Of a stretch of DNA of 64,000 bases, positions 1 through 64,000 are shown in pieces. The notes under the pieces were generated by a model. The model did not search any database and had not been told where the DNA came from. It was given only the letters and a program-made list of their open reading frames with translations. The stretch's first letter is position 1. Each line of letters opens with the position of its first letter. The translations under genes and the position numbers were made by a program. Origin of the DNA: Sphingobium ummariense RL-3 (lineage in GTDB: Bacteria > Pseudomonadota > Alphaproteobacteria > Sphingomonadales > Sphingomonadaceae). The stretch is taken from contig NZ_AUWY01000071.1 of the NCBI RefSeq assembly GCF_000447205.1, forward strand, positions 62,001 to 126,000, in the 5' to 3' direction.

Positions 1-956
1 ACGCGGCGGTCCTCATAACCGCCCCAGTAATTCCAGGGCCAGCCGTAAAAGCCGCCGAACTCCACCCGGGTCAGATAGTCGGGCACCAGGTCGCTGCCCA
101 GCATGTCGCGCTCGTTCACCACGCCCCACAGCGCGCCGCTGCTCGGCTCGAACGCCAGGCCAACCGGATTGCGCATGCCCGACGCGAAGATGCGATATTC
201 GCCGGTCTTCGGATCGACCTCCAGCACATTGGCGCGGTTGGCTTCGCTCTCCAGGCCATTCTCGCCGATATTGCTGTTGGAACCGACGCCGACATAAAGC
301 AGCCCGTTGGGACCGGCCACCAGGCTGCGGGTCCAGTGCATGTTGGGCGCCTGCGCAGGCAGGTTCAGGATCTTGCGGCCCTTCGCCGAAATGCGCAGGT
401 CGCCGTCCTTGTACGGGAAAGCCATCAGCGCGTCGGTGTTGGCGACATAGAGTGTGTCGCCGATCAGCGCCATGCCATAGGGCGAATGCAGGCCGGTGAG
501 GAAAGGCGCCTTGGTCTCGGCCCGACCGTCACCGTCCGCATCGCGCAGGATGGTGATGCGGTCGGGGGAGGGGACCCCGGCGCCCGCGCGATCCATGAGA
601 TAGTTCATCACCCGGTTGACGATGCCGCCGGTGGGACGGGGCGGACTGTTGGTCTCCGCGACCAGGACGTCGCCGTTCGGAAGCCGCAGCAGCGAGCGCG
701 GATGCGACAGCCCCTCGGCGAAACGGGCGACGCGCAGGCCCTTGGCCGCAACCGGCTGTTCGTTGGCGGTCCAGACGCGCACGTCGGCGACGTTGACGGT
801 GGGCACCATCTCGCTGCGCGGCGTGGTGAAGACCGGCTCTCGGCCGACATCGGCGCCGACCGGCAGCTGCGCCGTGTCGCCCCGCGTGAAATAGAACAGG
901 GCGCCTGCCAGGATGACGAGCGCCAGGAGCGTCAGGGCGAAAAGATGCTTTTTCAT
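1..956 (-). CDS. PQQ-dependent sugar (L-sorbosone-type) dehydrogenase, 3' part cut by window edge
   Basis: The frame runs from an ATG at 956 to the window edge without a stop, so the C-terminus is missing. The N-terminus (MKKHLFALTLLALVILAGAL) is a single membrane anchor or signal sequence, so the protein probably acts in the periplasm. The body reads as the six-bladed soluble glucose/sorbosone dehydrogenase fold, with blade motifs such as GLSHPRSLLRLPNGDVLVAE, SPYGMALIGDTLYVANTD, YVGVGSNSNIGENG and GMRNPVGLAFEP. Family members oxidise aldoses or sorbosone using PQQ and pass electrons to the respiratory chain. The substrate cannot be told from sequence. A small membrane protein lies just upstream on the same strand and may be co-transcribed. 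Confidence 0.85.
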   Translation of the reverse strand, partial: MKKHLFALTLLALVILAGALFYFTRGDTAQLPVGADVGREPVFTTPRSEMVPTVNVADVRVWTANEQPVAAKGLRVARFAEGLSHPRSLLRLPNGDVLVAETNSPPRPTGGIVNRVMNYLMDRAGAGVPSPDRITILRDADGDGRAETKAPFLTGLHSPYGMALIGDTLYVANTDALMAFPYKDGDLRISAKGRKILNLPAQAPNMHWTRSLVAGPNGLLYVGVGSNSNIGENGLESEANRANVLEVDPKTGEYRIFASGMRNPVGLAFEPSSGALWGVVNERDMLGSDLVPDYLTRVEFGGFYGWPWNYWGGYEDRR

Positions 957-1004
957 GGCGCCACACTTATGTCGCGGATGCGTCGGCGGCAAGGCGGCTT
1001 AAGA

Positions 1005-1175
1005 TCAGGCCTTGCGTTCGCGCAGCCATAGCAGCAACGCGATGACGGCGCCCAGCCCAGTGCCGATCAGCAGGCCGGCGCTTGGTTGTCCCATCGTGCC
1101 GCCCACGATCGCGCCGCCCAGGATGAGGAGGGCGATGATCGCGCCCGCGCCGGTGGGATTCTTCCTGTCCTTCAT
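1005..1175 (-). CDS. 56-aa two-helix membrane protein
   Basis: A short frame starts at ATG 1175 and ends at TGA 1005. The N-terminus is basic (MKDRKNPTG). Two hydrophobic glycine-rich segments follow (about residues 11-28 and 33-49), then a basic tail (LRERKA). This is the usual shape of a small inner-membrane hairpin protein. It lies about 50 bp upstream of the sugar dehydrogenase on the same strand, so the two could share a transcript. I recognise no specific family. Support comes from the sensible membrane topology and from filling the gap without overlap. Confidence 0.6.
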   Translation of the reverse strand: MKDRKNPTGAGAIIALLILGGAIVGGTMGQPSAGLLIGTGLGAVIALLLWLRERKA

Positions 1176-1410
1176 GCCGTTCCCTTGCCATGGTGCGGTG
1201 GGGATTGCCAGCGGCTTGGCCTGCTCGCGAAGATGTGCCGAAACGGGTCTAGGCGCTGTTGGCTCTATCCCGCTTCGGGACAGTCATCCCGCAACGGGAC
1301 TTGGCAAATGGTCCGTTCACCTTCGTCAGCCGCCTGGAAGCTGGCTCCCGCCGAACTGGCATGGCGATTGAATGCTACGGGCAAAAGGTCGCCAAAAAAG
1401 CGGGGAAAAA

Positions 1411-1620
1411 ATGTTGCTGCCCTATCTGTCGGATCGCGCCTCTTATGAGGACGCGGCCGATCTCATGATGCGCTTCGGGGACAATGCAGGCTATGAGGCG
1501 GCAGCCCGCGCCGACCGCAGCCGCGATCTTGGAAACCACATCCATTTCTGCCGCTGGCGCCAGATCGAGCGGCTGATCGTGCTGCTTTCCTACGACCAGG
1601 CGCTCGGCACCGTCCACTGA
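1411..1620 (+). CDS. Small soluble hypothetical protein (69 aa)
   Basis: Encodes a compact, probably helical protein beginning MLLPYLSDRASYEDAADLMM. The start at 1411 has GGGGA a few bases upstream. An in-frame ATG at 1372 would add 13 basic residues and is less likely. The pattern (a residue ladder around FGDNAGYEAAARADRSRDLG, then a C-terminal helix RWRQIERLIVLL) resembles short sphingomonad proteins of unknown function that precede or follow housekeeping genes. The roughly 230 bp upstream (1176-1410) hold no other gene. It converges on argC with a 16-bp gap. No function is proposed. Confidence 0.55.
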   Translation: MLLPYLSDRASYEDAADLMMRFGDNAGYEAAARADRSRDLGNHIHFCRWRQIERLIVLLSYDQALGTVH

Positions 1621-1636
1621 TCGGCAGTTCGCTGTC

Positions 1637-2581
1637 CTACAGGCGGAGGCCTGCTGTTTCGGGCAGGCCGGCCAGGATATTGAGGTTCTGTACCGCCGCG
1701 CCGGCCGCACCCTTGCCCAGATTGTCGAGCGTCGCCACCAGCCGCGCCTGATCGCCAGCCGGGCTGCCGAACACGAACAGGGTGAGGCGGTCGGTCGCGC
1801 CGACATTCTCGATCCGCACCTGCGACAGGCTGGCGCTCTCTGCCATCGGCACCACGTTGACGATCGACGAGCCTTCATAGGCTGCGGACAGCGCCGCATG
1901 CAGGTCCGGCGCACGGGGCTGTCCGGGCATGGCGCGTAAATGCAGCGGCACTTCCACCAGCATGCCGCGATAGACGTTCGCAACCGCCGGGGCGAAGATC
2001 GGCGCATAGGCGAGGCCCGCATAGCGCGTCATTTCCGGTATATGCTTGTGCGTCAGCGACAGGCCGTAGCTGTGGAAGGCGGTAGGCGCCCCCCCGTCCG
2101 CCTCGAACTGCGCGATCATTGCCTTGCCGCCGCCCGAATAGCCCGACGCGCCCGACACGGTCACGGGCCAGTCCGTCGGCAGAAGGCCCGCCAGCACCAG
2201 CGGCCGGACCAGTGCCAGAAAGCCGGTCGGCCAGCAGCCCGGATTGGCGACGTAGCGCGCACCGGCCAGCTTCTCGCGATGGCCCGGCTCCAGCTCGGGG
2301 AAACCATAGGTCCAACCGTCGGCGACACGATGCGCCGTCGAAGCGTCGATCACGCGGGTGTGCGGATTGTCGATCAGCGTCACCGCTTCCCGCGCGGCAT
2401 CGTCGGGCAGGCAGAGGATCACCACGTCCGCGGCGTTCAGCGCGTCGCGCCGGGCTTCCGTGTTCTTCCGGTTCGCCTCGTCCAGCGTCAGCAGCTCGAG
2501 CTCGGGGCGGTTCGCCAGCCGCTCGCCGATCTCGATGCCGGTGGTCCCGACGCCACCGTCGATGAAGACCTTGGTATTCAT
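1637..2581 (-). CDS. argC: N-acetyl-gamma-glutamyl-phosphate reductase
   Basis: This 314-aa protein catalyses the NADPH-dependent reduction of N-acetylglutamyl-5-phosphate to the semialdehyde, the third step of arginine biosynthesis, in the cytoplasm. The N-terminal Rossmann motif (FIDGGVGTTGIEIGERL) and the catalytic cysteine in RYVANPGCWPTGFLALVRP are visible, as is the substrate-loop motif TVSGASGYSGGGKAMI. At about 314 residues it is the shorter type-2 ArgC, not the roughly 345-aa type 1. The start is fixed by the 4-bp ATGA overlap with the stop of the upstream NlpC/P60 gene (2578-2581), which implies translational coupling. No other arginine genes are in the window. Confidence 0.95.
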   Translation of the reverse strand: MNTKVFIDGGVGTTGIEIGERLANRPELELLTLDEANRKNTEARRDALNAADVVILCLPDDAAREAVTLIDNPHTRVIDASTAHRVADGWTYGFPELEPGHREKLAGARYVANPGCWPTGFLALVRPLVLAGLLPTDWPVTVSGASGYSGGGKAMIAQFEADGGAPTAFHSYGLSLTHKHIPEMTRYAGLAYAPIFAPAVANVYRGMLVEVPLHLRAMPGQPRAPDLHAALSAAYEGSSIVNVVPMAESASLSQVRIENVGATDRLTLFVFGSPAGDQARLVATLDNLGKGAAGAAVQNLNILAGLPETAGLRL

Positions 2582-3486
2582 GCGCCGATCCTCCGCCGCG
2601 CGATGATGGGTTCTGGATGAGACGCCGCCAGCCGCGCGACCACATCGGCAAGCGGCTCGGTCACCACCGCCATCCAGTGCGCATTGGCGTGCAGCAATGT
2701 CTCGCTGTCGGCCATGAACCCCACATGGCCGGGGAAGAAGACAAGGTCGCCGCGCCGCAGCGGCTCGACGGCGGGAACGGGGGAGCCGATCCCCTCGCAT
2801 TGCAGGTCGGTGTCGCGCGGGACGGCGATGCCGCACTGGCCGAGCGCCACCTGAACCAGGCCGGAGCAGTCGACGCCGCGATGGCCGCGGCCGCCCCAGA
2901 CATAGGGCTGGCCCAGATAGCGCAACGCAACCTCCACCCAGTCCTGCTCCAGCGCGTCGACGGCGGCAGCATGGCGGACGTGGACGAAACCGTCGCCCGC
3001 CGCCAGGAAATCTTCCTGCTCGGTGGCGCCGAACAGGGCGCCGCGCGGCCAATAGTCGATGATCGGCGATTTGATGTCGGGTTGGCTGAACAGGGGCGCC
3101 GCAGCCGCCACGATCCGGTGGGTCGCCGTCTCCAGCACGTCCAAGGCCTCGCGACGGACATAGCCGACATAGCCGTCATGACCGCAAAAGCCCCAGGCCC
3201 AGTCCGTCGTCACGTCGAGCGCATGGAAATGTTCACCGCGCAACAGTTCGCTGATCGCCTGTGCGCTGGTCGAAGGCTGCGCCAGAACCGGAACGCCCGA
3301 CGCGACGCAGGTCAGCTCGACCGCGCGCGCATAATGGGCGGAAAAGAGGGTGCCCGCCAGCGACAGGTCGGCCAGGTCGCCGCGCGCGGCATGGACCCGT
3401 CGGTCGAGTGCGACGGAACGGCCCTCCAGCTTGAAATGGATCCGGTCAGACGGTGCGCTCCGCACGGTGGTGGTCAGGCCTTTCAT
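2578..3486 (-). CDS. NlpC/P60 family cell-wall hydrolase with SH3 domains
   Basis: A 302-aa protein starting MKGLTTTVRSA. An N-terminal half carries bacterial SH3-like segments (around GVPVLAQPSTSAQAISELLRG and GFCGHDGYVGYVRREAL). A C-terminal NlpC/P60 cysteine peptidase domain follows: the catalytic Cys sits in GHRGVDCSGLVQVAL, the His in FFPGHVGFM, and a second His/polar residue in LLHANAHW. Such enzymes cleave the gamma-D-Glu-diaminopimelate bond of stem peptides. No signal peptide is visible, so a cytosolic peptidoglycan-recycling role is as likely as export. The start at 3486 overlaps the end of the marR-type gene by 41 bp and its stop overlaps argC by 4 bp, making a tight three-gene unit. 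Confidence 0.9.
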   Translation of the reverse strand: MKGLTTTVRSAPSDRIHFKLEGRSVALDRRVHAARGDLADLSLAGTLFSAHYARAVELTCVASGVPVLAQPSTSAQAISELLRGEHFHALDVTTDWAWGFCGHDGYVGYVRREALDVLETATHRIVAAAAPLFSQPDIKSPIIDYWPRGALFGATEQEDFLAAGDGFVHVRHAAAVDALEQDWVEVALRYLGQPYVWGGRGHRGVDCSGLVQVALGQCGIAVPRDTDLQCEGIGSPVPAVEPLRRGDLVFFPGHVGFMADSETLLHANAHWMAVVTEPLADVVARLAASHPEPIIARRRIGA

Positions 3487-3853
3487 CGCGGCCGGTTCCT
3501 GCGATGAAATGGTGAAAGGCGTCAAGAAATTCCGCCCCTTTCGGGGTGCGGGTGATGAAAATATTGCGCCGGTCGGTCGCATCCCGCTCGCGCCGCAGGT
3601 AACCGAGGGCCGACAGCTTGTTCAGCGCGCGGGTGATAACCGGCTTGGACACGTTCAGCGCCTCGGCCAGACCACGGACAGTGTGGGGGCCCGAACCGAT
3701 ATAGACGGTCATCATCAGCGCCATCTGGCGATTGGTGAGGTCCGGCCGGCCCGAACGAACATAATCGACCAGCGTTCGCATCCACTGACTGAGCGGTCGG
3801 ACGCCCGGTCGTTCGATTTCGATGGCCTGTTCGGTTCCTGTCAAGGCGTTCAT
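3446..3853 (-). CDS. MarR-family winged-helix transcriptional regulator
   Basis: A 135-aa regulator beginning MNALTGTEQAIEIERPGVRP. A longer start at 3904 exists and would add 17 residues. The winged-helix region is clear: TNRQMALMMTVYIGSG (helix 1/2), TVRGLAEALNVSKPVITRAL (recognition helix), then the wing GYLRRERDATDRRNIFITRT. Family members bind palindromic operators as dimers and release on ligand binding. As the first gene of a unit with NlpC/P60 and argC it may regulate its own operon, but no operator can be assigned from sequence alone. Confidence 0.88.
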   Translation of the reverse strand: MNALTGTEQAIEIERPGVRPLSQWMRTLVDYVRSGRPDLTNRQMALMMTVYIGSGPHTVRGLAEALNVSKPVITRALNKLSALGYLRRERDATDRRNIFITRTPKGAEFLDAFHHFIAGTGRDERPDHHRAERTV

Positions 3854-3919
3854 GTCGGGCCAAACGCATGACTGCCAATCCGGTTGCGTAACGGCCAGGC
3901 GCACTTTTCTCTTTTGATC

Positions 3920-5335
3920 TCAGCGCTTGCCGTAACGCTTCTGGAGCATGTCGAACACCGCTCGCATGCCTAGGGCATCGCCGCCCTTGGGCCGGCCTGG
4001 GCGGGCCGACGGACGCCAGGCGAAGGTATCGAGATGAACCCATGGCACGCCGTCGGGTACGAACCGGCGCAGGAACAGGGCGGCGGTGATCGCACCCGCA
4101 AAGCCGCCCTCGCCGGCATTGTTGATGTCGGCGACATCGGACTTCAGCATATCGGAATAGCTGTCCCACAAAGGGAGGCGCCACACCGGATCGTCGACCG
4201 CCGTTCCCGCAGCCTCGACCGCCTGCGCCAACGCATCGTCGTTGGCGAAGAGGGCGGGCAGGTCCGGCCCCACCGCGACTCGCGCCGCCCCGGTGAGCGT
4301 CGCGAAATCGACGATCAGCTCCGGCCGTTCCTCCCCCGCGCGGGTCAGCGCGTCACCCAGGATCAGCCGGCCTTCGGCATCGGTATTGCCGATCTCCACC
4401 GTCAGCCCCTTTCGGCTGGCAAGGATGTCGCCGGGGCGGAAGGCATTGCCCGATATCGCATTCTCCACCGCCGGGATCAGCATGTGCAACCGCACCGGCA
4501 GGTTCGCGCCCATGATCAGGCGGGCAAGCCCAAGCGCATGCGCCGCGCCGCCCATGTCCTTCTTCATCAGCCGCATGCCCGCCGAAGGCTTGATGTCGAG
4601 CCCGCCACTGTCGAAGCAGACGCCCTTGCCGATGATCGCCACGCGCGGGTGGCGTGGGTCGCCCCATTCCAGCTCGATCAGGCGCGGCGCGAAGGTCCGG
4701 TGGGCGGCCTTGCCGACGGCGTGGACCATCGGATATCCCTGTTCCAGCGCATCGCCGCGCGTCACGGTGACGGTCGCGCCGAACGCCTGCGCCACGGCCT
4801 GCGCGGCTGCCTCCAGGTCCGGCGGCCCCATGTCGGCCGCTGGGGTGTTCACCATGTCGCGCACCAGCGCGGTCGCCTCGGCCAGTCGGACGGTCGGCTC
4901 GATTCGCGCGACCTCGCGGCTCAGCAGCACGCGCGGGCCCGGCGTGGCCTCGTCCTTGCGATAGCGGTCGAAACGATAGTGCGCCGTCACCCAGCCCAGC
5001 GCAGCCTCGCCAGGATCGCCCTCGGCCAGCCGATAGCTTCCTTCCGGTAACTGCTCCGCCAGACGGGCTAGGCACCACGGTCCCAGTTGGGAGACGCTGG
5101 CGACGCCGGCAACGATCGACCAGTCCTGCGCCGCCCGATTCTGCCCGCCGTCCTCGGGCAACACCGCATGCTCATGGGGCTTGCCCCGGAATTTCTGAGC
5201 GGCAACCAGCAGCCGCACGGACTCGGGCTGGGCGGTAAGCCAGCCCTCGAAACCGGCGGCATCAACCAGGTGGATCGAACGGGCGGATTGGCCGTTGTCG
5301 GGCCTGAGCAGGTTGGAAAGGTCGGTCATGCGCAT
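3920..5335 (-). CDS. Leucyl aminopeptidase family M17 protein
   Basis: A 471-aa cytosolic metallo-aminopeptidase that removes N-terminal residues from peptides. The C-terminal catalytic domain has the M17 hallmarks in order: the metal/lysine motif GKGVCFDSGGLDIKP, then MKKDMGGAAHALGLARL, and the signature NTDAEGRLILGDAL. The N-terminal domain (residues 1-160) is the divergent regulatory macro-like domain. Two ATGs (5335 and 5329) are possible and neither has a convincing ribosome site. It lies 66 bp upstream of the marR-type gene on the same strand. Length matches PepA-like alphaproteobacterial enzymes. Confidence 0.93.
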   Translation of the reverse strand: MRMTDLSNLLRPDNGQSARSIHLVDAAGFEGWLTAQPESVRLLVAAQKFRGKPHEHAVLPEDGGQNRAAQDWSIVAGVASVSQLGPWCLARLAEQLPEGSYRLAEGDPGEAALGWVTAHYRFDRYRKDEATPGPRVLLSREVARIEPTVRLAEATALVRDMVNTPAADMGPPDLEAAAQAVAQAFGATVTVTRGDALEQGYPMVHAVGKAAHRTFAPRLIELEWGDPRHPRVAIIGKGVCFDSGGLDIKPSAGMRLMKKDMGGAAHALGLARLIMGANLPVRLHMLIPAVENAISGNAFRPGDILASRKGLTVEIGNTDAEGRLILGDALTRAGEERPELIVDFATLTGAARVAVGPDLPALFANDDALAQAVEAAGTAVDDPVWRLPLWDSYSDMLKSDVADINNAGEGGFAGAITAALFLRRFVPDGVPWVHLDTFAWRPSARPGRPKGGDALGMRAVFDMLQKRYGKR

Positions 5336-5471
5336 GATGTACGGGAAAGGCTGCGTCGGAGAAAAGGGAGATTTTCGCCCGTCCCGTCCCGGCCCCGGAC
5401 GGTCTTTCTCCGCCTTTGCTTTCTCGCCGAACCGGCCTAGCTTCGGACCATAACAGCCAAGGAGAGTAAGG

Positions 5472-5672
5472 ATGACACCTGATAATAGCGGTCTTCAAGC
5501 CGTTCGCGCCCGGGCCTATGCGCTTGCGGAAAGCGGCCGGTTTTCCAACGCCCGTGCCGTCGAGCAGGCACTGATCGCCGAAGGCTGGCCCCAGGCCGGT
5601 GCGGCGCTGCAAAGCGACTACGCGCGCAAGGCGATCAGCGAGAAATGCCAAGCCGCCGCGAAGGCGCATTGA
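5472..5672 (+). CDS. 66-aa hypothetical protein
   Basis: A short soluble protein starting MTPDNSGLQAVRARAYALAE with a good ribosome site (AAGGAGAG about 6 bases before the ATG). Its sequence (SGRFSNARAVEQALIAEGWP) looks like a small helical domain seen as a stand-alone protein in sphingomonads. I cannot give it a function. Its stop overlaps the ATG of the following lipoprotein gene by one base (TGATG at 5670-5674), so the two are almost certainly translated together. Confidence 0.75.
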   Translation: MTPDNSGLQAVRARAYALAESGRFSNARAVEQALIAEGWPQAGAALQSDYARKAISEKCQAAAKAH

Positions 5673-6517
5673 TGCGTCGATCCGTGTGGGGAGCCTGGGC
5701 GGGGCCGCTGGTGTCGGCGGCCCTGCTGCTGTCGGGCTGCGCGCCTTCGGAGGAGGCGGGTAACGACCATGCCGCGGCGATGAACGGAGCTGCCGCGACC
5801 GATTTTGCCAACCGCATGGCCGGGCACGAGCAACCCCCGCCGCCCGCTGCCAAGCCTTTTGCGGTGAGCGAGAAGACCGGCTTCCTCGAATTCGCCTATG
5901 CCTATCCGGCCCAGGCAGCGGCGGTTCCGGCGCTGGCGAGCAAGCTGGCCAAGGAGATGGAGACATCGAAAGTGGATGCGCTGAAGATGGCGCGGGACGA
6001 CAGCCGGGCCGCCAAGAACGCCGGCTATCCGTTCCGCCCGCACAGCCTGGAGACGCGCTGGACGGTCGCTGCCGACACGCCACGGTTTCTGTCGCTGCGC
6101 TCGGAAAGCTATGTCTATACCGGCGGCGCACACGGGATGACGGGCTATGAGGCGATCCTGTGGGACAAGGCACGCAAGCGCGAGACCAGCTTCGAAGCGA
6201 CGATGACCTCCGCTGCCGCCTTCGCCGCGGCGATCCACGACCGCTTCTGCGACGCGCTCGACAAGGAGCGGGCGAAGAAGCGCGGCGCGCCGGTGCAGCG
6301 TGGCAGCGACGATTTCTCCCAGTGCATCGACCCGATGAAGGAGGTGCTGGTGCCGACGTCCAGCGACGGCAAGCTGGTGGACGCGGTGACCGTGGTCATC
6401 GCGCCCTACAGCGCCGGCCCCTATGCGGAGGGGAGCTATGAGGTCGTGCTTCCGGTCGATGCCGCGATGCGCAAGGCCATAAAGACCGAATATCAGGACG
6501 GATTTGCGGGCGGATGA
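5672..6517 (+). CDS. DUF4163/DUF3298 (PdaC/RsiV-like) lipoprotein
   Basis: A 281-aa predicted lipoprotein. The N-terminus (MRRSVWGAWAGPLVSAALLL) ends in a lipobox LLSGC. Mature residues about 60-160 match the DUF4163 type (FLEFAYAYPAQAAAVPALASK). The DUF3298 segment follows (FLSLRSESYVYTGGAHGMTG, then the typical conserved region ending in VVLPVDA). In RsiV the pair binds lysozyme; in PdaC it accompanies a deacetylase. Here it stands alone, so a cell-envelope role is inferred only. The start is set by the one-base overlap with the preceding small gene. It converges on rimO with a 3-bp gap. Confidence 0.85.
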   Translation: MRRSVWGAWAGPLVSAALLLSGCAPSEEAGNDHAAAMNGAAATDFANRMAGHEQPPPPAAKPFAVSEKTGFLEFAYAYPAQAAAVPALASKLAKEMETSKVDALKMARDDSRAAKNAGYPFRPHSLETRWTVAADTPRFLSLRSESYVYTGGAHGMTGYEAILWDKARKRETSFEATMTSAAAFAAAIHDRFCDALDKERAKKRGAPVQRGSDDFSQCIDPMKEVLVPTSSDGKLVDAVTVVIAPYSAGPYAEGSYEVVLPVDAAMRKAIKTEYQDGFAGG

Positions 6518-6520
6518 AGC

Positions 6521-7885
6521 CTATGCCGGCACTCCGTACAGGTCGTGCTCGTCGGCATCCTCGATCAGCGCGTTGAGGATATCGCCCGGCTTCCGGCCTT
6601 CTCCCACGTCGCGCAGGAAGACGCTGCCGTCGATCTCCGGCGCGTCGGCTTGGCTGCGCGCGGTCGCGCCGACGGATCCGTCCTCGTCGGGTTCGCCCAG
6701 CTCGTCCAGGATGACGGGAAGAGTACGGCCGACCTTGGCCGCCAGCTTGGCCGCGCTGATTGCAGCGGTGCGTTCCATGATCCGCTGGTAACGCTCCTCC
6801 TTCACCTCGTTGGGGACGGCGCCGGGCAGGGCGTTGGCGGCCGCGCCTTCCACCGGCTCGAAGCGGAAGGCGCCGACCCGGTCCAGCTGCGCCTCGTCCA
6901 GCCAGTCGAGCAGATACTGGAAATCCGCCTCCGTCTCGCCCGGGAAGCCGACCACGAAGCTCGATCGGATCGCGATGTCTGGGCAGATCGCGCGCCAGTT
7001 GCGGATACGGTCCAGCACCTTGGCTTCGTTGGCGGGCCGCTTCATCGCCTTGAGCACGCTGGGGGACGCATGCTGGAATGGGATGTCCAGATAGGGCGTC
7101 AGCAGCCCCTCGGCCATCAGCGGGATGACCTGGTCGACATGCGGATAGGGATAGACATAGTGCAGCCGCACCCAGGGCGGTGCGCCTTCGGCCGTGCGGA
7201 GCTGGCCGAGCTCGCGGGCAAGGTCGGTCATGTGCGCGCGCACCTCGCGGCCCTTCCACAGGCGCGGTTCGTGCCGGGTGTCCACGCCATAGGCGGACGT
7301 GTCCTGGCTGATGATCAGCAGTTCCTTCGTCCCGGCCGCCACCAGCTTCTCCGCCTCGCGGAGCACCGCGTCGATACGGCGCGACGCCAGGTCGCCCCGC
7401 AGCGACGGGATGATGCAGAAGGAACAGCGATGGTTGCACCCTTCGCTGATCTTCAGATAGCTATAGTGCCGCGGCGTCAGTTTCAGGCCGCCTTCGGGCA
7501 CCAGGTCGACAAAGGCGTTGGGCACCGGCGGGGATGCCTCGTGCACCGCGCTGACGACCGCTTCATATTGGTGGGCGCCGGTCACGGCCAGCACTTGCGG
7601 GAATTTCGCGCGGATCAGGTCCGCCTCATTGCCCATGCAGCCGGTGACGATGACGCGGCCGTTCTCCGCGATCGCTTCGCCGATCGCCTCCAGGGATTCC
7701 TCCTTGGCGGAATCGAGGAAGCCGCAGGTGTTGACCAGCACGACGTCGGCGCCGGCATAGTCGGGCGACATCTGATAGCCGTCGGAACGCAGCTTGGTAA
7801 GGATGCGCTCGCTGTCAACCAGGGCCTTGGGACAGCCGAGCGAAACCATGCCGACCTTCGGCGCGGGGGGTATTTTCGTTGCCAT
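6521..7885 (-). CDS. rimO: Ribosomal protein S12 methylthiotransferase
   Basis: A 454-aa radical-SAM methylthiotransferase that modifies Asp88 of ribosomal protein S12. The N-terminal UPF0004 domain holds three cluster cysteines ([30 protein letters not shown]). The radical-SAM CxxxCxxC is in [23 protein letters not shown]-like C-terminus follows with the conserved tail [12 protein letters not shown]. The start [20 protein letters not shown] at 7885 fits family length; an upstream ATG at 7918 would add 11 residues. The paralogue MiaB has different linker motifs, so rimO is preferred. Confidence 0.96.
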
Positions 7886-8045
7886 GATTGCCGCGCCACA
7901 TAGGGATTTACGCAGCAAATGTCACGGGGGGACGGGAAATGGCGGGTTTCGACCAATTTTAGTCGTTGGAGCAATGCCATCAACACCCCTGAGACCGGAC
8001 ACTCATTCAGGCGGAAAGTGGAAGGCTGGACAAGCAAATCTGGCC

Positions 8046-8465
8046 TTAGCGCAGGTTCGCCTTCTGTGGAGCAGCACATTTTTCGTTAGATTTGAGGCGT
8101 TTCAGTTTCTTGATCTTCACAAAAATGAACTGGCTTCCTTCCCATGGCTGCATGAATGACGGCCGCCGGGGCGCAAGAAATCCCTGTCCAATAACTCGAA
8201 AGCAAACCGTTTCATCAGGACGGAACATCATTGCCTGGCTCACAGGTGAAAAGTATATTTTCAGCCATTTTTCATCTCTTATCTGAAAATCCATGACTTT
8301 CAGACCTGAGTTTTTGTCAGGAACGAAGTTTGGATATTCCCAATGCGCATCCAAATATCCACGAACAGTCTGCAAACTTTCGGTGCCATCGGAATCTTGA
8401 CCGGCAGCGGGCGAAGCTGTGGGTACTACAATTAGGCATAGGCCGAGTGTAATGTGCTTGATCAT
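8046..8465 (-). CDS. Secreted hypothetical protein with atypical base composition
   Basis: A 139-aa protein starting MIKHITLGLCLIVVPTASPA, a clear Sec signal peptide with cleavage after AAG or nearby. The mature part has mixed polarity (DETVCFRVIGQGF, FIFVKIKKLKRLKSNEKCAAP) and ends in a basic tail with one Cys. I recognise no family. The gene and its flanks (about 7960-8520) have clearly lower GC and many A/T third positions compared with neighbours such as rimO and the TonB receptor. This suggests recent acquisition. The start was chosen because it puts the signal peptide at the N-terminus; longer in-frame starts exist. Confidence 0.65.
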   Translation of the reverse strand: MIKHITLGLCLIVVPTASPAAGQDSDGTESLQTVRGYLDAHWEYPNFVPDKNSGLKVMDFQIRDEKWLKIYFSPVSQAMMFRPDETVCFRVIGQGFLAPRRPSFMQPWEGSQFIFVKIKKLKRLKSNEKCAAPQKANLR

Positions 8466-8620
8466 AGAGGGAGGCTGGCAGCAATTCTCCATGTTCACAA
8501 TTGGGCGAGTGTTGCCGAATGATTCTTTCGCCGCACAGCGTCCGCTATTGCCGGTCATCCCTCCAAAAGCTGCCTGTCCGCTTCCCACCCAAACCCGCCC
8601 TTCGAAACACCGCTTCGAAT

Positions 8621-8647
8621 AAGAAAAGGCGCGCCTCGCGGCGCGCC
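8621..8647 (-). terminator. Rho-independent terminator of the TonB receptor gene
   Basis: An 8-bp perfect GC stem (GGCGCGCC / GGCGCGCC, 4-nt loop, 8628-8647) lies 28 bp downstream of the receptor stop. On the minus strand it is followed by TTTTCTT. Placement and T-run fit termination of the receptor transcript. Confidence 0.8.
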
Positions 8648-8674
8648 CTTCCTCCATCACAAACCGGCCTTCGC

Positions 8675-11497
8675 TTACATCCGGTAGGACAAGCGCAGAT
8701 AACCGAACTGGCCCGGCACATCGTAGGTCGTCGTGTCGAAATTCGCGCCATCGCAGGTGTTACAGAGCGGCGGGTCCTTGTCGAACAGGTTGTTGACGCC
8801 GATCGTGAAGCGGGTGCGGTGGTCCAGCCAGGCCGGGGAGAAATAGGCCTGGATGTCGCCATAGATGGTGGTGCCCATCCTGTGGCCGTCGCTTTCGGTG
8901 ACCTTGTCGATGTAGCGGCCGGTCAGCGACACGCCCCAATTCTCGGTCGACCAGTCGAGCGTCGCGGTTGCCTTGAAGCGCGGATAGGCCTGGTCGCTCG
9001 CGCCGCAGCGCTCGGTGCCAGCGCACTCGATGGTGGGAGCGTTCAGGTCTGCCGGCGGTTTGATGTCATATTTCAGCAGATAGGCGGCATTCACCGTCAG
9101 GCCGACCGTCCCCGTGCCGATCGGCTTCGAACGGTAGAGCAGGGTGCCGTCGATGCCGTCGGTGTTGATGGCGTTGAGGTTCTGCAGAACGCCGTCGATG
9201 CCCGCCACGGCGCCGCTGCCGGTGCGGCTGATCGCGGCGCAGCTGATCGGATCGCCGTCGAAGGCGCAGCGGCGCAGGGTCAGTGTCGCCGGGACCGAGT
9301 CGATCGCGTTCTTCAGGCGGATATTGTAGTAATTGACTTCCACGCTGAAGGCGCTGCCGAAGCTCTCGCGCGCCCAGGCCGGGCTGTAGACCATGCCCGC
9401 GGTCCAGGTCTTCGACGTTTCCGGCTTCAGGCCAGTATAGCCCTGCGAGAAGACGCCGAGCTGGCCACCCACGGGTTCGGCATAGCTGCCGCTCGCCGGC
9501 ACGCCGTTGGCGATGCAGTTCGCGCGGACGGTGGCATTGGTCTGGAAGAAGCCGCCCGGCGCGCTGGTGCAGGGGTCGTCGATCGTCGCGTCGGTGCGCG
9601 AGCGGCCGGCGTAGAGCTCGCCGATGCTGGGCGCCCGCAGGCTTTCCGCATAGCCGCCGCGCAGCAGCAGGTCGTTGACCGGCTTCCACAGCCCCGACAC
9701 GGTGTAGGTCGTGTTGCTGCCGAAGCTGGAATAGTTGGAATGGCGGGCCGCGCCGTCCAGTTCCAGCTTCTGGAAGAAGGGCGTATCCGACAGGATCGGG
9801 ATACGCAGCTCGCCGTAGAATTCATCCACGTTGAAGCCGCCGCGCGCCGGGCTGGTCGGCACGTCCGCGCCCAGGCCTGCGGTGATGATCGGGTCGGGCG
9901 TATAGGACGCTTCCTGGTTGCGATGCTCGTAACCGATCGCGAAACCGACCGGGCCAGCCGGAAGATCGAACAGGTCGCCCGACAGGTTTGCCGTGGCGTC
10001 CCAAAGCTCCTGCTCGCTGCGGTCGCGCTCGTCGAAGGTCACGAAGTCGAGCATTGCCTGGGTGATCGACCCGGCGCCGCCAAAGATGTTGAACGGAACA
10101 CACGCGCCGGTGCACTGGCTGACCGGTCCCAGCGCCTGCGCCAGCTTCGCGGCGTTGAGGTTGCCGGTGAACACCTGATGGGCATTGTTGGTGCCGTAGG
10201 TGCCGTTGACGTCCCAATACCATTTGTGGTCGCCGACGTCGAACGAGCCTTCCAGCGTGCTTTCCAGGCTGAGCGTATCGACGCTCTGCGAGAAGATGCG
10301 TGGTCCGCCTTCGACGAAGCGGCGGCGGATCGTCGAATAATTGGCGGCGCTGCCGTCCGCGCCGGAGGAAAGCGTCACGCCGAAGGGATTGTATGGATTG
10401 GTGGCGTCGACCGAGATCGTGTCCAGCAGGTTGCCGTTGCCCGCGTCCGGACCGATGAACAGCGGCAGGAAGGCCGCCTGGGTCGTGGAGTTGCGGTGCT
10501 GGTAGACGAGGCGCGTGCGCATCGAGACCGCGTCGGAGAACTCGAACTTCGCATTCAGGAAGGCGCCATAACGCTCCGAAGGCGTCAGCAGATAGTTGTA
10601 TGGCGCGAAATTGAAGGAGTCGGTCGAGGAATTATAGTTGCGATAATCGGACCGCACCGGCGCGCGGCCGATCACCGGGCTGCCCAGCGTCAGGCTCTGG
10701 CCCAGCACGTCATAGCGTCCGTTGGGGGTGGCGCTGGAGCAGCCGCCGTCGGCGCAGCTCGATCCGCCCGCCGCCGGCCACTGCGAAATCCTGCGGTCGG
10801 AGGTGCGAACCCCCTCCTGCTTCACATAGTTGCCGCCGAAGACGATCGACACCCGGTCGGCCTGAATGCCGTAACTGGCGTTGATGTCATAGGTGTGGCC
10901 GTCGCCTTGGCGGTAGGTGCCGAACTGGGCCGAGGCATTGAGGCCCTTCTGCGACTGCTTGGTGATGATGTTGACCACGCCCGCGACCGCGTCTGACCCG
11001 TAGAGCGGGGAGGCGCCGGACTGGAGCACCTCGACCCGTTCGATCATGCTCTGCGGAATGGTGTTGAGATCGACCGAGGCGGGGATGCCGCCCGCCGCCG
11101 AACCGTTTACGTAGCGCATGCCGTCGACCAGCACGAGGGTGCGCTTGGCACCCAGATAGCGCAGGTCGATCTCCGCCGAGCCGGAGCTGACGCCGGTGCC
11201 GTCCGGCGGGCCGCCGATATTGCCGGCATTGTTGGTCTTGGTGTTCAGGCCGCCGGCTGCGCTCGGAAGGCGTTGCAGCACGTCGGCGATGGAGGTGAGG
11301 CCGGTCTTGGCTATGGCTTCGCTATCGACGGTGACGATCGGCTTGTCCTGGTCCAGCGGGTCGCGGCGGATGCGCGATCCGGTGACGATGATCGCAGTTC
11401 CCTCGTCCGCAGCGGCATCGGCCTGAGCGAAGGCGGTATCGGTCAGCATCGATCCGCACAGCACGACGCCGCACAGCAAGGCACTTCTGAAGCGCAT
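8675..11497 (-). CDS. TonB-dependent outer-membrane receptor (940 aa)
   Basis: A large outer-membrane transporter energised by TonB. A signal peptide ([20 protein letters not shown], cleavage near TAFAQA) is followed by a TonB-box-like region ([10 protein letters not shown]). The plug comes next ([40 protein letters not shown]), then a beta-barrel ending in [10 protein letters not shown] with the terminal aromatic-x-aromatic pattern. Several predicted extracellular loops carry cysteine pairs (for example CADGGC, QCTGAC and LCNTC), typical of the large sphingomonad receptors for oligosaccharides, peptides or aromatic compounds. The substrate is unknown. The ribosome site AAAGGGG precedes the ATG by about 6 bases. 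It is likely monocistronic, with its own terminator. Confidence 0.92.
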
Positions 11498-11602
11498 GGC
11501 TTACCCCTTTGATATTGTTGTGGGGCAAATGTTCCGTGTCTGCGCGGTCAGCACAAATGAGATTTGCATCATCGCGGCGGCGTTGACACGAATTTTCGGA
11601 TA

Positions 11603-11620
11603 TGTTGCTGCGTCGCAACA
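11603..11620. promoter_or_regulatory. Palindromic operator candidate upstream of the TonB receptor
   Basis: TGTTGC and GCAACA arms separated by six bases form an inverted repeat 106 bp upstream of the receptor start, inside an AT-richer intergenic stretch between the receptor and the K+ channel gene. The form is that of a dimeric-repressor site. The regulator is not known. Confidence 0.4.
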
Positions 11621-11639
11621 AATCTTTGCAGTTCGTCGT

Positions 11640-12695
11640 TCAAATAGGGTCGTTGGTCGACGGGGGCGGCGCCTGCTCCACGATCTCGATGATGACGTCG
11701 CCGGTCTGGAGCGAGCGCGACTCCGCTTCCCAGAAGCCGATCGGCCGTTCGCCGCGATAGATGCGCACGCCCAGCCCTGTCGTGATCCCCGACAGCGGCC
11801 CGCCGATCTCCTGGGGCATCACTGGCCGCTGGTTGAGCCGCACCTGCCCGCTTGATGCCGCCAGGTCGGCCATATAGTCGGCCAGGTGCCGCCCGCTGGT
11901 GCTGCCCGCCAGCAACAGGCCGGCGAAGCTCACCGGGTTGATGACCGTCGTAGCCCCCGCCTGCCGCGCGGGCAGTTCATTGTCCTCGTTGCGCACGACG
12001 ATGCTGATCGGCAGCCGCGGGGCAAGGTGACGGGCGGTCAGCGTGATGAGGATGGAGGTGTCGTCGCGCCCCGCCGATACGATCAGCGTTCGGGCACGGT
12101 GGATGGCGACATCCTTCAGCGTCCGATCGCGCGTCGAATCGCCGCACAGCACGTTGCAACCCAGCGCCTCCGCGTCGCCCAGTGCTTTCTCGCTGGGGTC
12201 TATCACCACGATCTCTCGCGGGTCGGTGCCGCGGGCGATCAACTCCAGCACCGCCTCGTTCCCGCTCGTGCCGAAACCCGTGACGACGATATGGTTGTGC
12301 AGATCGGCCTGAATACGTGCCATGCGCCACCTGTAGACGATGTTGCGGAAAAAGAGGTTATAGGCCGTGCCGAGGAAGATCAGCCAGACGAACAGGCGGA
12401 TCGGAGTCACCAGCAGCGCCTCGAACAGCCTCGCCTCCGGGCTGACGGGCACGATGTCGCCATAGCCCACCGTGGTCACCGTGACCGTCGTGAAGTAGAG
12501 CACGTCGATGAAGCTGATGTGGTTGTCGAGATTGTCCCTCAGCCCGTCACGGCCGACCCAGTGGAGCAGCAGCACCAGCCCGATCAGGCCCAGGACCAGC
12601 CCGACCCGCCAGGCAAGGTCCAGCCAGACTGGCATCGACGAGCGGCGGCGGAGGAAGCCGGCCGTGGGGGAAGCGGAGGAGGGAGCGATCCTCAT
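11640..12695 (-). CDS. Potassium channel with RCK/TrkA-N domain
   Basis: A 351-aa two-transmembrane ion channel. TM1 (WRVGLVLGLIGLVLLLHWV), a pore helix and the canonical K+ selectivity filter TVGYGD (residues about 76-81) are followed by TM2 (LFVWLIFLGTAYNLFF). A cytoplasmic Rossmann RCK domain then starts at HNHIVVTGFGTSGNEAVLEL, with the acidic VVIDPSEKAL strand end. A C-terminal TrkA-C-like part ends the protein. The domain set matches MthK- or Kch-type channels gated by ligands or nucleotides. Its start overlaps the stop of the M23 peptidase gene by 4 bp (ATGA), so it is the last gene of the serS-surE-M23 unit. Confidence 0.93.
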   Translation of the reverse strand: MRIAPSSASPTAGFLRRRSSMPVWLDLAWRVGLVLGLIGLVLLLHWVGRDGLRDNLDNHISFIDVLYFTTVTVTTVGYGDIVPVSPEARLFEALLVTPIRLFVWLIFLGTAYNLFFRNIVYRWRMARIQADLHNHIVVTGFGTSGNEAVLELIARGTDPREIVVIDPSEKALGDAEALGCNVLCGDSTRDRTLKDVAIHRARTLIVSAGRDDTSILITLTARHLAPRLPISIVVRNEDNELPARQAGATTVINPVSFAGLLLAGSTSGRHLADYMADLAASSGQVRLNQRPVMPQEIGGPLSGITTGLGVRIYRGERPIGFWEAESRSLQTGDVIIEIVEQAPPPSTNDPI

Positions 12696-13741
12696 CGGCC
12701 CGCCGCCGGCAGCTGGCCGACCGGGTTGACCGGCACGCGGTCCTTGCGCAGCTCGAAATGCAGCTTGGGCTGGCTGGCATAGCCGCTGTCGCCGGACAGG
12801 CCGATGACCTGCCCCTGCTTCACCTTCTGTCCGCGCACCACGTCGACGCGGGAGGCATGGCCATAGGCGCTGACCCAGCCGCTGCCGTGCGTCACCAGGA
12901 TCAGGCCGCCGAACACGGCCACCTTGTCCCCCGCATAGGCGACGACGCCGTCGGCACTGGCGCGGATGGGCGTGCCGACCGGGACGGCGATGTCGATGCC
13001 GTTGTTCTTCGCGCCGCTCTCACCAGGGCCGAAGCGCGAAAGGATCGCTCCTTGCACCGGCCAGGCGAAGCCGCCGACGAAGGCGCCGGGCGTCGCGATC
13101 GGGACGTTGGAGGGCAGGGGGCGTGGCCGCGTCGGCGCCGCGACCGGCGGCGCATCATCGGCGGCGGCGGGCTGGCCGCCGGTCAGCACGTCGTCGATGT
13201 CGATGCGGAACGCGGCGGCACGCTCCTCCATGCTGGGCGGCCGGCGCGGGGTGTCGCCGGGCAGCAGCAGCCGCTGGCCCCGCCGCAGCACGAAGGGCTC
13301 GGTCAGGCCGTTGACCTCCACGATGTGCCGCCATGGCACGCCATAGGCCGCCGCGATGGCGATGCCCGTCTCGCCCTCCGACACCGGGTGATAGCGGCCG
13401 CCCGGTATCGACAGCCTCTGTCCGGCCCGGATCCCATAGGGCGGCGCCAGGCCGTTGGCGCGCGCGATGGCCTCGGCCCCCGCGCCGGTGCGGTTGCCGA
13501 TGCCGCGCAGCGTATCGCCCGGCTGCACCACATAGGTGGATGGGGCCACCGTCTGTGCTCGCGCCACCACCTGCTGCGCCGTCCACACCGGCTCGCTCTC
13601 GATCGCGCTGACGGAGGACGTGTCCATATCGAGCCGGGGCGGCGGCGGGGCCGGGGTATCGGGCTCGCCGGAATGGTTGGGAATGCAGGCGGCGAGCGGC
13701 AGCAGCAGGAGCAGGGCTAGGATCGGCGGCGTGCGCGGCAT
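12692..13741 (-). CDS. LysM / M23 peptidase-fold lipoprotein (NlpD-like)
   Basis: A 349-aa envelope lipoprotein. The signal peptide ends in a lipobox (LLLLLPLAAC, Cys at residue 19). Two LysM modules follow (STYVVQPGDTLRGIGNRTGA; RYHPVSEGETGIAIAAAYGV). A C-terminal M23 domain starts near FAWPVQGAILSRFGPGESGA. The LytM metal ligands look incomplete: the usual HxGxD is NNGIDIAVP, lacking the first His. YGHASRV and LHFELRK are kept. This suggests a catalytically dead amidase activator like NlpD/EnvC, which switches on AmiC-type amidases at the septum. The genomic position next to surE matches the classical surE-nlpD neighbourhood. Confidence 0.9.
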   Translation of the reverse strand: MPRTPPILALLLLLPLAACIPNHSGEPDTPAPPPPRLDMDTSSVSAIESEPVWTAQQVVARAQTVAPSTYVVQPGDTLRGIGNRTGAGAEAIARANGLAPPYGIRAGQRLSIPGGRYHPVSEGETGIAIAAAYGVPWRHIVEVNGLTEPFVLRRGQRLLLPGDTPRRPPSMEERAAAFRIDIDDVLTGGQPAAADDAPPVAAPTRPRPLPSNVPIATPGAFVGGFAWPVQGAILSRFGPGESGAKNNGIDIAVPVGTPIRASADGVVAYAGDKVAVFGGLILVTHGSGWVSAYGHASRVDVVRGQKVKQGQVIGLSGDSGYASQPKLHFELRKDRVPVNPVGQLPAAGR

Positions 13742-13793
13742 CCGCCGTGTCTAGCCCATTGCGTCCCGCTTGCAACAGAAGCCGCGAAGGGGA

Positions 13794-14557
13794 TCAGTCG
13801 GCGAAGGCCGCCGCCGTCGCCGCCAGCGCGCTGTCCTGGGTCAGGTCGTAGTGCAGCGGCGTCACCGTGACATAGCCTTCCGCGATCGCGGCGAGGTCGC
13901 TGCCCTCCGGCACCGCATCGCTGCTGCCCAGGCCGAACCAGTAATAGCGATAGCCGCGCGGATCCGTCCCTTCCACGATGCGGGTGCGATCCACGTCGTG
14001 GAAGCCCTGCCGCACGACGCGGATGCCCTTGACCGTTTCGGGATCGATCGCGGGGAAGTTGACGTTGAACAGCATGCGCGGGCTGGCGGGAAGCGCGATC
14101 AGCGGGCGCAGCACCTTTTCGCCCCAGGCCCGTGCCGCGGCGAAGGGCACATTGTCGCCCAGCCCCTCGCGCGCATAGACCTGGCTCAGCGCGATCGACT
14201 TGATGCCGGAGATGGCGCCTTCCATCGCGGCGGAGACGGTGCCGGAATAGGTCACGTCCTCGGCCAGGTTGGCGCCCCGGTTGACGCCGGAAAGGACGAG
14301 GTCCGGCGGGCAATCCTTCATCAGATGGCCGACCGCCATCATCACCGCGTCGGTCGGCGTGCCGGTGACGCTGTAATGCCGCTCGCCATGCTTGCGGATG
14401 CGCAGCGGGCGGGTGAGCGTCAGGCTGTGGCCCGCGCCCGACTGCTCCTCATGCGGCGCGACGATCCAGATGTCCTCCGACAGGGTGCGCGCGATCTCCT
14501 CCAGCACCTTGAGGCCCGGGGCATGGACGCCGTCGTCATTGGTCAGCAGGATGCGCA

Positions 14558-14558
<1 letters not shown>
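13794..14558 (-). CDS. surE: 5'/3'-nucleotidase SurE
   Basis: A 254-aa metal-dependent nucleoside monophosphatase acting in the cytoplasm on 5'- and 3'-nucleotides. The N-terminal metal-binding motif ILLTNDDGVHAPG is present, with the Ser/Asn motif SGAGHSLTLTRPLR and the conserved LVLSGVNRGANLAEDVTYSG. The ATG at 14558 overlaps the stop codon of serS by one base (TGATG), the reason for preferring this start over one five codons upstream. The order serS-surE-nlpD is widespread in proteobacteria. Confidence 0.95.
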
Positions 14559-15883
<1,325 letters not shown>

Positions 15884-15961
15884 CTATGCCGCTGCGCGAA
15901 ACGCGGTGCAACCCTGCGTTCCATCGACCGTTGAATAAGCCGGCAATGACAGGAGAAAATG

Positions 15962-16402
15962 ATGCAGATCGATCATGACGCGATGGTGCTGGTGGCCGAC
16001 GGCCGCAAGCTCCTCTTCTTCCGCAACAAGGGAGACGGGGTCTATCCGCAGCTGGAGGCGGAGACGGTAAGGCAGCAGGACAATCCGCCGGATCGCGATC
16101 AGGCGACCGACGCGCCGGGCCGCGCGTTTAATTCGGTCGGATCACACCGCAGCGCCATGGAGCAGGTGGATTTCCACGACCTGGAGGAACAGCGCTTCGC
16201 GGCGGAGGCGGCCGACATCCTGAAGCGCCGCGCGCTCGCCAACGAGTATGAGAAGCTGATCATCGTCGCACCGCCGAGCACGCTGGGCGAGCTGCGCAAA
16301 CATTATCACAAGGAGGTGCAGGACCGTCTGGTCGGAGAGCTCGCCAAGGACCTGGCCAACCATCCGGTGCTGGAGATCGAGAAGATCATCGCCGGCGCCT
16401 GA
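15962..16402 (+). CDS. Host-attachment-protein family (Hap) protein
   Basis: A 146-aa protein starting MQIDHDAMVLVADGRKLLFF. The adjacent ATG at 15959 gives one more Met; AGGAG at 15951 is better spaced for 15962. It matches the host attachment family first described for Agrobacterium phage/plant attachment: N-terminal WVLVADGRKAxxF-like strand, a charged middle (ERQQDNPPDRDQ-type linker), and the C-terminal signature IIVAPPSTLGELRKHYHKEV. The fold resembles eRF1 domain 2 / Pelota-like modules, and the real function is not settled. It is divergent from serS and followed by a bidirectional terminator. Confidence 0.85.
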   Translation: MQIDHDAMVLVADGRKLLFFRNKGDGVYPQLEAETVRQQDNPPDRDQATDAPGRAFNSVGSHRSAMEQVDFHDLEEQRFAAEAADILKRRALANEYEKLIIVAPPSTLGELRKHYHKEVQDRLVGELAKDLANHPVLEIEKIIAGA

Positions 16403-16422
16403 GAGCCTTCACTCGACATGAA

Positions 16423-16457
16423 AAAGGCGGGCCCGATCCGGGTCCGCCTTTCCTTTT
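16423..16457. terminator. Bidirectional terminator between the Hap gene and the serine-repeat gene
   Basis: A long stem with arms AAAGGCGG and CCGCCTTT enclosing a second GCCCG/CGGGT stem (16423-16451), with A-runs upstream and T-rich sequence (TTCCTTTT) downstream. It can end transcripts from both convergent genes. Confidence 0.8.
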
Positions 16458-16476
16458 GCCCCCCGGCAAAAAACGA

Positions 16477-17466
16477 TCAGGCCAGCGCCTTGCGTTCTGC
16501 AAAGCGCCGGCGGGCGACGAGGGCCACGGCCGCGGCGCCGAACAGCAGCACCATAGGCGGAGCCGGGACATCCGTACCGCCGGTGCTGGTGCTGCCGCCC
16601 GAGCTGCTCGACGAAGAGGAACTGGAGGAGGAACTGCTCGACGAGGACGACGAGCTGCCGCTCGACCCGCTGGTCGTGCTGCCGAAGCTCGACGACCCGC
16701 CCGAGGAGGAAGAGCTGCTCGACGAGGAGGAACTGGACGACGAAGAGCTCGACGACCCGCTGCTTCCGCTGGAGCCGCTGCTCCCGCTCGATCCATGGCC
16801 ATGACCGGGCTTGCCCGGCTTGCCGCCGCTCGAACTGCTGGACGACGAGCTCGACGACGAAGAGGAGGATGACGAGGACGAACTGGAGCTTGAGCTGCTC
16901 GAAACGCCGCTGGACGTCGACACACCTCCGGTCGACGTGCTGACGCCCCCGGTGGAGGTGCTCACGCCCCCGGTGGAGGTGCTCACGCCACCTGTCGTGG
17001 AGCTGGTCGAGCTGCTGATGCCGCCGGTGGAACTGCTGGTCGACGAGATGACGACCGTCCCGCCGCCGCCACCGCCGCCGCCGCCGAAAAAGCCCCCGAA
17101 GAAGCCGCCGCCGCCGAATCCGCCGCCGCCGCCCATCACCACCGGCACTGCGCCGCCGCCGCCGGACATCACCGGCATCTCTGGCGCTGGCAGGGGTGCG
17201 GGAAGGGGAACGGGGGCCGCTTGCGTCACCACGGTCACGGTCTGCGGCGTGACGGTCTTTACCGTCTTCACGACGCGGCGCTTGACGGTGCGGACGGCAT
17301 AGCGCTTGCGCGGCGCGGCCTTCACCATCTTGGTGCTCTTCGTGCTCTGCACATGCGCCGGCCGGGCGTTCTCGGCGACATGCACGGCGCCGCCGCCGAT
17401 GATCGCCCCGCCGCAAGTGCAGGCACATAGTTTCGCCAACGCCATCCGTACCGACATAGTATCCAC
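16477..17466 (-). CDS. Serine/glycine-repeat surface protein with PEP-CTERM-like tail
   Basis: A 329-aa low-complexity protein. The N-terminus contains a small cysteine/glycine-rich segment (LCACTCGGAIIGGGAVHVAE), then a basic Lys/Arg stretch (residues 45-75), a Pro/Val linker and poly-Gly runs. Four heptads of the form GGVSTST follow, and then three nearly pure serine tracts of roughly 20-25 residues separated by Gly/Lys/His or GSS spacers. The C-terminus has VPAPP, one hydrophobic helix (MVLLFGAAAVALVA) and a basic end RRRFAERKALA. This is the layout of PEP-CTERM sorting signals, although the motif is VPAPP and not VPEP. Exosortase-dependent processing is inferred. The repeat DNA (21-bp units) is prone to length change. 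Confidence 0.75.
   Translation of the reverse strand: MDTMSVRMALAKLCACTCGGAIIGGGAVHVAENARPAHVQSTKSTKMVKAAPRKRYAVRTVKRRVVKTVKTVTPQTVTVVTQAAPVPLPAPLPAPEMPVMSGGGGAVPVVMGGGGGFGGGGFFGGFFGGGGGGGGGTVVISSTSSSTGGISSSTSSTTGGVSTSTGGVSTSTGGVSTSTGGVSTSSGVSSSSSSSSSSSSSSSSSSSSSSSSSGGKPGKPGHGHGSSGSSGSSGSSGSSSSSSSSSSSSSSSSSSGGSSSFGSTTSGSSGSSSSSSSSSSSSSSSSSSSGGSTSTGGTDVPAPPMVLLFGAAAVALVARRRFAERKALA
16925..16987 (-). repeat. 21-bp tandem repeats inside the serine-repeat gene
   Basis: Three to four tandem 21-bp units encode the repeated heptad GGVSTST. Two central units are identical, and the outer ones differ at a few bases. Unit identity suggests recent slippage. Confidence 0.8.
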
Positions 17467-17883
17467 TCTTGTCCTGTCAGCGCCGACCCGAAACCGGATT
17501 TTCCAGTGACGGACGAACAGCTTTCCCTAGAGGCAGAAACACAAAAGAAAGCGTTAACTGCAACGCCGTTAACCCTGAATCTCGGACCCAAGTCGAGGGA
17601 AATCCGGCGCGCTGATGAAGCGATATGGTTAACGTCCCACTATGGAACGGCCCGCGCCCCTGTGATGAATAGGGGCACCCGTTCGGGCCCGTTCGGCCAA
17701 CGGCGCTTCCCCATGCAGGCCGCACGGCGGGCCATCGGCCGGAGCCAGTCTCTATCTCTATCGTTCCGCATCATTATTGCGCGCTTGTGCAGCCCCCCGC
17801 CCATGGCTATTAGGCGCGCTCAAACAACGTCACGGGCACCCGGGACTTTCAGCGCCGGGAGCCTCTTCGAGTCGGAGAGCCAG
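17467..17883. other. 417-bp divergent intergenic region with three GTTAAC sites
   Basis: Contains no convincing gene. It lies between the divergent serine-repeat gene and dksA. The palindrome GTTAAC occurs at 17553, 17568 and 17628. They resemble halves of the CtrA box, but the spacing is not the canonical TTAA-N7-TTAA. A reading frame runs through from 17506 into dksA, but its sequence is not protein-like. Confidence 0.5.
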
Positions 17884-18348
17884 ATGGCATCGGTCCTGAA
17901 TTCCGATAAAAACGGCGAGAAGCCGCCCAAATCGGCCGTTATACTCCCCCCCGATTACCGGCCCTCGTCCGACGAGGAGTTCATGAATCCGCTGCAGCTC
18001 GAATATTTCCGGCAGCGCCTCTGGGATTGGAAGAAGCAGATCCTGGCCGAAGCGGAAGGCACGCTCGCCGTCCTTCAGAACGAGCCGCTTCGCGAACCCG
18101 ACCTCAACGACCGTGCATCCAGCGAGACGGACTGGTCGATCGAGTTGCGGACCCGCGATCGCCAGCGCAAGCTCATTTCGAAGATCGATGCCGCGCTCCG
18201 CCGCATCGACGAGGGCGAATATGGCTATTGCGAGGTCACCGGTGAGCCGATCTCGCTCGGCCGGCTGGAAGCCCGCCCGATCGCCACCATGACCGTCGAG
18301 GCGCAGGAACGCCACGAGCGGCAGGAAAAGGTTTCGCGGGACGATTAA
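17884..18348 (+). CDS. dksA: Zinc-less DksA/TraR-type RNA polymerase-binding factor
   Basis: A 154-aa transcription factor that enters the RNA polymerase secondary channel and works with ppGpp to adjust rRNA and amino-acid promoters. The coiled-coil region (NPLQLEYFRQRLWDWKKQIL, then RDRQRKLISKIDAALRRIDE) is followed by the globular tip/C4-finger region YGYCEVTGEPISLGRLEARP. Of the four zinc cysteines of E. coli DksA only the first remains (C-x2-T and no C-x2-C later). This is the known zinc-independent DksA form in Alphaproteobacteria. The start MASVLNSDKNGEK is preferred; the frame upstream to 17506 is not conserved-looking. Confidence 0.92.
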   Translation: MASVLNSDKNGEKPPKSAVILPPDYRPSSDEEFMNPLQLEYFRQRLWDWKKQILAEAEGTLAVLQNEPLREPDLNDRASSETDWSIELRTRDRQRKLISKIDAALRRIDEGEYGYCEVTGEPISLGRLEARPIATMTVEAQERHERQEKVSRDD

Positions 18349-18411
18349 CGCTTTCTCCATCACCCCATGCCATGGTGCTGCCCATAGAGGTGATTTGGCA
18401 CGGATCGATCG

Positions 18412-18777
18412 ATGGACAAAGAGCAGGACAATCAGGGTCGTGGACCGGCGCGTTCGGCGCCGCGCGACAGCCTGTTTCTCCTCACCAGCCTCGTGACCCC
18501 GGAGGGCGCTCCGCTCGGCAAGGCGCGGGTACGGAACCTCTCTGCCACTGGCCTGATGGCCGATTGTGAACGGGCGGTCCCCGCTGGCGTCAAGGTGATG
18601 CTGGAACTGCGCGGCGTCGGCACCGTCAGCGGGATCGTTGCATGGTCCAAGGAGGACCGGATTGGCGTGGCGTTCGACGAACCCATCGACCCGCAGCTGG
18701 CGCGCCGCCCGGTTTCGTCCGGCACCCGCCCCAACTTGCCCGACTATCTGCGCATGCAGCCGGCCCCCCGCCGCTGA
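18412..18777 (+). CDS. PilZ-domain protein
   Basis: A 121-aa single-domain protein. Residues about 38-90 form a PilZ beta-barrel: RVRNLSATGLMADCERAVPA contains the N/D-x-S-x-x-G motif used for c-di-GMP binding, and VSGIVAWSKEDRIGVAFDEP is the usual second half. The N-terminal R-x3-R is represented weakly (GRGPARSAPRDS), so c-di-GMP affinity is uncertain. It lies 63 bp after dksA and is followed by a strong terminator, so the two may form a short transcript. The output partner is unknown. Confidence 0.88.
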   Translation: MDKEQDNQGRGPARSAPRDSLFLLTSLVTPEGAPLGKARVRNLSATGLMADCERAVPAGVKVMLELRGVGTVSGIVAWSKEDRIGVAFDEPIDPQLARRPVSSGTRPNLPDYLRMQPAPRR

Positions 18778-18868
18778 TCGGCGGCTCCACTCCCTCGTGC
18801 CAAATCCGGGGACGGCGCCCGTCCGCTTTTTCCGCCAGCGGGAAAGGGCTCTCCATCCCCGGCCAAAC

Positions 18869-18904
18869 AAAAACCCCGGGCCCTGAGGGCGCCGGGGTTT
18901 TGTC
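18869..18904 (+). terminator. Terminator downstream of the PilZ gene
   Basis: Arms AAACCCCGG and CCGGGGTTT with an internal GCCCT/AGGGC stem (18871-18900), then TTTTGTCT. A-rich sequence precedes it, so it may also stop the opposing DUF465 transcript. Confidence 0.85.
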
Positions 18905-18963
18905 TGCCGAAACAAGGCTGGCCAGCCGCGGCGCGGGGCAGGCGCCCCGGCACGCAGAGCCGG

Positions 18964-19122
18964 TCAGTGGCGGCCGGACATTTCTTCCTTCAAACGCAGC
19001 TTCTGCTTCTTGAGCGAGGCAACCAGGATCGCGTCGGGCATCGGCCGACTCGTCTCTGCCTTGATTCGTGCCTCAAGCCCGGCATGCTTGGCTGAAAGAG
19101 CTGAAATGTGGCTGTTTTCCAT
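18964..19122 (-). CDS. YdcH/DUF465 family small protein
   Basis: A 52-aa protein starting MENSHISALSAKHAGLEARI with an excellent ribosome site (AAGGAG 7 bases upstream of the ATG at 19122). It shows the two-helix DUF465 pattern: an N-terminal H-x4-KH-x3-E helix and the C-terminal signature ILVASLKKQKLRLKEEMSGR. The function of YdcH proteins is not established; they form short coiled coils. It is divergent from a second DUF465 gene 170 bp away. Confidence 0.9.
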   Translation of the reverse strand: MENSHISALSAKHAGLEARIKAETSRPMPDAILVASLKKQKLRLKEEMSGRH

Positions 19123-19292
19123 GACATTCTCCTTACGAGGGTGATGGAAGACGAAGTAGATCACGAATCGGCCGCCGAGTCTCGCTGCTATTGGGCCTTT
19201 GCGGCGGGCGGACCGTAAATTTGCGATGGTCCGCGCCCTCCGGCCCGGCTATCAGATGGGCTGGGTAGAGTTCGCAATGGGGCGGGTGCGCC

Positions 19293-19490
19293 GTGAGCCG
19301 GGAAGACATCATGAGGCGGCTGGAATTGCTGCGCGTCGAACATCGGGATCTGGACGGCGCCATCGCCGCTCTGATCGACACCGGCTCGGGCGACCAGATG
19401 CAGGTCGCCCGGCTCAAGAAGCGCAAGCTGCGGCTGCGCGACGAAATCACGCTGCTGGAAGATGCGCTGGTGCCGGACATCATCGCCTGA
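19293..19490 (+). CDS. Second YdcH/DUF465 family small protein
   Basis: A 65-aa protein beginning at GTG 19293 (MSREDIMRRLELLRVEHRDL); an ATG at 19311 is the alternative. It has the DUF465 signature QVARLKKRKLRLRDEITLLE near the C-terminus. It is paralogous to the gene on the opposite strand at 18964-19122 but clearly diverged, so the two are old duplicates and not a recent copy. Confidence 0.88.
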   Translation: MSREDIMRRLELLRVEHRDLDGAIAALIDTGSGDQMQVARLKKRKLRLRDEITLLEDALVPDIIA

Positions 19491-19563
19491 GCTGCGCTAA
19501 CCGGCCCTGATTGGGACAGTGCGGCGAATCGCCTTTCTGCAGGCCTGACAAGACCGCGATAAT

Positions 19564-20061
19564 ATGTCAGCTAAGTGGCGCATGAAGTCGTCAGTTTCTC
19601 TTGATCGCAGCCTTCACCGGCGGCTCGTGGATGGTCTCTATATCGAGGCCATGGTCATGGCCGATGAGGCGCGCTCCTATTTCGACGCGCCCGAAACCCA
19701 GGATTTCGGTGCCGACGATCCGTTGCGCCGCGTCGCCTTCGCCTGCGAATCGCTGAAGGTCACGACGCGGCTGATGCACGTCATCGCGTGGCTGCTCAGC
19801 CAGCGGGCGTGGCAGCGCGGGGAGATCGCGGATGCGGAACTGGCGGATGAGAAGCATCGCCTGGGCCATGCGGCGCCGACGGACGCGGCGGTTTCGGAGG
19901 GCTTCCCCTTCTCGATCCGTGCCCTGGTCGAGGGGAGCCAGGAGCTCTACGACCGCGTGGCCCGGCTGCAGGATCGGCTGGACCGGATGATGCGGCTTCC
20001 GGCCCCGGGCGAAGACAATCCCGCCCATGCGCTGATGAACCGGCTGAGCAGCGCTTTCTAA
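19564..20061 (+). CDS. rcdA: DUF1465 protein, RcdA-like adaptor
   Basis: A 165-aa all-helical protein (SLHRRLVDGLYIEAMVMADE, VTTRLMHVIAWLLSQRAW, ALVEGSQELYDRVARLQDRL). This is the DUF1465 family, whose Caulobacter member RcdA is an adaptor delivering CtrA and other substrates to ClpXP with CpdR and PopA. The helix pattern and length fit. The disordered C-terminal tail of Caulobacter RcdA is present only in short form (APGEDNPAHALMNRLSSAF). The start at 19564 is tentative, as 19582 is also possible. The name is by family only; adaptor function in this organism is inferred. Confidence 0.82.
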   Translation: MSAKWRMKSSVSLDRSLHRRLVDGLYIEAMVMADEARSYFDAPETQDFGADDPLRRVAFACESLKVTTRLMHVIAWLLSQRAWQRGEIADAELADEKHRLGHAAPTDAAVSEGFPFSIRALVEGSQELYDRVARLQDRLDRMMRLPAPGEDNPAHALMNRLSSAF

Positions 20062-20069
20062 GGGCGGCG

Positions 20070-21167
20070 CTACGCCTGCGCTTCCTCCAGCCAGCTGACG
20101 ATCGGCCGGCCCGATGCTTTCACCCGATAGGCCTGCGCCAGCCGGACAGCGTGGACGACCAGCGATATCAGTGTCCACCACGCAAGGGCGATCAGGCCGA
20201 TGTCGGGCCGCCCCGCGAGTAACGCGAAGAACAGGATAACCATGTTCGGGTTGCGCCGTGCGGTGATGAGGCGGAACCGGCTGTCGAACGGGCGCCAGAC
20301 ATGGATGTCCATCTTGAAGTCCTTGAGGAACATCCCTTCGATCAGGCGCTGGAGCACATAACCGGCGATCACCGCCGTCATGATGAAGGTGAAGGTGCCG
20401 CCCGACAGCGCCAGGCCCCAAGTGGCCAGGCCCGTCCCCCAGAAATACCACCAGAAGGGCGGGTGGACCAGGTCCACGCCATGGTCGATCACATTGCCCC
20501 ATTTGGAGGAGGTGATGGTGCAGCGGGCGAGCTTTCCATCGACGGTGTCGAGCACCATGAAGATGAAGCCCGCAAGGAACCCGGTCCAGTACATGCCCCT
20601 GGCGAAGAGGAAGGTGGCGACGATGCACAGCGTGATGCCGATCATCGACACCATATTGGGCGTCATGCGCAACTGCGCCGCGACGCGGGTCAGCACCAGC
20701 GCCAGCTCGGGCCAGAGATATTTGGTGAGGACGTCGGTCACGCCCTTGTAGGCGCCGAAATAGCTCCGCCGCTCGATCGCGCTTCGGGTCTGCGGCGTCA
20801 GCTCGCGGACGAAGGGCTGCTCCAGCTTGCGGAGCTGGTGGTTGTACAGCTTGCGTCCGTCGGACAGGTCTATCACCGATGGCGCCCGCATCGGATCGCT
20901 GCCGGCCGGCACCTGCCCGACGATCGGCACGCCGTCCCAGGCGAAGAGCGTGCCCGGCTGCGCCAGCGCCAGGGTAAGGAGCAGCGGGTCGAAGGCGTAG
21001 GCCAGGTTGAACAGCAGCTCATGGCCTTCCGCCAGCCGCTTGCCTCCCTTCCCGGCGCTTTCCGCCATGCGGCGGCAGCGCTCGGCATTGGACATGCCCC
21101 ATATGCGGGTGGCATTTTCACCCAGCAGGCGGACCGGTCCTGCGGCGGTCTCGATCAGCGCGCTCAT
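20070..21167 (-). CDS. CDP-alcohol phosphatidyltransferase with extra N-terminal domain
   Basis: A 365-aa membrane enzyme. The first ~150 residues (from [20 protein letters not shown]) are soluble. They resemble a degenerate nucleotidyltransferase-type domain as found fused in inositol-phosphate cytidylyltransferase/transferases. The membrane half carries the complete signature D-G-x2-A-R-x8-G-x3-D-x3-D in VDGKLARCTITSSKWGN followed by VIDHGVD, with several transmembrane helices. It should transfer a phosphatidyl or similar group from a CDP-alcohol to an alcohol acceptor. The start overlaps the stop of the TagB-like gene by 4 bp (ATGA at 21164-21167), so both likely act in one pathway. Confidence 0.88.
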   Translation of the reverse strand: MSALIETAAGPVRLLGENATRIWGMSNAERCRRMAESAGKGGKRLAEGHELLFNLAYAFDPLLLTLALAQPGTLFAWDGVPIVGQVPAGSDPMRAPSVIDLSDGRKLYNHQLRKLEQPFVRELTPQTRSAIERRSYFGAYKGVTDVLTKYLWPELALVLTRVAAQLRMTPNMVSMIGITLCIVATFLFARGMYWTGFLAGFIFMVLDTVDGKLARCTITSSKWGNVIDHGVDLVHPPFWWYFWGTGLATWGLALSGGTFTFIMTAVIAGYVLQRLIEGMFLKDFKMDIHVWRPFDSRFRLITARRNPNMVILFFALLAGRPDIGLIALAWWTLISLVVHAVRLAQAYRVKASGRPIVSWLEEAQA

Positions 21168-22240
21168 GCCTTCCCCTGCATGAAGGCGAGGATCAGATCG
21201 GCCTGCCGCACCGAGGCCGGGATGGCGCATTGGTCGATGGAATCGTGCATGGCCGCCTTCTGCGCAGCAACGAAGCCCGGTTGCAAGTCCGGCGCGCGTG
21301 TCAACGCTTCAGGAAGGTCCTCGACCCGCTCCAGCACCTGTCCCAGCCGCCAATGGGCAAAGGCTTCATCGTTTCGCCAGTCCCGCCGATCCAGGTTCAG
21401 GAACAGGCAGGGGCGGGGCTGCAGCAGGAACTCGTACACCTGGCTGGACACGTCGCCCAGATAGGCGTCGGCACTCATCGTATAGCTCATGTCGATCGAA
21501 TGGCGGCTGCCCATGTCGACACGTATATGCGGGGCTGTCGTCTCGATCGGAGCCACGCGGCCGGCGAGCTTGGTGTGAGGTGCGACGATGACGTTCCAGC
21601 CTTGCAGCGTTTCAAGGGCGCGCATTACCGCCGGGCCGTGCCGCACCCAGGAGGAAAGCCGCGGGTCGAAATGGGGATTGTAGAGCAGCACTGGCCGGTC
21701 GTCGGAGAAGAAACGCTGCGGCGGCGCGCTCAGCTCGAACTTGGCATAGCCGCCGACCGCGACGGCCTCGGGTGGGCACAGGCCGCGCTCGATCATCCGC
21801 CGGCGGTCCTTCTCGCCGGCCACCAGGGTCAGGTCGAATGCGGAATGGCGGGCCTTGTAACCGCCCTCCCGGTCGCCTGCGCCATGCTTGATGAGGATCA
21901 GTCGCGACCGGAAACCGGGGACGAAGCGCAGCGCGGCACTCGATATCTCGGTCGTCACCAGCAAGGGGAAATGCGACAGCCGCTGCGCGTTGAGCAACAG
22001 GGTGGCAAGCCGCGACGGCTGGCGGAACAATGTGTCGGCACCGAAGAAGGGGCGACGCAGATGTTCCATCTTCAGCGTCCCCGTCGGATCGTAATGCGCG
22101 ACCAGGTCAAGCAGCACGGGGGAAGGAGACAGGATCGTGACGGAGACGTCGGGCCGTCGCGCGAGCTCCAGCGCAGCCGGAAGCCAGTGATAGATTTGCT
22201 GGGCTTCGGCTATGGCTAGGAATGCTATTTCTGTCGGCAC
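21164..22240 (-). CDS. CDP-glycerol glycerophosphotransferase (TagB/TagF-like) protein
   Basis: A 358-aa cytosolic GT-B-like protein, probably peripheral on the membrane. Landmarks: [20 protein letters not shown], where teichoic-acid polymerases have HG-G, then VGGYAKFEL and [17 protein letters not shown]. Next come [11 protein letters not shown] and the donor-site region [20 protein letters not shown], equivalent to the DYSS motif of TagF. Homologues in Gram-negative bacteria make phosphopolyol-containing surface glycans. Coupling to a CDP-alcohol phosphatidyltransferase suggests a polyol-phosphate lipid or polymer. It is divergent from sdhB, with a shared promoter region at 22241-22414. Confidence 0.82.
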
Positions 22241-22414
22241 GATGATCCCCGGACGCCTGCCGTAACGATTGCGCCCAGCGATGCAAGAGGGCGCGCGCTC
22301 CCTTCCCCTGGGACCGAAGAGGGCGGAGATGGGCGCGCTAGATGCTGGACCTTTGCAGATTATTTGTTATGCGGGCCCCACTGCGAGACATTTTCCAAAG
22401 AGGCTCGAAGAGCG

Positions 22415-23203
22415 ATGGCCGAATTTGCGTTGCCCAAGAACAGCAAGATCAGTGGCAAGGGCGTGACCCACCCGGCGCCCGATGGGGCGACCAATGTCAG
22501 AAGCTTCAAGGTCTATCGCTACGATCCCGATTCGGGCGCGAACCCGCGCTATGACACGTTCGAGATCGACCTCGACCAGTGCGGGCCGATGGTCCTCGAC
22601 GCCTTGCTCAAGATCAAGAACGAATATGATCCGACGCTGACCTTCCGCCGCTCCTGCCGCGAAGGCATCTGCGGTTCCTGCTCGATGAACATGAACGGCA
22701 AGAACGGCCTCGCCTGCACCACCGCGATCGACGAGTGCGCCGGCAAGGAAGTGCGCATCACCCCGCTGCCGCACATGGACGTGATCAAGGATCTGGTGCC
22801 GGACTTCACCCACTTCTACGCGCAGTACAACAGCATCAAGCCCTGGCTGCAAACCGTCAGCCCGGCGCCGAGCGGCAAGGAACGGCTGCAGTCGCCGGCC
22901 GATCGTGAGAAGCTGGACGGCCTCTACGAGTGCATCCTGTGCGCCTGCTGCTCGACCAGCTGCCCCAGCTACTGGTGGAACTCGGACAAGTTCCTGGGAC
23001 CGGCCATCCTGCTCCAGGCCTATCGCTGGCTGGCCGACAGCCGCGACGAATATACCGGCGAGCGCCTGGACGAGCTGGAGGATCCCTTCCGCCTCTACCG
23101 CTGCCACACCATCATGAACTGCGCCAATGTCTGCCCCAAGGGCCTTTCGCCCGCCAAGGCGATCGCGGAGACCAAGAAGATGCTGGTGGAACGGCAGCTC
23201 TGA
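22415..23203 (+). CDS. sdhB: Succinate dehydrogenase iron-sulfur subunit
   Basis: A 262-aa subunit of respiratory complex II that carries electrons from SdhA to quinone. [2Fe-2S] ligands are in [16 protein letters not shown]. [4Fe-4S] and [3Fe-4S] ligands are in [17 protein letters not shown] and [17 protein letters not shown]. The start [16 protein letters not shown] fits family length. It heads the sdhB-thioesterase-zapE group. The expected partner genes sdhC, sdhD and sdhA are not upstream; a divergent polyol-phosphate gene sits there instead, so complex II genes are split in this genome. Confidence 0.97.
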
Positions 23204-23226
23204 CCGGCGTGACCGTACGGCAGGGG

Positions 23227-23667
23227 ATGGCGCGGCCGATCGCGGATGGGCCGCGCGCCGGCTGGCTCGAATGGGTGGAGCCGGCGGAAGGAACCTTTCT
23301 CACCATTCTCGGCCCGCTCTATTCCCGGCGCGAGGGTGACAGGCGCGCGATCGTCGAGCTGGAACCGCGCCCCGAACATCGCAACCGGCTGGGGTCGCTG
23401 CATGGCGGCCTGCTCGCCGCTTTCGCCGACCACGCCTATTTTTCCGCCATGGTAGCGATGGGCCGCCCTGCCCAGGCGGGCGCGGTGACCGTCGACCTGT
23501 CGATGCAATATCTGGCGGCCGGCAGCGCCGATGCACCCCTTCGGGCCGAGGTCGACCTGCTGGGCGAGACCGGGCGACTCCTGTTCCTGCGGCTGGTGCT
23601 CAGCCAGCACGGCCAGCCTGTCGCCGCATCCACCGCGACCCTGCGGAAGGCGCCGGAGGAACGGTGA
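23227..23667 (+). CDS. PaaI-type hotdog-fold thioesterase
   Basis: A 146-aa protein with the acyl-CoA thioesterase hotdog motif HRNRLGSLHGGLLAAFADHA (helix with the G-x-H-G-G sequence and acidic residue) and the closing strand TVDLSMQYLAAG. Members hydrolyse aryl- or acyl-CoA thioesters. The start is ambiguous: ATG 23227 (MARPIADG) or GTG 23209 just after the sdhB stop. Its stop overlaps the GTG start of zapE (23664-23667), so the genes are translationally coupled. Confidence 0.87.
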   Translation: MARPIADGPRAGWLEWVEPAEGTFLTILGPLYSRREGDRRAIVELEPRPEHRNRLGSLHGGLLAAFADHAYFSAMVAMGRPAQAGAVTVDLSMQYLAAGSADAPLRAEVDLLGETGRLLFLRLVLSQHGQPVAASTATLRKAPEER

Positions 23668-24776
23668 CCCGCATTCTGGATCGCTATCACGCCCTGGTGG
23701 CGGCCGGCGAATTGCGGCCCGATTCCGATCAGGATGCCGCGGCCGCGCGACTCGATCGCCTTCAGGAGGAACTGGAGTCCGCTCCTCCACGCGGGTCGAC
23801 GCTGTGGCGGCTGCTGCGCAAGCCGCCGGAGCCGCCGCGCGGGCTCTACATGTGGGGCGGGGTAGGGCGCGGCAAGTCGATGCTGATGGACCTGTTCTTC
23901 GACACGGTGAAGGTCCAGCGCAAGAAGCGGGTCCATTTCCACGAATTCATGCTGGATGTGCACTCCCGCCTGGCAGAGGCGCGCCAGTCCGAAAGTGGCG
24001 ACCCCATCCCCCCGGTCGTGGAATCGCTTGCGGAAGAGGGGCGGCTGCTCTGCTTTGACGAGATGGTCGTCAACAACATGGCCGATGCGGCGATCATGTC
24101 GCGGCTGTTCACCGGACTGCTGGAAAAGCGGGTGACGATCGTCACCACCTCCAACCGGCCGCCCGATGACCTCTACAAGGACGGGCTCAACCGGCAGCTG
24201 TTCCTGCCCTTCATAGACCTCATCAAGATGAAGCTCGATGTGCTAAGCCTCAATGGGCCGACGGATTATCGGCGCGACCGGCTCGGCGACGCGACTCTAT
24301 GGCATTGTCCCAATGGACCCGAAGCGACGAAGGCGCTGTCCGACGCCTTCTTCCGCCTTACCGATTTTTCGGTGGAGGATCGCGCCAAGGTGCCGGCGGA
24401 GGACATCCCCGTTCAGGGCGGGCGGACGCTCCATGTGCCTAAGAGCCTCAAGGGCGTCTCGGTCTTCTCCTTTAGGCGGCTGTGCGAGGAGGCGCGTGGC
24501 GCGCCCGACTATCTGGCGATCGCGCGGAAATATCACACGGTCATCATCGTCGGCATTCCCGTGCTGGGGCCGGAGAAACGCAACGAGGCGGCGCGCTTCG
24601 TCACACTGATCGACTCGCTCTACGAATATAAGGTGAAGCTACTGGCCGCCGCCGATGCGTCACCCGCCCGCCTCTATCCGACAGGCGACGGATCGTTCGA
24701 GTTCGAGCGGACCGTGTCCCGCCTGATGGAAATGCAGTCGGACGATTATCTGGCGCTGGGCCACGGGTCGAAATAG
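23664..24776 (+). CDS. zapE: AFG1/ZapE-type AAA ATPase
   Basis: A 370-aa AAA-like ATPase starting with GTG. Walker A is MWGGVGRGKSMLMDLFFD (residues about 65-80). The AFG1 signature KKRVHFHEFMLDVHSRL follows, then Walker B LLCFDEMVVNNMADAAIM and sensor TIVTTSNRPPDDLYKDGLNR. ZapE interacts with FtsZ in E. coli; the mitochondrial homologue AFG1/LACE1 assists turnover of respiratory-chain subunits. Its place between sdhB and mdh fits a respiratory link. The roughly 325 bp downstream contain no gene. Confidence 0.93.
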   Translation: MTRILDRYHALVAAGELRPDSDQDAAAARLDRLQEELESAPPRGSTLWRLLRKPPEPPRGLYMWGGVGRGKSMLMDLFFDTVKVQRKKRVHFHEFMLDVHSRLAEARQSESGDPIPPVVESLAEEGRLLCFDEMVVNNMADAAIMSRLFTGLLEKRVTIVTTSNRPPDDLYKDGLNRQLFLPFIDLIKMKLDVLSLNGPTDYRRDRLGDATLWHCPNGPEATKALSDAFFRLTDFSVEDRAKVPAEDIPVQGGRTLHVPKSLKGVSVFSFRRLCEEARGAPDYLAIARKYHTVIIVGIPVLGPEKRNEAARFVTLIDSLYEYKVKLLAAADASPARLYPTGDGSFEFERTVSRLMEMQSDDYLALGHGSK

Positions 24777-24872
24777 CGCGTCGGGGACCGCCGCCGTTCC
24801 TGCTTCAGCTGCTCCACAGGCCAGGGGATCGCCCTTGCGGGCCGATCGTTTCTGCATCGCAACGAAAAGGAT

Positions 24873-24902
24873 CCGGACGCCTTCCCTCGGGAAGGCGTCC
24901 GG
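24873..24902. terminator. Perfect 30-bp palindrome after zapE
   Basis: Arms CCGGACGCCTTCCC and GGGAAGGCGTCCGG with a 2-nt centre, within the 325-bp gap 24777-25101. No T-run follows, so it may be a processing or Rho-assisted hairpin instead of an intrinsic terminator. The rest of the gap holds the likely mdh promoter and nothing else I can name. Confidence 0.55.
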
Positions 24903-25032
24903 CAGGAAGCCGCTGTGGGACGGGAGGCGTTGCGCCAGGGTAGGAGCGCATCGCAACAGGGCCAGACCCTCACTAATGCAATTGCGAACGAATTGCAAAG
25001 ATAAATCGACCCAAGGCGGTTTCGCCGGTTGA

Positions 25033-26067
<1,035 letters not shown>

Positions 26068-26076
26068 GGAATTGAA

Positions 26077-26102
26077 CCACCCCGGCGAAGGCCGGGGTCC
26101 AG
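26077..26102 (+). repeat. Left terminal REP-like palindrome of the GIY-YIG cassette
   Basis: A 26-nt element with stem CCCCGGC-GAA-GGCCGGGG and outer tail TCCAG. It is the reverse complement of 26425-26450 except for one base (26090/91 region G versus A). If translation starts at TTG 26072, the repeat itself encodes HPGEGRGP in frame with the nuclease. Confidence 0.85.
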
Positions 26103-26107
26103 CCGGG

Positions 26108-26413
26108 ATGGCCTGTGATGGAAGGTTTGCCTTCGTCTACATCATGGCCTGTCGACGGAATGGAACGATTTATATCGGTTCCACCGTCGATCTTCCCAAG
26201 CGGGCGTGGGAGCATCGCAACAGCGTCGTTCCTGGGTTCACGAAGCGTTATGGCTGCCGGCTGCTCGTCTGGTACGAGGTGCGCGACGGCTGGGAAGCCG
26301 CCCGTCTTCGGGAGCGGCAGATGAAGGAATGGAAGCGCGCCTGGAAGTTGCGGGAAATTGAAGAGGCAGACCCGGAATGGGCGGACCTTTACGATCGGAT
26401 CGCGCGACCTTGA
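26108..26413 (+). CDS. Single-domain GIY-YIG nuclease
   Basis: A 101-aa protein consisting only of a GIY-YIG domain. The motif elements are FVYIMACRRNGTIYIGSTVD (GIY represented as VYI, then YIG). The catalytic Arg/His region LPKRAWEHRNSVVPGF follows, then the conserved K-Y/LVWYE strand and the catalytic Glu in EAARLRERQMKEWKRAWK. This is the UPF0213/YhbQ-type group, related to the UvrC N-terminal nuclease. The ATG at 26108 is used here. An in-frame TTG at 26072 would extend the protein through the left inverted repeat (LNHPGEGRGPAG), a form I consider plausible. It sits between mdh and sucD, inside an otherwise conserved metabolic operon. Confidence 0.85.
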   Translation: MACDGRFAFVYIMACRRNGTIYIGSTVDLPKRAWEHRNSVVPGFTKRYGCRLLVWYEVRDGWEAARLRERQMKEWKRAWKLREIEEADPEWADLYDRIARP

Positions 26414-26424
26414 GCGATGGGACA

Positions 26425-26450
26425 CTGGACCCCGGCTTTCGCCGGGGTGG
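26425..26450 (-). repeat. Right terminal REP-like palindrome of the GIY-YIG cassette
   Basis: Inverted partner of 26077-26102 (25 of 26 identical). Its stem CCCCGGC/GCCGGGG lies in the sucD leader, 24 bp from the start codon, so it may affect the mdh-sucD message. Confidence 0.85.
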
Positions 26451-26473
26451 AACTAGAAGGATAGAGGCGGTCA

Positions 26474-27358
26474 ATGAGCATCCTCGTTAACAAGAACACC
26501 AAGGTCATCACCCAGGGTATGACCGGCGCCACCGGCACTTTCCACACCGAACAGGCGCTGGCCTATGGCACGCAGATGGTCGCCGGCGTCACCCCCGGCA
26601 AGGGCGGCACGACCCATATCGGCCTGCCGATGTTCGACACCGTCGCCGAAGCCAAGAGCAAGACCGGTGCGGATGCTTCGGTGATCTACGTCCCGCCACC
26701 GTTCGCCGCCGACTCCATCCTGGAGGCGATCGACGCCGAAATTCCCCTGATCGTCTGCATCACCGAAGGCATCCCGGTGCTCGACATGGTCAAGGTGAAG
26801 CGGGCGCTGTCGGGCAGCAAGTCGCGCCTGATCGGCCCCAACTGCCCCGGCGTGCTGACCCCCGACGAGTGCAAGATCGGCATCATGCCCGGCTCCATCT
26901 TCAAGAAGGGCAGCGTCGGCGTCGTCTCGCGCTCGGGCACGCTGACCTATGAGGCGGTGTTCCAGACCTCGAACGCGGGTCTCGGCCAGACCACCGCGGT
27001 CGGCATCGGCGGCGATCCGGTCAACGGCACCAACTTCATCGACGTGCTGGAGCTGTTCCTGGCCGACGACGCGACCGAGTCCATCATCATGATCGGCGAG
27101 ATCGGCGGCGATGCGGAAGAGCAGGCCGCCCAGTTCCTGATCGACGAGGCGAAGAAGGGCCGCAAGAAGCCGATGGCCGGCTTCATCGCGGGCCGCACCG
27201 CGCCTCCGGGTCGCCGCATGGGCCATGCCGGCGCGATCGTGTCGGGCGGCAAGGGCGACGCGGAAAGCAAGATCGCGGCGATGGAAGCGGCCGGCATCAA
27301 GGTCGCGTCCAGCCCGTCGGAGCTTGGCTCGACGCTGGTTGAGGTCTTGAAGGGGTAA
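26474..27358 (+). CDS. sucD: Succinyl-CoA synthetase alpha subunit
   Basis: A 294-aa subunit that forms the phosphohistidine intermediate in succinyl-CoA/succinate conversion. The CoA-binding fold ([20 protein letters not shown]), the [20 protein letters not shown] motif and the active-site His loop [20 protein letters not shown] are present. The ribosome site is GAGGCGG 4-5 bases before the ATG. The beta subunit sucC, normally directly upstream, is not in this window; mdh plus the GIY-YIG cassette occupy that place. Confidence 0.97.
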
Positions 27359-27377
27359 GATAACTCCTACATATATA

Positions 27378-27403
27378 AGCGGTCGGGCTGCACCCCGGCC
27401 GCT
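27378..27403 (+). promoter_or_regulatory. Stem-loop in the sucD-sucA intergenic region
   Basis: AGCGGTCGGG pairs with CCCGGCCGCT (one G-T) around a short loop, without a following T-run. It could tune the ratio of sucD to sucA message or act as a processing site. Confidence 0.45.
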
Positions 27404-27447
27404 ATTCCCCTTTCCGCGACTGCACGCGGCTGGGATGGGACCAGGCA

Positions 27448-30243
27448 ATGGGTTACGAGAATCAGGATTTCGAGATCGAGCGCGGGCCGAGCTGGGCGCG
27501 CGACAACTGGCCGCTGTCGGATACGGATGATCTGACCGGCGCATTGGATCCCACGCAGATGCAGGTGGCGGTGAAGGCCGCCGCCAAATCCGCGGGCAAG
27601 CAGGTGTCGGACGCCGACATCGCGCAGGCCGCGGAGGATGCGATCCGCGCACAGATGCTGATCCGCACCTATCGCGTGCGCGGGCACCTTGCCGCCAATC
27701 TCGACCCGCTCGGCCTGTCGGAACGCAAGCTGCCGGCCGACCTGACCCCCGAATATCACGGCCTGACCGACCTCAAGAAGAAGGTCTTCCTGGGCGGTAC
27801 GCTGGGCCTCGACTACGCCACCGTGGAAGAGATCGTCGCGATCCTGCGGGCGAACTACTGCGGCAATGTCGGCCTGGAATATATGCACATCGCCGATGTG
27901 GAGGAGCGCCGCTTCCTGCAGGACCGCATGGAAGGCAAGGACAAGGAGATCCACTTCACGCCCGAGGGCAAGAAGGCGATCCTGTCCAAGGTCATCCAGG
28001 CCGAGCAATATGAGAAGTTCCTGGGCCGCAAATATGTCGGCACCAAGCGCTTCGGCCTGGACGGCGGCGAATCGATGATCCCGGCTCTGGAAGCGGTCAT
28101 CAAATATGGCGGCGCGCTGGGCGTGCGCGAGATCGTGTACGGCATGGCGCATCGCGGCCGCCTGAACGTGCTCGCCAACGTCATGGCCAAGGGCTATCGC
28201 GTCATCTTCCACGAATTCTCGGGCGGCACCGCCAATCCGGAGGATGTGGGCGGATCGGGCGACGTCAAATACCATCTCGGCACCTCGACCGACCGTGAGT
28301 TCGACGGGATCAAGGTGCACATGTCGCTCGTGCCCAACCCGTCGCACCTGGAAACGGTCGATCCGGTCGTGCTGGGGAAGGTCCGCGCGCAGCAGACCTT
28401 CCGCGGCGACCTGGAAAAGCACGAAGCCGTGCTTCCCGTGCTGATCCACGGCGATGCGGCCTTCGCCGGCCAGGGCATCGTCTGGGAATGCTTCGGTTTC
28501 TCGGGCATTCGCGGCTACAATACCGGCGGCTGCATCCACTTCGTCGTCAACAACCAGGTGGGCTTCACCACCTCGCCGCAGTTCGCGCGCTCCTCGCCCT
28601 ATCCCAGCGACGTGGCGAAGGGCGTCCAGGCGCCGATCCTGCACGTCAACGGCGACGATCCGGAGGCCGTGACCTTCGCGTGCAAGCTGGCGATCGAATA
28701 TCGCCAGACCTTCCACCGCGACATCGTGATCGACATGTGGTGCTATCGCCGCTTCGGCCACAATGAAGGCGACGAGCCCAGCTTTACCCAGCCGCTGATG
28801 TACGCGAAGATCCGTCAGCATCCGCCGGTCAGCGACGTCTATTCGGCGCGGCTGAAGGCGGAGGGCGTGGTCGATGACGATTTCGTCAGTCAGGTCACGG
28901 GCGATTTCGTCAACCATCTGGAGGAAGAGTTCGAGGCGGCGAAGAGCTACAAGGCCAACACCGCCGACTGGTTCGCCGGCCGCTGGTCGGGCCTGCATCG
29001 GCCCGCCGATGCGGAGACCACCCGCCAGAATGTCGAGAGCGCGATCAGCCAGAAGCTGTTCGACAGCCTGGGCAAGACGCTGACGACGGTGCCCGAGGGC
29101 GTGAACGTCCACAAGACGCTGAAGCGCGTGCTCGATGCCAAGGCGGAGATGTTCCGGTCCGGCGAGAATTTCGACTGGGCGACCGGCGAGGCGCTGGCCT
29201 TCGGATCGCTGCTGTCGGAAGGCTATGGCGTGCGCCTGTCGGGCCAGGATTCGGGTCGCGGCACCTTCAGCCAGCGTCACTCGGTCTGGGTCGACCAAGA
29301 TACGGAGAAGAAATATATTCCGCTGTCGACCGTGCCGCATGGCCGGTTCGAGGTGCTGGACAGCCCGCTCTCCGAATATGGCGTGCTTGGTTTCGAATAT
29401 GGCTTTGCGCTGGCCGATCCCAAGTCGCTGGTGCTGTGGGAAGCGCAGTTCGGCGATTTCGCCAACGGCGCGCAGATCATCTTCGACCAGTATATCGCTT
29501 CTTCGGAAACGAAGTGGCTGCGCTCCAACGGCCTCGTCTGCCTGCTGCCGCACGGCTATGAAGGGCAGGGGCCGGAGCATAGCTCCGCCCGCCTGGAACG
29601 CTTCCTTCAGCTTTGTGCGGAAGGGAACATCCAGGTCGCCAACATCACGACGCCGGCCAATTACTTCCACGTGCTGCGCCGGCAGATGCTGCGTTCGTTC
29701 CGCAAGCCGCTGATCATCATGACGCCCAAGTCGCTGCTGCGGCACAAGTTGGCGGTCAGCCGGACCGAGGACTTCCTGGGCAGCAGCCAGTTCCACCGCA
29801 TCCTGTCGGACACCAACCCGGCACCCGACGCGGAAACGAAGCGGCTGGTGCTCTGCTCGGGCAAGGTCGCCTACGACCTGATCGAGGCGCGCGACGCCGC
29901 CGGGGACAAGAACACCCAGATCGTCCGGATCGAGCAGCTCTATCCCTTCCCCACCGAGGCGCTGGCCGAACGGCTGAAGAAGATGCCGAATCTGGAGGAA
30001 GTGATCTGGTGCCAGGAAGAGCCCCGCAACAATGGCGGCTGGTTCTTCGTCGAGCCCTATATCGAGGAAGCGCTGGGCCTTGCCGGCAAGGCGCCGATGC
30101 GTGCCCGTTACGCGGGCCGCAAGGCGTCGGCCTCGCCGGCCACCGGCCTCGCCAAGCGCCACGTCGCCGAACAGGGCGCGCTCGTCGCCGATGCGCTGGG
30201 TCACAGCGTCCGTGAAGAAATCCGCCGCCAGAAGAAAGGCTGA
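27448..30243 (+). CDS. sucA: 2-oxoglutarate dehydrogenase E1 component
   Basis: A 931-aa thiamine-diphosphate enzyme that decarboxylates 2-oxoglutarate and transfers the succinyl group to the lipoyl arm of E2. The N-terminal E2-binding region ([20 protein letters not shown]) is followed by the small helical domain and by [18 protein letters not shown]. The ThDP/Mg motif [20 protein letters not shown] to NNQVGFTT comes next, with the transketolase-like C-terminal half containing [20 protein letters not shown]. It is followed after 8 bp by sucB. Confidence 0.98.
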
Positions 30244-30251
30244 GAAAGCTC

Positions 30252-31526
<1,275 letters not shown>

Positions 31527-31552
31527 GTTCAAGAGCCAGAGGAAGATATACC

Positions 31553-32953
31553 ATGGCTGAATTCGACTATGACGTCCTTGTGATCGGTGCCGGCCCCGGC
31601 GGTTATGTCGCGGCGATCCGGGCGGCGCAGCTGGGGTTCAGGACCGCCTGCGCCGAAAGCCGCGAGACGCTGGGCGGTACCTGCCTCAATGTGGGCTGCA
31701 TTCCGTCCAAGGCGCTGCTGCACGCGTCGGAACTCTATGAGGAAGCCGCGAACGGCGCCCTCGCCAAGCTGGGCGTCAAGATCGATGCCATGAGCCTGGA
31801 CCTGCCTACTATGCAGGGCCAGCGCATCGACGCGGTGAAGGGCCTGACCGGCGGCATCGAATTCCTGTTCAAGAAGAACAAGATCGACTGGCTGAAGGGC
31901 ATGGCCTCCTTCACCGGCGCCAACACGGTCGAGGTTGCGGGCAAGAGTGTGACGGCGAAGAACATCGTCATCGCCACCGGCTCCTCGGTCGCGCAGCTAC
32001 CCGGCGTGGCGGTGGACAATGCCGGCGGAAAGATCGTCGATTCGACCGGCGCGCTGGAGCTGGACAAGGTGCCTGGCCATCTGGTCGTCATCGGCGGCGG
32101 CGTGATCGGCCTGGAACTGGGCAGCGTCTGGCGCCGCCTGGGTTCCAAGGTAACGGTCGTCGAATATCTCGACCAAATCCTGCCCGGCATGGACGGCGAA
32201 GTTCGCAAGGAAGCCAACAAGATCTTCAAGAAGCAGGGCTTCGAATACAGGCTCGGCACCAAGGTGACCGGCGCGCGGGCGACGGAGAGCGGCGTTACGC
32301 TGACGCTGGAGCCCGCCGCCGGCGGCGAGGCCGAGACGATCGAGGCCGATGTCGTGCTGGTGTCGATCGGCCGTCGCCCGAACACGGAGGGTCTGGGCCT
32401 CGACAAGATCGGGCTGGAACTCAACGCGCGCGGCCAGATCGAGACCGATCACGATTTCGCGACCAAGGTTCCCGGCGTTTGGGCGATCGGCGACGTGATC
32501 CCCGGCCCGATGCTGGCCCACAAGGCCGAGGACGAAGGCATTGCCGTCGCGGAGAATATCGCGGGCCTCACCGGCATCGTGAACCATGACGTCATCCCGA
32601 GCGTGGTCTACACCCGGCCCGAGATCGCGGGCGTGGGCCTGACCGAGGAAGCTGCCAAGGAAAAGGGCGCGGTCAAGGTCGGCAAGTTCCCGATGCTCGC
32701 CAACAGCCGCGCCAAGACCAATCACGAGCCCGAGGGTTTCGTGAAGGTCATCGCCGACGCGGAGACCGACAAGGTGCTCGGCGTGTGGATCATCGCCACC
32801 GTCGCCGGCACGATGATCGCCCAGGCTGCGCAGGCGATGGAATTCGGCGCGTCGAGCGAGGACATCGCCTATACCTGCCACGCGCACCCGACGCACAGCG
32901 AGGCGATCAAGGAAGCGGCCATGGCCGTGACCGGCAAGCCGATCCACATCTGA
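31553..32953 (+). CDS. lpdA: Dihydrolipoamide dehydrogenase E3 component
   Basis: A 466-aa FAD flavoprotein that reoxidises dihydrolipoyl groups with NAD+. The FAD motif is VLVIGAGPGGYVAAIRAAQL. The redox disulfide is in GGTCLNVGCIPSK. The NAD motif is VVIGGGVIGLELGSVWRRLG, and the C-terminal catalytic His-Glu pair is in HAHPTHSEAIKEAAM. It is 26 bp after sucB and followed by a strong terminator, so it ends the mdh/suc transcript. Confidence 0.98.
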   Translation: MAEFDYDVLVIGAGPGGYVAAIRAAQLGFRTACAESRETLGGTCLNVGCIPSKALLHASELYEEAANGALAKLGVKIDAMSLDLPTMQGQRIDAVKGLTGGIEFLFKKNKIDWLKGMASFTGANTVEVAGKSVTAKNIVIATGSSVAQLPGVAVDNAGGKIVDSTGALELDKVPGHLVVIGGGVIGLELGSVWRRLGSKVTVVEYLDQILPGMDGEVRKEANKIFKKQGFEYRLGTKVTGARATESGVTLTLEPAAGGEAETIEADVVLVSIGRRPNTEGLGLDKIGLELNARGQIETDHDFATKVPGVWAIGDVIPGPMLAHKAEDEGIAVAENIAGLTGIVNHDVIPSVVYTRPEIAGVGLTEEAAKEKGAVKVGKFPMLANSRAKTNHEPEGFVKVIADAETDKVLGVWIIATVAGTMIAQAAQAMEFGASSEDIAYTCHAHPTHSEAIKEAAMAVTGKPIHI

Positions 32954-32978
32954 CCGGCCCGCACAGAACAGAAGGAAG

Positions 32979-33004
32979 AGGCTCCCCGCGCGGGAGCCTT
33001 TTTC
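32979..33004 (+). terminator. Terminator of the suc-lpd operon
   Basis: Stem AGGCTCCC/GGGAGCCT with a CGCGC loop (32979-32999) directly followed by a T-run (TTTTTC). Confidence 0.92.
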
Positions 33005-33067
33005 TTTGGCGGTTGGGTGATTTGCGATCGCTGTATCCGGCCGTTTGCGGTCACAAGATCAGACGTA

Positions 33068-33104
33068 TTCCGGCCTTGAGCCAGGGTCCCGCTCCCCTTT
33101 GATG
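33068..33104 (+). repeat. REP-like palindrome, degenerate copy
   Basis: Core TTCCGGC-CTTGA-GCCAGGG followed by TCCCGCTCC and TTTGATG. It matches the copy at 35962-35998 over about 35 bases with a few changes. It lies in the 302-bp gap between lpdA and the GNAT gene, which otherwise holds only the terminator and a promoter region. Confidence 0.7.
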
Positions 33105-33255
33105 GTGATCGAGAAGAAAGAGCGACCCTCTCTTTGCAAACCACTGCACTCAATGCGCTGACATGCACCCCAAGGACGCCTGCAACGCCCCCATCGCCAC
33201 AATGCGCCGAAACGCCGTCCCATTGCGGCCATGATCGTGAAGAAATGTGCGTGCC

Positions 33256-33720
33256 ATGACGATCATACGGCCTGCCATCTTTCCCGATGATACCGCGGCG
33301 GTGCTTGGCATCTGGCGCGAATTCATCGCCAGTTCCCCGGTCAATCTCGACTATCAGAACAATGAAGCGGAGTTCGCCAGCCTGCCGGGCAAATATGCGT
33401 CGCCTGCCGGCTGCGTGCTGCTCGCGGATCGGGAGGGCGATATCCAGGGCTGCGTGGCGATGCGCCGGGTCACGCCGGAAATCTGCGAGATGAAGCGACT
33501 CTATGTTCGCCCCCACGCCCAGGGGCGGCATCTCGGTCGTGCCCTGGCGGAGCGCCTCATCGAGGAAGCGCGCCGGGTGGGCTACCGCGAAATGAGGCTG
33601 GACGTGCAGGCGAAGTTCGTCCCCGCGATCAAGTTGTACGAGGCGCTTGGGTTCGTCGCGGCGGAGCCGGTTTCGTTCAATCCGGTCCCCGGCGCCTCTT
33701 TCCTGGGTCTCCACCTTTAG
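33256..33720 (+). CDS. GNAT-family N-acetyltransferase
   Basis: A 154-aa acetyltransferase starting MTIIRPAIFPDDTAAVLGIW; a GTG at 33247 is also possible. The acetyl-CoA-binding segment is ICEMKRLYVRPHAQGRHLGR followed by ALAERLIEEARRVGY, i.e. motif A with the Q/R-x2-G-x-G/A pattern, and motif B ends in AIKLYEALGFVAAEP. The substrate is not predictable. It stands alone, between the suc-lpd terminator and the S9 peptidase gene. Confidence 0.9.
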   Translation: MTIIRPAIFPDDTAAVLGIWREFIASSPVNLDYQNNEAEFASLPGKYASPAGCVLLADREGDIQGCVAMRRVTPEICEMKRLYVRPHAQGRHLGRALAERLIEEARRVGYREMRLDVQAKFVPAIKLYEALGFVAAEPVSFNPVPGASFLGLHL

Positions 33721-33892
33721 AACACTCGAAGGGGGAGGGGCCTCGGTGGTCGGCAGAGAGGCCGACACGCTGCCGATCCGCCACCACCACCCCTTGTTGC
33801 CGCCCGTCCACCGGCATACACCCGCTGCATAGACCTCCGTCCGCGGCGCGGTCCTCGCGTTTCCGGGCGGCATCCGATCCAGAGGTTCGACC

Positions 33893-35932
33893 ATGAAACA
33901 TCTCCTGCTCGCCGGCCTCGGCGCATTCGCCCTCTCGCAGGCACCCGCATTGGCGCGCCCCTTCACGCCTAGCGACATGGTCGGCCTCGACCGCATCTCC
34001 GCGCCGGTGGCTTCGCCCGACGGCAAGTGGCTGGCCTATCAGCTGCGCACCACCGACCTGGCCGGCAATCGCGGCCGCACCGACATCTACCTGCTGCCGA
34101 TCGACAAGCCCGGCCAGCCGCCGCGCCTCATCGCCTCCACGCCCGACAGGAACGAAAGCGCTCCGGCCTTCTCGCCCGATGGAAGCGCCCTTTACTTCCT
34201 CTCCAACGCCAGCGGCGACGACCAGCTCTGGCGCGTGCCGCTCGCAGGCGGCCAGCCGGTGCAGATCAGCCGCGCGCCCGGCGGCATCTCCGGCTTCCTG
34301 CTGAGCCCGAAGGGCGACAGAGTCGCGCTCTGGGCCGACCGTCCGGTGGGCGCGAAGACGCTCGATGCGGTCAAACCCGCCGATCCGCCGAGCGCCGGGA
34401 CCGGCCGCGTCTACGACCAGCTCTTCGTGCGCCATTGGGACACATGGGCAGATGGGCAGCGCTCGCAGATCTTCGTCATGCCGGTGGAGGGCGGCCCTGC
34501 CGTCTCCGTCATGGGCGGCCTCGTCGGCGACAGCCCCTCCAGGCCCTTCGGCGGCGCGGAGGAAATCGCCTGGAGCGCCGATGGCCGGACGCTGTTCTTC
34601 GCCCTGCGCGAAGCAGGCCGGATCGAGCCGCTCTCGACCAATCTCGACATCTTCGCCGCGCCCGCCGACGGCAGCGGCAGGCCCGTCAACCTCACCGACG
34701 CCAATGACGCCACTGACACCATGCCCGCCGTGTCGCCCGACGGCCGCTGGCTCGCCTATGCGGCGATGAAGCGCCCCGGCTATGAGAGCGACCGGCTGGT
34801 GCTGATGCTGCGGAACATCGCCACGGGCGAAACGCGCGCGCTGACCGAGGGGTGGGACCGCTCGGTCGGCTCGATCGCCTGGGATGCGGACGGGAAGGGC
34901 ATCCTCGTCACCGCCGACGACGTGCTCGACCACCCCGCCTTCCGCGTCGACGTGGCGAGCGGCAAGGTGACGCGGCTGACCCAGGCCGGCCATGTTGGCA
35001 GCGTGATCCCGCTGCCCGATGGCGGCTTCGTCTATGCGCTCGACAGCATCCAGTCGCCCGCCGACCTCTGGCTGATGCCCGCCGCCGGGCGGAAGGCCGC
35101 AAAGCCCGTCCGCCTCACCAGCGTCAATGCCGCCAAGCTGGCGGGCGTGGATGACGTGTCGGTGCAGCGCTTCAGCTTCCGCGGCGCGGGCGGCGACACC
35201 GTCTGGGGCCAGATCGTCAAGCCCAAGGGCGTCACGGGCAAGCTGCCGGTCGCCTATCTCGTCCATGGCGGGCCGCAGGGCAGCTTCAACGACAGCTGGT
35301 CCTATCGCTGGAATCCCAAGGCCTTCGCTGCCCATGGCTATGCCGCCGTCACCGTCGATTTCCATGGCTCGACCGGCTATGGCCAGGCCTTCGTCGACAG
35401 CATCAACAGGGACTGGGGCGGCAAGCCGCTGGAGGATCTGAAGCTCGGCCTCGCGGCCGCCGCGGCGAAGGACGCGCAGCTCGACGCCGGCAACGCCTGC
35501 GCGCTCGGCGCCAGCTATGGCGGCTATATGATGAACTGGATCGCGGGCCAGTGGCCCGACGGCTTCAAATGCCTGGTCCAGCATGACGGCGTGTTCGACG
35601 CCCGCGCCATGGCCTATGAGACCGAGGAGCTATGGTTCGACGAATGGGAACATGGCGCCCCCTATTATGATCAGGCGGCCGAATATGAGAAATGGAACCC
35701 CGTCGCCCATGTGAGCGCCTGGAAGACGCCGATGCTGGTCGTCACCAGCGAACGCGATTTCCGCATCCCCTATACCCAGGGTATCGCCGCCTTCACCGCC
35801 CTCCAGCGCCGCGGCATCCCCTCGAAGCTGCTGGTCTTCCCCGACGAGAATCACTGGGTGCTGAAACCCCGCAACTCGCTGCAATGGTATGACGAGGCCT
35901 TGGCTTGGATAGATAAATGGACAGCGAAATGA
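33893..35932 (+). CDS. S9 family prolyl-oligopeptidase-type serine peptidase
   Basis: A 679-aa exported peptidase. Signal peptide MKHLLLAGLGAFALSQAPAL, cleavage near ALA-RP. Residues ~25-420 form a WD40/TolB-like propeller (repeated SPDGKWLAYQL, FSPDGSALYFLSNA, SPDGRWLAYAA). The C-terminal alpha/beta-hydrolase domain has the catalytic triad Ser541 (GASYGGYMM), Asp622 (SERDFRIPY) and His654 (DENHWV). It is of the dipeptidyl-peptidase/acylaminoacyl-peptidase subgroup, likely cleaving short peptides in the periplasm. It has its own start region and is followed by a REP-like repeat and the valS leader. Confidence 0.95.
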   Translation: MKHLLLAGLGAFALSQAPALARPFTPSDMVGLDRISAPVASPDGKWLAYQLRTTDLAGNRGRTDIYLLPIDKPGQPPRLIASTPDRNESAPAFSPDGSALYFLSNASGDDQLWRVPLAGGQPVQISRAPGGISGFLLSPKGDRVALWADRPVGAKTLDAVKPADPPSAGTGRVYDQLFVRHWDTWADGQRSQIFVMPVEGGPAVSVMGGLVGDSPSRPFGGAEEIAWSADGRTLFFALREAGRIEPLSTNLDIFAAPADGSGRPVNLTDANDATDTMPAVSPDGRWLAYAAMKRPGYESDRLVLMLRNIATGETRALTEGWDRSVGSIAWDADGKGILVTADDVLDHPAFRVDVASGKVTRLTQAGHVGSVIPLPDGGFVYALDSIQSPADLWLMPAAGRKAAKPVRLTSVNAAKLAGVDDVSVQRFSFRGAGGDTVWGQIVKPKGVTGKLPVAYLVHGGPQGSFNDSWSYRWNPKAFAAHGYAAVTVDFHGSTGYGQAFVDSINRDWGGKPLEDLKLGLAAAAAKDAQLDAGNACALGASYGGYMMNWIAGQWPDGFKCLVQHDGVFDARAMAYETEELWFDEWEHGAPYYDQAAEYEKWNPVAHVSAWKTPMLVVTSERDFRIPYTQGIAAFTALQRRGIPSKLLVFPDENHWVLKPRNSLQWYDEALAWIDKWTAK

Positions 35933-35961
35933 GGGCTCGTCGGGAACCGTCACGACCGTCA

Positions 35962-35998
35962 CCCCGGCCTTGAGCCGGGGTCCCGCTGCCTTTTGATG
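35962..35998 (+). repeat. REP-like palindrome, intact copy
   Basis: CCCCGGC-CTTGA-GCCGGGG followed by TCCCGCTGCC and TTTTGATGAG. Sister of 33068-33104. The stem shares CACCCCGGC...GCCGGGGTCC with the ends of the GIY-YIG cassette. Confidence 0.75.
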
Positions 35999-36080
35999 AG
36001 CCGTTTCAAAATGGGATTTTCTCTGTTCTATCCTTCACGATGGACGCGTCCCGCCCAACCCCGCACCGCCATCCCGCACC

Positions 36081-36179
36081 TGTCGCCTCGCTGGCGCGTC
36101 GCTGTCGCGTCACTGTGGCGTCGCTGTGACCCGACTGTCGCGTCAGTGTCGCGTCGCTGTGACTTTGGCGTGACTTTTG
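36081..36179 (+). repeat. Array of about nine 11-bp units upstream of valS
   Basis: Consecutive 11-mers with consensus TGTCGCGTCGC run without gaps from 36081 (units such as TGTCGCCTCGC, TGTCGCGTCAC, TGTGGCGTCGC, TGTCGCGTCAG), decaying toward TGTGACTTTGG and CGTGACTTTTG. It lies 100-200 bp before the valS start in a 347-bp gap (35933-36279) that otherwise has only the REP-like element. The period is close to one DNA turn. Confidence 0.85.
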
Positions 36180-36279
36180 CCCCCAAAGGGCGCTCTTTTG
36201 CCCGACAACGGTGTGAACTTCGCCGCTGTCGCGCTGGCGATGCCTTGCACGCCGCCCGGAAGCGGCTAAAGCCCCAGCC

Positions 36280-39141
36280 ATGACCGAACTGCCCAAGACC
36301 TTCGATCCCGCCGACATCGAATCCCGCTGGTACGCCCATTGGGAGGCGAACGGCCTGTTCCGGCCCGCCCGCCCCGACGCGGAGCCCTTCACCATCGTCA
36401 ACCCGCCGCCCAATGTGACGGGCAGCCTCCACATCGGCCATGCGCTGGACAACACGCTGCAGGACATCGTCGTCCGCTACGAGCGCCTGCGCGGCAAGGA
36501 TGCGCTGTGGGTCGTCGGCACCGACCATGCCGGCATCGCGACGCAGATGGTGGTCGAGCGGCAGCTGAACGCGCGCGGAGAAAAGCGCACCGACTACAGC
36601 CGCGAGGATTTCATCGCGAAGGTCTGGGAATGGAAGGCGGAGAGCGGCGGCGCAATCACCCGCCAGTTGCGGCGCCTCGGTTGCTCGATGGACTGGGCGA
36701 ACGAGCGCTTCACCATGGACGAGGGCTTCTCGAAGGCCGTGGTCAAGGTGTTCGTGGAACTGCACAAGCGCGGACTCCTGTATCGCGACAAGCGGCTGGT
36801 GAACTGGGACCCGCATTTCCGCTCGGCCATTTCCGACCTGGAGGTGGAGACGAAGGAGACGCAGGGCGGCTTCTGGCGCTTCCGCTATCCGCTGGCGGAC
36901 GGCGTGACGCTGGCCGACGGCAGCGACCATATCGTCGTCGCCACCACCCGGCCCGAAACCATGCTCGCCGATATGGCGGTCGCGGTGCATCCCGACGATC
37001 CGCGCTATCGCGACGTCATCGGCAAGGACATTCTCCAGCCGATCACCGGCCGCCGTTTCAAGGTCGTAGCGGACGAACATGCCGACCCGGAACTGGGGTC
37101 GGGCGCGGTCAAGATCACGCCGGGCCATGACTTCAACGATTTCGACGTCGGCCGGCGCGCGGGCATCGCCGCCTCGCAGATGCTCAACATGTTCGACGCC
37201 GACGCGAAGGTCGTCCAGACCGCCGACGGACTGGTGCCGGACAAGTATCTCGGCCTCGACCGCTTCGACGCCCGCAAGGCGGTGGTTGAGGATATGAAGG
37301 CGCTCGGCTTCCTCGTGCCGCACGTCACCAGGACCAAGGAAGGCGAGGAGGTCGCCGCCGACTTCGAGCCCCGCACCATCCAGACGCCCTATGGCGACCG
37401 CTCCGGCGTGGTGATCGAGCCGTGGCTGACCGACCAATGGTATGTCGACGCCGAAAAGCTGGCGGTCGCGCCGATGCAGGCGGTGCGCGACGGGCGGATC
37501 GAGATCGTCCCGAAGAGCTGGGAAAAGACCTTCTTCAACTGGATGGAGAATATCCAGCCCTGGTGCGTGTCGCGCCAGCTCTGGTGGGGACACCAGATTC
37601 CGGCTTGGTTTGGGCCAGATCATAACGGAAATGGCCAGCCTCTTTTCAAAGAAAGCGGCCATGGCAAGGTTCGTGAATTCTATGGCCACACATTTGTTGA
37701 AGAGAACGAAGAAGAGGCCATCAATGCTGCGGCAAACCTCTATAATGTTGCTCCCGAAAGGATCGTGGTCGTTGAGAGCCGTGACGCCGCTATAGTCGGT
37801 TCGCTGTTCCCAGCAAAAGAGGGTACTCAAGAATTACCCAAGCTGGCGGGAAAGATGCCTATCTGGCGCGACCCCGACGTCCTCGACACCTGGTTCTCCT
37901 CAGCGCTCTGGCCCTTCGGCACGCTGGGCTGGCCCGAGCAGACCGAGCTGCTCCAGCGCCATTACCCCAACGACCTGCTGATCTCCGGCTTCGACATCCT
38001 GTTCTTCTGGGATGCGAGGATGGCGATGCAGGGGCTTGAATTCATGGGGGATGTCCCGTGGCGCAAGCTCTACCTGCACGGTCTGGTCCGCGCCGCGGAC
38101 GGGCAGAAGATGTCGAAGTCGAAGGGCAATGTCGTCGATCCGCTCGGCCTCATCGACCGGTTCGGCGCGGACGCGCTGCGCTTCTTCATGGCGGCGATGG
38201 AAAGCCAGGGCCGCGACGTCAAGATGGACGAGAAGCGGGTCGAGGGCTATCGCAACTTCGCGACCAAGCTGTGGAACGCGGCGCGCTTCCTCCAGTCCAA
38301 TGGCGTCACGGCGTCGACCAGCCATGAAGCACCGCATGCGGAGCTGCCGGTCAACCGCTGGATCATCGCCGAAACGGTGGCGACGGTGCAGGCGATCGAC
38401 CTGGCGATGGCCGACCTGCGCTTCGACGCTGCGGCGAACGCCATCTACCACTTCGTCTGGGACCAGTTCTGCGACTGGTATATCGAGCTGACGAAGGGCG
38501 CGATGGACGATGAGACGCGGGCCGTTGCGGGCTGGGCGTTCGACCAGATCCTGGTCATGCTCCATCCCTTCATGCCCTTCATCACCGAGGAGCTCTGGAG
38601 CCTCACCGGCACGCGGGAAAGCGCGCTGATCGTCGCTCGCTGGCCGCAGGCACTGGCGGCGGTGGACAGTGATGCGCAGGCGGAGATCGACTGGCTGATC
38701 CGGCTGGTGAGCGCGATCCGCACCGCCCGCACGGAACTGAACGTGCCACCGGGTGCCCGCCTGCCGATGGTCGTCCGCGACGCGACGGAGGAAACGCACC
38801 GGCGGCTCGATCGGCAGGGCACCGCGCTGGCGCGCCTGGGACGGGTGGAGAGCCTCAGCTTCGGCGACGTGCCGGCGGGCGGCGCGGCGCAGATCGTCAT
38901 CGACGAAGCGACCTTCATCCTGCCGCTGGAAGGCGTGATCGACATCGCGGCGGAGAAGGTCCGCCTCGCCAGGGCGCTGGCCGCGGCGGAAAAGGAGCGG
39001 GATTCGCTGGGCGGCCGCCTGTCGAACCCCAGCTTCGTCGAGAAGGCCAAGCCCGAGGCGGTGGCGAAGGCCCGCGAGGATCATGCCGAGAAGTCGGCGG
39101 AGGCGGAAAGGCTGAAGGCGGCGCTGGACCGGCTGGGGTAA
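36280..39141 (+). CDS. valS: Valyl-tRNA synthetase with low-GC internal segment
   Basis: A 953-aa class I synthetase charging tRNA-Val and editing mischarged threonine. HIGH is in [19 protein letters not shown]. The CP1 editing domain has [35 protein letters not shown] and [14 protein letters not shown] follow, then KMSKS in [14 protein letters not shown] (about residue 609), the anticodon-binding domain and a C-terminal coiled coil ([20 protein letters not shown]). Residues ~440-527 (37596-37860) are longer than in E. coli ValRS by roughly 50 residues. They use AT-rich codons including TTA, ATA, ACA and AAA, in contrast to both flanks, so this part was probably acquired separately. Confidence 0.96.
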
Positions 39142-39144
39142 TCG

Positions 39145-39161
39145 TCCGGCGCAGCGCCGGA
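39145..39161 (+). repeat. 17-bp palindrome between valS and the MATE gene
   Basis: TCCGGCGC and GCGCCGGA around a single A, four bases after the valS stop. No T-run follows. A possible mRNA-stabilising hairpin between two co-directional genes 34 bp apart. Confidence 0.5.
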
Positions 39162-39175
39162 GGGAAGGGGCAAGC

Positions 39176-40627
39176 ATGAGCGGCGAAGGCAAGGGCACAA
39201 GAGACCTGACACAGGGGCCGATCGCATCGGCGCTCCTGCTGTTCGCCATCCCGACGCTGGTCGCCAACGTGCTCCAGTCGCTGAACGGGTCGATCAACGC
39301 GATCTGGGTCGGCCGCTTCCTGGGGCCGCAGGCGCTGGCGGCGACCGCCAATGCCAACATCATCATGTTCCTGATGTTCTCGGTCGTCTTCGGCTTCGGC
39401 ATGGCGGCGACGGTGATGATCGGGCAGGCGATGGGGGCTCGCGACGTGACGGCGGCGCGCCGGGCCTTCGGGTCGGCGGTCGGCTTCTGTTCTATGATGG
39501 GGCTGGGCGTGGCGGTGGCGGGCTGGATCGGCGCCCCGGCGCTGCTCCGCCTGCTGGCAACCCCGGCGGAGGCGTTCGGCCTCGCCCTCGTCTATCTGCG
39601 CGTCATCTTCGTGGCGATGCCGGCGACCCTGCTCGCCGTCATGATCATGATGGGGCTGCGCGGCGCGGGGGACGCGCGCACGCCGCTGATCTTCATGATC
39701 GTCAGCGTCACCATCGACTTGGTGCTCAATCCGGTGCTGATCCTCGGCCTGGGGCCGATCCCGGCCTTCGGCATCGCCGGATCCGCGGCGGCGACCGCCA
39801 TGGCGGGCTTCGTCAGCCTGATCGGGCTGGTCGCCTTCACCTATGCCAAGGATCTACCCCTCAGGCTTCGCGGCCCCGAGCTGCGCTGGCTGTGGCCGGC
39901 GGCCGACCAGATGCGCGTGCTGTTCGGCAAGGGACTGCCGATGGGGCTGCAGATGATCGTCATGTCGGGTTCCGGCCTGGTGATGATCGGGCTGGTCAAT
40001 CGCGAAGGGCTGCTGGTCACGGCCGCCTATGGCGCGGCGCAGCAGATATGGACCTATCTCCAGATGCCGGCGATGGCGATGGGCGCGGCGGTCAGCGCCA
40101 TGGCGGCGCAGAATGTAGGCGCTGGGCGCTGGGACCGGATCGGGCGGATCACCCGCTATGGCCTGGGCTATCAGCTGGCGATCACGGGATCGATGATCGT
40201 CGTCATCCTGCTGTTCCATGCTCCCCTGCTGTCGCTGTTCCTGGGCGCCAACCAGGCCGCGATCGACGCGGCATGGCATATGCAGCTGACCGTCAGCTGG
40301 AGCTTCCTGATGTTCGGCTGCACCATGATCTTCTTCGGGGTGATGCGCGCCAACGGCGTCGTGGTGCCGCCGCTCGTCATTTTGACCTTCACCCTTTTCG
40401 TCGTGCGGATCGGTTTCTACTACGTCGCCTATCCGGCGCTGGGCGCCAATGCGCTCTGGTTCAGCTTTCCGGTGAGTTCGCTGACGGCCGTATTGCTGGC
40501 GTGGCTGGTCTATGCGCAGGGCGGCTGGCGCAAGGCCCGGCTGCTGGTGCCGGTGCATGAGGAGGAATGCCGCGAGGCGGTGAACAGCGAGGCGGAGCCC
40601 GCCGGACGCATTGCTCCTGCCGGTTAG
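39176..40627 (+). CDS. MATE-family multidrug/Na+ efflux transporter
   Basis: A 483-aa inner-membrane protein with about 12 transmembrane helices in two homologous halves. The first is typified by IASALLLFAIPTLVANVLQS and NGSINAIWVGRFLGPQALAA; the second by GKGLPMGLQMIVMSGSGLVM. The internal GSAVGFCSMMGLGVAVAGW and AMAAQNVGAGRWDRIGRITR are typical. Members export cationic drugs and metabolites using a Na+ or H+ gradient. It follows valS by 34 bp and converges on the HerA-like gene with a 4-bp overlap of stop codons (40624-40627). Confidence 0.93.
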   Translation: MSGEGKGTRDLTQGPIASALLLFAIPTLVANVLQSLNGSINAIWVGRFLGPQALAATANANIIMFLMFSVVFGFGMAATVMIGQAMGARDVTAARRAFGSAVGFCSMMGLGVAVAGWIGAPALLRLLATPAEAFGLALVYLRVIFVAMPATLLAVMIMMGLRGAGDARTPLIFMIVSVTIDLVLNPVLILGLGPIPAFGIAGSAAATAMAGFVSLIGLVAFTYAKDLPLRLRGPELRWLWPAADQMRVLFGKGLPMGLQMIVMSGSGLVMIGLVNREGLLVTAAYGAAQQIWTYLQMPAMAMGAAVSAMAAQNVGAGRWDRIGRITRYGLGYQLAITGSMIVVILLFHAPLLSLFLGANQAAIDAAWHMQLTVSWSFLMFGCTMIFFGVMRANGVVVPPLVILTFTLFVVRIGFYYVAYPALGANALWFSFPVSSLTAVLLAWLVYAQGGWRKARLLVPVHEEECREAVNSEAEPAGRIAPAG

Positions 40628-42282
40628 CGCCCCTGGTTGCGCCAGCGGGTGATGGTGCGGTCGAGGATGTCGTTCTCCCCGCCGGACTGGCGCCACAGTT
40701 CGGTGAAGCTCGGATCGCTGGATGCGGGGCGCCGGCTCTCCTCCAGATTGTCGAGCGAAACGCGGATCGGCACCGCGACGCCCTCGCCGCAGATGATCGC
40801 CTCCCGGTTGCGCAGCGCCGGGATCGAATCCAGGAACCCGCGCGCGCCCTCTGGCATCGCCGCCTTGACGAAGGCCTGGTCGCGGTCGTTGTTGAGGCGC
40901 ATCGAGATGATGGTGCCGCACTGCGACAGCACGCCTTCGGCCAGGTCCGACGGCCGCTGGGTAATCAGGCCCAGCGAAACGCCATATTTGCGGCCTTCCT
41001 TGGCGATCCGTTCCAGGATCTTGCGCACCGCCTGGCCCGCGCCGCTGGTGGTGCTGGGGATGTAGCGATGCGCCTCCTCGCAGACCAGCAAGATGGGCCG
41101 CTGCGGCTCGTCCCGTGCCCAGATCGCATAGTCGAACACCAGCCGCGACAGCACCGACACCACGGTCGAGGTGATTTCCGAAGGCATGGCCGACACGTCG
41201 ATGATCGAGATCGGCTTCCCACCCGCGGGCAGGCGGAAGATCTTGGCGATGAACTGCTGCATCGAATCCGCCACCAGCATGCCGGAGAACATGAAGGAAT
41301 AGCGCGGGTCCGCCTTGATCTCGTCGATCTTGGTCTTCAGGCGCATATAGGGCAGCGAGTTGGTGCCCTTGTCGAGCTTCCCCATCTCGTTCTGCAGGAT
41401 GTTGGTGAGGTCGGACAGCAGATAGGGAATGGGCGAATCCACCGTCAGCCGCCCGATGCTTTCCGCGAGCCGGTTCTTCGAACGGGCGGCGAGCAGGCAT
41501 TTGGCGAGGATGTCGCAATCGACCGTGCGCTCCGATCCTTCGGATGTCACGAAGACCTCGCAATGCTCCTCGAAGTTCATCAACCAGTAGGGCAGGGCAA
41601 GATTGTTGATGTCATAGACCGCACCGTTCTGGGCGAAGGCGGCGCCATATTCGCCATGCGGGTCGATCATGACGATGTGGCCCTGCGGCGACAGGTCGCA
41701 GATGCGATGGAGGATCAGCGCGGCGCTGGTGGACTTGCCGGTGCCGGTCGATCCCAGCAGCGCGAAGTGCTTGCCCAGCATCGAATCCACATAGAGGGCA
41801 GCGCGTGTGTCGGCGGTGGGATAGACCGTGCCGATCTGCACATGTGCGCGATCGTCGGCGGCGTAAATCTGGTTCATGTCGTGGCTGGAGACCGGATGGA
41901 TCTCCGTGCCCGGAGTCGGATAGCGGGTAACGCCGCGGCGAAAGCGGAAGATGCGACCGGTGAGCTTCTCCTCGTCGCCTTCGCCCAGGAAATCGATGTC
42001 GGCGATGATGCCCGCGGGGTTCTGCGCATCCATTGTCATGGCGCGGATCGACGCGATCAGCCAGCTGCCACCGACGCGCATCTTGACCTGGCTGCCGACC
42101 TGTCCTGCCATCGCGATGCAGGGGTCGCTGTCCTGCGCCAGCACATGCAGGCGCGCGGCATCGATCATCACCTTGGAACTGGAACCAGCGATCTGGAACA
42201 CCATGCCGATGGCCGCGGACGCCGGAAGGACATGGACCGTCTCACCGGTCGAGAATTGATGCGCCCCCGGCATATGGGTCAT
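40624..42282 (-). CDS. HerA-like (DUF87) ATPase
   Basis: A 552-aa P-loop ATPase of the HerA/FtsK superfamily. An N-terminal beta-barrel HAS-like domain (residues 1-150) is followed by Walker A in FALLGSTGTGKSTSAALILH, Walker B in RPILLVCEEAHRYIPS, and the sensor GVSLGLITQRPSDLAEGVLS. Archaeal HerA works with the NurA nuclease in DNA end resection. No NurA-like gene is adjacent here, so the partner is unknown. Bacterial stand-alone HerA ATPases are often called ATP-binding protein DUF87. The start MTHMPGAHQFSTGETVHVLP was preferred to one 20 codons upstream. Confidence 0.9.
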   Translation of the reverse strand: MTHMPGAHQFSTGETVHVLPASAAIGMVFQIAGSSSKVMIDAARLHVLAQDSDPCIAMAGQVGSQVKMRVGGSWLIASIRAMTMDAQNPAGIIADIDFLGEGDEEKLTGRIFRFRRGVTRYPTPGTEIHPVSSHDMNQIYAADDRAHVQIGTVYPTADTRAALYVDSMLGKHFALLGSTGTGKSTSAALILHRICDLSPQGHIVMIDPHGEYGAAFAQNGAVYDINNLALPYWLMNFEEHCEVFVTSEGSERTVDCDILAKCLLAARSKNRLAESIGRLTVDSPIPYLLSDLTNILQNEMGKLDKGTNSLPYMRLKTKIDEIKADPRYSFMFSGMLVADSMQQFIAKIFRLPAGGKPISIIDVSAMPSEITSTVVSVLSRLVFDYAIWARDEPQRPILLVCEEAHRYIPSTTSGAGQAVRKILERIAKEGRKYGVSLGLITQRPSDLAEGVLSQCGTIISMRLNNDRDQAFVKAAMPEGARGFLDSIPALRNREAIICGEGVAVPIRVSLDNLEESRRPASSDPSFTELWRQSGGENDILDRTITRWRNQGR

Positions 42283-42482
42283 GAGCCTCTTCGTCCCCTG
42301 TGCCGAACGCAAGTCGGCATGCCAGCCGGTGATAGGTGCCAATCGTAAAGATAGGCTTAGTCACCCGGTTCGTCGGCTTCGGAAGTCCATGAACTGTTGA
42401 CTTATTCCGTCGGAACGAAACGCTGGCAGGAACATGGATCAAGTTCAGGCATTCATCTCCCACACAGACCAGGGATGCCTGC

Positions 42483-43586
42483 TTGTCCAACCTGATCCCG
42501 GCTGACCGAGCCCGCCGCTCTGACGCCATAGCCATCGCCCGCGTCATCTGCATCCTTGGGGTGGTCTATGTCCATGCCTGGACAGGCATTAACGGCGCGC
42601 AACTCGAGACCCTGCGCGGCACGCCGCAGGAAAGCCTGCGCTGGGTCCTGATGGAGATTTTCGGACGTAGCGCCGTCCCGCTGCTGGGCCTCATCTCCGG
42701 ATGGCTCGTAAGCGAGTCGTCCCGCACTCTTGATTGGGGCCGTCATGTCGCGCGCAAGGCGCGCACAATCCTGCTGCCGATGATCCTGTGGAATGCGCTT
42801 GCGATCCTGCTCGTTTCCGGCGCCGCTCGGCTCGCCCACCTCGCCGCGCCCACACCGCAGTCGCTCGGATGGCTGTTCCAAGAGCTGTTCATCGTCTCGC
42901 GTAATCCCGACATCAACGTGCAGATGCCGTTTCTGCGCGACCTGTTCCTGTGCATGGTCGCCGCACCGCTGCTGGTGCGCTTGCCCAACTGGACGCTGTT
43001 GCTGATCATGGCGGCGGCGCTGGTCGCGCAGGTCATGGGGATCGGGCCGCCGGTGATCATGCGCGCATCGATCGTCTTCTTCTTCACTCTCGGCATCCTC
43101 GCGCGGCGGGTCGGGCTGGCGGAGCGAACGGCAGCGCTGCCATTCCCTGTAGCCGTGATTCCCTTCGCGCTGCTGATGCCGATCCAGCTTTCCTGGTCGC
43201 TTCACGCGGGCGCGCCCTCAAGCGCCGGTGCGGGGCTGCTCGACATGACGGTGCGCGTCGCCGCCGCACTGTGCTTCTGGCGTGTATCTTGGGCCTTGGC
43301 GCATAGCCCGGCACGAGGGACGCTGCTGCGGATAGAGCCCTTCGCCTTCTTCCTCTTCTGTGCGCACCTCATCCTGATCTGGCTCGGCGGGCCAGTGCTG
43401 GGCGCTATGTTTGGGGTCTTGGGATCGCCGCTTTATCCGCTCTACCTGATCGTACAGCCGGTGCTGGTGCTGATTGCCGTGGTGCTGATCGGCACGGGGC
43501 TCGGACGAGCCGCGCCCCCGTTGGCGCGGTTGCTGAGCGGCGGGCGTCTCAGCCCCAGCCCAAAGATCAAGCCGCTGCCGGCGTGA
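42483..43586 (+). CDS. Acyltransferase 3 family membrane protein
   Basis: A 367-aa polytopic inner-membrane acyltransferase of the OafA/NolL type, with about ten transmembrane helices. The N-terminus carries the family's first helix with the catalytic-type motif [14 protein letters not shown] (R/H conserved). Such proteins O-acetylate or O-succinylate surface polysaccharides. It starts with TTG at 42483, preceded by AGGGA about 8 bases away; no in-frame ATG fits upstream. The last 20 bp overlap the convergent luciferase-like gene. Confidence 0.87.
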
Positions 43587-44571
43587 GGACATTGCGCGCG
43601 GCAGCAATGGCGATGGCAAAGCTGCGCTTGCGCGCTTCCGGGTCGTAGATCTGGCCGGTGACGATGATCTCGTCCACTTGGGTACGGCGGAGGAAGACGG
43701 AAAGATCGCGCTCGACATCCGCCTCGGTGCCGATGCTGGAGCAACTCAGGACGTCGGCCAGCATGGTACGCCCCTGAGGCGGCAGGCTGTCGAGATAGCC
43801 GGGAACGGGTGGCTGCAGCTTGCCCGGTTGCCCGGTTCGCAGGCGGATGAAGGCTTGCTGCATCGAAGAGGCCAGGAGCGCAGCTTCCTCCGCCGTATCG
43901 GCGGCAAAGACGTTATATCCGGCCATCACATAGGGTTCGCGCAGTTGCGCAGAGGGACGGAAGTCTCGGCGATAGACGGCAATCGCATCATCGAGTGCAG
44001 CCGGCGCGAAATGGGACGCGAAGGCATAGGGCAGGCCGAGCGCAGCCGCCAGTTGCGCGCCATAAAGGCTGGAACCCAGGATCCAGAGCGGGATATCAGC
44101 GCCGGCAGCGGGCGTCGCTTCGAAGCCAAGGCGTGTGTCGCCGGCAAAATAGGCCTGCAGCTCCATGATATCCCTGGGAAACTGGTCGACGCCGCCATCC
44201 AGTGTCCGGCGCATCGCCTGTGCGACCCGCTGATCCGAACCGGGCGCCCGGCCAAGCCCCAGGTCGACGCGGCCAGGGAAAAGCGCAGCGAGCGTACCAA
44301 ACTGTTCAGCGATGGCGAGCGGGGCATGGTTGGGCAGCATGATGCCGCCAGCGCCGATCCGAATGGTGGAAGTCGCATGGCCGATATGGGCCAGCACGAC
44401 CGACGTGGCGGCCGATGCAATGCCGGGCATGCCATGATGCTCCGCAACCCAGAAGCGGCGATAGCCGAGCGATTCCGCGTGAGCAGCCAGATCGGCCGCA
44501 TTGGCGAGGGCTTTGCGTGCGTCGCTGCCTTCGGCAACGGGCACGAGATCGAGGACGGAGAGCTGAACCAT
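43567..44571 (-). CDS. Luciferase-like (LLM class) flavin-dependent oxidoreductase
   Basis: A 334-aa TIM-barrel FMN/F420-type monooxygenase of the MsnO8/YhbW group. It starts [20 protein letters not shown]. The signature [20 protein letters not shown] follows, then [20 protein letters not shown] and [14 protein letters not shown]. The family uses reduced FMN and oxygen; the substrate is unknown. An ATG at 44580 would add three residues. It converges on the acyltransferase gene with 20 bp of overlap. Confidence 0.92.
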
Positions 44572-44623
44572 ATCCCGCATATGGGGGTATGATCGGTTTT
44601 ATTTCAAGACGGAATGCCGCAGC

Positions 44624-45064
44624 TTAGACTGCCCGGCCAAAATCGCCCGCCGGGCTTTCGGTACGCCTGCCGAACGTCCCGGGGCGGCGGGCCACCAGCG
44701 GGTTGGCGTCGCGATCCAGCATTGCCATGGTTTCAGTAAAGCAGGGGCGTAATGCGACCACGGTCTCGATCAGTTCCTCGGGGCTTTCCCGAAATTCGAT
44801 GCAGCGGCGCGCAACCAACTCGATTTCTTCCGCCATCCCGCTCAGGCGATAGGCGCCGAACTGAGCCGACTCGCCCTTCAGCGTATGCGCAGGCGTGACG
44901 AGCGCCACGGCGTTGCGGGCGCGAAAGGCGTCCTCCACCGCCGCGATGGCCTTGGCTCCATCCTCGCGAAAATAGCCCAGAATGCGCAGGAACGACGCGC
45001 CCAATTCGGTGCGGGTGCGAGCAAAATCATTCCAGTTCACCAGTTCGGTATCTTGATGAGACAC
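44624..45064 (-). CDS. Histidine phosphotransfer (Hpt) domain protein
   Basis: A 146-aa protein whose middle is an Hpt four-helix bundle. The phosphorylatable His lies in LVTPAHTLKGESAQFGAYRL. Upstream helices (NDFARTRTELGASFLRILGY) and the following helix (MAEEIELVARRCIEFRESPE) complete it. Hpt proteins relay phosphate between hybrid kinases and response regulators. No kinase is adjacent. The start GTG 45064 (VSHQDTELVNW) has GGGAG suitably spaced; a longer frame upstream overlaps the tusA-like gene and is not expected. The C-terminal 25 residues are probably disordered. Confidence 0.87.
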   Translation of the reverse strand: MSHQDTELVNWNDFARTRTELGASFLRILGYFREDGAKAIAAVEDAFRARNAVALVTPAHTLKGESAQFGAYRLSGMAEEIELVARRCIEFRESPEELIETVVALRPCFTETMAMLDRDANPLVARRPGTFGRRTESPAGDFGRAV

Positions 45065-45126
45065 CTGCGACACTCCCTGCCTTGCTCGAGCAGGATAAGC
45101 GCCGCGCGTAAATAGAGCGTAAATGC

Positions 45127-45351
45127 CTACTCGGCCAAGTCGTGCCTGCGAAGTTGGAAATGTTGTGTGCCGAGCGCCTCGAACGACCACCCTCGCTGCC
45201 GGGCAAGCGCCTGCAGTTCGCGACCTGCGATCGGGTCGTCGGCTTCTATGGTCATTACTGCCGCCTCACGCATGGTCCGCGCCGCACGCAACGCAGGCCA
45301 GGGGCATTTCATCCCGCGCGCATCGATATGAACCGGTTCATTTGTTGGCAT
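45127..45351 (-). CDS. TusA-family sulfurtransferase
   Basis: A 74-aa SirA/TusA-fold protein. The persulfide cysteine is in the CPxP motif of [17 protein letters not shown] (residue 16), followed by the strand-helix pattern [20 protein letters not shown]. TusA-type proteins pass sulfur to tRNA thiolation, molybdopterin or dissimilatory pathways. Its start overlaps the end of der by 14 bp, so it is co-transcribed with that gene. The exact pathway is not determined by context. Confidence 0.9.
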
Positions 45352-46702
45352 AGGGATTTTTGGCGCTGCGCAGGGTGAGGCGTACAGGCACGGCCCCGAA
45401 ACCCAGTTCCCTGCGGATGCCGTTCACCAGATAGCGGCGATAGCTTTCAGGAAGTTCGTCCAGCCGGGTACCGAACAGCACGAAGGTCGGCGGGCGGGTC
45501 TTGTTCTGGGTGATATAGCGCAGCTTGATCCGCTTGCCACCGGGCGCTGGGGGGGGATTGGCCTCCAACGCGCGCTCGAACCAGCGATTGAGGATACCGG
45601 TGGAAACGCGCTGCGACCAGGCGGTCCGGGTTTCGAAAGCGACGCGGATCAGGTCGTCCAGACCCTTCCCGGTGGCGCCGGAGACGGTCATGATCGGCAC
45701 GCCGCGCACCTGCGCCAGCCCGTCCGACAGCGCCTGCTTGATCCCCTGATAGAGCGCCGAGCCGTTTTCCACGGTGTCCCATTTGTTGAGGCCGATGACG
45801 AGCGCGCGACCTTCCTCCAGCACCTTGTCGGCAATGCGCAGATCCTGCGCCTCCAGCCCGCGCGTGGCATCGAGCAGCAGCACGACCACCTCGGCAAAGT
45901 TCACGGCGTTCAGGCCGTCCGAAACCGCCAGCTTTTCCAGCTTGTCCTGCACCTTGGCCCGCTTGCGCATGCCGGCGGTGTCGATCAGGCGGACGGGACG
46001 GTCGTTGCCGTCGGGATCGGTCCAGGTCCAGTCAACCGCGATGCTGTCCCGCGTGATGCCGGCTTCCGGTCCGGTCAGCAGGCGGTTCTCGCCCAGCAGG
46101 CGATTGATGAGGGTCGACTTGCCTGCATTGGGGCGGCCGACGATGGCGAGCTTGAGCGGCGCGCTTTCGCTGTCCTCCTCCGTCTCGGGCTCCTCTTCTT
46201 CCTCCTCGCGGTCGATATGGGGGAGGAGCGCCTGGAACAGATCGGCAAGGCCTTGACCATGTTCCGCGGAGAAGGGGACGGGTTCTCCCAGGCCTAGGCT
46301 GAACGCTTCCATGACGCCGTCGTCGCCCGCCCTGCCTTCCGCCTTGTTGGCTAGCAGTACAACCGGAATGTCGCCGCTGCGCAGCCAACGGGCGATTTCC
46401 TCGTCCAGCGGCGTGATGCCGGCACGGGAGTCGATCACGAAGAGAGCGACATCGGCCGAATCCACTGCCGCTTCGGTCTGGAGCCGCATACGGCCGGGGA
46501 GGGACTGGGCATCCTCATCTTCATAGCCCGCCGTATCGATGATCGTGAAGTCGAGCCCAAGCAAATGAGCCTCCCCCTCGCGCCGATCGCGCGTGACTCC
46601 TGGTTGGTCGTCGACGAGGGCCAGCTTCTTGCCGACCAGGCGGTTGAAGAGGGTGGACTTGCCGACATTGGGCCGCCCGACAATGGCAACAGTGGGCAGC
46701 AT
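45338..46702 (-). CDS. der: Ribosome-biogenesis GTPase Der (EngA)
   Basis: A 454-aa double GTPase needed for 50S assembly. G domain 1 begins [20 protein letters not shown] with DQPGVTRD and DTAGYED. G domain 2 begins [20 protein letters not shown] with [13 protein letters not shown] and [14 protein letters not shown], plus NKWD. The C-terminal KH-like domain ends [11 protein letters not shown]. An acidic Glu-rich linker ([15 protein letters not shown]) joins the two G domains. The start MLPTVAI at 46702 is standard. An inverted REP-like pair lies between it and bamB. Confidence 0.97.
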
Positions 46703-46737
46703 GGTGGCCCATATCCTTCTTGAAAAACGAAATGCGC

Positions 46738-46799
46738 GCTCCTGCGAAGGCGGGAGCCCAGTCCGGCGGCCGGAACCAGGCTCCCGCCTTCGCAGGAGC
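46738..46799. repeat. Perfect inverted pair of REP-like palindromes between bamB and der
   Basis: A 21-nt element (46738-46758) is repeated exactly in inverse at 46779-46799 around a 20-bp spacer. Each arm can fold on its own (GCTCC/GGAGC) or pair with the other. The core GCGAAGGC is the same as in the ends of the GIY-YIG cassette at 26077-26450, but no nuclease gene is present. Looks like a solo, non-autonomous unit. Confidence 0.85.
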
Positions 46800-46820
46800 A
46801 TCCGCTTGCTTGATCCGCTT

Positions 46821-48170
46821 TTACCGCAGCGCGGTCAACCGGCCGTCATCGGCCAGGATGTAAAGCGTATTGTTCGCGACCACCGGGGAAAGCGACATGG
46901 ACTTGTCCATATCGACCTGCGCCTGGATCGCCCCCGTCCCCGGATCGACATAATTGAGGTCGCCATGGGTCGAAACCAGGATCAGGCGTCCACCCGCCAG
47001 TACTGGACCGGTCCAGCGGATGGCGTTGGTTTTCTTCTTTTCCTTCTCCCAGCGGCGCAGCTGACTGATCCAGCGGATGCGTCCGGTGGCGCGGGCGACG
47101 CAGAGCAGCTTGGCGTCGCTGGTGACGGCGAACACCCATTCGCCCGCAACCCAAGGGGTGGAAATGCCGGCGATGTTGATTTCCCACAGGCGCTGGCCGC
47201 TGGTCAGCTCATAGGATGCCATGCGGCCGCCCTGGCCGATCGCGAAGACGCGGCCGCGGTCGATCACCGGATCGGCATCAATATCGGTCAGCGTGGCGAC
47301 GGCGGTGGAGATGCTGGTGCGCGACAGCGCGTCGCCCCACAGGGTACGGCCATTCTCATAGCGATAAGCCGTCAGCTCGCCCGAACTGTAGCCCGCGATC
47401 ACCGTGCCCTGGGCGGCGGCGGGGGCCGCCACGCCGAAAATGCCCGTGGTCTGCAAAGTGCCGCTGTCGGTCCAGAGCACTTCGCCATCCGTCTGGTTGA
47501 GCGCGAAGATCTGATTGTCCTGGCCCATCACGTAAACATGGCCGTTCGCCAATGTCGGCGCACCACGCAGCGGGCCGCCGGGGCGCTTCTTCCACAGGAT
47601 ATTGCCGCTGCTCGCATCGATCGCGGCGACGTCGCCGATGCCGGTGCTCGCGAACAGCTTGCCGTCCAGGATACTGACGCCGCCGCCGAACAGCGCCCGG
47701 CCATTCCCCTCCGCCGGAAGGGAGGTCTGCCACAGCTTGGACCCGCTATTGGCGTCGAACGCAATGACATGGGCGCCGGCATCGATCACGTACAGCTTGC
47801 CCCCCGCGATTACGGGAGCCGAAGCGAGGCGGGCCTGCGGCTTGCTGCCTTCGATCGAGCTGGTCCAAACAGTCTTGGGCGACGCACCGAACGCCAGATG
47901 CCCCATCGCCTTGGAAGGATCTCCTCCCGGCTGCGACCATTGGTCGTTCACATAGGCCTCAGGCAAGCTGACCGGTACGTCGGCAAGGGTTGGATCGACT
48001 TCGATCCCCTGCTCGTTCGAGAGGATCGAGACGCGCTTGCCGACAACCGGCGTCTTGGGTCCACCCTTCTTCCCGCCCACAATGCCGCAGCCGGCCAGCA
48101 GAGCCACCATCGCCACGGCCGCCATGGTACGGCGGATCGGCATCCTCATCTTCATGCTGTGCAATGCCAT
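46821..48170 (-). CDS. bamB: Outer-membrane assembly lipoprotein BamB (PQQ-like beta-propeller)
   Basis: A 449-aa protein. N-terminal signal ([15 protein letters not shown]-type n-region, then [14 protein letters not shown]) with lipobox LLAGC. Eight-bladed propeller with repeated W motifs: [76 protein letters not shown]. BamB is a lipoprotein of the BAM complex that helps insert outer-membrane beta-barrels such as the two TonB receptors in this window. The start at 48170 is the first sensible Met; MKMRMP further in is possible. It follows the YfgM-like gene by 10 bp. Confidence 0.93.
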
Positions 48171-48180
48171 GCGCTTCACT

Positions 48181-48879
48181 TCATCCCTGTCCAGGCTCGG
48201 CCGGCGTTTCGACGGCGTCGATCCCCAATAGCCCGGCCATCTGTCGCGCGCGTGAACGGATCGAGTCGGGTACGGTCTTGTCCTTGGCCATGGCGGCAAA
48301 CATCGGACCCGCAAGATCGGGCTTGCCCATCTTCATATAGGCGATCGCCACCAACTCCCCGGCGCTGCCGAACCACGGTGCCCCTTCCACCGCCAGCGGC
48401 TTCAGCCGGTCAACGATCTGCTGGGGCTTCAGGCTTTCGAACTCCAGCGCTGTCTGGCGGATCAGCGCCAGGTCGCGATAGGGCTGGTCCAGCGAATTGT
48501 CCGCCGCGATCGCCTGATAGGCGGCGATGGCGGCCTTGCTGTCGCCCTTGCGCGCGGCGATGCCCGCCTTCAGCATCAGCGCGCCGGCGCGATAGCCGGG
48601 CTGGCTTGCCTGGGTAAGCGCGTCGAGCTGCTTGGCGTCCGGCGTGCCGCCTCGGGTTGCGGTCGACAGCAGCGCGTCCATCTGTTCGGACACGGCTTCC
48701 GACTGGGTGCGGCTGTGCTGCTGCCAGTAAAGCCAGCCGGCAAAAAGGATCAGGCCGAGGACCACGGCGACCACCAGCCAGCGGCCATAGCGCTGCCAGA
48801 AGGTCAGCATCCGGTCCTGGCGGACGGCCTCGTCGACCTCGCGCATGAAGGCTTCGCTGTTTTGCGGCGTCAGGGCCAC
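48181..48879 (-). CDS. YfgM-like tetratricopeptide membrane protein
   Basis: A 232-aa protein with a cytoplasmic N-terminus (SEAFMREVDEAVRQDRMLTF), one transmembrane helix (WLVVAVVLGLILFAGWLYW) and a periplasmic TPR-like domain (AGALMLKAGIAARKGDSKAA, then PDLAGPMFAAMAKDKTVPDS). It matches YfgM, an ancillary SecYEG/PpiD chaperone partner whose gene precedes bamB and der in many proteobacteria. The same order yfgM-bamB-der is kept here, supporting the assignment. Confidence 0.9.
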   Translation of the reverse strand: MALTPQNSEAFMREVDEAVRQDRMLTFWQRYGRWLVVAVVLGLILFAGWLYWQQHSRTQSEAVSEQMDALLSTATRGGTPDAKQLDALTQASQPGYRAGALMLKAGIAARKGDSKAAIAAYQAIAADNSLDQPYRDLALIRQTALEFESLKPQQIVDRLKPLAVEGAPWFGSAGELVAIAYMKMGKPDLAGPMFAAMAKDKTVPDSIRSRARQMAGLLGIDAVETPAEPGQG

Positions 48880-48953
48880 GGGAATCTCCAGAAATACATC
48901 AGCAACGGCACGCGGAAGGCGCGATCATTAGCGGCGCTGTTGGTCCGCGCAAA

Positions 48954-49826
48954 TCACTTTTTGGGGCGGTAGACCTGATCTTCGGTCGGAAAGCTGCGGT
49001 CGCGCACCTCGGCGGCGTATCGGGCGGCCGCTCCATCGATGGTTTCCGCAATATTTTCATAGCGCTTCACGAAGCGGGGCACGCGGTCGAACATGCCCAG
49101 CATATCTTCGGTGACGAGCACCTGTCCGTCGCATCGGGCCGAGGCGCCGATGCCGATGACCGGTATGTCGACACTTTCGGTAACCGCCACGGCCAGTTCC
49201 TCCATCACGCCTTCCAGCACGAGGGCGAAGGCGCCCGCTTCGGCGACGGCACGCGCATCGCCCAGGATCTTGGCATGTTCCTGCTGGCTTTTGCCGCGCG
49301 CGCCATAGCCGCCCAGCGCATTCACCGCCTGCGGCGTCAGGCCGACATGCGCCATGACCGGAATACCGCGGGCGGCGAGGAAGGCGATGGTTTCCGCCAT
49401 CGCCTGTCCGCCCTCCAGCTTGACGCCCGCGCAACCGGTTTCCGCCATCACCCGGCTGGCGCTGGCGAAAGCGACCTGGGGCGAGGCTTCGTAGCTGCCG
49501 AAGGGCATGTCGACGAGAACCAGGCTGTGATAGCTGCCGCGCACCACTGCGGCGCCGTGCGCGATCATCATGTCCAAGGTGACAGCAAGGGTGGAGGGAA
49601 GTCCGTAAATGACCTGCCCCAGCGAATCGCCCACCAGCAGCATGTCGCAATGCGGGTCCAGGATCTGCGCCTGTCGCGCCGTATAGGCGGTCAGCATCAC
49701 CAGCGGTTCCTCGGTCTTTCCCTCGAACTTGCGGCGCTGGATGGCGGGGACGGTCAGGCGCTTCATCGGCGCCGGAGTGGGGTTGGCACGGCTGGTCGAC
49801 GTGTCGAGCGTGAAGGTCGTGGACAT
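48954..49826 (-). CDS. panB: 3-methyl-2-oxobutanoate hydroxymethyltransferase
   Basis: A 290-aa TIM-barrel enzyme making ketopantoate from 2-oxoisovalerate and methylenetetrahydrofolate, the first committed step of pantothenate/CoA synthesis. The N-terminal [20 protein letters not shown], the metal/substrate motif [38 protein letters not shown] and [17 protein letters not shown] are all present. Residues 1-20 are an unusual polar extension; [13 protein letters not shown] (ATG 49766) may be the true start. It precedes the yfgM-bamB-der unit on the same strand. Confidence 0.96.
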
Positions 49827-49870
49827 GGATGGCCTCTAACCCAGCGCAAGCCAGGTAGCAAATGCCGGAG

Positions 49871-49904
49871 GAGCGGGAGCGGCCCCGAAGGACAGCTCCC
49901 GCTC
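49871..49904. terminator. Stem-loop downstream of the second TonB receptor gene
   Basis: Perfect 10-bp arms GAGCGGGAGC and GCTCCCGCTC with a 14-nt loop, about 50 bp after the receptor stop and upstream of panB. No clear T-run on the minus strand, so termination strength is uncertain. Confidence 0.55.
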
Positions 49905-49950
49905 GATGGTGGGGCGCAGAGGGGGGGAGGGCGCGCCCCGGGGTGACCGG

Positions 49951-52407
49951 TCAGAACGAGAACTTGATCGTCCCGCCCCAGGTCTGCGGGTCGCCGGGCT
50001 GGCCGGCGATCAGGCCGGTATTGCCCGGCGCGACCTGCAGCAGATCGATATAGTTCACGTCGAACGCGTTGCGGATCCAGCCGAAGATGTCGAAGTCCTC
50101 TCCCCGGAAGCCAGCGCGGAAATTGGTCAGCGCATAGCCCTTCACTTCGGTGTAGATCGAAGGCGAGGCGTTCGAGTTCCAGTGGGAGCGATAGTTGCCG
50201 TCCACGCCGAGATAGACTTGCCCGTCCTTGTCCAGCAGCGTCACCGGTATGTTGTACTCGGCGCCATAGGAGAAAGCCCATTTGGAAACGCCGGGCAGGC
50301 GCTGGCCCGAAATGTCGCACTGGCGCGGGCTGAGCGCTCCCGGAACACCCGGCTGCGAATAGTCGGGCGTGGCGTTGGCCGGCTGGAACGTGCCGCCAGA
50401 CAGCTCGGGCGGGCAGGGCGCATCGACGAATTTCTTGTATTTGGCGTCGGTATAGGCGCCATTGGCATAGGCGGTGAAGCGATCGCTGGCGACGACCTTG
50501 AAGTCCGCCTCTATGCCTTGGGAACGGACCTTCCCTGCATTGGCCAGATAGCCGCGTACCGTGCCGAACTGGCCACCGTTCACCGTCGCCTGGAAATCCT
50601 TGATCTCCGTGCGGAAGGCGCTGAGGTTGAAGGTCGCCCGCCGGTTCCAGAACTGGGTCTTCAGGCCCGTCTCGAAATGGTTGACCGATTCCGGCTTCAC
50701 CGTGCCGGCATCGTAGTTGACCGTGTTGTCCGCGTTCAGCGGCAGGCCGTTCTGGTTGATCCCCAGCGTCTTGAAGCTCTTCGCATAGGTCGCATAGGCC
50801 AGGATGTCGGGCGCGATCTTGTAGTTGACGTTGAAGTCATAGGTGAGGTTCCACGCGCTGTCGGACGGCGCACTGACCTGTGGCTGATACACGCCGCACT
50901 GCGCTGCCAACACGCTTCCCGCAGCGGGTGCAGGGGTGCAGCTGATCTGCTGGCCTTGGCCGTTGGTCACGATGCGCTGATAAAAGCCCGACTTCTTGTC
51001 ATAGTTCAGGCGCGCGCCCGGCTGGATCGTCAGCGCGTCGTTGACGTGCCAGCTCAGCTGTCCGAACAATGCGGCGCTGGTGCTCTTGAGCCATTGGGTG
51101 TTGGTGGCGGTCAGTCCTTTGAGGATGGAGGGATCGGTAGCCTGGGCACCGGAGAGGCTCCAGCGGCTGGCGTCGGCGCCCTGCTGCTCGGTGCCCTGGG
51201 TGTCGATTCGCTGCTTGAAGCCGAACAGGCCGAGCACGAAATCGATCTTCTCGCCTGCATAATTATAGCGGAATTCCTGGCTGTACTGGTCCTGCTGCGA
51301 CGGGTTCTGCGATCTCGACACGATCGACAGGCCCGTGAAGTCGCGGTCATTCTCTGGCCTCCAGTCCCAAAAGCGCCAGGCGGTGACCGAGGTCAGCGTG
51401 CCGGAACCGAGATCCCACTTCACCCGCAGCGACGCCCCGCCGATCTTGTTGCCCGCATTCAGGCTGGAGTCGAGGTCACTCAGCCGGTCATAGGGATTGC
51501 GGCTGGGCTCCGCGTAACTGCGGCCCGGATTGGCGGCGCTGACGGCGGCGACCAGAGCATCATACTGGCGATTGAGCGCCCGCTGGGTACGTCCCACGCG
51601 CACGAACACGGTGCCACAGCATTCCGGATTCTGCCGGCTGTAGTCACCCGACAGGGTGATATTCAGATCGTCATTCGGCCGGAACAGCAGCTGGCCGCGG
51701 AGACCGAGATTGTCCTGTTCGTTGATCCACCGGTCGGTGATCGTGTTGAAGAGCGTGCCCCGGCGGCCCGTTGCAGCGACGGCTATCCGAGCAGCGACGG
51801 TATCGGACAGCGGCCCCGAAATGGCGGCCTTCGCCTGTTTGTAGCCCAGGTTGCCCACGCTCAGCTCGGCCCGGCCTTCGAAATCGAAGGTCGGCTGGTT
51901 GGTGGTGATGTTGATCGCTCCAGCGGTGGTGTTCTTGCCATATAGCGTGCCCTGCGGCCCGCGCAGCACTTCCACCTGAGCGACGTCGAGGAAGTCGAAT
52001 GTCGCGGCGGCAACGCGCGAATTATAGACGTCGTCGACATAGATGCCGACGCCCTGCTCGAAACCGTCGCTGGTCAGACCAAAGGGCACGCCCAGGCCGC
52101 GGATATTGACCGAGGTGTTGCGTGGGTTGGAGGTGTATACCTGGAGCGTCGGCGCGAGCTGCTGCAACTTGACGACGTTGAAATTGCCCGTCGCCTCGAT
52201 ACTGTCCCCGCGGATCACGGAAATCGCGAGCGGCACTTCCTGCGCCGTTTCCTGGCGGCGGCGGGCCGTGACGATGATGACGTCGCCGCGGGGTTGCTGC
52301 GTGGTCTGATCCGCTTCGGGCGGAGGCGCGGCGTCCTGTGCGAAAGCCATGGATGACAGCAGGCTGAGGCCCGCAACGCCGGCGAACAGATAGGTACGCG
52401 CAATCAT
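49951..52407 (-). CDS. TonB-dependent outer-membrane receptor (818 aa)
   Basis: Signal peptide MIARTYLFAGVAGLSLLSSM with cleavage at AFA-QD. A TonB box-like VIIVTARRRQETAQEVPLAI follows, then the plug (NVVKLQQLAPTLQVYTSNPR, VEVLRGPQGTLYGKNTTAGA) and a 22-strand barrel ending in WGGTIKFSF. The TARRR-E-x2-QEVP form is that of the large sphingomonad receptor class. AGAGGGGG precedes the ATG by about 8 bases. The neighbouring upstream gene encodes a YezD-like protein, a family often near sulfur-acquisition genes. Hence sulfonate, sulfate ester or other organosulfur uptake is a reasonable guess only. Confidence 0.92.
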   Translation of the reverse strand: MIARTYLFAGVAGLSLLSSMAFAQDAAPPPEADQTTQQPRGDVIIVTARRRQETAQEVPLAISVIRGDSIEATGNFNVVKLQQLAPTLQVYTSNPRNTSVNIRGLGVPFGLTSDGFEQGVGIYVDDVYNSRVAAATFDFLDVAQVEVLRGPQGTLYGKNTTAGAINITTNQPTFDFEGRAELSVGNLGYKQAKAAISGPLSDTVAARIAVAATGRRGTLFNTITDRWINEQDNLGLRGQLLFRPNDDLNITLSGDYSRQNPECCGTVFVRVGRTQRALNRQYDALVAAVSAANPGRSYAEPSRNPYDRLSDLDSSLNAGNKIGGASLRVKWDLGSGTLTSVTAWRFWDWRPENDRDFTGLSIVSRSQNPSQQDQYSQEFRYNYAGEKIDFVLGLFGFKQRIDTQGTEQQGADASRWSLSGAQATDPSILKGLTATNTQWLKSTSAALFGQLSWHVNDALTIQPGARLNYDKKSGFYQRIVTNGQGQQISCTPAPAAGSVLAAQCGVYQPQVSAPSDSAWNLTYDFNVNYKIAPDILAYATYAKSFKTLGINQNGLPLNADNTVNYDAGTVKPESVNHFETGLKTQFWNRRATFNLSAFRTEIKDFQATVNGGQFGTVRGYLANAGKVRSQGIEADFKVVASDRFTAYANGAYTDAKYKKFVDAPCPPELSGGTFQPANATPDYSQPGVPGALSPRQCDISGQRLPGVSKWAFSYGAEYNIPVTLLDKDGQVYLGVDGNYRSHWNSNASPSIYTEVKGYALTNFRAGFRGEDFDIFGWIRNAFDVNYIDLLQVAPGNTGLIAGQPGDPQTWGGTIKFSF

Positions 52408-52529
52408 GGATGTCCCCCTCTTTCCGGATGTCCGGTAGATCAACGCAGCCTTGCCGGTGGTCCGGTGAAGGCCGTTGAGGCTAGTGCAATGCCGGCGGTC
52501 CCCTTGGCCGCAGGCCCCTTCGCCGATCT

Positions 52530-52706
52530 TCAGCTGGAAAGACGTGTTTTTTCCGTCAGGTCGATCTGGACGACCTTGGCATCATGGATGGTCAGCGTGA
52601 TGGAGCCGAAGCGGAGCGTTTCCAGCATATCGCTCAGCTTTTCGATGCTGGCGACGATATCGGCGCGCTGGGCTCGGGGAATGTTGATGGGTCTGTGTTC
52701 GGTCAT
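52530..52706 (-). CDS. YezD-like (DUF2292) small protein
   Basis: A 58-aa protein starting MTEHRPINIPRAQRADIVAS with AGAGGT about 6-7 bases upstream. The C-terminal half TLRFGSITLTIHDAKVVQID is the DUF2292 signature, in which a short amphipathic strand pair carries FGS-x-x-L-x-I-x-x-G/A-K-V-V-Q-I. YezD-like proteins frequently lie next to sulfate, sulfonate or taurine uptake genes. It sits 123 bp upstream of the TonB receptor on the same strand. The ~95 bp before it are AT-rich and likely contain the promoter. Confidence 0.8.
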   Translation of the reverse strand: MTEHRPINIPRAQRADIVASIEKLSDMLETLRFGSITLTIHDAKVVQIDLTEKTRLSS

Positions 52707-52803
52707 GGGCACCTCTTGAGAGTCATTTATCTCAACTAAATTTATAGACAAAAAAGCAAAAATAAGGGGCACTCAAGTTTCTCTTGTCGTGCCCACGGAT
52801 AAT

Positions 52804-53472
52804 TCAGGGATTCGCGGTCATGCGTGGTCCGCGCTGGAACCCGGTGCGCGGGAGGAGGGAAGGACGCTGCTGCCGCAATGCTGCGGCTTGATCGGTCGCG
52901 CCGTCCAGCAGGCGATCCAGCAAGGCTTGGCCGAACCGCCACTCGCCCAGGCCGGATGTGGCGTTGATATGCCCCGCATGGCCGGCATCGACGAATTCGC
53001 TACCCCAGTTCTTGGCAATGCTGTGGCATCGTTCGAAGAAAATATAGGGGTCGTCCCGGCTGCCCACCACGATTGACGGGAACGGCAATTGCGCGTGGGG
53101 CGTAGGGCCGAAGGCGCCGATCGCCTCGGGCGTTTCCATCCTGTCGCAGTCGGGTGGTGCGACAAGCAGCGCACCAGTGACGGGCCAGCCATAGGCCTGG
53201 CTTTGAAGAGAGCCCCACCAGGCGACCGCCAGGCAGCCCAGGCTGTGCGCGGCCAGCACGACCGGGCCGTCGGCGCGGCGGATCGCCTGGTCCAGCCGCG
53301 AAACCCATGCGTTTCGGTTGGGACTGGCCCAGCTACCCAGATCAACGCGTTCGCAATCGCCGCGCCGCTCTTCCCAGATGGTTTGCCAATGATCCTTGGC
53401 GCTGTTGTTGAGGCCGGGAATGGTCAGCACAACCGGCTGGCGGGCCTCGCTCCTGTATCCGAATCGGTCCAT
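52804..53472 (-). CDS. RBBP9/YdeN-type alpha/beta serine hydrolase
   Basis: A 222-aa cytosolic hydrolase. The oxyanion strand is VVLTIPGLNNSAKDHWQTIW. The nucleophile elbow is LAAHSLGCLAVAW (Ser in HSLG). The Asp is in VVGSRDDPYIFFE and the His in DAGHAGHINATSGLGEW. This matches the RBBP9/YdeN family exactly; its true substrates are poorly known. The last ~25 residues (RQQRPSLLPRTGFQRG) are a basic extension. It is monocistronic or in a unit with the PRC-barrel gene, which lies upstream on the same strand. Confidence 0.92.
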   Translation of the reverse strand: MDRFGYRSEARQPVVLTIPGLNNSAKDHWQTIWEERRGDCERVDLGSWASPNRNAWVSRLDQAIRRADGPVVLAAHSLGCLAVAWWGSLQSQAYGWPVTGALLVAPPDCDRMETPEAIGAFGPTPHAQLPFPSIVVGSRDDPYIFFERCHSIAKNWGSEFVDAGHAGHINATSGLGEWRFGQALLDRLLDGATDQAAALRQQRPSLLPRTGFQRGPRMTANP

Positions 53473-53586
53473 GGTCTGATCCTCGTCCTATGTTTCGAGG
53501 GAACAGATATAATCTATTTAATTGGTAGAGAATGGCCAAGCGATAAACTGTGTCGAAAACTGGGCGGTCGGAGAGCGTCAAAACGC

Positions 53587-53614
53587 ACAGGGCGCAGCCC
53601 TTTGGAGCACGCGC
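53587..53614 (-). terminator. Stem-loop between the PRC-barrel and RBBP9-type genes
   Basis: CAGGGCGC and GCGCCCTG pair around a 12-nt loop just downstream of the PRC-barrel stop, with T-rich sequence on the minus strand (TTTTGACG). A likely terminator for the PRC-barrel transcript. Confidence 0.55.
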
Positions 53615-53638
53615 CCTGCTTTCGCCAATTTCCCGCAG

Positions 53639-54016
53639 TTACCAGGGATAAGTCACGCCATAATAGCGATAGACGCTCTGGCCGTAGGCTTCGTCCTCGA
53701 ACGGGCGCTCACCGACGCCATAATGGGGCGCGGCTTCCAGTACCTCTTTGGCGAGGTCGATCACGTAGCCGCCCTTTTCGGTGTCATAGGTCAGCACCGA
53801 CCAGGGCAGGGGATAGTGATCCTGTCCCAGGCCAAGGAAGCCGCCGAAGGACAGCACCGCATAGCGTACCTGGCCGCTGCGCTTTTCCACCATGAAGTTG
53901 GATATGTGGCCCAGCCGCTCGCCCTGGCGGTTGTAGACCGTCGTACCTTCCACACGATCCGATGCGATGAGGTCGCCGCGGTTCTCGAACGTGGTGTCGT
54001 TGTCCGAATAAGCCAT
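53639..54016 (-). CDS. PRC-barrel domain protein
   Basis: A 125-aa protein. Residues ~12-95 form one PRC-barrel: DLIASDRVEGTTVYNRQGER, then LGHISNFMVEKRSGQVRYAV and LSFGGFLGLGQDHYPLPWSV. PRC-barrels occur in photosynthetic H subunits and in RNA-processing RimM-type proteins; stand-alone copies are stress-associated in Alphaproteobacteria. The remaining tail is rich in Tyr (YGQSVYRYYGVTYPW). It is divergent from the osmC-type gene, 84 bp away. Confidence 0.88.
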   Translation of the reverse strand: MAYSDNDTTFENRGDLIASDRVEGTTVYNRQGERLGHISNFMVEKRSGQVRYAVLSFGGFLGLGQDHYPLPWSVLTYDTEKGGYVIDLAKEVLEAAPHYGVGERPFEDEAYGQSVYRYYGVTYPW

Positions 54017-54100
54017 GTCACTCTCCCGAGGAATTGCGCCCCATGCTATGCAACCGCGGGGGCCCGTGGGGGTTCCCCGGTTCCGGCAAGGAGGTGTCCC

Positions 54101-54532
54101 ATGAAGATCAATCGCAGCGGATCAGCAGTGTGGAGCGGCGGACTCAAGAACGGCAAGGGTGCGATCTCGACGCAGAGCGGAGCGCTCAATGCCTATCCTT
54201 ACGGCTTCGCTACGCGGTTCGAGGGCATGCCCGGATCCAATCCCGAAGAACTGATCGCCGCCGCCCATGCTTCCTGTTTCACCATGGCGCTGTCGCTGAT
54301 ACTGGGCGAGGCGGGCTTGACCGCCGAGAGGATGGAGACCAACGCCGTGGTCACGCTGGAGCAGCAGGAAGGCGGCTTCGCGATCACGGCCAGCAGGCTC
54401 AGCCTCAGGGCAAGCATTCCCGGTGCCGACGAAGCAGCCTTCCAGGAACTGGCGGCAAAGGCCAAGGCCAATTGTCCCGTGTCCAAGCTGCTGAAGGCAG
54501 AGATCAGCCTGGAAGCGGAACTGATCGGCTGA
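54101..54532 (+). CDS. OsmC-family peroxiredoxin
   Basis: A 143-aa OsmC/Ohr-type hydroperoxide reductase. The ribosome site AAGGAGGTG precedes the ATG by about 5 bases. Catalytic Cys residues are in AAAHASCFTMALSLIL and KANCPVSKLLKAEI. The Arg/Glu of the OsmC type are present (NPEELIAAAHA). It reduces organic hydroperoxides and is usually induced by osmotic stress or stationary phase. The 3' end overlaps the convergent EamA-type gene by 29 bp. Confidence 0.94.
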   Translation: MKINRSGSAVWSGGLKNGKGAISTQSGALNAYPYGFATRFEGMPGSNPEELIAAAHASCFTMALSLILGEAGLTAERMETNAVVTLEQQEGGFAITASRLSLRASIPGADEAAFQELAAKAKANCPVSKLLKAEISLEAELIG

Positions 54533-55463
54533 TCCGGGCTCGCCTGGCGCGGACATGCTCGCGCCAGGCGATATACAGCCCGCTGGCGATGATCAGTGCG
54601 GCGCCCGCCCAGGTGCTGGCGAGCGGCCATTCGTTCCAGATCAGGAAGCCGAATATAGTCGCCCAGAGGATGGCGCTGTAATCCATCGGCAGCACGATCG
54701 ATACCGGCGCCCAGCGCAGCGCACCCGTCATGCAGAGCTGTGCCGCGCCGCCGGTCAAGCCGAGCAGGATCAGCAGGCCCCAGGTGAACAGGTCATGCGC
54801 CTTGCCGAAGAACAGCATCAATATGGCGAGCGGCGGCATCGACAGCGCGGTAAACCAGAAGACGATGACGCCGGCATTTTCGGTACGACCGAGGTCGCGC
54901 AGCAACAGGCTGATGCATGCGGTCATGACGGCGGCGGCCACGGCAACCCCAACGCCCAGCGGCGAGAAATGAGTAGCGTCCGGCCGCGCCATGATGAGAA
55001 TGCCAACGAAGCCGATCAGGATCGCGGCCCAGCGATGCGGTCCCGTGGCTTCCCGCAGCAGCAGGGCGGACAACAGGGTTGCGAAGATCGGCATCGAAAA
55101 GCCGATGGTCGTCGCCTCCGTCAACGGCAGCAGGATGTAGGAGCCGAAGTTGAGCATCATGCCGGTAAGACCCATCGCGGTCCGGCTGGCATGCTTGCCG
55201 ATCCGTCGCGTGCGCAGCGACCCGAGCCCATCGGTCAGCCCGACCCAGAGCATGACCAGCGGCAGCGCCAGCAACTGGCGATAGAACAGGGTTTCGACCA
55301 GAGTTACGCCGCGCCCGGCCATGACCTTGCCCAACATGAACATCGTCGACAGGAACAGCATTGTCAGCAGCCGCAGACCAATGGCCATCAGCGGCCGTTC
55401 CTCACGTTGGGCGGGAGGCGCCTGTATGTCCTCGGGCGGGCTGGTGGGCGAGGGCGGTTGCAC
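54504..55463 (-). CDS. EamA/DMT-superfamily transporter
   Basis: A 319-aa inner-membrane protein with ten predicted helices in two EamA repeats. The first half contains GLTGMMLNFGSYILLPLTEA and the second ALRWAPVSIVLPMDYSAILW. Members export amino acids, nucleotides or other metabolites. The first ~25 residues (MQPPSPTSPPEDIQAPPAQR) are a proline-rich cytosolic leader. It runs antisense to the end of the osmC-type gene. Confidence 0.9.
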   Translation of the reverse strand: MQPPSPTSPPEDIQAPPAQREERPLMAIGLRLLTMLFLSTMFMLGKVMAGRGVTLVETLFYRQLLALPLVMLWVGLTDGLGSLRTRRIGKHASRTAMGLTGMMLNFGSYILLPLTEATTIGFSMPIFATLLSALLLREATGPHRWAAILIGFVGILIMARPDATHFSPLGVGVAVAAAVMTACISLLLRDLGRTENAGVIVFWFTALSMPPLAILMLFFGKAHDLFTWGLLILLGLTGGAAQLCMTGALRWAPVSIVLPMDYSAILWATIFGFLIWNEWPLASTWAGAALIIASGLYIAWREHVRARRARISRSVPLPG

Positions 55464-55542
55464 GCCCCCGCTTTACCCGGTGCGCCGCGCTTGGCAACCG
55501 GCCGGATTGCCGAAAATGGCCCGTTTTGCGCGGCGCGTCCGC

Positions 55543-56352
55543 TCAGTTCGGCTTGCGGAACTTCAGCGTCATGCGGTCGCTCTCGCCAATGGCGAGATAC
55601 TTGTCCTTGTCCACTTCGCCGTTGCGCAGCGTAGGCGGAAGCGTCCAGACGCCCTTTTCCCAGTCTGCCGTATCTTTGGGATTGGCATTCACCTCCGACG
55701 CGCCGACATATTGGAAGCCGGCAGTCTCGGCGATGCGGCGGATGGTCGAGACTTTCAGATAGCCACTCGACTTCTCAAGCGCGCTGTCGCGGCCCTCCGG
55801 CAGGCGATGGTCGACCACGCCCAGCGTGCCGCCTGGCTTCAGCACGTCGAAGAAAGCCTTGAAGGTCGCTGCCTCGGTCCCGCCCATCACCATATTGTGG
55901 ACGTTACGGAAGGTGACGAGGGTATCAACGCTGCCGGCGGGGATCGAGGTCAGGCGCAGGGTCCACGGCACCAGCTTGACGTCGCCGTAAGTGGCCGGGT
56001 CGCTGTCCAGCTTTGCCTTCAGGCCGTCGAAGCCCCGCCCGGGGGCCTGCGCGGCATAGAAAGTGCCGTTACCCTTCAGCAGCGGCGCCAGGATCTCGGT
56101 GTACCAGCCGCCGGCGGGGCTATATTCCACCACCGTCTGGCCGGGCGCCACGCCGAAGAATTTGAGCGTCTCGACAGGATGGCGATATTTGTCCCGCGCG
56201 ACATTGGCCGGCGTCCGCGTCGGGGCGGCGACCGCGGCGGCGAGGGGGTCGCCTGCCTGATGCCCAGCATGGCCCGCATGCTGGGCGGCAAGCGGCAGGA
56301 TGGGAAGGGCCAGGACGGAAAGCGCGAGCGCGGGGAGGACGAGGCGGTTCAT
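55543..56352 (-). CDS. Exported class I SAM-dependent methyltransferase-like protein
   Basis: A 269-aa protein with a clear signal peptide (MNRLVLPALALSVLALPILP, cleavage at PLAAQ) and then a His-rich linker (HAGHAGHQAG). The Rossmann methyltransferase core follows: ETLKFFGVAPGQTVVEYSPA (motif I EYSPAGGW), TEILAPLLKGNG, and VDTLVTFRNVHNMVMGGTEA. The last strand pair is TLGVVDHRLPEG. Similar COG4798 proteins are predicted periplasmic, where SAM is not expected, so the activity is doubtful. A start at 56412 would hide the signal peptide. Confidence 0.85.
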   Translation of the reverse strand: MNRLVLPALALSVLALPILPLAAQHAGHAGHQAGDPLAAAVAAPTRTPANVARDKYRHPVETLKFFGVAPGQTVVEYSPAGGWYTEILAPLLKGNGTFYAAQAPGRGFDGLKAKLDSDPATYGDVKLVPWTLRLTSIPAGSVDTLVTFRNVHNMVMGGTEAATFKAFFDVLKPGGTLGVVDHRLPEGRDSALEKSSGYLKVSTIRRIAETAGFQYVGASEVNANPKDTADWEKGVWTLPPTLRNGEVDKDKYLAIGESDRMTLKFRKPN

Positions 56353-56467
56353 CGGGGGAATCCTCTCTTTTGTGAGAATGCCAGATGTGCCGTTCCTGCG
56401 CGCGTGAGGCAAGGGGGCTGGCGGTGCGGAACCGCCAGCAATATTTCGTCACAATGCTCGAGGCGTC

Positions 56468-57997
56468 CTAGAGGCAAGCCTCCAGGAAAGGCTGGTCGAA
56501 GCCGAACTGGCGGGCCTTATCCAGCGTATACGGGCGCAAACCCATGGAACGGTATTCGCCGACGATCCTGCCGCTGTCGTCTTCGTCGTGATATTCGAAC
56601 TTGAACAGTTCCTGGGTGACGATGACCTCGCCCTCCATGCCGATGACCTCGGTGATGTTGGTGACGCGGCGGGACCCATCGCGCAGGCGCTTCACCTGGA
56701 CGATCAGATCGACCGAATCGGCGATCTGCTTGGAAATCGCTTCCTTCGGGATCTTGATGTCGCCCATCAGGATCATGTTTTCCATACGGCCCAGGCACTC
56801 GCGGGGCGAGTTGCTGTGGAGCGTGCACATCGACCCGTCATGGCCTGTGTTCATCGCGGCGAGCAGGTCAAAGCACTCCGCGCCGCGAATTTCACCCAGG
56901 ATAATGCGGTCGGGACGCATACGCAGGGCGTTCTTGACGAGATCGCCGATGGTGATCGCGCCCTGGCCTTCCAGATTGGGCGGCCGGGTTTCCAGCGGCA
57001 GCCAGTGGGGCTGCTGCAAACGAAGTTCCGCCGCGTCCTCGATCGTCAGTACGCGCTCGCCAGGGTCGATCATCTTGGACAGAGCATTGAGCATCGTCGT
57101 CTTGCCCGAGCCGGTGCCGCCCGAAATGACGATATTGAAGCGGCAGGCGCCCGCGATTTTCAGCGCGGTCGCCATCTTCGGCGACATCGCCCCCCACTGG
57201 GCCAGCATGTCTATGGTGATCGGCTTGGCGGAGAATTTACGGATCGAGATGGCCGTGCCGCGCAGCGAGAGCGGCGGCACGATCACGTTGACGCGGGAAC
57301 CGTCGGGCAGGCGGGCGTCGGCCAGCGGCGTTGTCTGGTCGACGCGGCGACCGACCTTGTTCACGATGCGCTGTGCAATCTGGAACAGATGCTCCTCGTC
57401 ACGGAACTTGATCGGCGCGATCTGGAGCTTGCCCTTCTTTTCGATATAGGTCTGCTCCGGCCCGTTCACCATGATGTCGCTGACGTCCGGGTCCGACAGC
57501 AGTTCCTCGAGCGGCCCGAGACCAAGCAACTCGTCTACCAGCACCTTCTCCAGCGCGAACTGTTCGCGGCGGTTCAGCGTCAGCTTGAGCTCGGCGAGCA
57601 CCTCCATGATGATAGGGCGGAACTCCTCGGCCAACTCATCCTTGGTCAGTGTAGCAGCCGCTTCCGGATCGACACGCTCCAGCAGGCGGGGCAGCACCTG
57701 CTCCTTGATCTTGTGCACCGACGCTTCGAAGCCCTGCGGGCCGGCATCGGGAAGATGTTCCTGGTTGGCGCGCTCGGACAGGCGCTGCATCGCGTCGGCG
57801 TTGCGCTGCATCTGGCCGGTCGGCGCGGCAAGCGGGTCGAACGGCGTCTCGCCCGGCAAGGCGGCGATGTCGAGCGGAGGGAACTGGTCGCCGCCGCGCG
57901 CTTCCTCACGCGGGGTGCCGCCACCATGCATCGGCCGGGCAACCCCGAAACCGGGCTTGATGCCAGCGGGTCCATTCTTCCGTCCAAATGCGCTCAT
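56468..57997 (-). CDS. cpaF: CpaF/TadA-family type II/IV secretion ATPase
   Basis: A 509-aa ATPase that powers Flp-type pilus (tad/cpa) assembly. The N-terminal ~120 residues form the flexible region. Then come the conserved VDELLGLGPLEELLSDPDVS, SDIMVNGPEQTYIEKKGKLQ, Walker A FNIVISGGTGSGKTTMLNAL, LTIEDAAELRLQQPHWLPLE, Walker B region PDRIILGEIRGAECFDLLAA and the His-box MNTGHDGSMCTLHSNSPREC. No other cpa/tad gene is in the window. The start overlaps the stop of a polytopic membrane protein gene by 4 bp (ATGA). Confidence 0.95.
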   Translation of the reverse strand: MSAFGRKNGPAGIKPGFGVARPMHGGGTPREEARGGDQFPPLDIAALPGETPFDPLAAPTGQMQRNADAMQRLSERANQEHLPDAGPQGFEASVHKIKEQVLPRLLERVDPEAAATLTKDELAEEFRPIIMEVLAELKLTLNRREQFALEKVLVDELLGLGPLEELLSDPDVSDIMVNGPEQTYIEKKGKLQIAPIKFRDEEHLFQIAQRIVNKVGRRVDQTTPLADARLPDGSRVNVIVPPLSLRGTAISIRKFSAKPITIDMLAQWGAMSPKMATALKIAGACRFNIVISGGTGSGKTTMLNALSKMIDPGERVLTIEDAAELRLQQPHWLPLETRPPNLEGQGAITIGDLVKNALRMRPDRIILGEIRGAECFDLLAAMNTGHDGSMCTLHSNSPRECLGRMENMILMGDIKIPKEAISKQIADSVDLIVQVKRLRDGSRRVTNITEVIGMEGEVIVTQELFKFEYHDEDDSGRIVGEYRSMGLRPYTLDKARQFGFDQPFLEACL

Positions 57998-59550
57998 AAC
58001 TCTCCGCCAGAAGCTCGCGACCGGCCCAGCCCACCCGAATAGGGCCGGTCAGATAAGGCTGGTAAAGGTGAATAGGCTGGAAACTTTGACAAAAGGCTAA
58101 TGGCGCGGGGAAGGACGAGCGACAGCATCAGGAACATCAAGCCGGCCAGGCTGATCGCGGCGCCCCAGCGCTCCTGCCAGATCGTGACGCGCTCGATATG
58201 ATATACGCCCGGCCGCGCGTCGAAATGCATCAGCGGGCCGTCCGAAGGCACGGGCTCGCCGTCGCGCATAACCCGCCAGATCGGAAAGGCCGACCGGCCC
58301 AGCACGACCGGGCCGTCCCGCTGGACGCGAACGTGATCCCCACGCGGCAGGTCTCGCCAGCGCGAAACGTCAGTCCAGTGGTCGTTCTCGCGAATCCGCG
58401 ATAGATCGAATCCTGCAGGCAGATATTCGGGAGCATCCGGTTCGATCCGTTCGATCAGCGCATAGTCGACGGGCTTGCGGAGAAAGGCGGCGCCGAGAAG
58501 CCCACCGAAGGCATAGGGAAAGAGCAGAAGCACGCCCGTCGCTGCAAGTATCAGCGGGCGAGGCCGGTATTGCATCAGCGCCGTCACCGCCGCGAACTCG
58601 ACGATGCAGAAGGCGCGCCAGGGAAACTGCACCTTGTCCAGCACAGATATGTGCCACAGGAAAGGGATGAGCCCTACCGACGCTAGCGCCGTGACGACGG
58701 CAATTCCGGTCCAGATTGACTGGGCCGGCCAGGCCAGCAGGATCAGCGCGAGCGCGAGGCAGGGAAACAGCTCGAAGCTGCTCGTCCAGATCGACCACTC
58801 GCTCGCACGATAATCCGTTCCCCAGAGCATCGCGGTCGATACCTCGTCCTGCAGCGTCATTGCCGGCAGCAGGTAGAAGGCGGCGAGGAGGACAGCGAGC
58901 GCGCTCCCCAATATGGCGGGCGGCAGCGAGGAGCGATCTCTCCATATCTTGGCCACGACCAGCGGGGCCATGAGGAACAGGCCGGTCAGCAGCGCGAGCG
59001 GCAGATGCCCGATCAGCAGTCCTGCGTAGCTGGCGGCGAGCAGCAGCATCCCGCGTCGCCGTGGAAGCCACGAAATGGCAAGAGCGATGAGCGGCAACCA
59101 CAGGAACGCGGTCATTTCCGCGAGCGCCCCCCGTACATAGAAATCATAGAGGTGATAGGGCGCGAGCATGTAGAGGATGGCGCCCGTCAAAGGGCGGGTG
59201 CCGCGTTCCGCGAGCCATGCGTGCATGCTGAGCCCCGATCCCAGAACCAGCAGCAATCCGCCAAGATTGATGGACTGAAATATGGAGACCCCTAGCGCAT
59301 GGATCCCGCCGGTGATCCAGTAGGCGAGAGGCGGATAGAAATAGAATGTCGGGCTTCCCAGCCCCTCGAAGCTGCGTGGCAGCCAGCGCTCGTACAGATG
59401 CCCTGCTGCCATCTGTTCGCCGAAATGCGCCGTCCACATATAGTTGTACTGATGGGAATGCGTTGCGCCCGGCCCCCACAGGAAACTTGGGAACAGCGCA
59501 GCAACGCCGACCAGCACCAGAATGAGGATGGGAAATGCGCGCCGGACCAT
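57994..59550 (-). CDS. Polytopic membrane protein of the GT-C/YfhO type
   Basis: A 518-aa protein starting MVRRAFPILILVLVGVAALF. It has about 11 transmembrane helices, with an early periplasmic loop GATHSHQYNYMWTAHFGEQM that carries the Asp/Glu/His pattern of GT-C glycosyltransferases, and SFEGLGSPTFYFYPPLAYWI. The C-terminal third is a soluble periplasmic domain (residues ~390-480) before a last helix. This resembles YfhO and related lipid-linked sugar transferases. It is divergent from the GT2 gene (116-bp gap) and overlaps cpaF. Function inferred from fold only. Confidence 0.82.
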   Translation of the reverse strand: MVRRAFPILILVLVGVAALFPSFLWGPGATHSHQYNYMWTAHFGEQMAAGHLYERWLPRSFEGLGSPTFYFYPPLAYWITGGIHALGVSIFQSINLGGLLLVLGSGLSMHAWLAERGTRPLTGAILYMLAPYHLYDFYVRGALAEMTAFLWLPLIALAISWLPRRRGMLLLAASYAGLLIGHLPLALLTGLFLMAPLVVAKIWRDRSSLPPAILGSALAVLLAAFYLLPAMTLQDEVSTAMLWGTDYRASEWSIWTSSFELFPCLALALILLAWPAQSIWTGIAVVTALASVGLIPFLWHISVLDKVQFPWRAFCIVEFAAVTALMQYRPRPLILAATGVLLLFPYAFGGLLGAAFLRKPVDYALIERIEPDAPEYLPAGFDLSRIRENDHWTDVSRWRDLPRGDHVRVQRDGPVVLGRSAFPIWRVMRDGEPVPSDGPLMHFDARPGVYHIERVTIWQERWGAAISLAGLMFLMLSLVLPRAISLLSKFPAYSPLPALSDRPYSGGLGRSRASGGEL

Positions 59551-59666
59551 GCGCCCCGCATGCACGAAGATGGTAAATGAAGCATGAGCGAGGCACGGGC
59601 GCTTACCCGGCATTAACCATTTCGGACGATAGCGGACAAAGACTTATCGCAAGGATGCGGGGCCGC

Positions 59667-60644
59667 ATGCGGACACTGTCCATCGTCATTCCCGTCTATA
59701 ACGAGCAGGACAGCATATCGCCGTTCCTGGAAGCCGCCCGTCCCGCCGTGGCGCGCGCCCTTGCGTTGATGGGAAATGGCGCCACGGTGGAATATCTGTT
59801 CGTCGACGACGGCAGCAGCGACCGCACGCCCGATATCCTCGGCATCCTGTCGCGGCTCAACGGCGACGTGCGCCATATCCGGCTGTCGCGCAATTTCGGC
59901 AAGGAAGCGGCGCTCGCCGCCGGGATCGACCATGCTGCCGGGGATGCCGTGATCCCGATCGACGTCGACCTTCAGGATCCGCCCGAGGTGATCGTGGAGA
60001 TGGTGCGGCACTGGCTCGCCGGCGCGCAGGTGGTGAATGCCCGCCGCGCCGACCGATCGAGCGATGGCTGGTTCAAGCGCTGGAGCGCGCGCGGCTTCTA
60101 CCGCATCCTCAATCGCCTCTCGGACTATCCGATTCCCGAGAATGTCGGCGACTTCCGCCTGCTCGACCGGCAGGCCGTCGATGTGCTCCGTCAACTGGGG
60201 GAACAGGCCCGCTTCAACAAGGGGCTGTTCTCGTGGATCGGCTTCCGGGTCGCTACGGTGGACTATGTCCGCGCTGCACGCGGCGCGGGCGCGAGCAAAT
60301 GGCCTTGGGGCAAGCTCTGGTCGCTCGCGATCGACGGCATCACCGCATCGACCACCATGCCGCTGCGCATCTGGTCCTATGTCGGCGGCGTGGTCGCACT
60401 TGTTGCGATGGCCTATGCCGGATTTCTGGTGGTGCGCACGCTGGTCACCGGAATCGATGTGCCGGGCTATGCCTCGATCATGGTCGCGGTGTTGATGCTC
60501 GGCGGCCTCAACCTGCTCAGCCTCGGCATCATCGGCGAATATCTCGGCCGCGTGGCGCGCGAGGTGCGGCAGAGGCCGCTCTATATCGTGGCCGAAACGC
60601 CGGGAGCCGAACCCGCACCGGCGGTGGAACGGCTCCGCGCCTAG
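59667..60644 (+). CDS. GT2 polyprenyl-phosphate sugar transferase (GtrB/ArnC/DPM1-like)
   Basis: A 325-aa protein. The GT2 domain begins TLSIVIPVYNEQDSISPFLE with DDGSSDRT and the catalytic DVDLQDPPEVIVEM, then DFRLLDRQAVDVLRQLGEQA. Two C-terminal transmembrane helices follow (WSYVGGVVALVAMAYAGFLV, SIMVAVLMLGGLNLLSLGII). This layout belongs to enzymes making undecaprenyl-phosphate-glucose or -mannose. It probably supplies the lipid-linked sugar to one or both flanking GT-C-type proteins. It converges on 60641-62182 with a shared CTAG. The start at 59667 is the first Met before the conserved strand. Confidence 0.92.
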   Translation: MRTLSIVIPVYNEQDSISPFLEAARPAVARALALMGNGATVEYLFVDDGSSDRTPDILGILSRLNGDVRHIRLSRNFGKEAALAAGIDHAAGDAVIPIDVDLQDPPEVIVEMVRHWLAGAQVVNARRADRSSDGWFKRWSARGFYRILNRLSDYPIPENVGDFRLLDRQAVDVLRQLGEQARFNKGLFSWIGFRVATVDYVRAARGAGASKWPWGKLWSLAIDGITASTTMPLRIWSYVGGVVALVAMAYAGFLVVRTLVTGIDVPGYASIMVAVLMLGGLNLLSLGIIGEYLGRVAREVRQRPLYIVAETPGAEPAPAVERLRA

Positions 60645-62182
60645 GTCACGATCTCGTTGGGATGATACCAATGCCCGTCCCAGCAGCGGGCGGGTTCCTT
60701 CGCGTTGGCGCGATAGGGGTTCTGGGGACGCACCAGCGCGGGCATCTCCGCCAATGGCGCCAGATAGGATCCCTTGGGCGTGAACCAGAAGCTCTGATCC
60801 CATGCCTTGAAGAAGCTGCACTGTACCTGCGGCGCGGGTGGATGGGAAAGGGCGCGACGTACCTCCTGGATACCCGTGACCGATCCGATCAACAGGACGG
60901 AGAAGAGGAACAGGCGGAGGCGCTGCTCGCGAAGTACGGAGTCCGCCACCATGACAGCCAGAATGGTCAGGGCCGTGACTGATCCGCGCATCATGAAATC
61001 GGTCGACCAGCCCACTTGCACGAAGGGGATCAGCAACAGCCAGGTCGTCAGCAGCGCAAGCGTGTCGCGGCCGAAGCGACCCCGCCGCGCAACGAACGCC
61101 ACCGGTACGACATAGACCAGCACTTCCAGCAACTCGAATGCGCCCCATTGCAGCGGCAGCAGCGGCTTGAAGCGGGCGCCTACCGCCTCCGGCGCCGCGC
61201 CGAGGTAGAGCAATCCCGGAATGGAGAGCAGCGTCGCGGCTGCGGGCAGGGCGATGTCTGGCAGGCGCATCGCCCGCGTGACGATGACCCGCACGCCCGC
61301 GAGCGCGGCGAACGGCATGGCGCCCATCAGGCCAAGGGGCGACCAGAGCGCGGTCAGCGGTAGCAGCGCGAGCCACGCCCCGATCGGCATCTTGCCGCTG
61401 CGCCACAGCAGATAGCCGAGCGCGCCGATCCACCCCGCCATGGCATGCTGCGGAACCCAGAAGGCAAGGGTGATGGTGGAACTATACTGGAGATAGGCCC
61501 AGTTCTCGATATGATCTGAGAGGCCTCCGCGAAACAGGATGCGGCCCAGCGCATCCAAGCCGCTGAAGCCGATGACGATGGCCAGCGCGACGAGCTTCGC
61601 TCTGCGGGTTTCGAACAATGTCGAGCCCAGGCCGAGCAGCGCCGTAAGCATCAGGCTGTTTTGGAGCAGCAGGGCGATATCCGCGGCCCGCAAGCCCCAG
61701 GCCTTTGCGGCGGCTCCAGGCAGCAGGAACATGCCGATCGGCGCGCGCAACACGTCGGGAGCGCCGCGCGCCGTATAGACGAACGGCCAGGGTTGCACGC
61801 TGATGTCGCGCATCACGGCATAGCGCACCTGCCAGTCGACATTGGCGTAGAAGAAACGTCCCTCGCCCCCCAGCACCAGCAGCAGCAGGGCCAGGCCAAG
61901 GCACAGCAGCAGCGCACCCGCCGACGGGCCTTGCACGCCCCGCATGCTCAGGACGATACCCGCGCAAAGTCCCCCGACCACCAGGCCGCCCAGCGCATAG
62001 GCCCAAAGCGGCATGACGTCGAGGAAACGCCACAGCAAAAGCTGGTCGAGGCTCAGCCAGGCAACCAGAGCCGCTATGAGCCAGCCCGCCGGCATGGTGA
62101 GCGAGAGCGGCCCGGCCGACGGGGAACGCTCGCCGCCACGCAGCATGCCTGTGTCGGCTGGGGTATGGGAGGGGCTCAGCAT
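60641..62182 (-). CDS. Second polytopic membrane protein, GT-C-like
   Basis: A 513-aa protein starting MLSPSHTPADTGMLRGGERS. A soluble N-terminus of about 30 residues precedes ~12 transmembrane helices (LIAALVAWLSLDQLLLWRFL, ALGGLVVGGLCAGIVLSM, and others). The FFYANVDWQVRYAVMRDISV loop contains the acidic residue expected at the first periplasmic loop of GT-C enzymes. No soluble domain is seen at the C-terminus apart from a Trp/Pro-rich tail. It ends convergently with the GT2 gene. It is probably a glycan transferase or flippase working with that gene, but no family can be named firmly. Confidence 0.78.
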   Translation of the reverse strand: MLSPSHTPADTGMLRGGERSPSAGPLSLTMPAGWLIAALVAWLSLDQLLLWRFLDVMPLWAYALGGLVVGGLCAGIVLSMRGVQGPSAGALLLCLGLALLLLVLGGEGRFFYANVDWQVRYAVMRDISVQPWPFVYTARGAPDVLRAPIGMFLLPGAAAKAWGLRAADIALLLQNSLMLTALLGLGSTLFETRRAKLVALAIVIGFSGLDALGRILFRGGLSDHIENWAYLQYSSTITLAFWVPQHAMAGWIGALGYLLWRSGKMPIGAWLALLPLTALWSPLGLMGAMPFAALAGVRVIVTRAMRLPDIALPAAATLLSIPGLLYLGAAPEAVGARFKPLLPLQWGAFELLEVLVYVVPVAFVARRGRFGRDTLALLTTWLLLIPFVQVGWSTDFMMRGSVTALTILAVMVADSVLREQRLRLFLFSVLLIGSVTGIQEVRRALSHPPAPQVQCSFFKAWDQSFWFTPKGSYLAPLAEMPALVRPQNPYRANAKEPARCWDGHWYHPNEIVT

Positions 62183-62287
62183 CACGAGAGGATGGCCCGA
62201 TATGAAAAGGGGGCGCAAGGAGCGCCCCCCATCGTAATCAGAATTTGTGCCCCGCCGTCGGTTGCCGCGCGGACGGGCATCACGGCC

Positions 62288-62542
62288 TTATCCCGCCTTT
62301 TCGGCGAGAACCGTCAGGCCCTTCTCGTTCACCTCGGCAAAGCCGCCCTGTACCGGGATGGATTCAGGCGACGCACCCGCGCTGGCAAAAATTTGGATCG
62401 TGCCGTCCCGCACCGTCGACATGAAGGGCGCATGGCCTTCCAGCACGCCGAAATCGCCGTCGGTGCCGGGCACCACGACCTGCCACACCTCTTCCGAGCG
62501 GACGAGTTTTTCCGGGGTCACGAGTTCGAAATGCAGTGCCAT
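62288..62542 (-). CDS. atpC: ATP synthase epsilon subunit
   Basis: An 84-aa F1 stalk subunit. The N-terminal beta-sandwich is [20 protein letters not shown] with [20 protein letters not shown]. The C-terminal helical hairpin seen in E. coli epsilon is absent, leaving the short form found in many alphaproteobacteria. It follows atpD with a 50-bp gap that holds a 24-bp hairpin. As last gene of the atp operon its level may depend on that hairpin. Confidence 0.95.
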
Positions 62543-62556
62543 GTTCGCTTCCTTGT

Positions 62557-62580
62557 CCCTCCCCGCTCGGGCGGGGAGGG
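62557..62580 (-). promoter_or_regulatory. Hairpin between atpD and atpC
   Basis: Perfect 10-bp arms CCCTCCCCGC and GCGGGGAGGG around a 4-nt loop, in the 50-bp gap between atpD and atpC. No T-run follows on the minus strand. It may stabilise atpD message or reduce readthrough to atpC. Confidence 0.6.
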
Positions 62581-62592
62581 GAGAGTGTCGTC

Positions 62593-64000
<1,408 letters not shown>

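Follow-up and report, generated by a model that had tools for sequence, protein, structure and literature searches.

RAYT/REP and REPIN systems combine a small gene placed between inverted REPs with close REP pairs of one orientation dispersed in the genome. The cassette described here, located between mdh and sucD, resembles them in both respects, and also in its mostly vertical inheritance at the mdh-sucD locus and in the purifying selection on its gene. Differences are nevertheless clear. The RAYT is an HUH tyrosine transposase (IS200/IS605-like), whereas the enzyme of the cassette is a GIY-YIG nuclease, a class for which no strand-joining chemistry is known. Held against the GTAG RAYT/REP criteria, the window cassette has a GIY-YIG domain only, with no HUH tyrosine transposase, and its repeats have the ends CCACCCC...CCAG, with no GTAG tag. 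Moreover, several nuclease-REP pairs may coexist in one genome.

The nearest known relative of the window nuclease is probably the Ssn family. Under this name, a Nature Communications paper of 2025 reportedly described single-strand nucleases of the GIY-YIG superfamily together with their cognate repeats, initially in Neisseria. The Neisseria Ssn is said to modulate transformation through a dRS3-type repeat. A gonococcal relative of the window nuclease, 50% identical over 92 aa and which we take to be Ssn, is surrounded by eleven dRS3-like cores within 3.3 kb. In both cases, a minimal single-domain GIY-YIG protein is paired with a repeat. The difference concerns the outcome: a reported effect on transformation for Ssn, as against a self-spreading cassette boxed by REPs, to which the comparison of sequences points here.

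The repeats themselves are closest to the CGTC REP superfamily. As described by Di Nocera et al. 2013 (PMC3733652), CGTC REPs have a stem of 8-9 bp, a loop of 4-5 nucleotides, a CCA tail and an unpaired CGTC (or TGTC, CCTC) end, and mostly form head-to-head dimers. According to the same source, they are found in five phyla, apparently without a dedicated transposase, and are frequent in alpha-Proteobacteria; dRS3 is named there as a CGTC-1 REP. The window repeats have an 8-bp stem, a 4-nt loop, a CCA tail and a head-to-head arrangement, and repeats at the same locus in six other records (L031, L034, L036-L038, L041) begin with (T)CGTCA. The window copies, however, begin with CC in place of CGTC, and their second stem pair is C-G, not A-T.

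The string 'GIY' is absent from the main text of Di Nocera et al. 2013 (PMC3733652) and from the available text of RepRanger 2025 (PMC12306157), and 'palindrom' from the available text of Dunin-Horkawicz et al. 2006 on the GIY-YIG superfamily (PMC1564403). A literature search at the level of titles and abstract openings found no tie between GIY-YIG enzymes and REPs; we claim no priority. The pairing of a nuclease with a repeat is, as such, probably already known. Within the literature searched, the link to the CGTC REP superfamily, the matching of types and the cassette as a spreading unit are new.

The cassette between mdh and sucD

The window, that is the whole 64,000-nucleotide stretch analysed, is part of contig C71 of a 4.75-Mb genome. 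The cassette is placed in a row of co-directed genes. It lies downstream of mdh (malate dehydrogenase, 25102..26067, + strand) and upstream of sucD (succinyl-CoA ligase alpha subunit, 26474..27358, + strand), both named from their sequences and from the earlier note. A single-domain GIY-YIG nuclease gene (26108..26413, + strand, 101 aa) is framed by two REP-like palindromes. The left palindrome (26077..26102, + strand) has its head outward and its CCAG tail inward. Its stem is formed by 26079-26086 and 26091-26098, closed by a GAAG loop at 26087-26090. The right palindrome (26425..26450, - strand) is an inverted copy of the left one, with a loop reading TTTC on the + strand.

Recomputation confirmed most of the layout given in the earlier note. 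The 26-nt inverted repeats (26077-26102 and 26425-26450) are complementary at 25 of 26 positions (96%). Each arm is also a self-complementary hairpin that folds alone into an 8-bp stem and a 4-nt loop, at -10.7 and -10.6 kcal/mol (equalled by none of 200 shuffles; z about -5). No transposase was found among the ORFs inspected between mdh and sucD. The cassette does break the usual close packing of these two genes, since the mdh-sucD spacer measures 406 bp in the window genome as against 81-106 bp in 51 of the 53 nuclease-less spacers of the genus, the two others containing long unrelated sequence.

A unit set in a row of co-directed genes could consist of a small host gene between ordinary operon hairpins, which would serve to process the RNA or to terminate it in part. 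A different hairpin is indeed present in the spacer of other species of the genus (28 of the 51 short spacers). However, a promoter and terminator scan of 25900-26600 found nothing, including no terminator-like site. Hairpins also surround the nuclease family at unrelated places, and dispersed pairs of them occur without a nuclease. We find this explanation scarcely credible.

The 101-aa protein matches the Pfam GIY-YIG profile (PF01541; E=1e-13, 51.8 bits for a cut-off of 22.6). This is the sole domain found, with no second DNA-binding domain detected. Residues invariant across 26 aligned relatives include Y11, Y22, G24, R32, H36 and E69; of these, Y11, Y22, R32, H36 and E69 are presumably the conserved catalytic residues of the superfamily. 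Profile match and conserved residues together assign the predicted protein to the GIY-YIG nuclease superfamily. In a scan of genome contigs, its closest relative is from Sphingobium sp. YR768 (85% identical, residues 8-101). The median dN/dS of the nuclease is 0.21 (110 pairs), a value that indicates purifying selection on the gene.

Hairpins around related genes and dispersed REPs

The contig scan was seeded with peptides of the window protein, and close relatives are therefore favoured among the 80 related loci kept, of which 78 have enough flank and 2 too little. In the flank test, the 200 bp preceding each related gene were compared with the 200 bp following it, and the best ungapped inverted repeat was scored, with a threshold of at least 14. 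This score is reached at 68 of the 78 loci. Among random intervals drawn from these loci, 2 of 234 reach it, and among neighbouring ORFs, taken as gene control, 0 of 139. Twenty-eight of the 78 are at mdh-sucD; outside this site, 40 of 50 places reach the score, which is the fairer measure. The remaining 10 of the 78 genes stay below 14, and at one Rhizobium plasmid locus (L142) the nuclease has no flanking repeat. The family set was made of the loci listed by the family search and 20 fetched stretches, with several copies per genome and two places read twice. There, 46 of 51 places score at least 14, and none of 153 random same-locus intervals does. Besides many alpha-Proteobacteria, the positive loci include MAGs named Kapabacterium (L077, L085), Ignavibacteria (L069), Calditrichaeota (L081) and Nomurabacteria (L091). 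The association of the nuclease family with flanking REP hairpins is near certain, and the related genes are, as judged from their predicted hairpins, mostly boxed by two REPs with heads outward.

REPs are also dispersed in the genomes. The general REP pattern was counted in 199 family genomes, the reversed-pattern control being non-zero in 3 of them. With a nuclease match at E<=1e-6 as definition, 134 genomes carry the nuclease and 65 do not; their median REP counts are 10 and 0, respectively. After subtraction of two REPs per nuclease match (floor 0), the medians are 6 and 0 (p=5e-6). A within-genus contrast with the same subtraction, by which alone kinship was handled, gave more REPs in 16 genera, fewer in 5 and ties in 5 (p=0.027). 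By these counts, genomes with the nuclease carry more REPs. Eleven of the 65 nuclease-less genomes contain at least 5 REPs.

Two genomes of one genus (g64), G063 with 98 REPs and G134 with 120, gave no nuclease match, profile search included. A recent loss of the nuclease, a divergent nuclease or another mover are the options for these genomes.

Pattern matches no more than 150 bp apart are oriented like the arms of the cassette in all 4 such pairs of the window genome and in all 24 of G204. The types of dispersed REPs were compared with those of the resident cassettes in five genomes. With cassette copies excluded, the comparison covered 27 REPs in G205, 35 in G200 and 65 in G204; it also covered the first 20 of 87 in G087 and the first 20 of 138 in G053; G199, with 10 REPs listed, was left out. 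Hairpins identical to those of the genome's own cassettes account for 17 of 27 in G205, 20 of 35 in G200, 49 of 65 in G204 and 8 of the first 20 in G087. G053 is plainly against type matching, with 1 of its first 20 REPs matching its single cassette. The own-genome match beats the other 119 of the 120 pairings of the five genomes. The common dispersed REPs of G204 are of three types, namely CCCCGGC, CTCCTGC and a CCCCCGC/TCCCCGC mixture, and this genome holds a cassette with each of them, loop included. Many dispersed REPs, as far as hairpin identity can tell, have the hairpin of a resident cassette in four of the five genomes checked.

The window genome contains 20 matches to the general REP pattern (control 0). 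Two are the cassette itself, one or two more are similar and most others are of other types. The exact type of the cassette is scarce in this genome; a looser search for it gave nine places, the cassette itself accounting for two. Within the window, a lone pattern match of another type (CTCCTGCGAAGGCGGGAGCCCA) is located at 46739-46760.

RAYT/IS200-type enzymes, sought with PF01797 (Y1_Tnp), are present in 32 of the 199 family genomes; the window genome has three. The REPs could be moved in trans by a RAYT or by a different transposase, the nuclease gene being a passenger merely trapped between two of them. REP counts are higher in genomes with Y1_Tnp overall (median 12.5, n=32, vs 3, n=167; p=0.03), and also among nuclease carriers (20, n=25, vs 8, n=109). 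This weakly positive signal vanishes without the nuclease: the seven Y1_Tnp genomes that lack it have a median of 0 REPs and none reaches 5. In addition, the REP pattern is absent from all 16 Y1_Tnp stretches examined (14 genomes, about 500 bp on each side). Trapping of one and the same gene family at 40 of 50 places outside mdh-sucD would not be expected either, and Di Nocera et al. (PMC3733652) describe no transposase associated with CGTC REPs. We consider the passenger explanation improbable. A Y1 transposase is unlikely as the sole mover of REPs; as more REPs are found with Y1_Tnp overall and among nuclease carriers, it may have a helper role.

Possible movement of the cassette and proposed role of the nuclease

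Genome G111 contains three cassettes at unrelated places of one 3.3-Mb contig. The copies are pairwise 98.7%, 86.1% and 85.3% identical over 374 aligned bases, and the DNA outside them is unrelated save for some 20 similar bases upstream. In G135, four cassettes that are 90-96% identical lie on small separate contigs of a 77% complete genome in 450 contigs, where mixed strains are possible. Presence also differs between related records. On Sphingobium plasmids, beside fnrL, a cassette is found in L144, L152 and L153, the L152 gene having a one-base gap. At this place, L149 and L151 have one palindrome of the same type, and L150 and L154 have neither cassette nor palindrome. In Azospirillum lipoferum 4B, a cassette is located between sufB and sufC, and three relatives with flanks about 96% identical are without it. 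At the empty sites of the Azospirillum and Sphingobium cassette-less records, the absence is clear, with no sharp joint given the intergenic divergence. Unrelated places in one genome and differences in presence suggest that the unit itself spreads, at least sometimes.

In the G111 and G135 copies (L131-L133, L122-L125), similarity reaches some 20-40 bases upstream of the left repeat, and the left boundary of the unit may in fact be situated beyond the REP.

The tetranucleotide GAAC had been said to border both ends of the cassette directly. It is present on both sides, at 26074..26077 and 26450..26453, but extends one base into each arm, bases 26077 and 26450 being common to GAAC and the repeats. 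In this register, the window is alone among 115 inverted-repeat cassettes in showing a 4-mer match, where mismatched pairs give an expectation of 0.5. If shifts of -2 to +3 are allowed, 11 of the 115 match for 10.5 (sd 2.9) expected, and an outward-shift version gives 8 for 5.4 expected. Of the 28 cassettes at the mdh-sucD place, none is bordered by the same 4-mer on its two sides when the exact repeat ends are taken. GAAC was accordingly rejected as a target-site duplication, no duplication above chance being seen over the 115 loci, and the unit lacks this hallmark of a classical insertion sequence.

The nuclease might recognise the REPs for another purpose. As an Ssn-like site-specific single-strand nuclease, it would act on incoming or replicating DNA, for instance in transformation, while the REPs would spread otherwise and be kept as recognition marks. 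The gonococcal relative among its dRS3-like repeats and the reported effect of Ssn on transformation argue for such a role, and a host function would be consistent with the purifying selection. If the nuclease acted only on incoming DNA, however, neither the cassettes at unrelated places nor the differences in presence and absence would be explained. We regard this explanation of the cassette as rather unlikely.

The best reading, to which we assign a probability of about 0.6, is that the GIY-YIG nuclease acts on its own REP hairpins, in a RAYT-like partnership for CGTC-type REPs. The cassette would be a REP doublet carrying a minimal GIY-YIG nuclease gene in its spacer. The nuclease would recognise and cut the same REP hairpin, most likely when single-stranded, the protein binding and nicking it. 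Cutting during replication or repair could lead to copies elsewhere of a single REP, of a pair or of the entire cassette. Because GIY-YIG enzymes are not, to our knowledge, able to rejoin DNA as RAYTs do, copying would rely on repair and not on rejoining by the enzyme. The long-lived mdh-sucD copy would now be a settled source, as RAYT genes are in their genomes. The two parts of this reading differ in strength: we consider it likely that the enzyme works on the hairpin of its own cassette, whereas the chances that it drives REP copying are about even. The RAYT-like partnership put forward in the earlier note is supported by the flanking hairpins (68 of 78 and 46 of 51), by the matching types in four of five genomes and by the several places occupied in one genome. 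That note had also called the enzyme the only candidate to move the palindromes; this, like the movement of the repeats by the nuclease, is inferred.

A broader proposal is more tentative, and we would put it slightly below an even bet. Single-domain GIY-YIG nucleases may be the missing dedicated enzymes of CGTC-type REPs across several phyla, each lineage cutting and spreading its own hairpin. REP-nuclease-REP cassettes would then form a class of mobile elements that move by nuclease and host repair, without a transposase. If the nuclease is the partner, the origin and spread of CGTC REPs can be put to a direct test, with a protein of 100 residues and an oligonucleotide of 26 nt. The problem which RAYTs solve in the case of GTAG REPs would also have a second solution, independent of the first. 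Finally, the system would tie the reportedly repeat-bound Ssn nucleases to mobility.

The mdh-sucD spacer and other palindrome classes

The cassette is found at mdh-sucD in 28 of the 80 related loci, in records of Sphingomonas, Sphingobium, Hephaestia, Porphyrobacter, Erythrobacter and Citromicrobium, and a recent insertion in the window is therefore unsupported. In three records (L044, L046, L053), the nuclease gene is after sucD instead of before. The repeat sequence at the locus varies by clade (CCACCCCGG, GTGCCCCGG, TGTTCCCCTG, GTGCTCCCGC, CGTCACCCCGG). Distances between nucleases are correlated with those between sucD genes (Mantel r=0.33 over the 26 usable loci of 33; one of 1000 permutations reached this value). 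Because of this correlation and of the dN/dS of 0.21, the window cassette is best described, from these comparisons, as an old and largely vertical resident of this spacer in Sphingomonadales, under selection.

Within the genus, 61 genomes were searched, 60 of which have sucD and 59 a readable spacer. The nuclease is present in 6 of the 59, the window's own genome included. Most cassette-less spacers have another sequence in common. A REP or REP-like remnant without nuclease is seen in 4 of the 51 short spacers (L172, L191, L193, L208); the L172 and L191 remnants have an apparent decayed second repeat as well, and the L208 remnant has two mismatches. According to the earlier note, a cassette in the same position in every relative, and nowhere else, would argue for an ordinary stable gene. 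The observed distribution is different, with 6 of 59 genomes of the genus carrying the nuclease and relatives at many other places. The window cassette belongs to the system as a settled copy and is not the most mobile one.

Some GIY-YIG enzymes are homing endonucleases. The single conserved place shared by 28 of the 80 loci could be taken to reflect a free-standing enzyme of this kind, spreading by cutting the empty mdh-sucD spacer, with incidental palindromes. However, no second DNA-binding domain was found in the 101-aa protein (PF01541 only), relatives are at unrelated places and the cassette-less spacers of the genus seem unlike one intact site. A homing endonuclease is very unlikely.

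In 28 of the 51 short nuclease-less spacers (for instance L174, L181), a perfect stem of at least 6 bp with a 9-13-nt loop lies in a common surrounding sequence. At the four loci tried, this hairpin matched no Rfam family at gathering score. It may be an RNA element before sucD.

Several related loci contain broken nuclease genes with repeats retained: the reading frame is interrupted by an in-frame stop in L026 and L078, by a frame change in L064 and by a one-base gap in L152.

Other palindromes are found around some nuclease genes. In the window's own genome (contig C124), the open frame at 1489-2568 of L003 joins a GIY-YIG domain to a longer downstream part. Around it stands a different palindrome (CCGTTCGCCCTGAGCGAAGTCGAAGGGC), whose inverted copy is perfect over 28 nt. 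A second REP class, as at L003, may have its own nuclease branch. In the family set, a longer class of palindromes, with GTCATTGCGAG and GCAATCCAG at the ends, takes the place of the CCCCGGC class around related nucleases at five loci (L107, L109, L113, L118, L121). On a Rhizobium plasmid (L145, 2995-3279), the nuclease adjoins an IS4-family transposase gene, and long compound inverted repeats are located on both sides.
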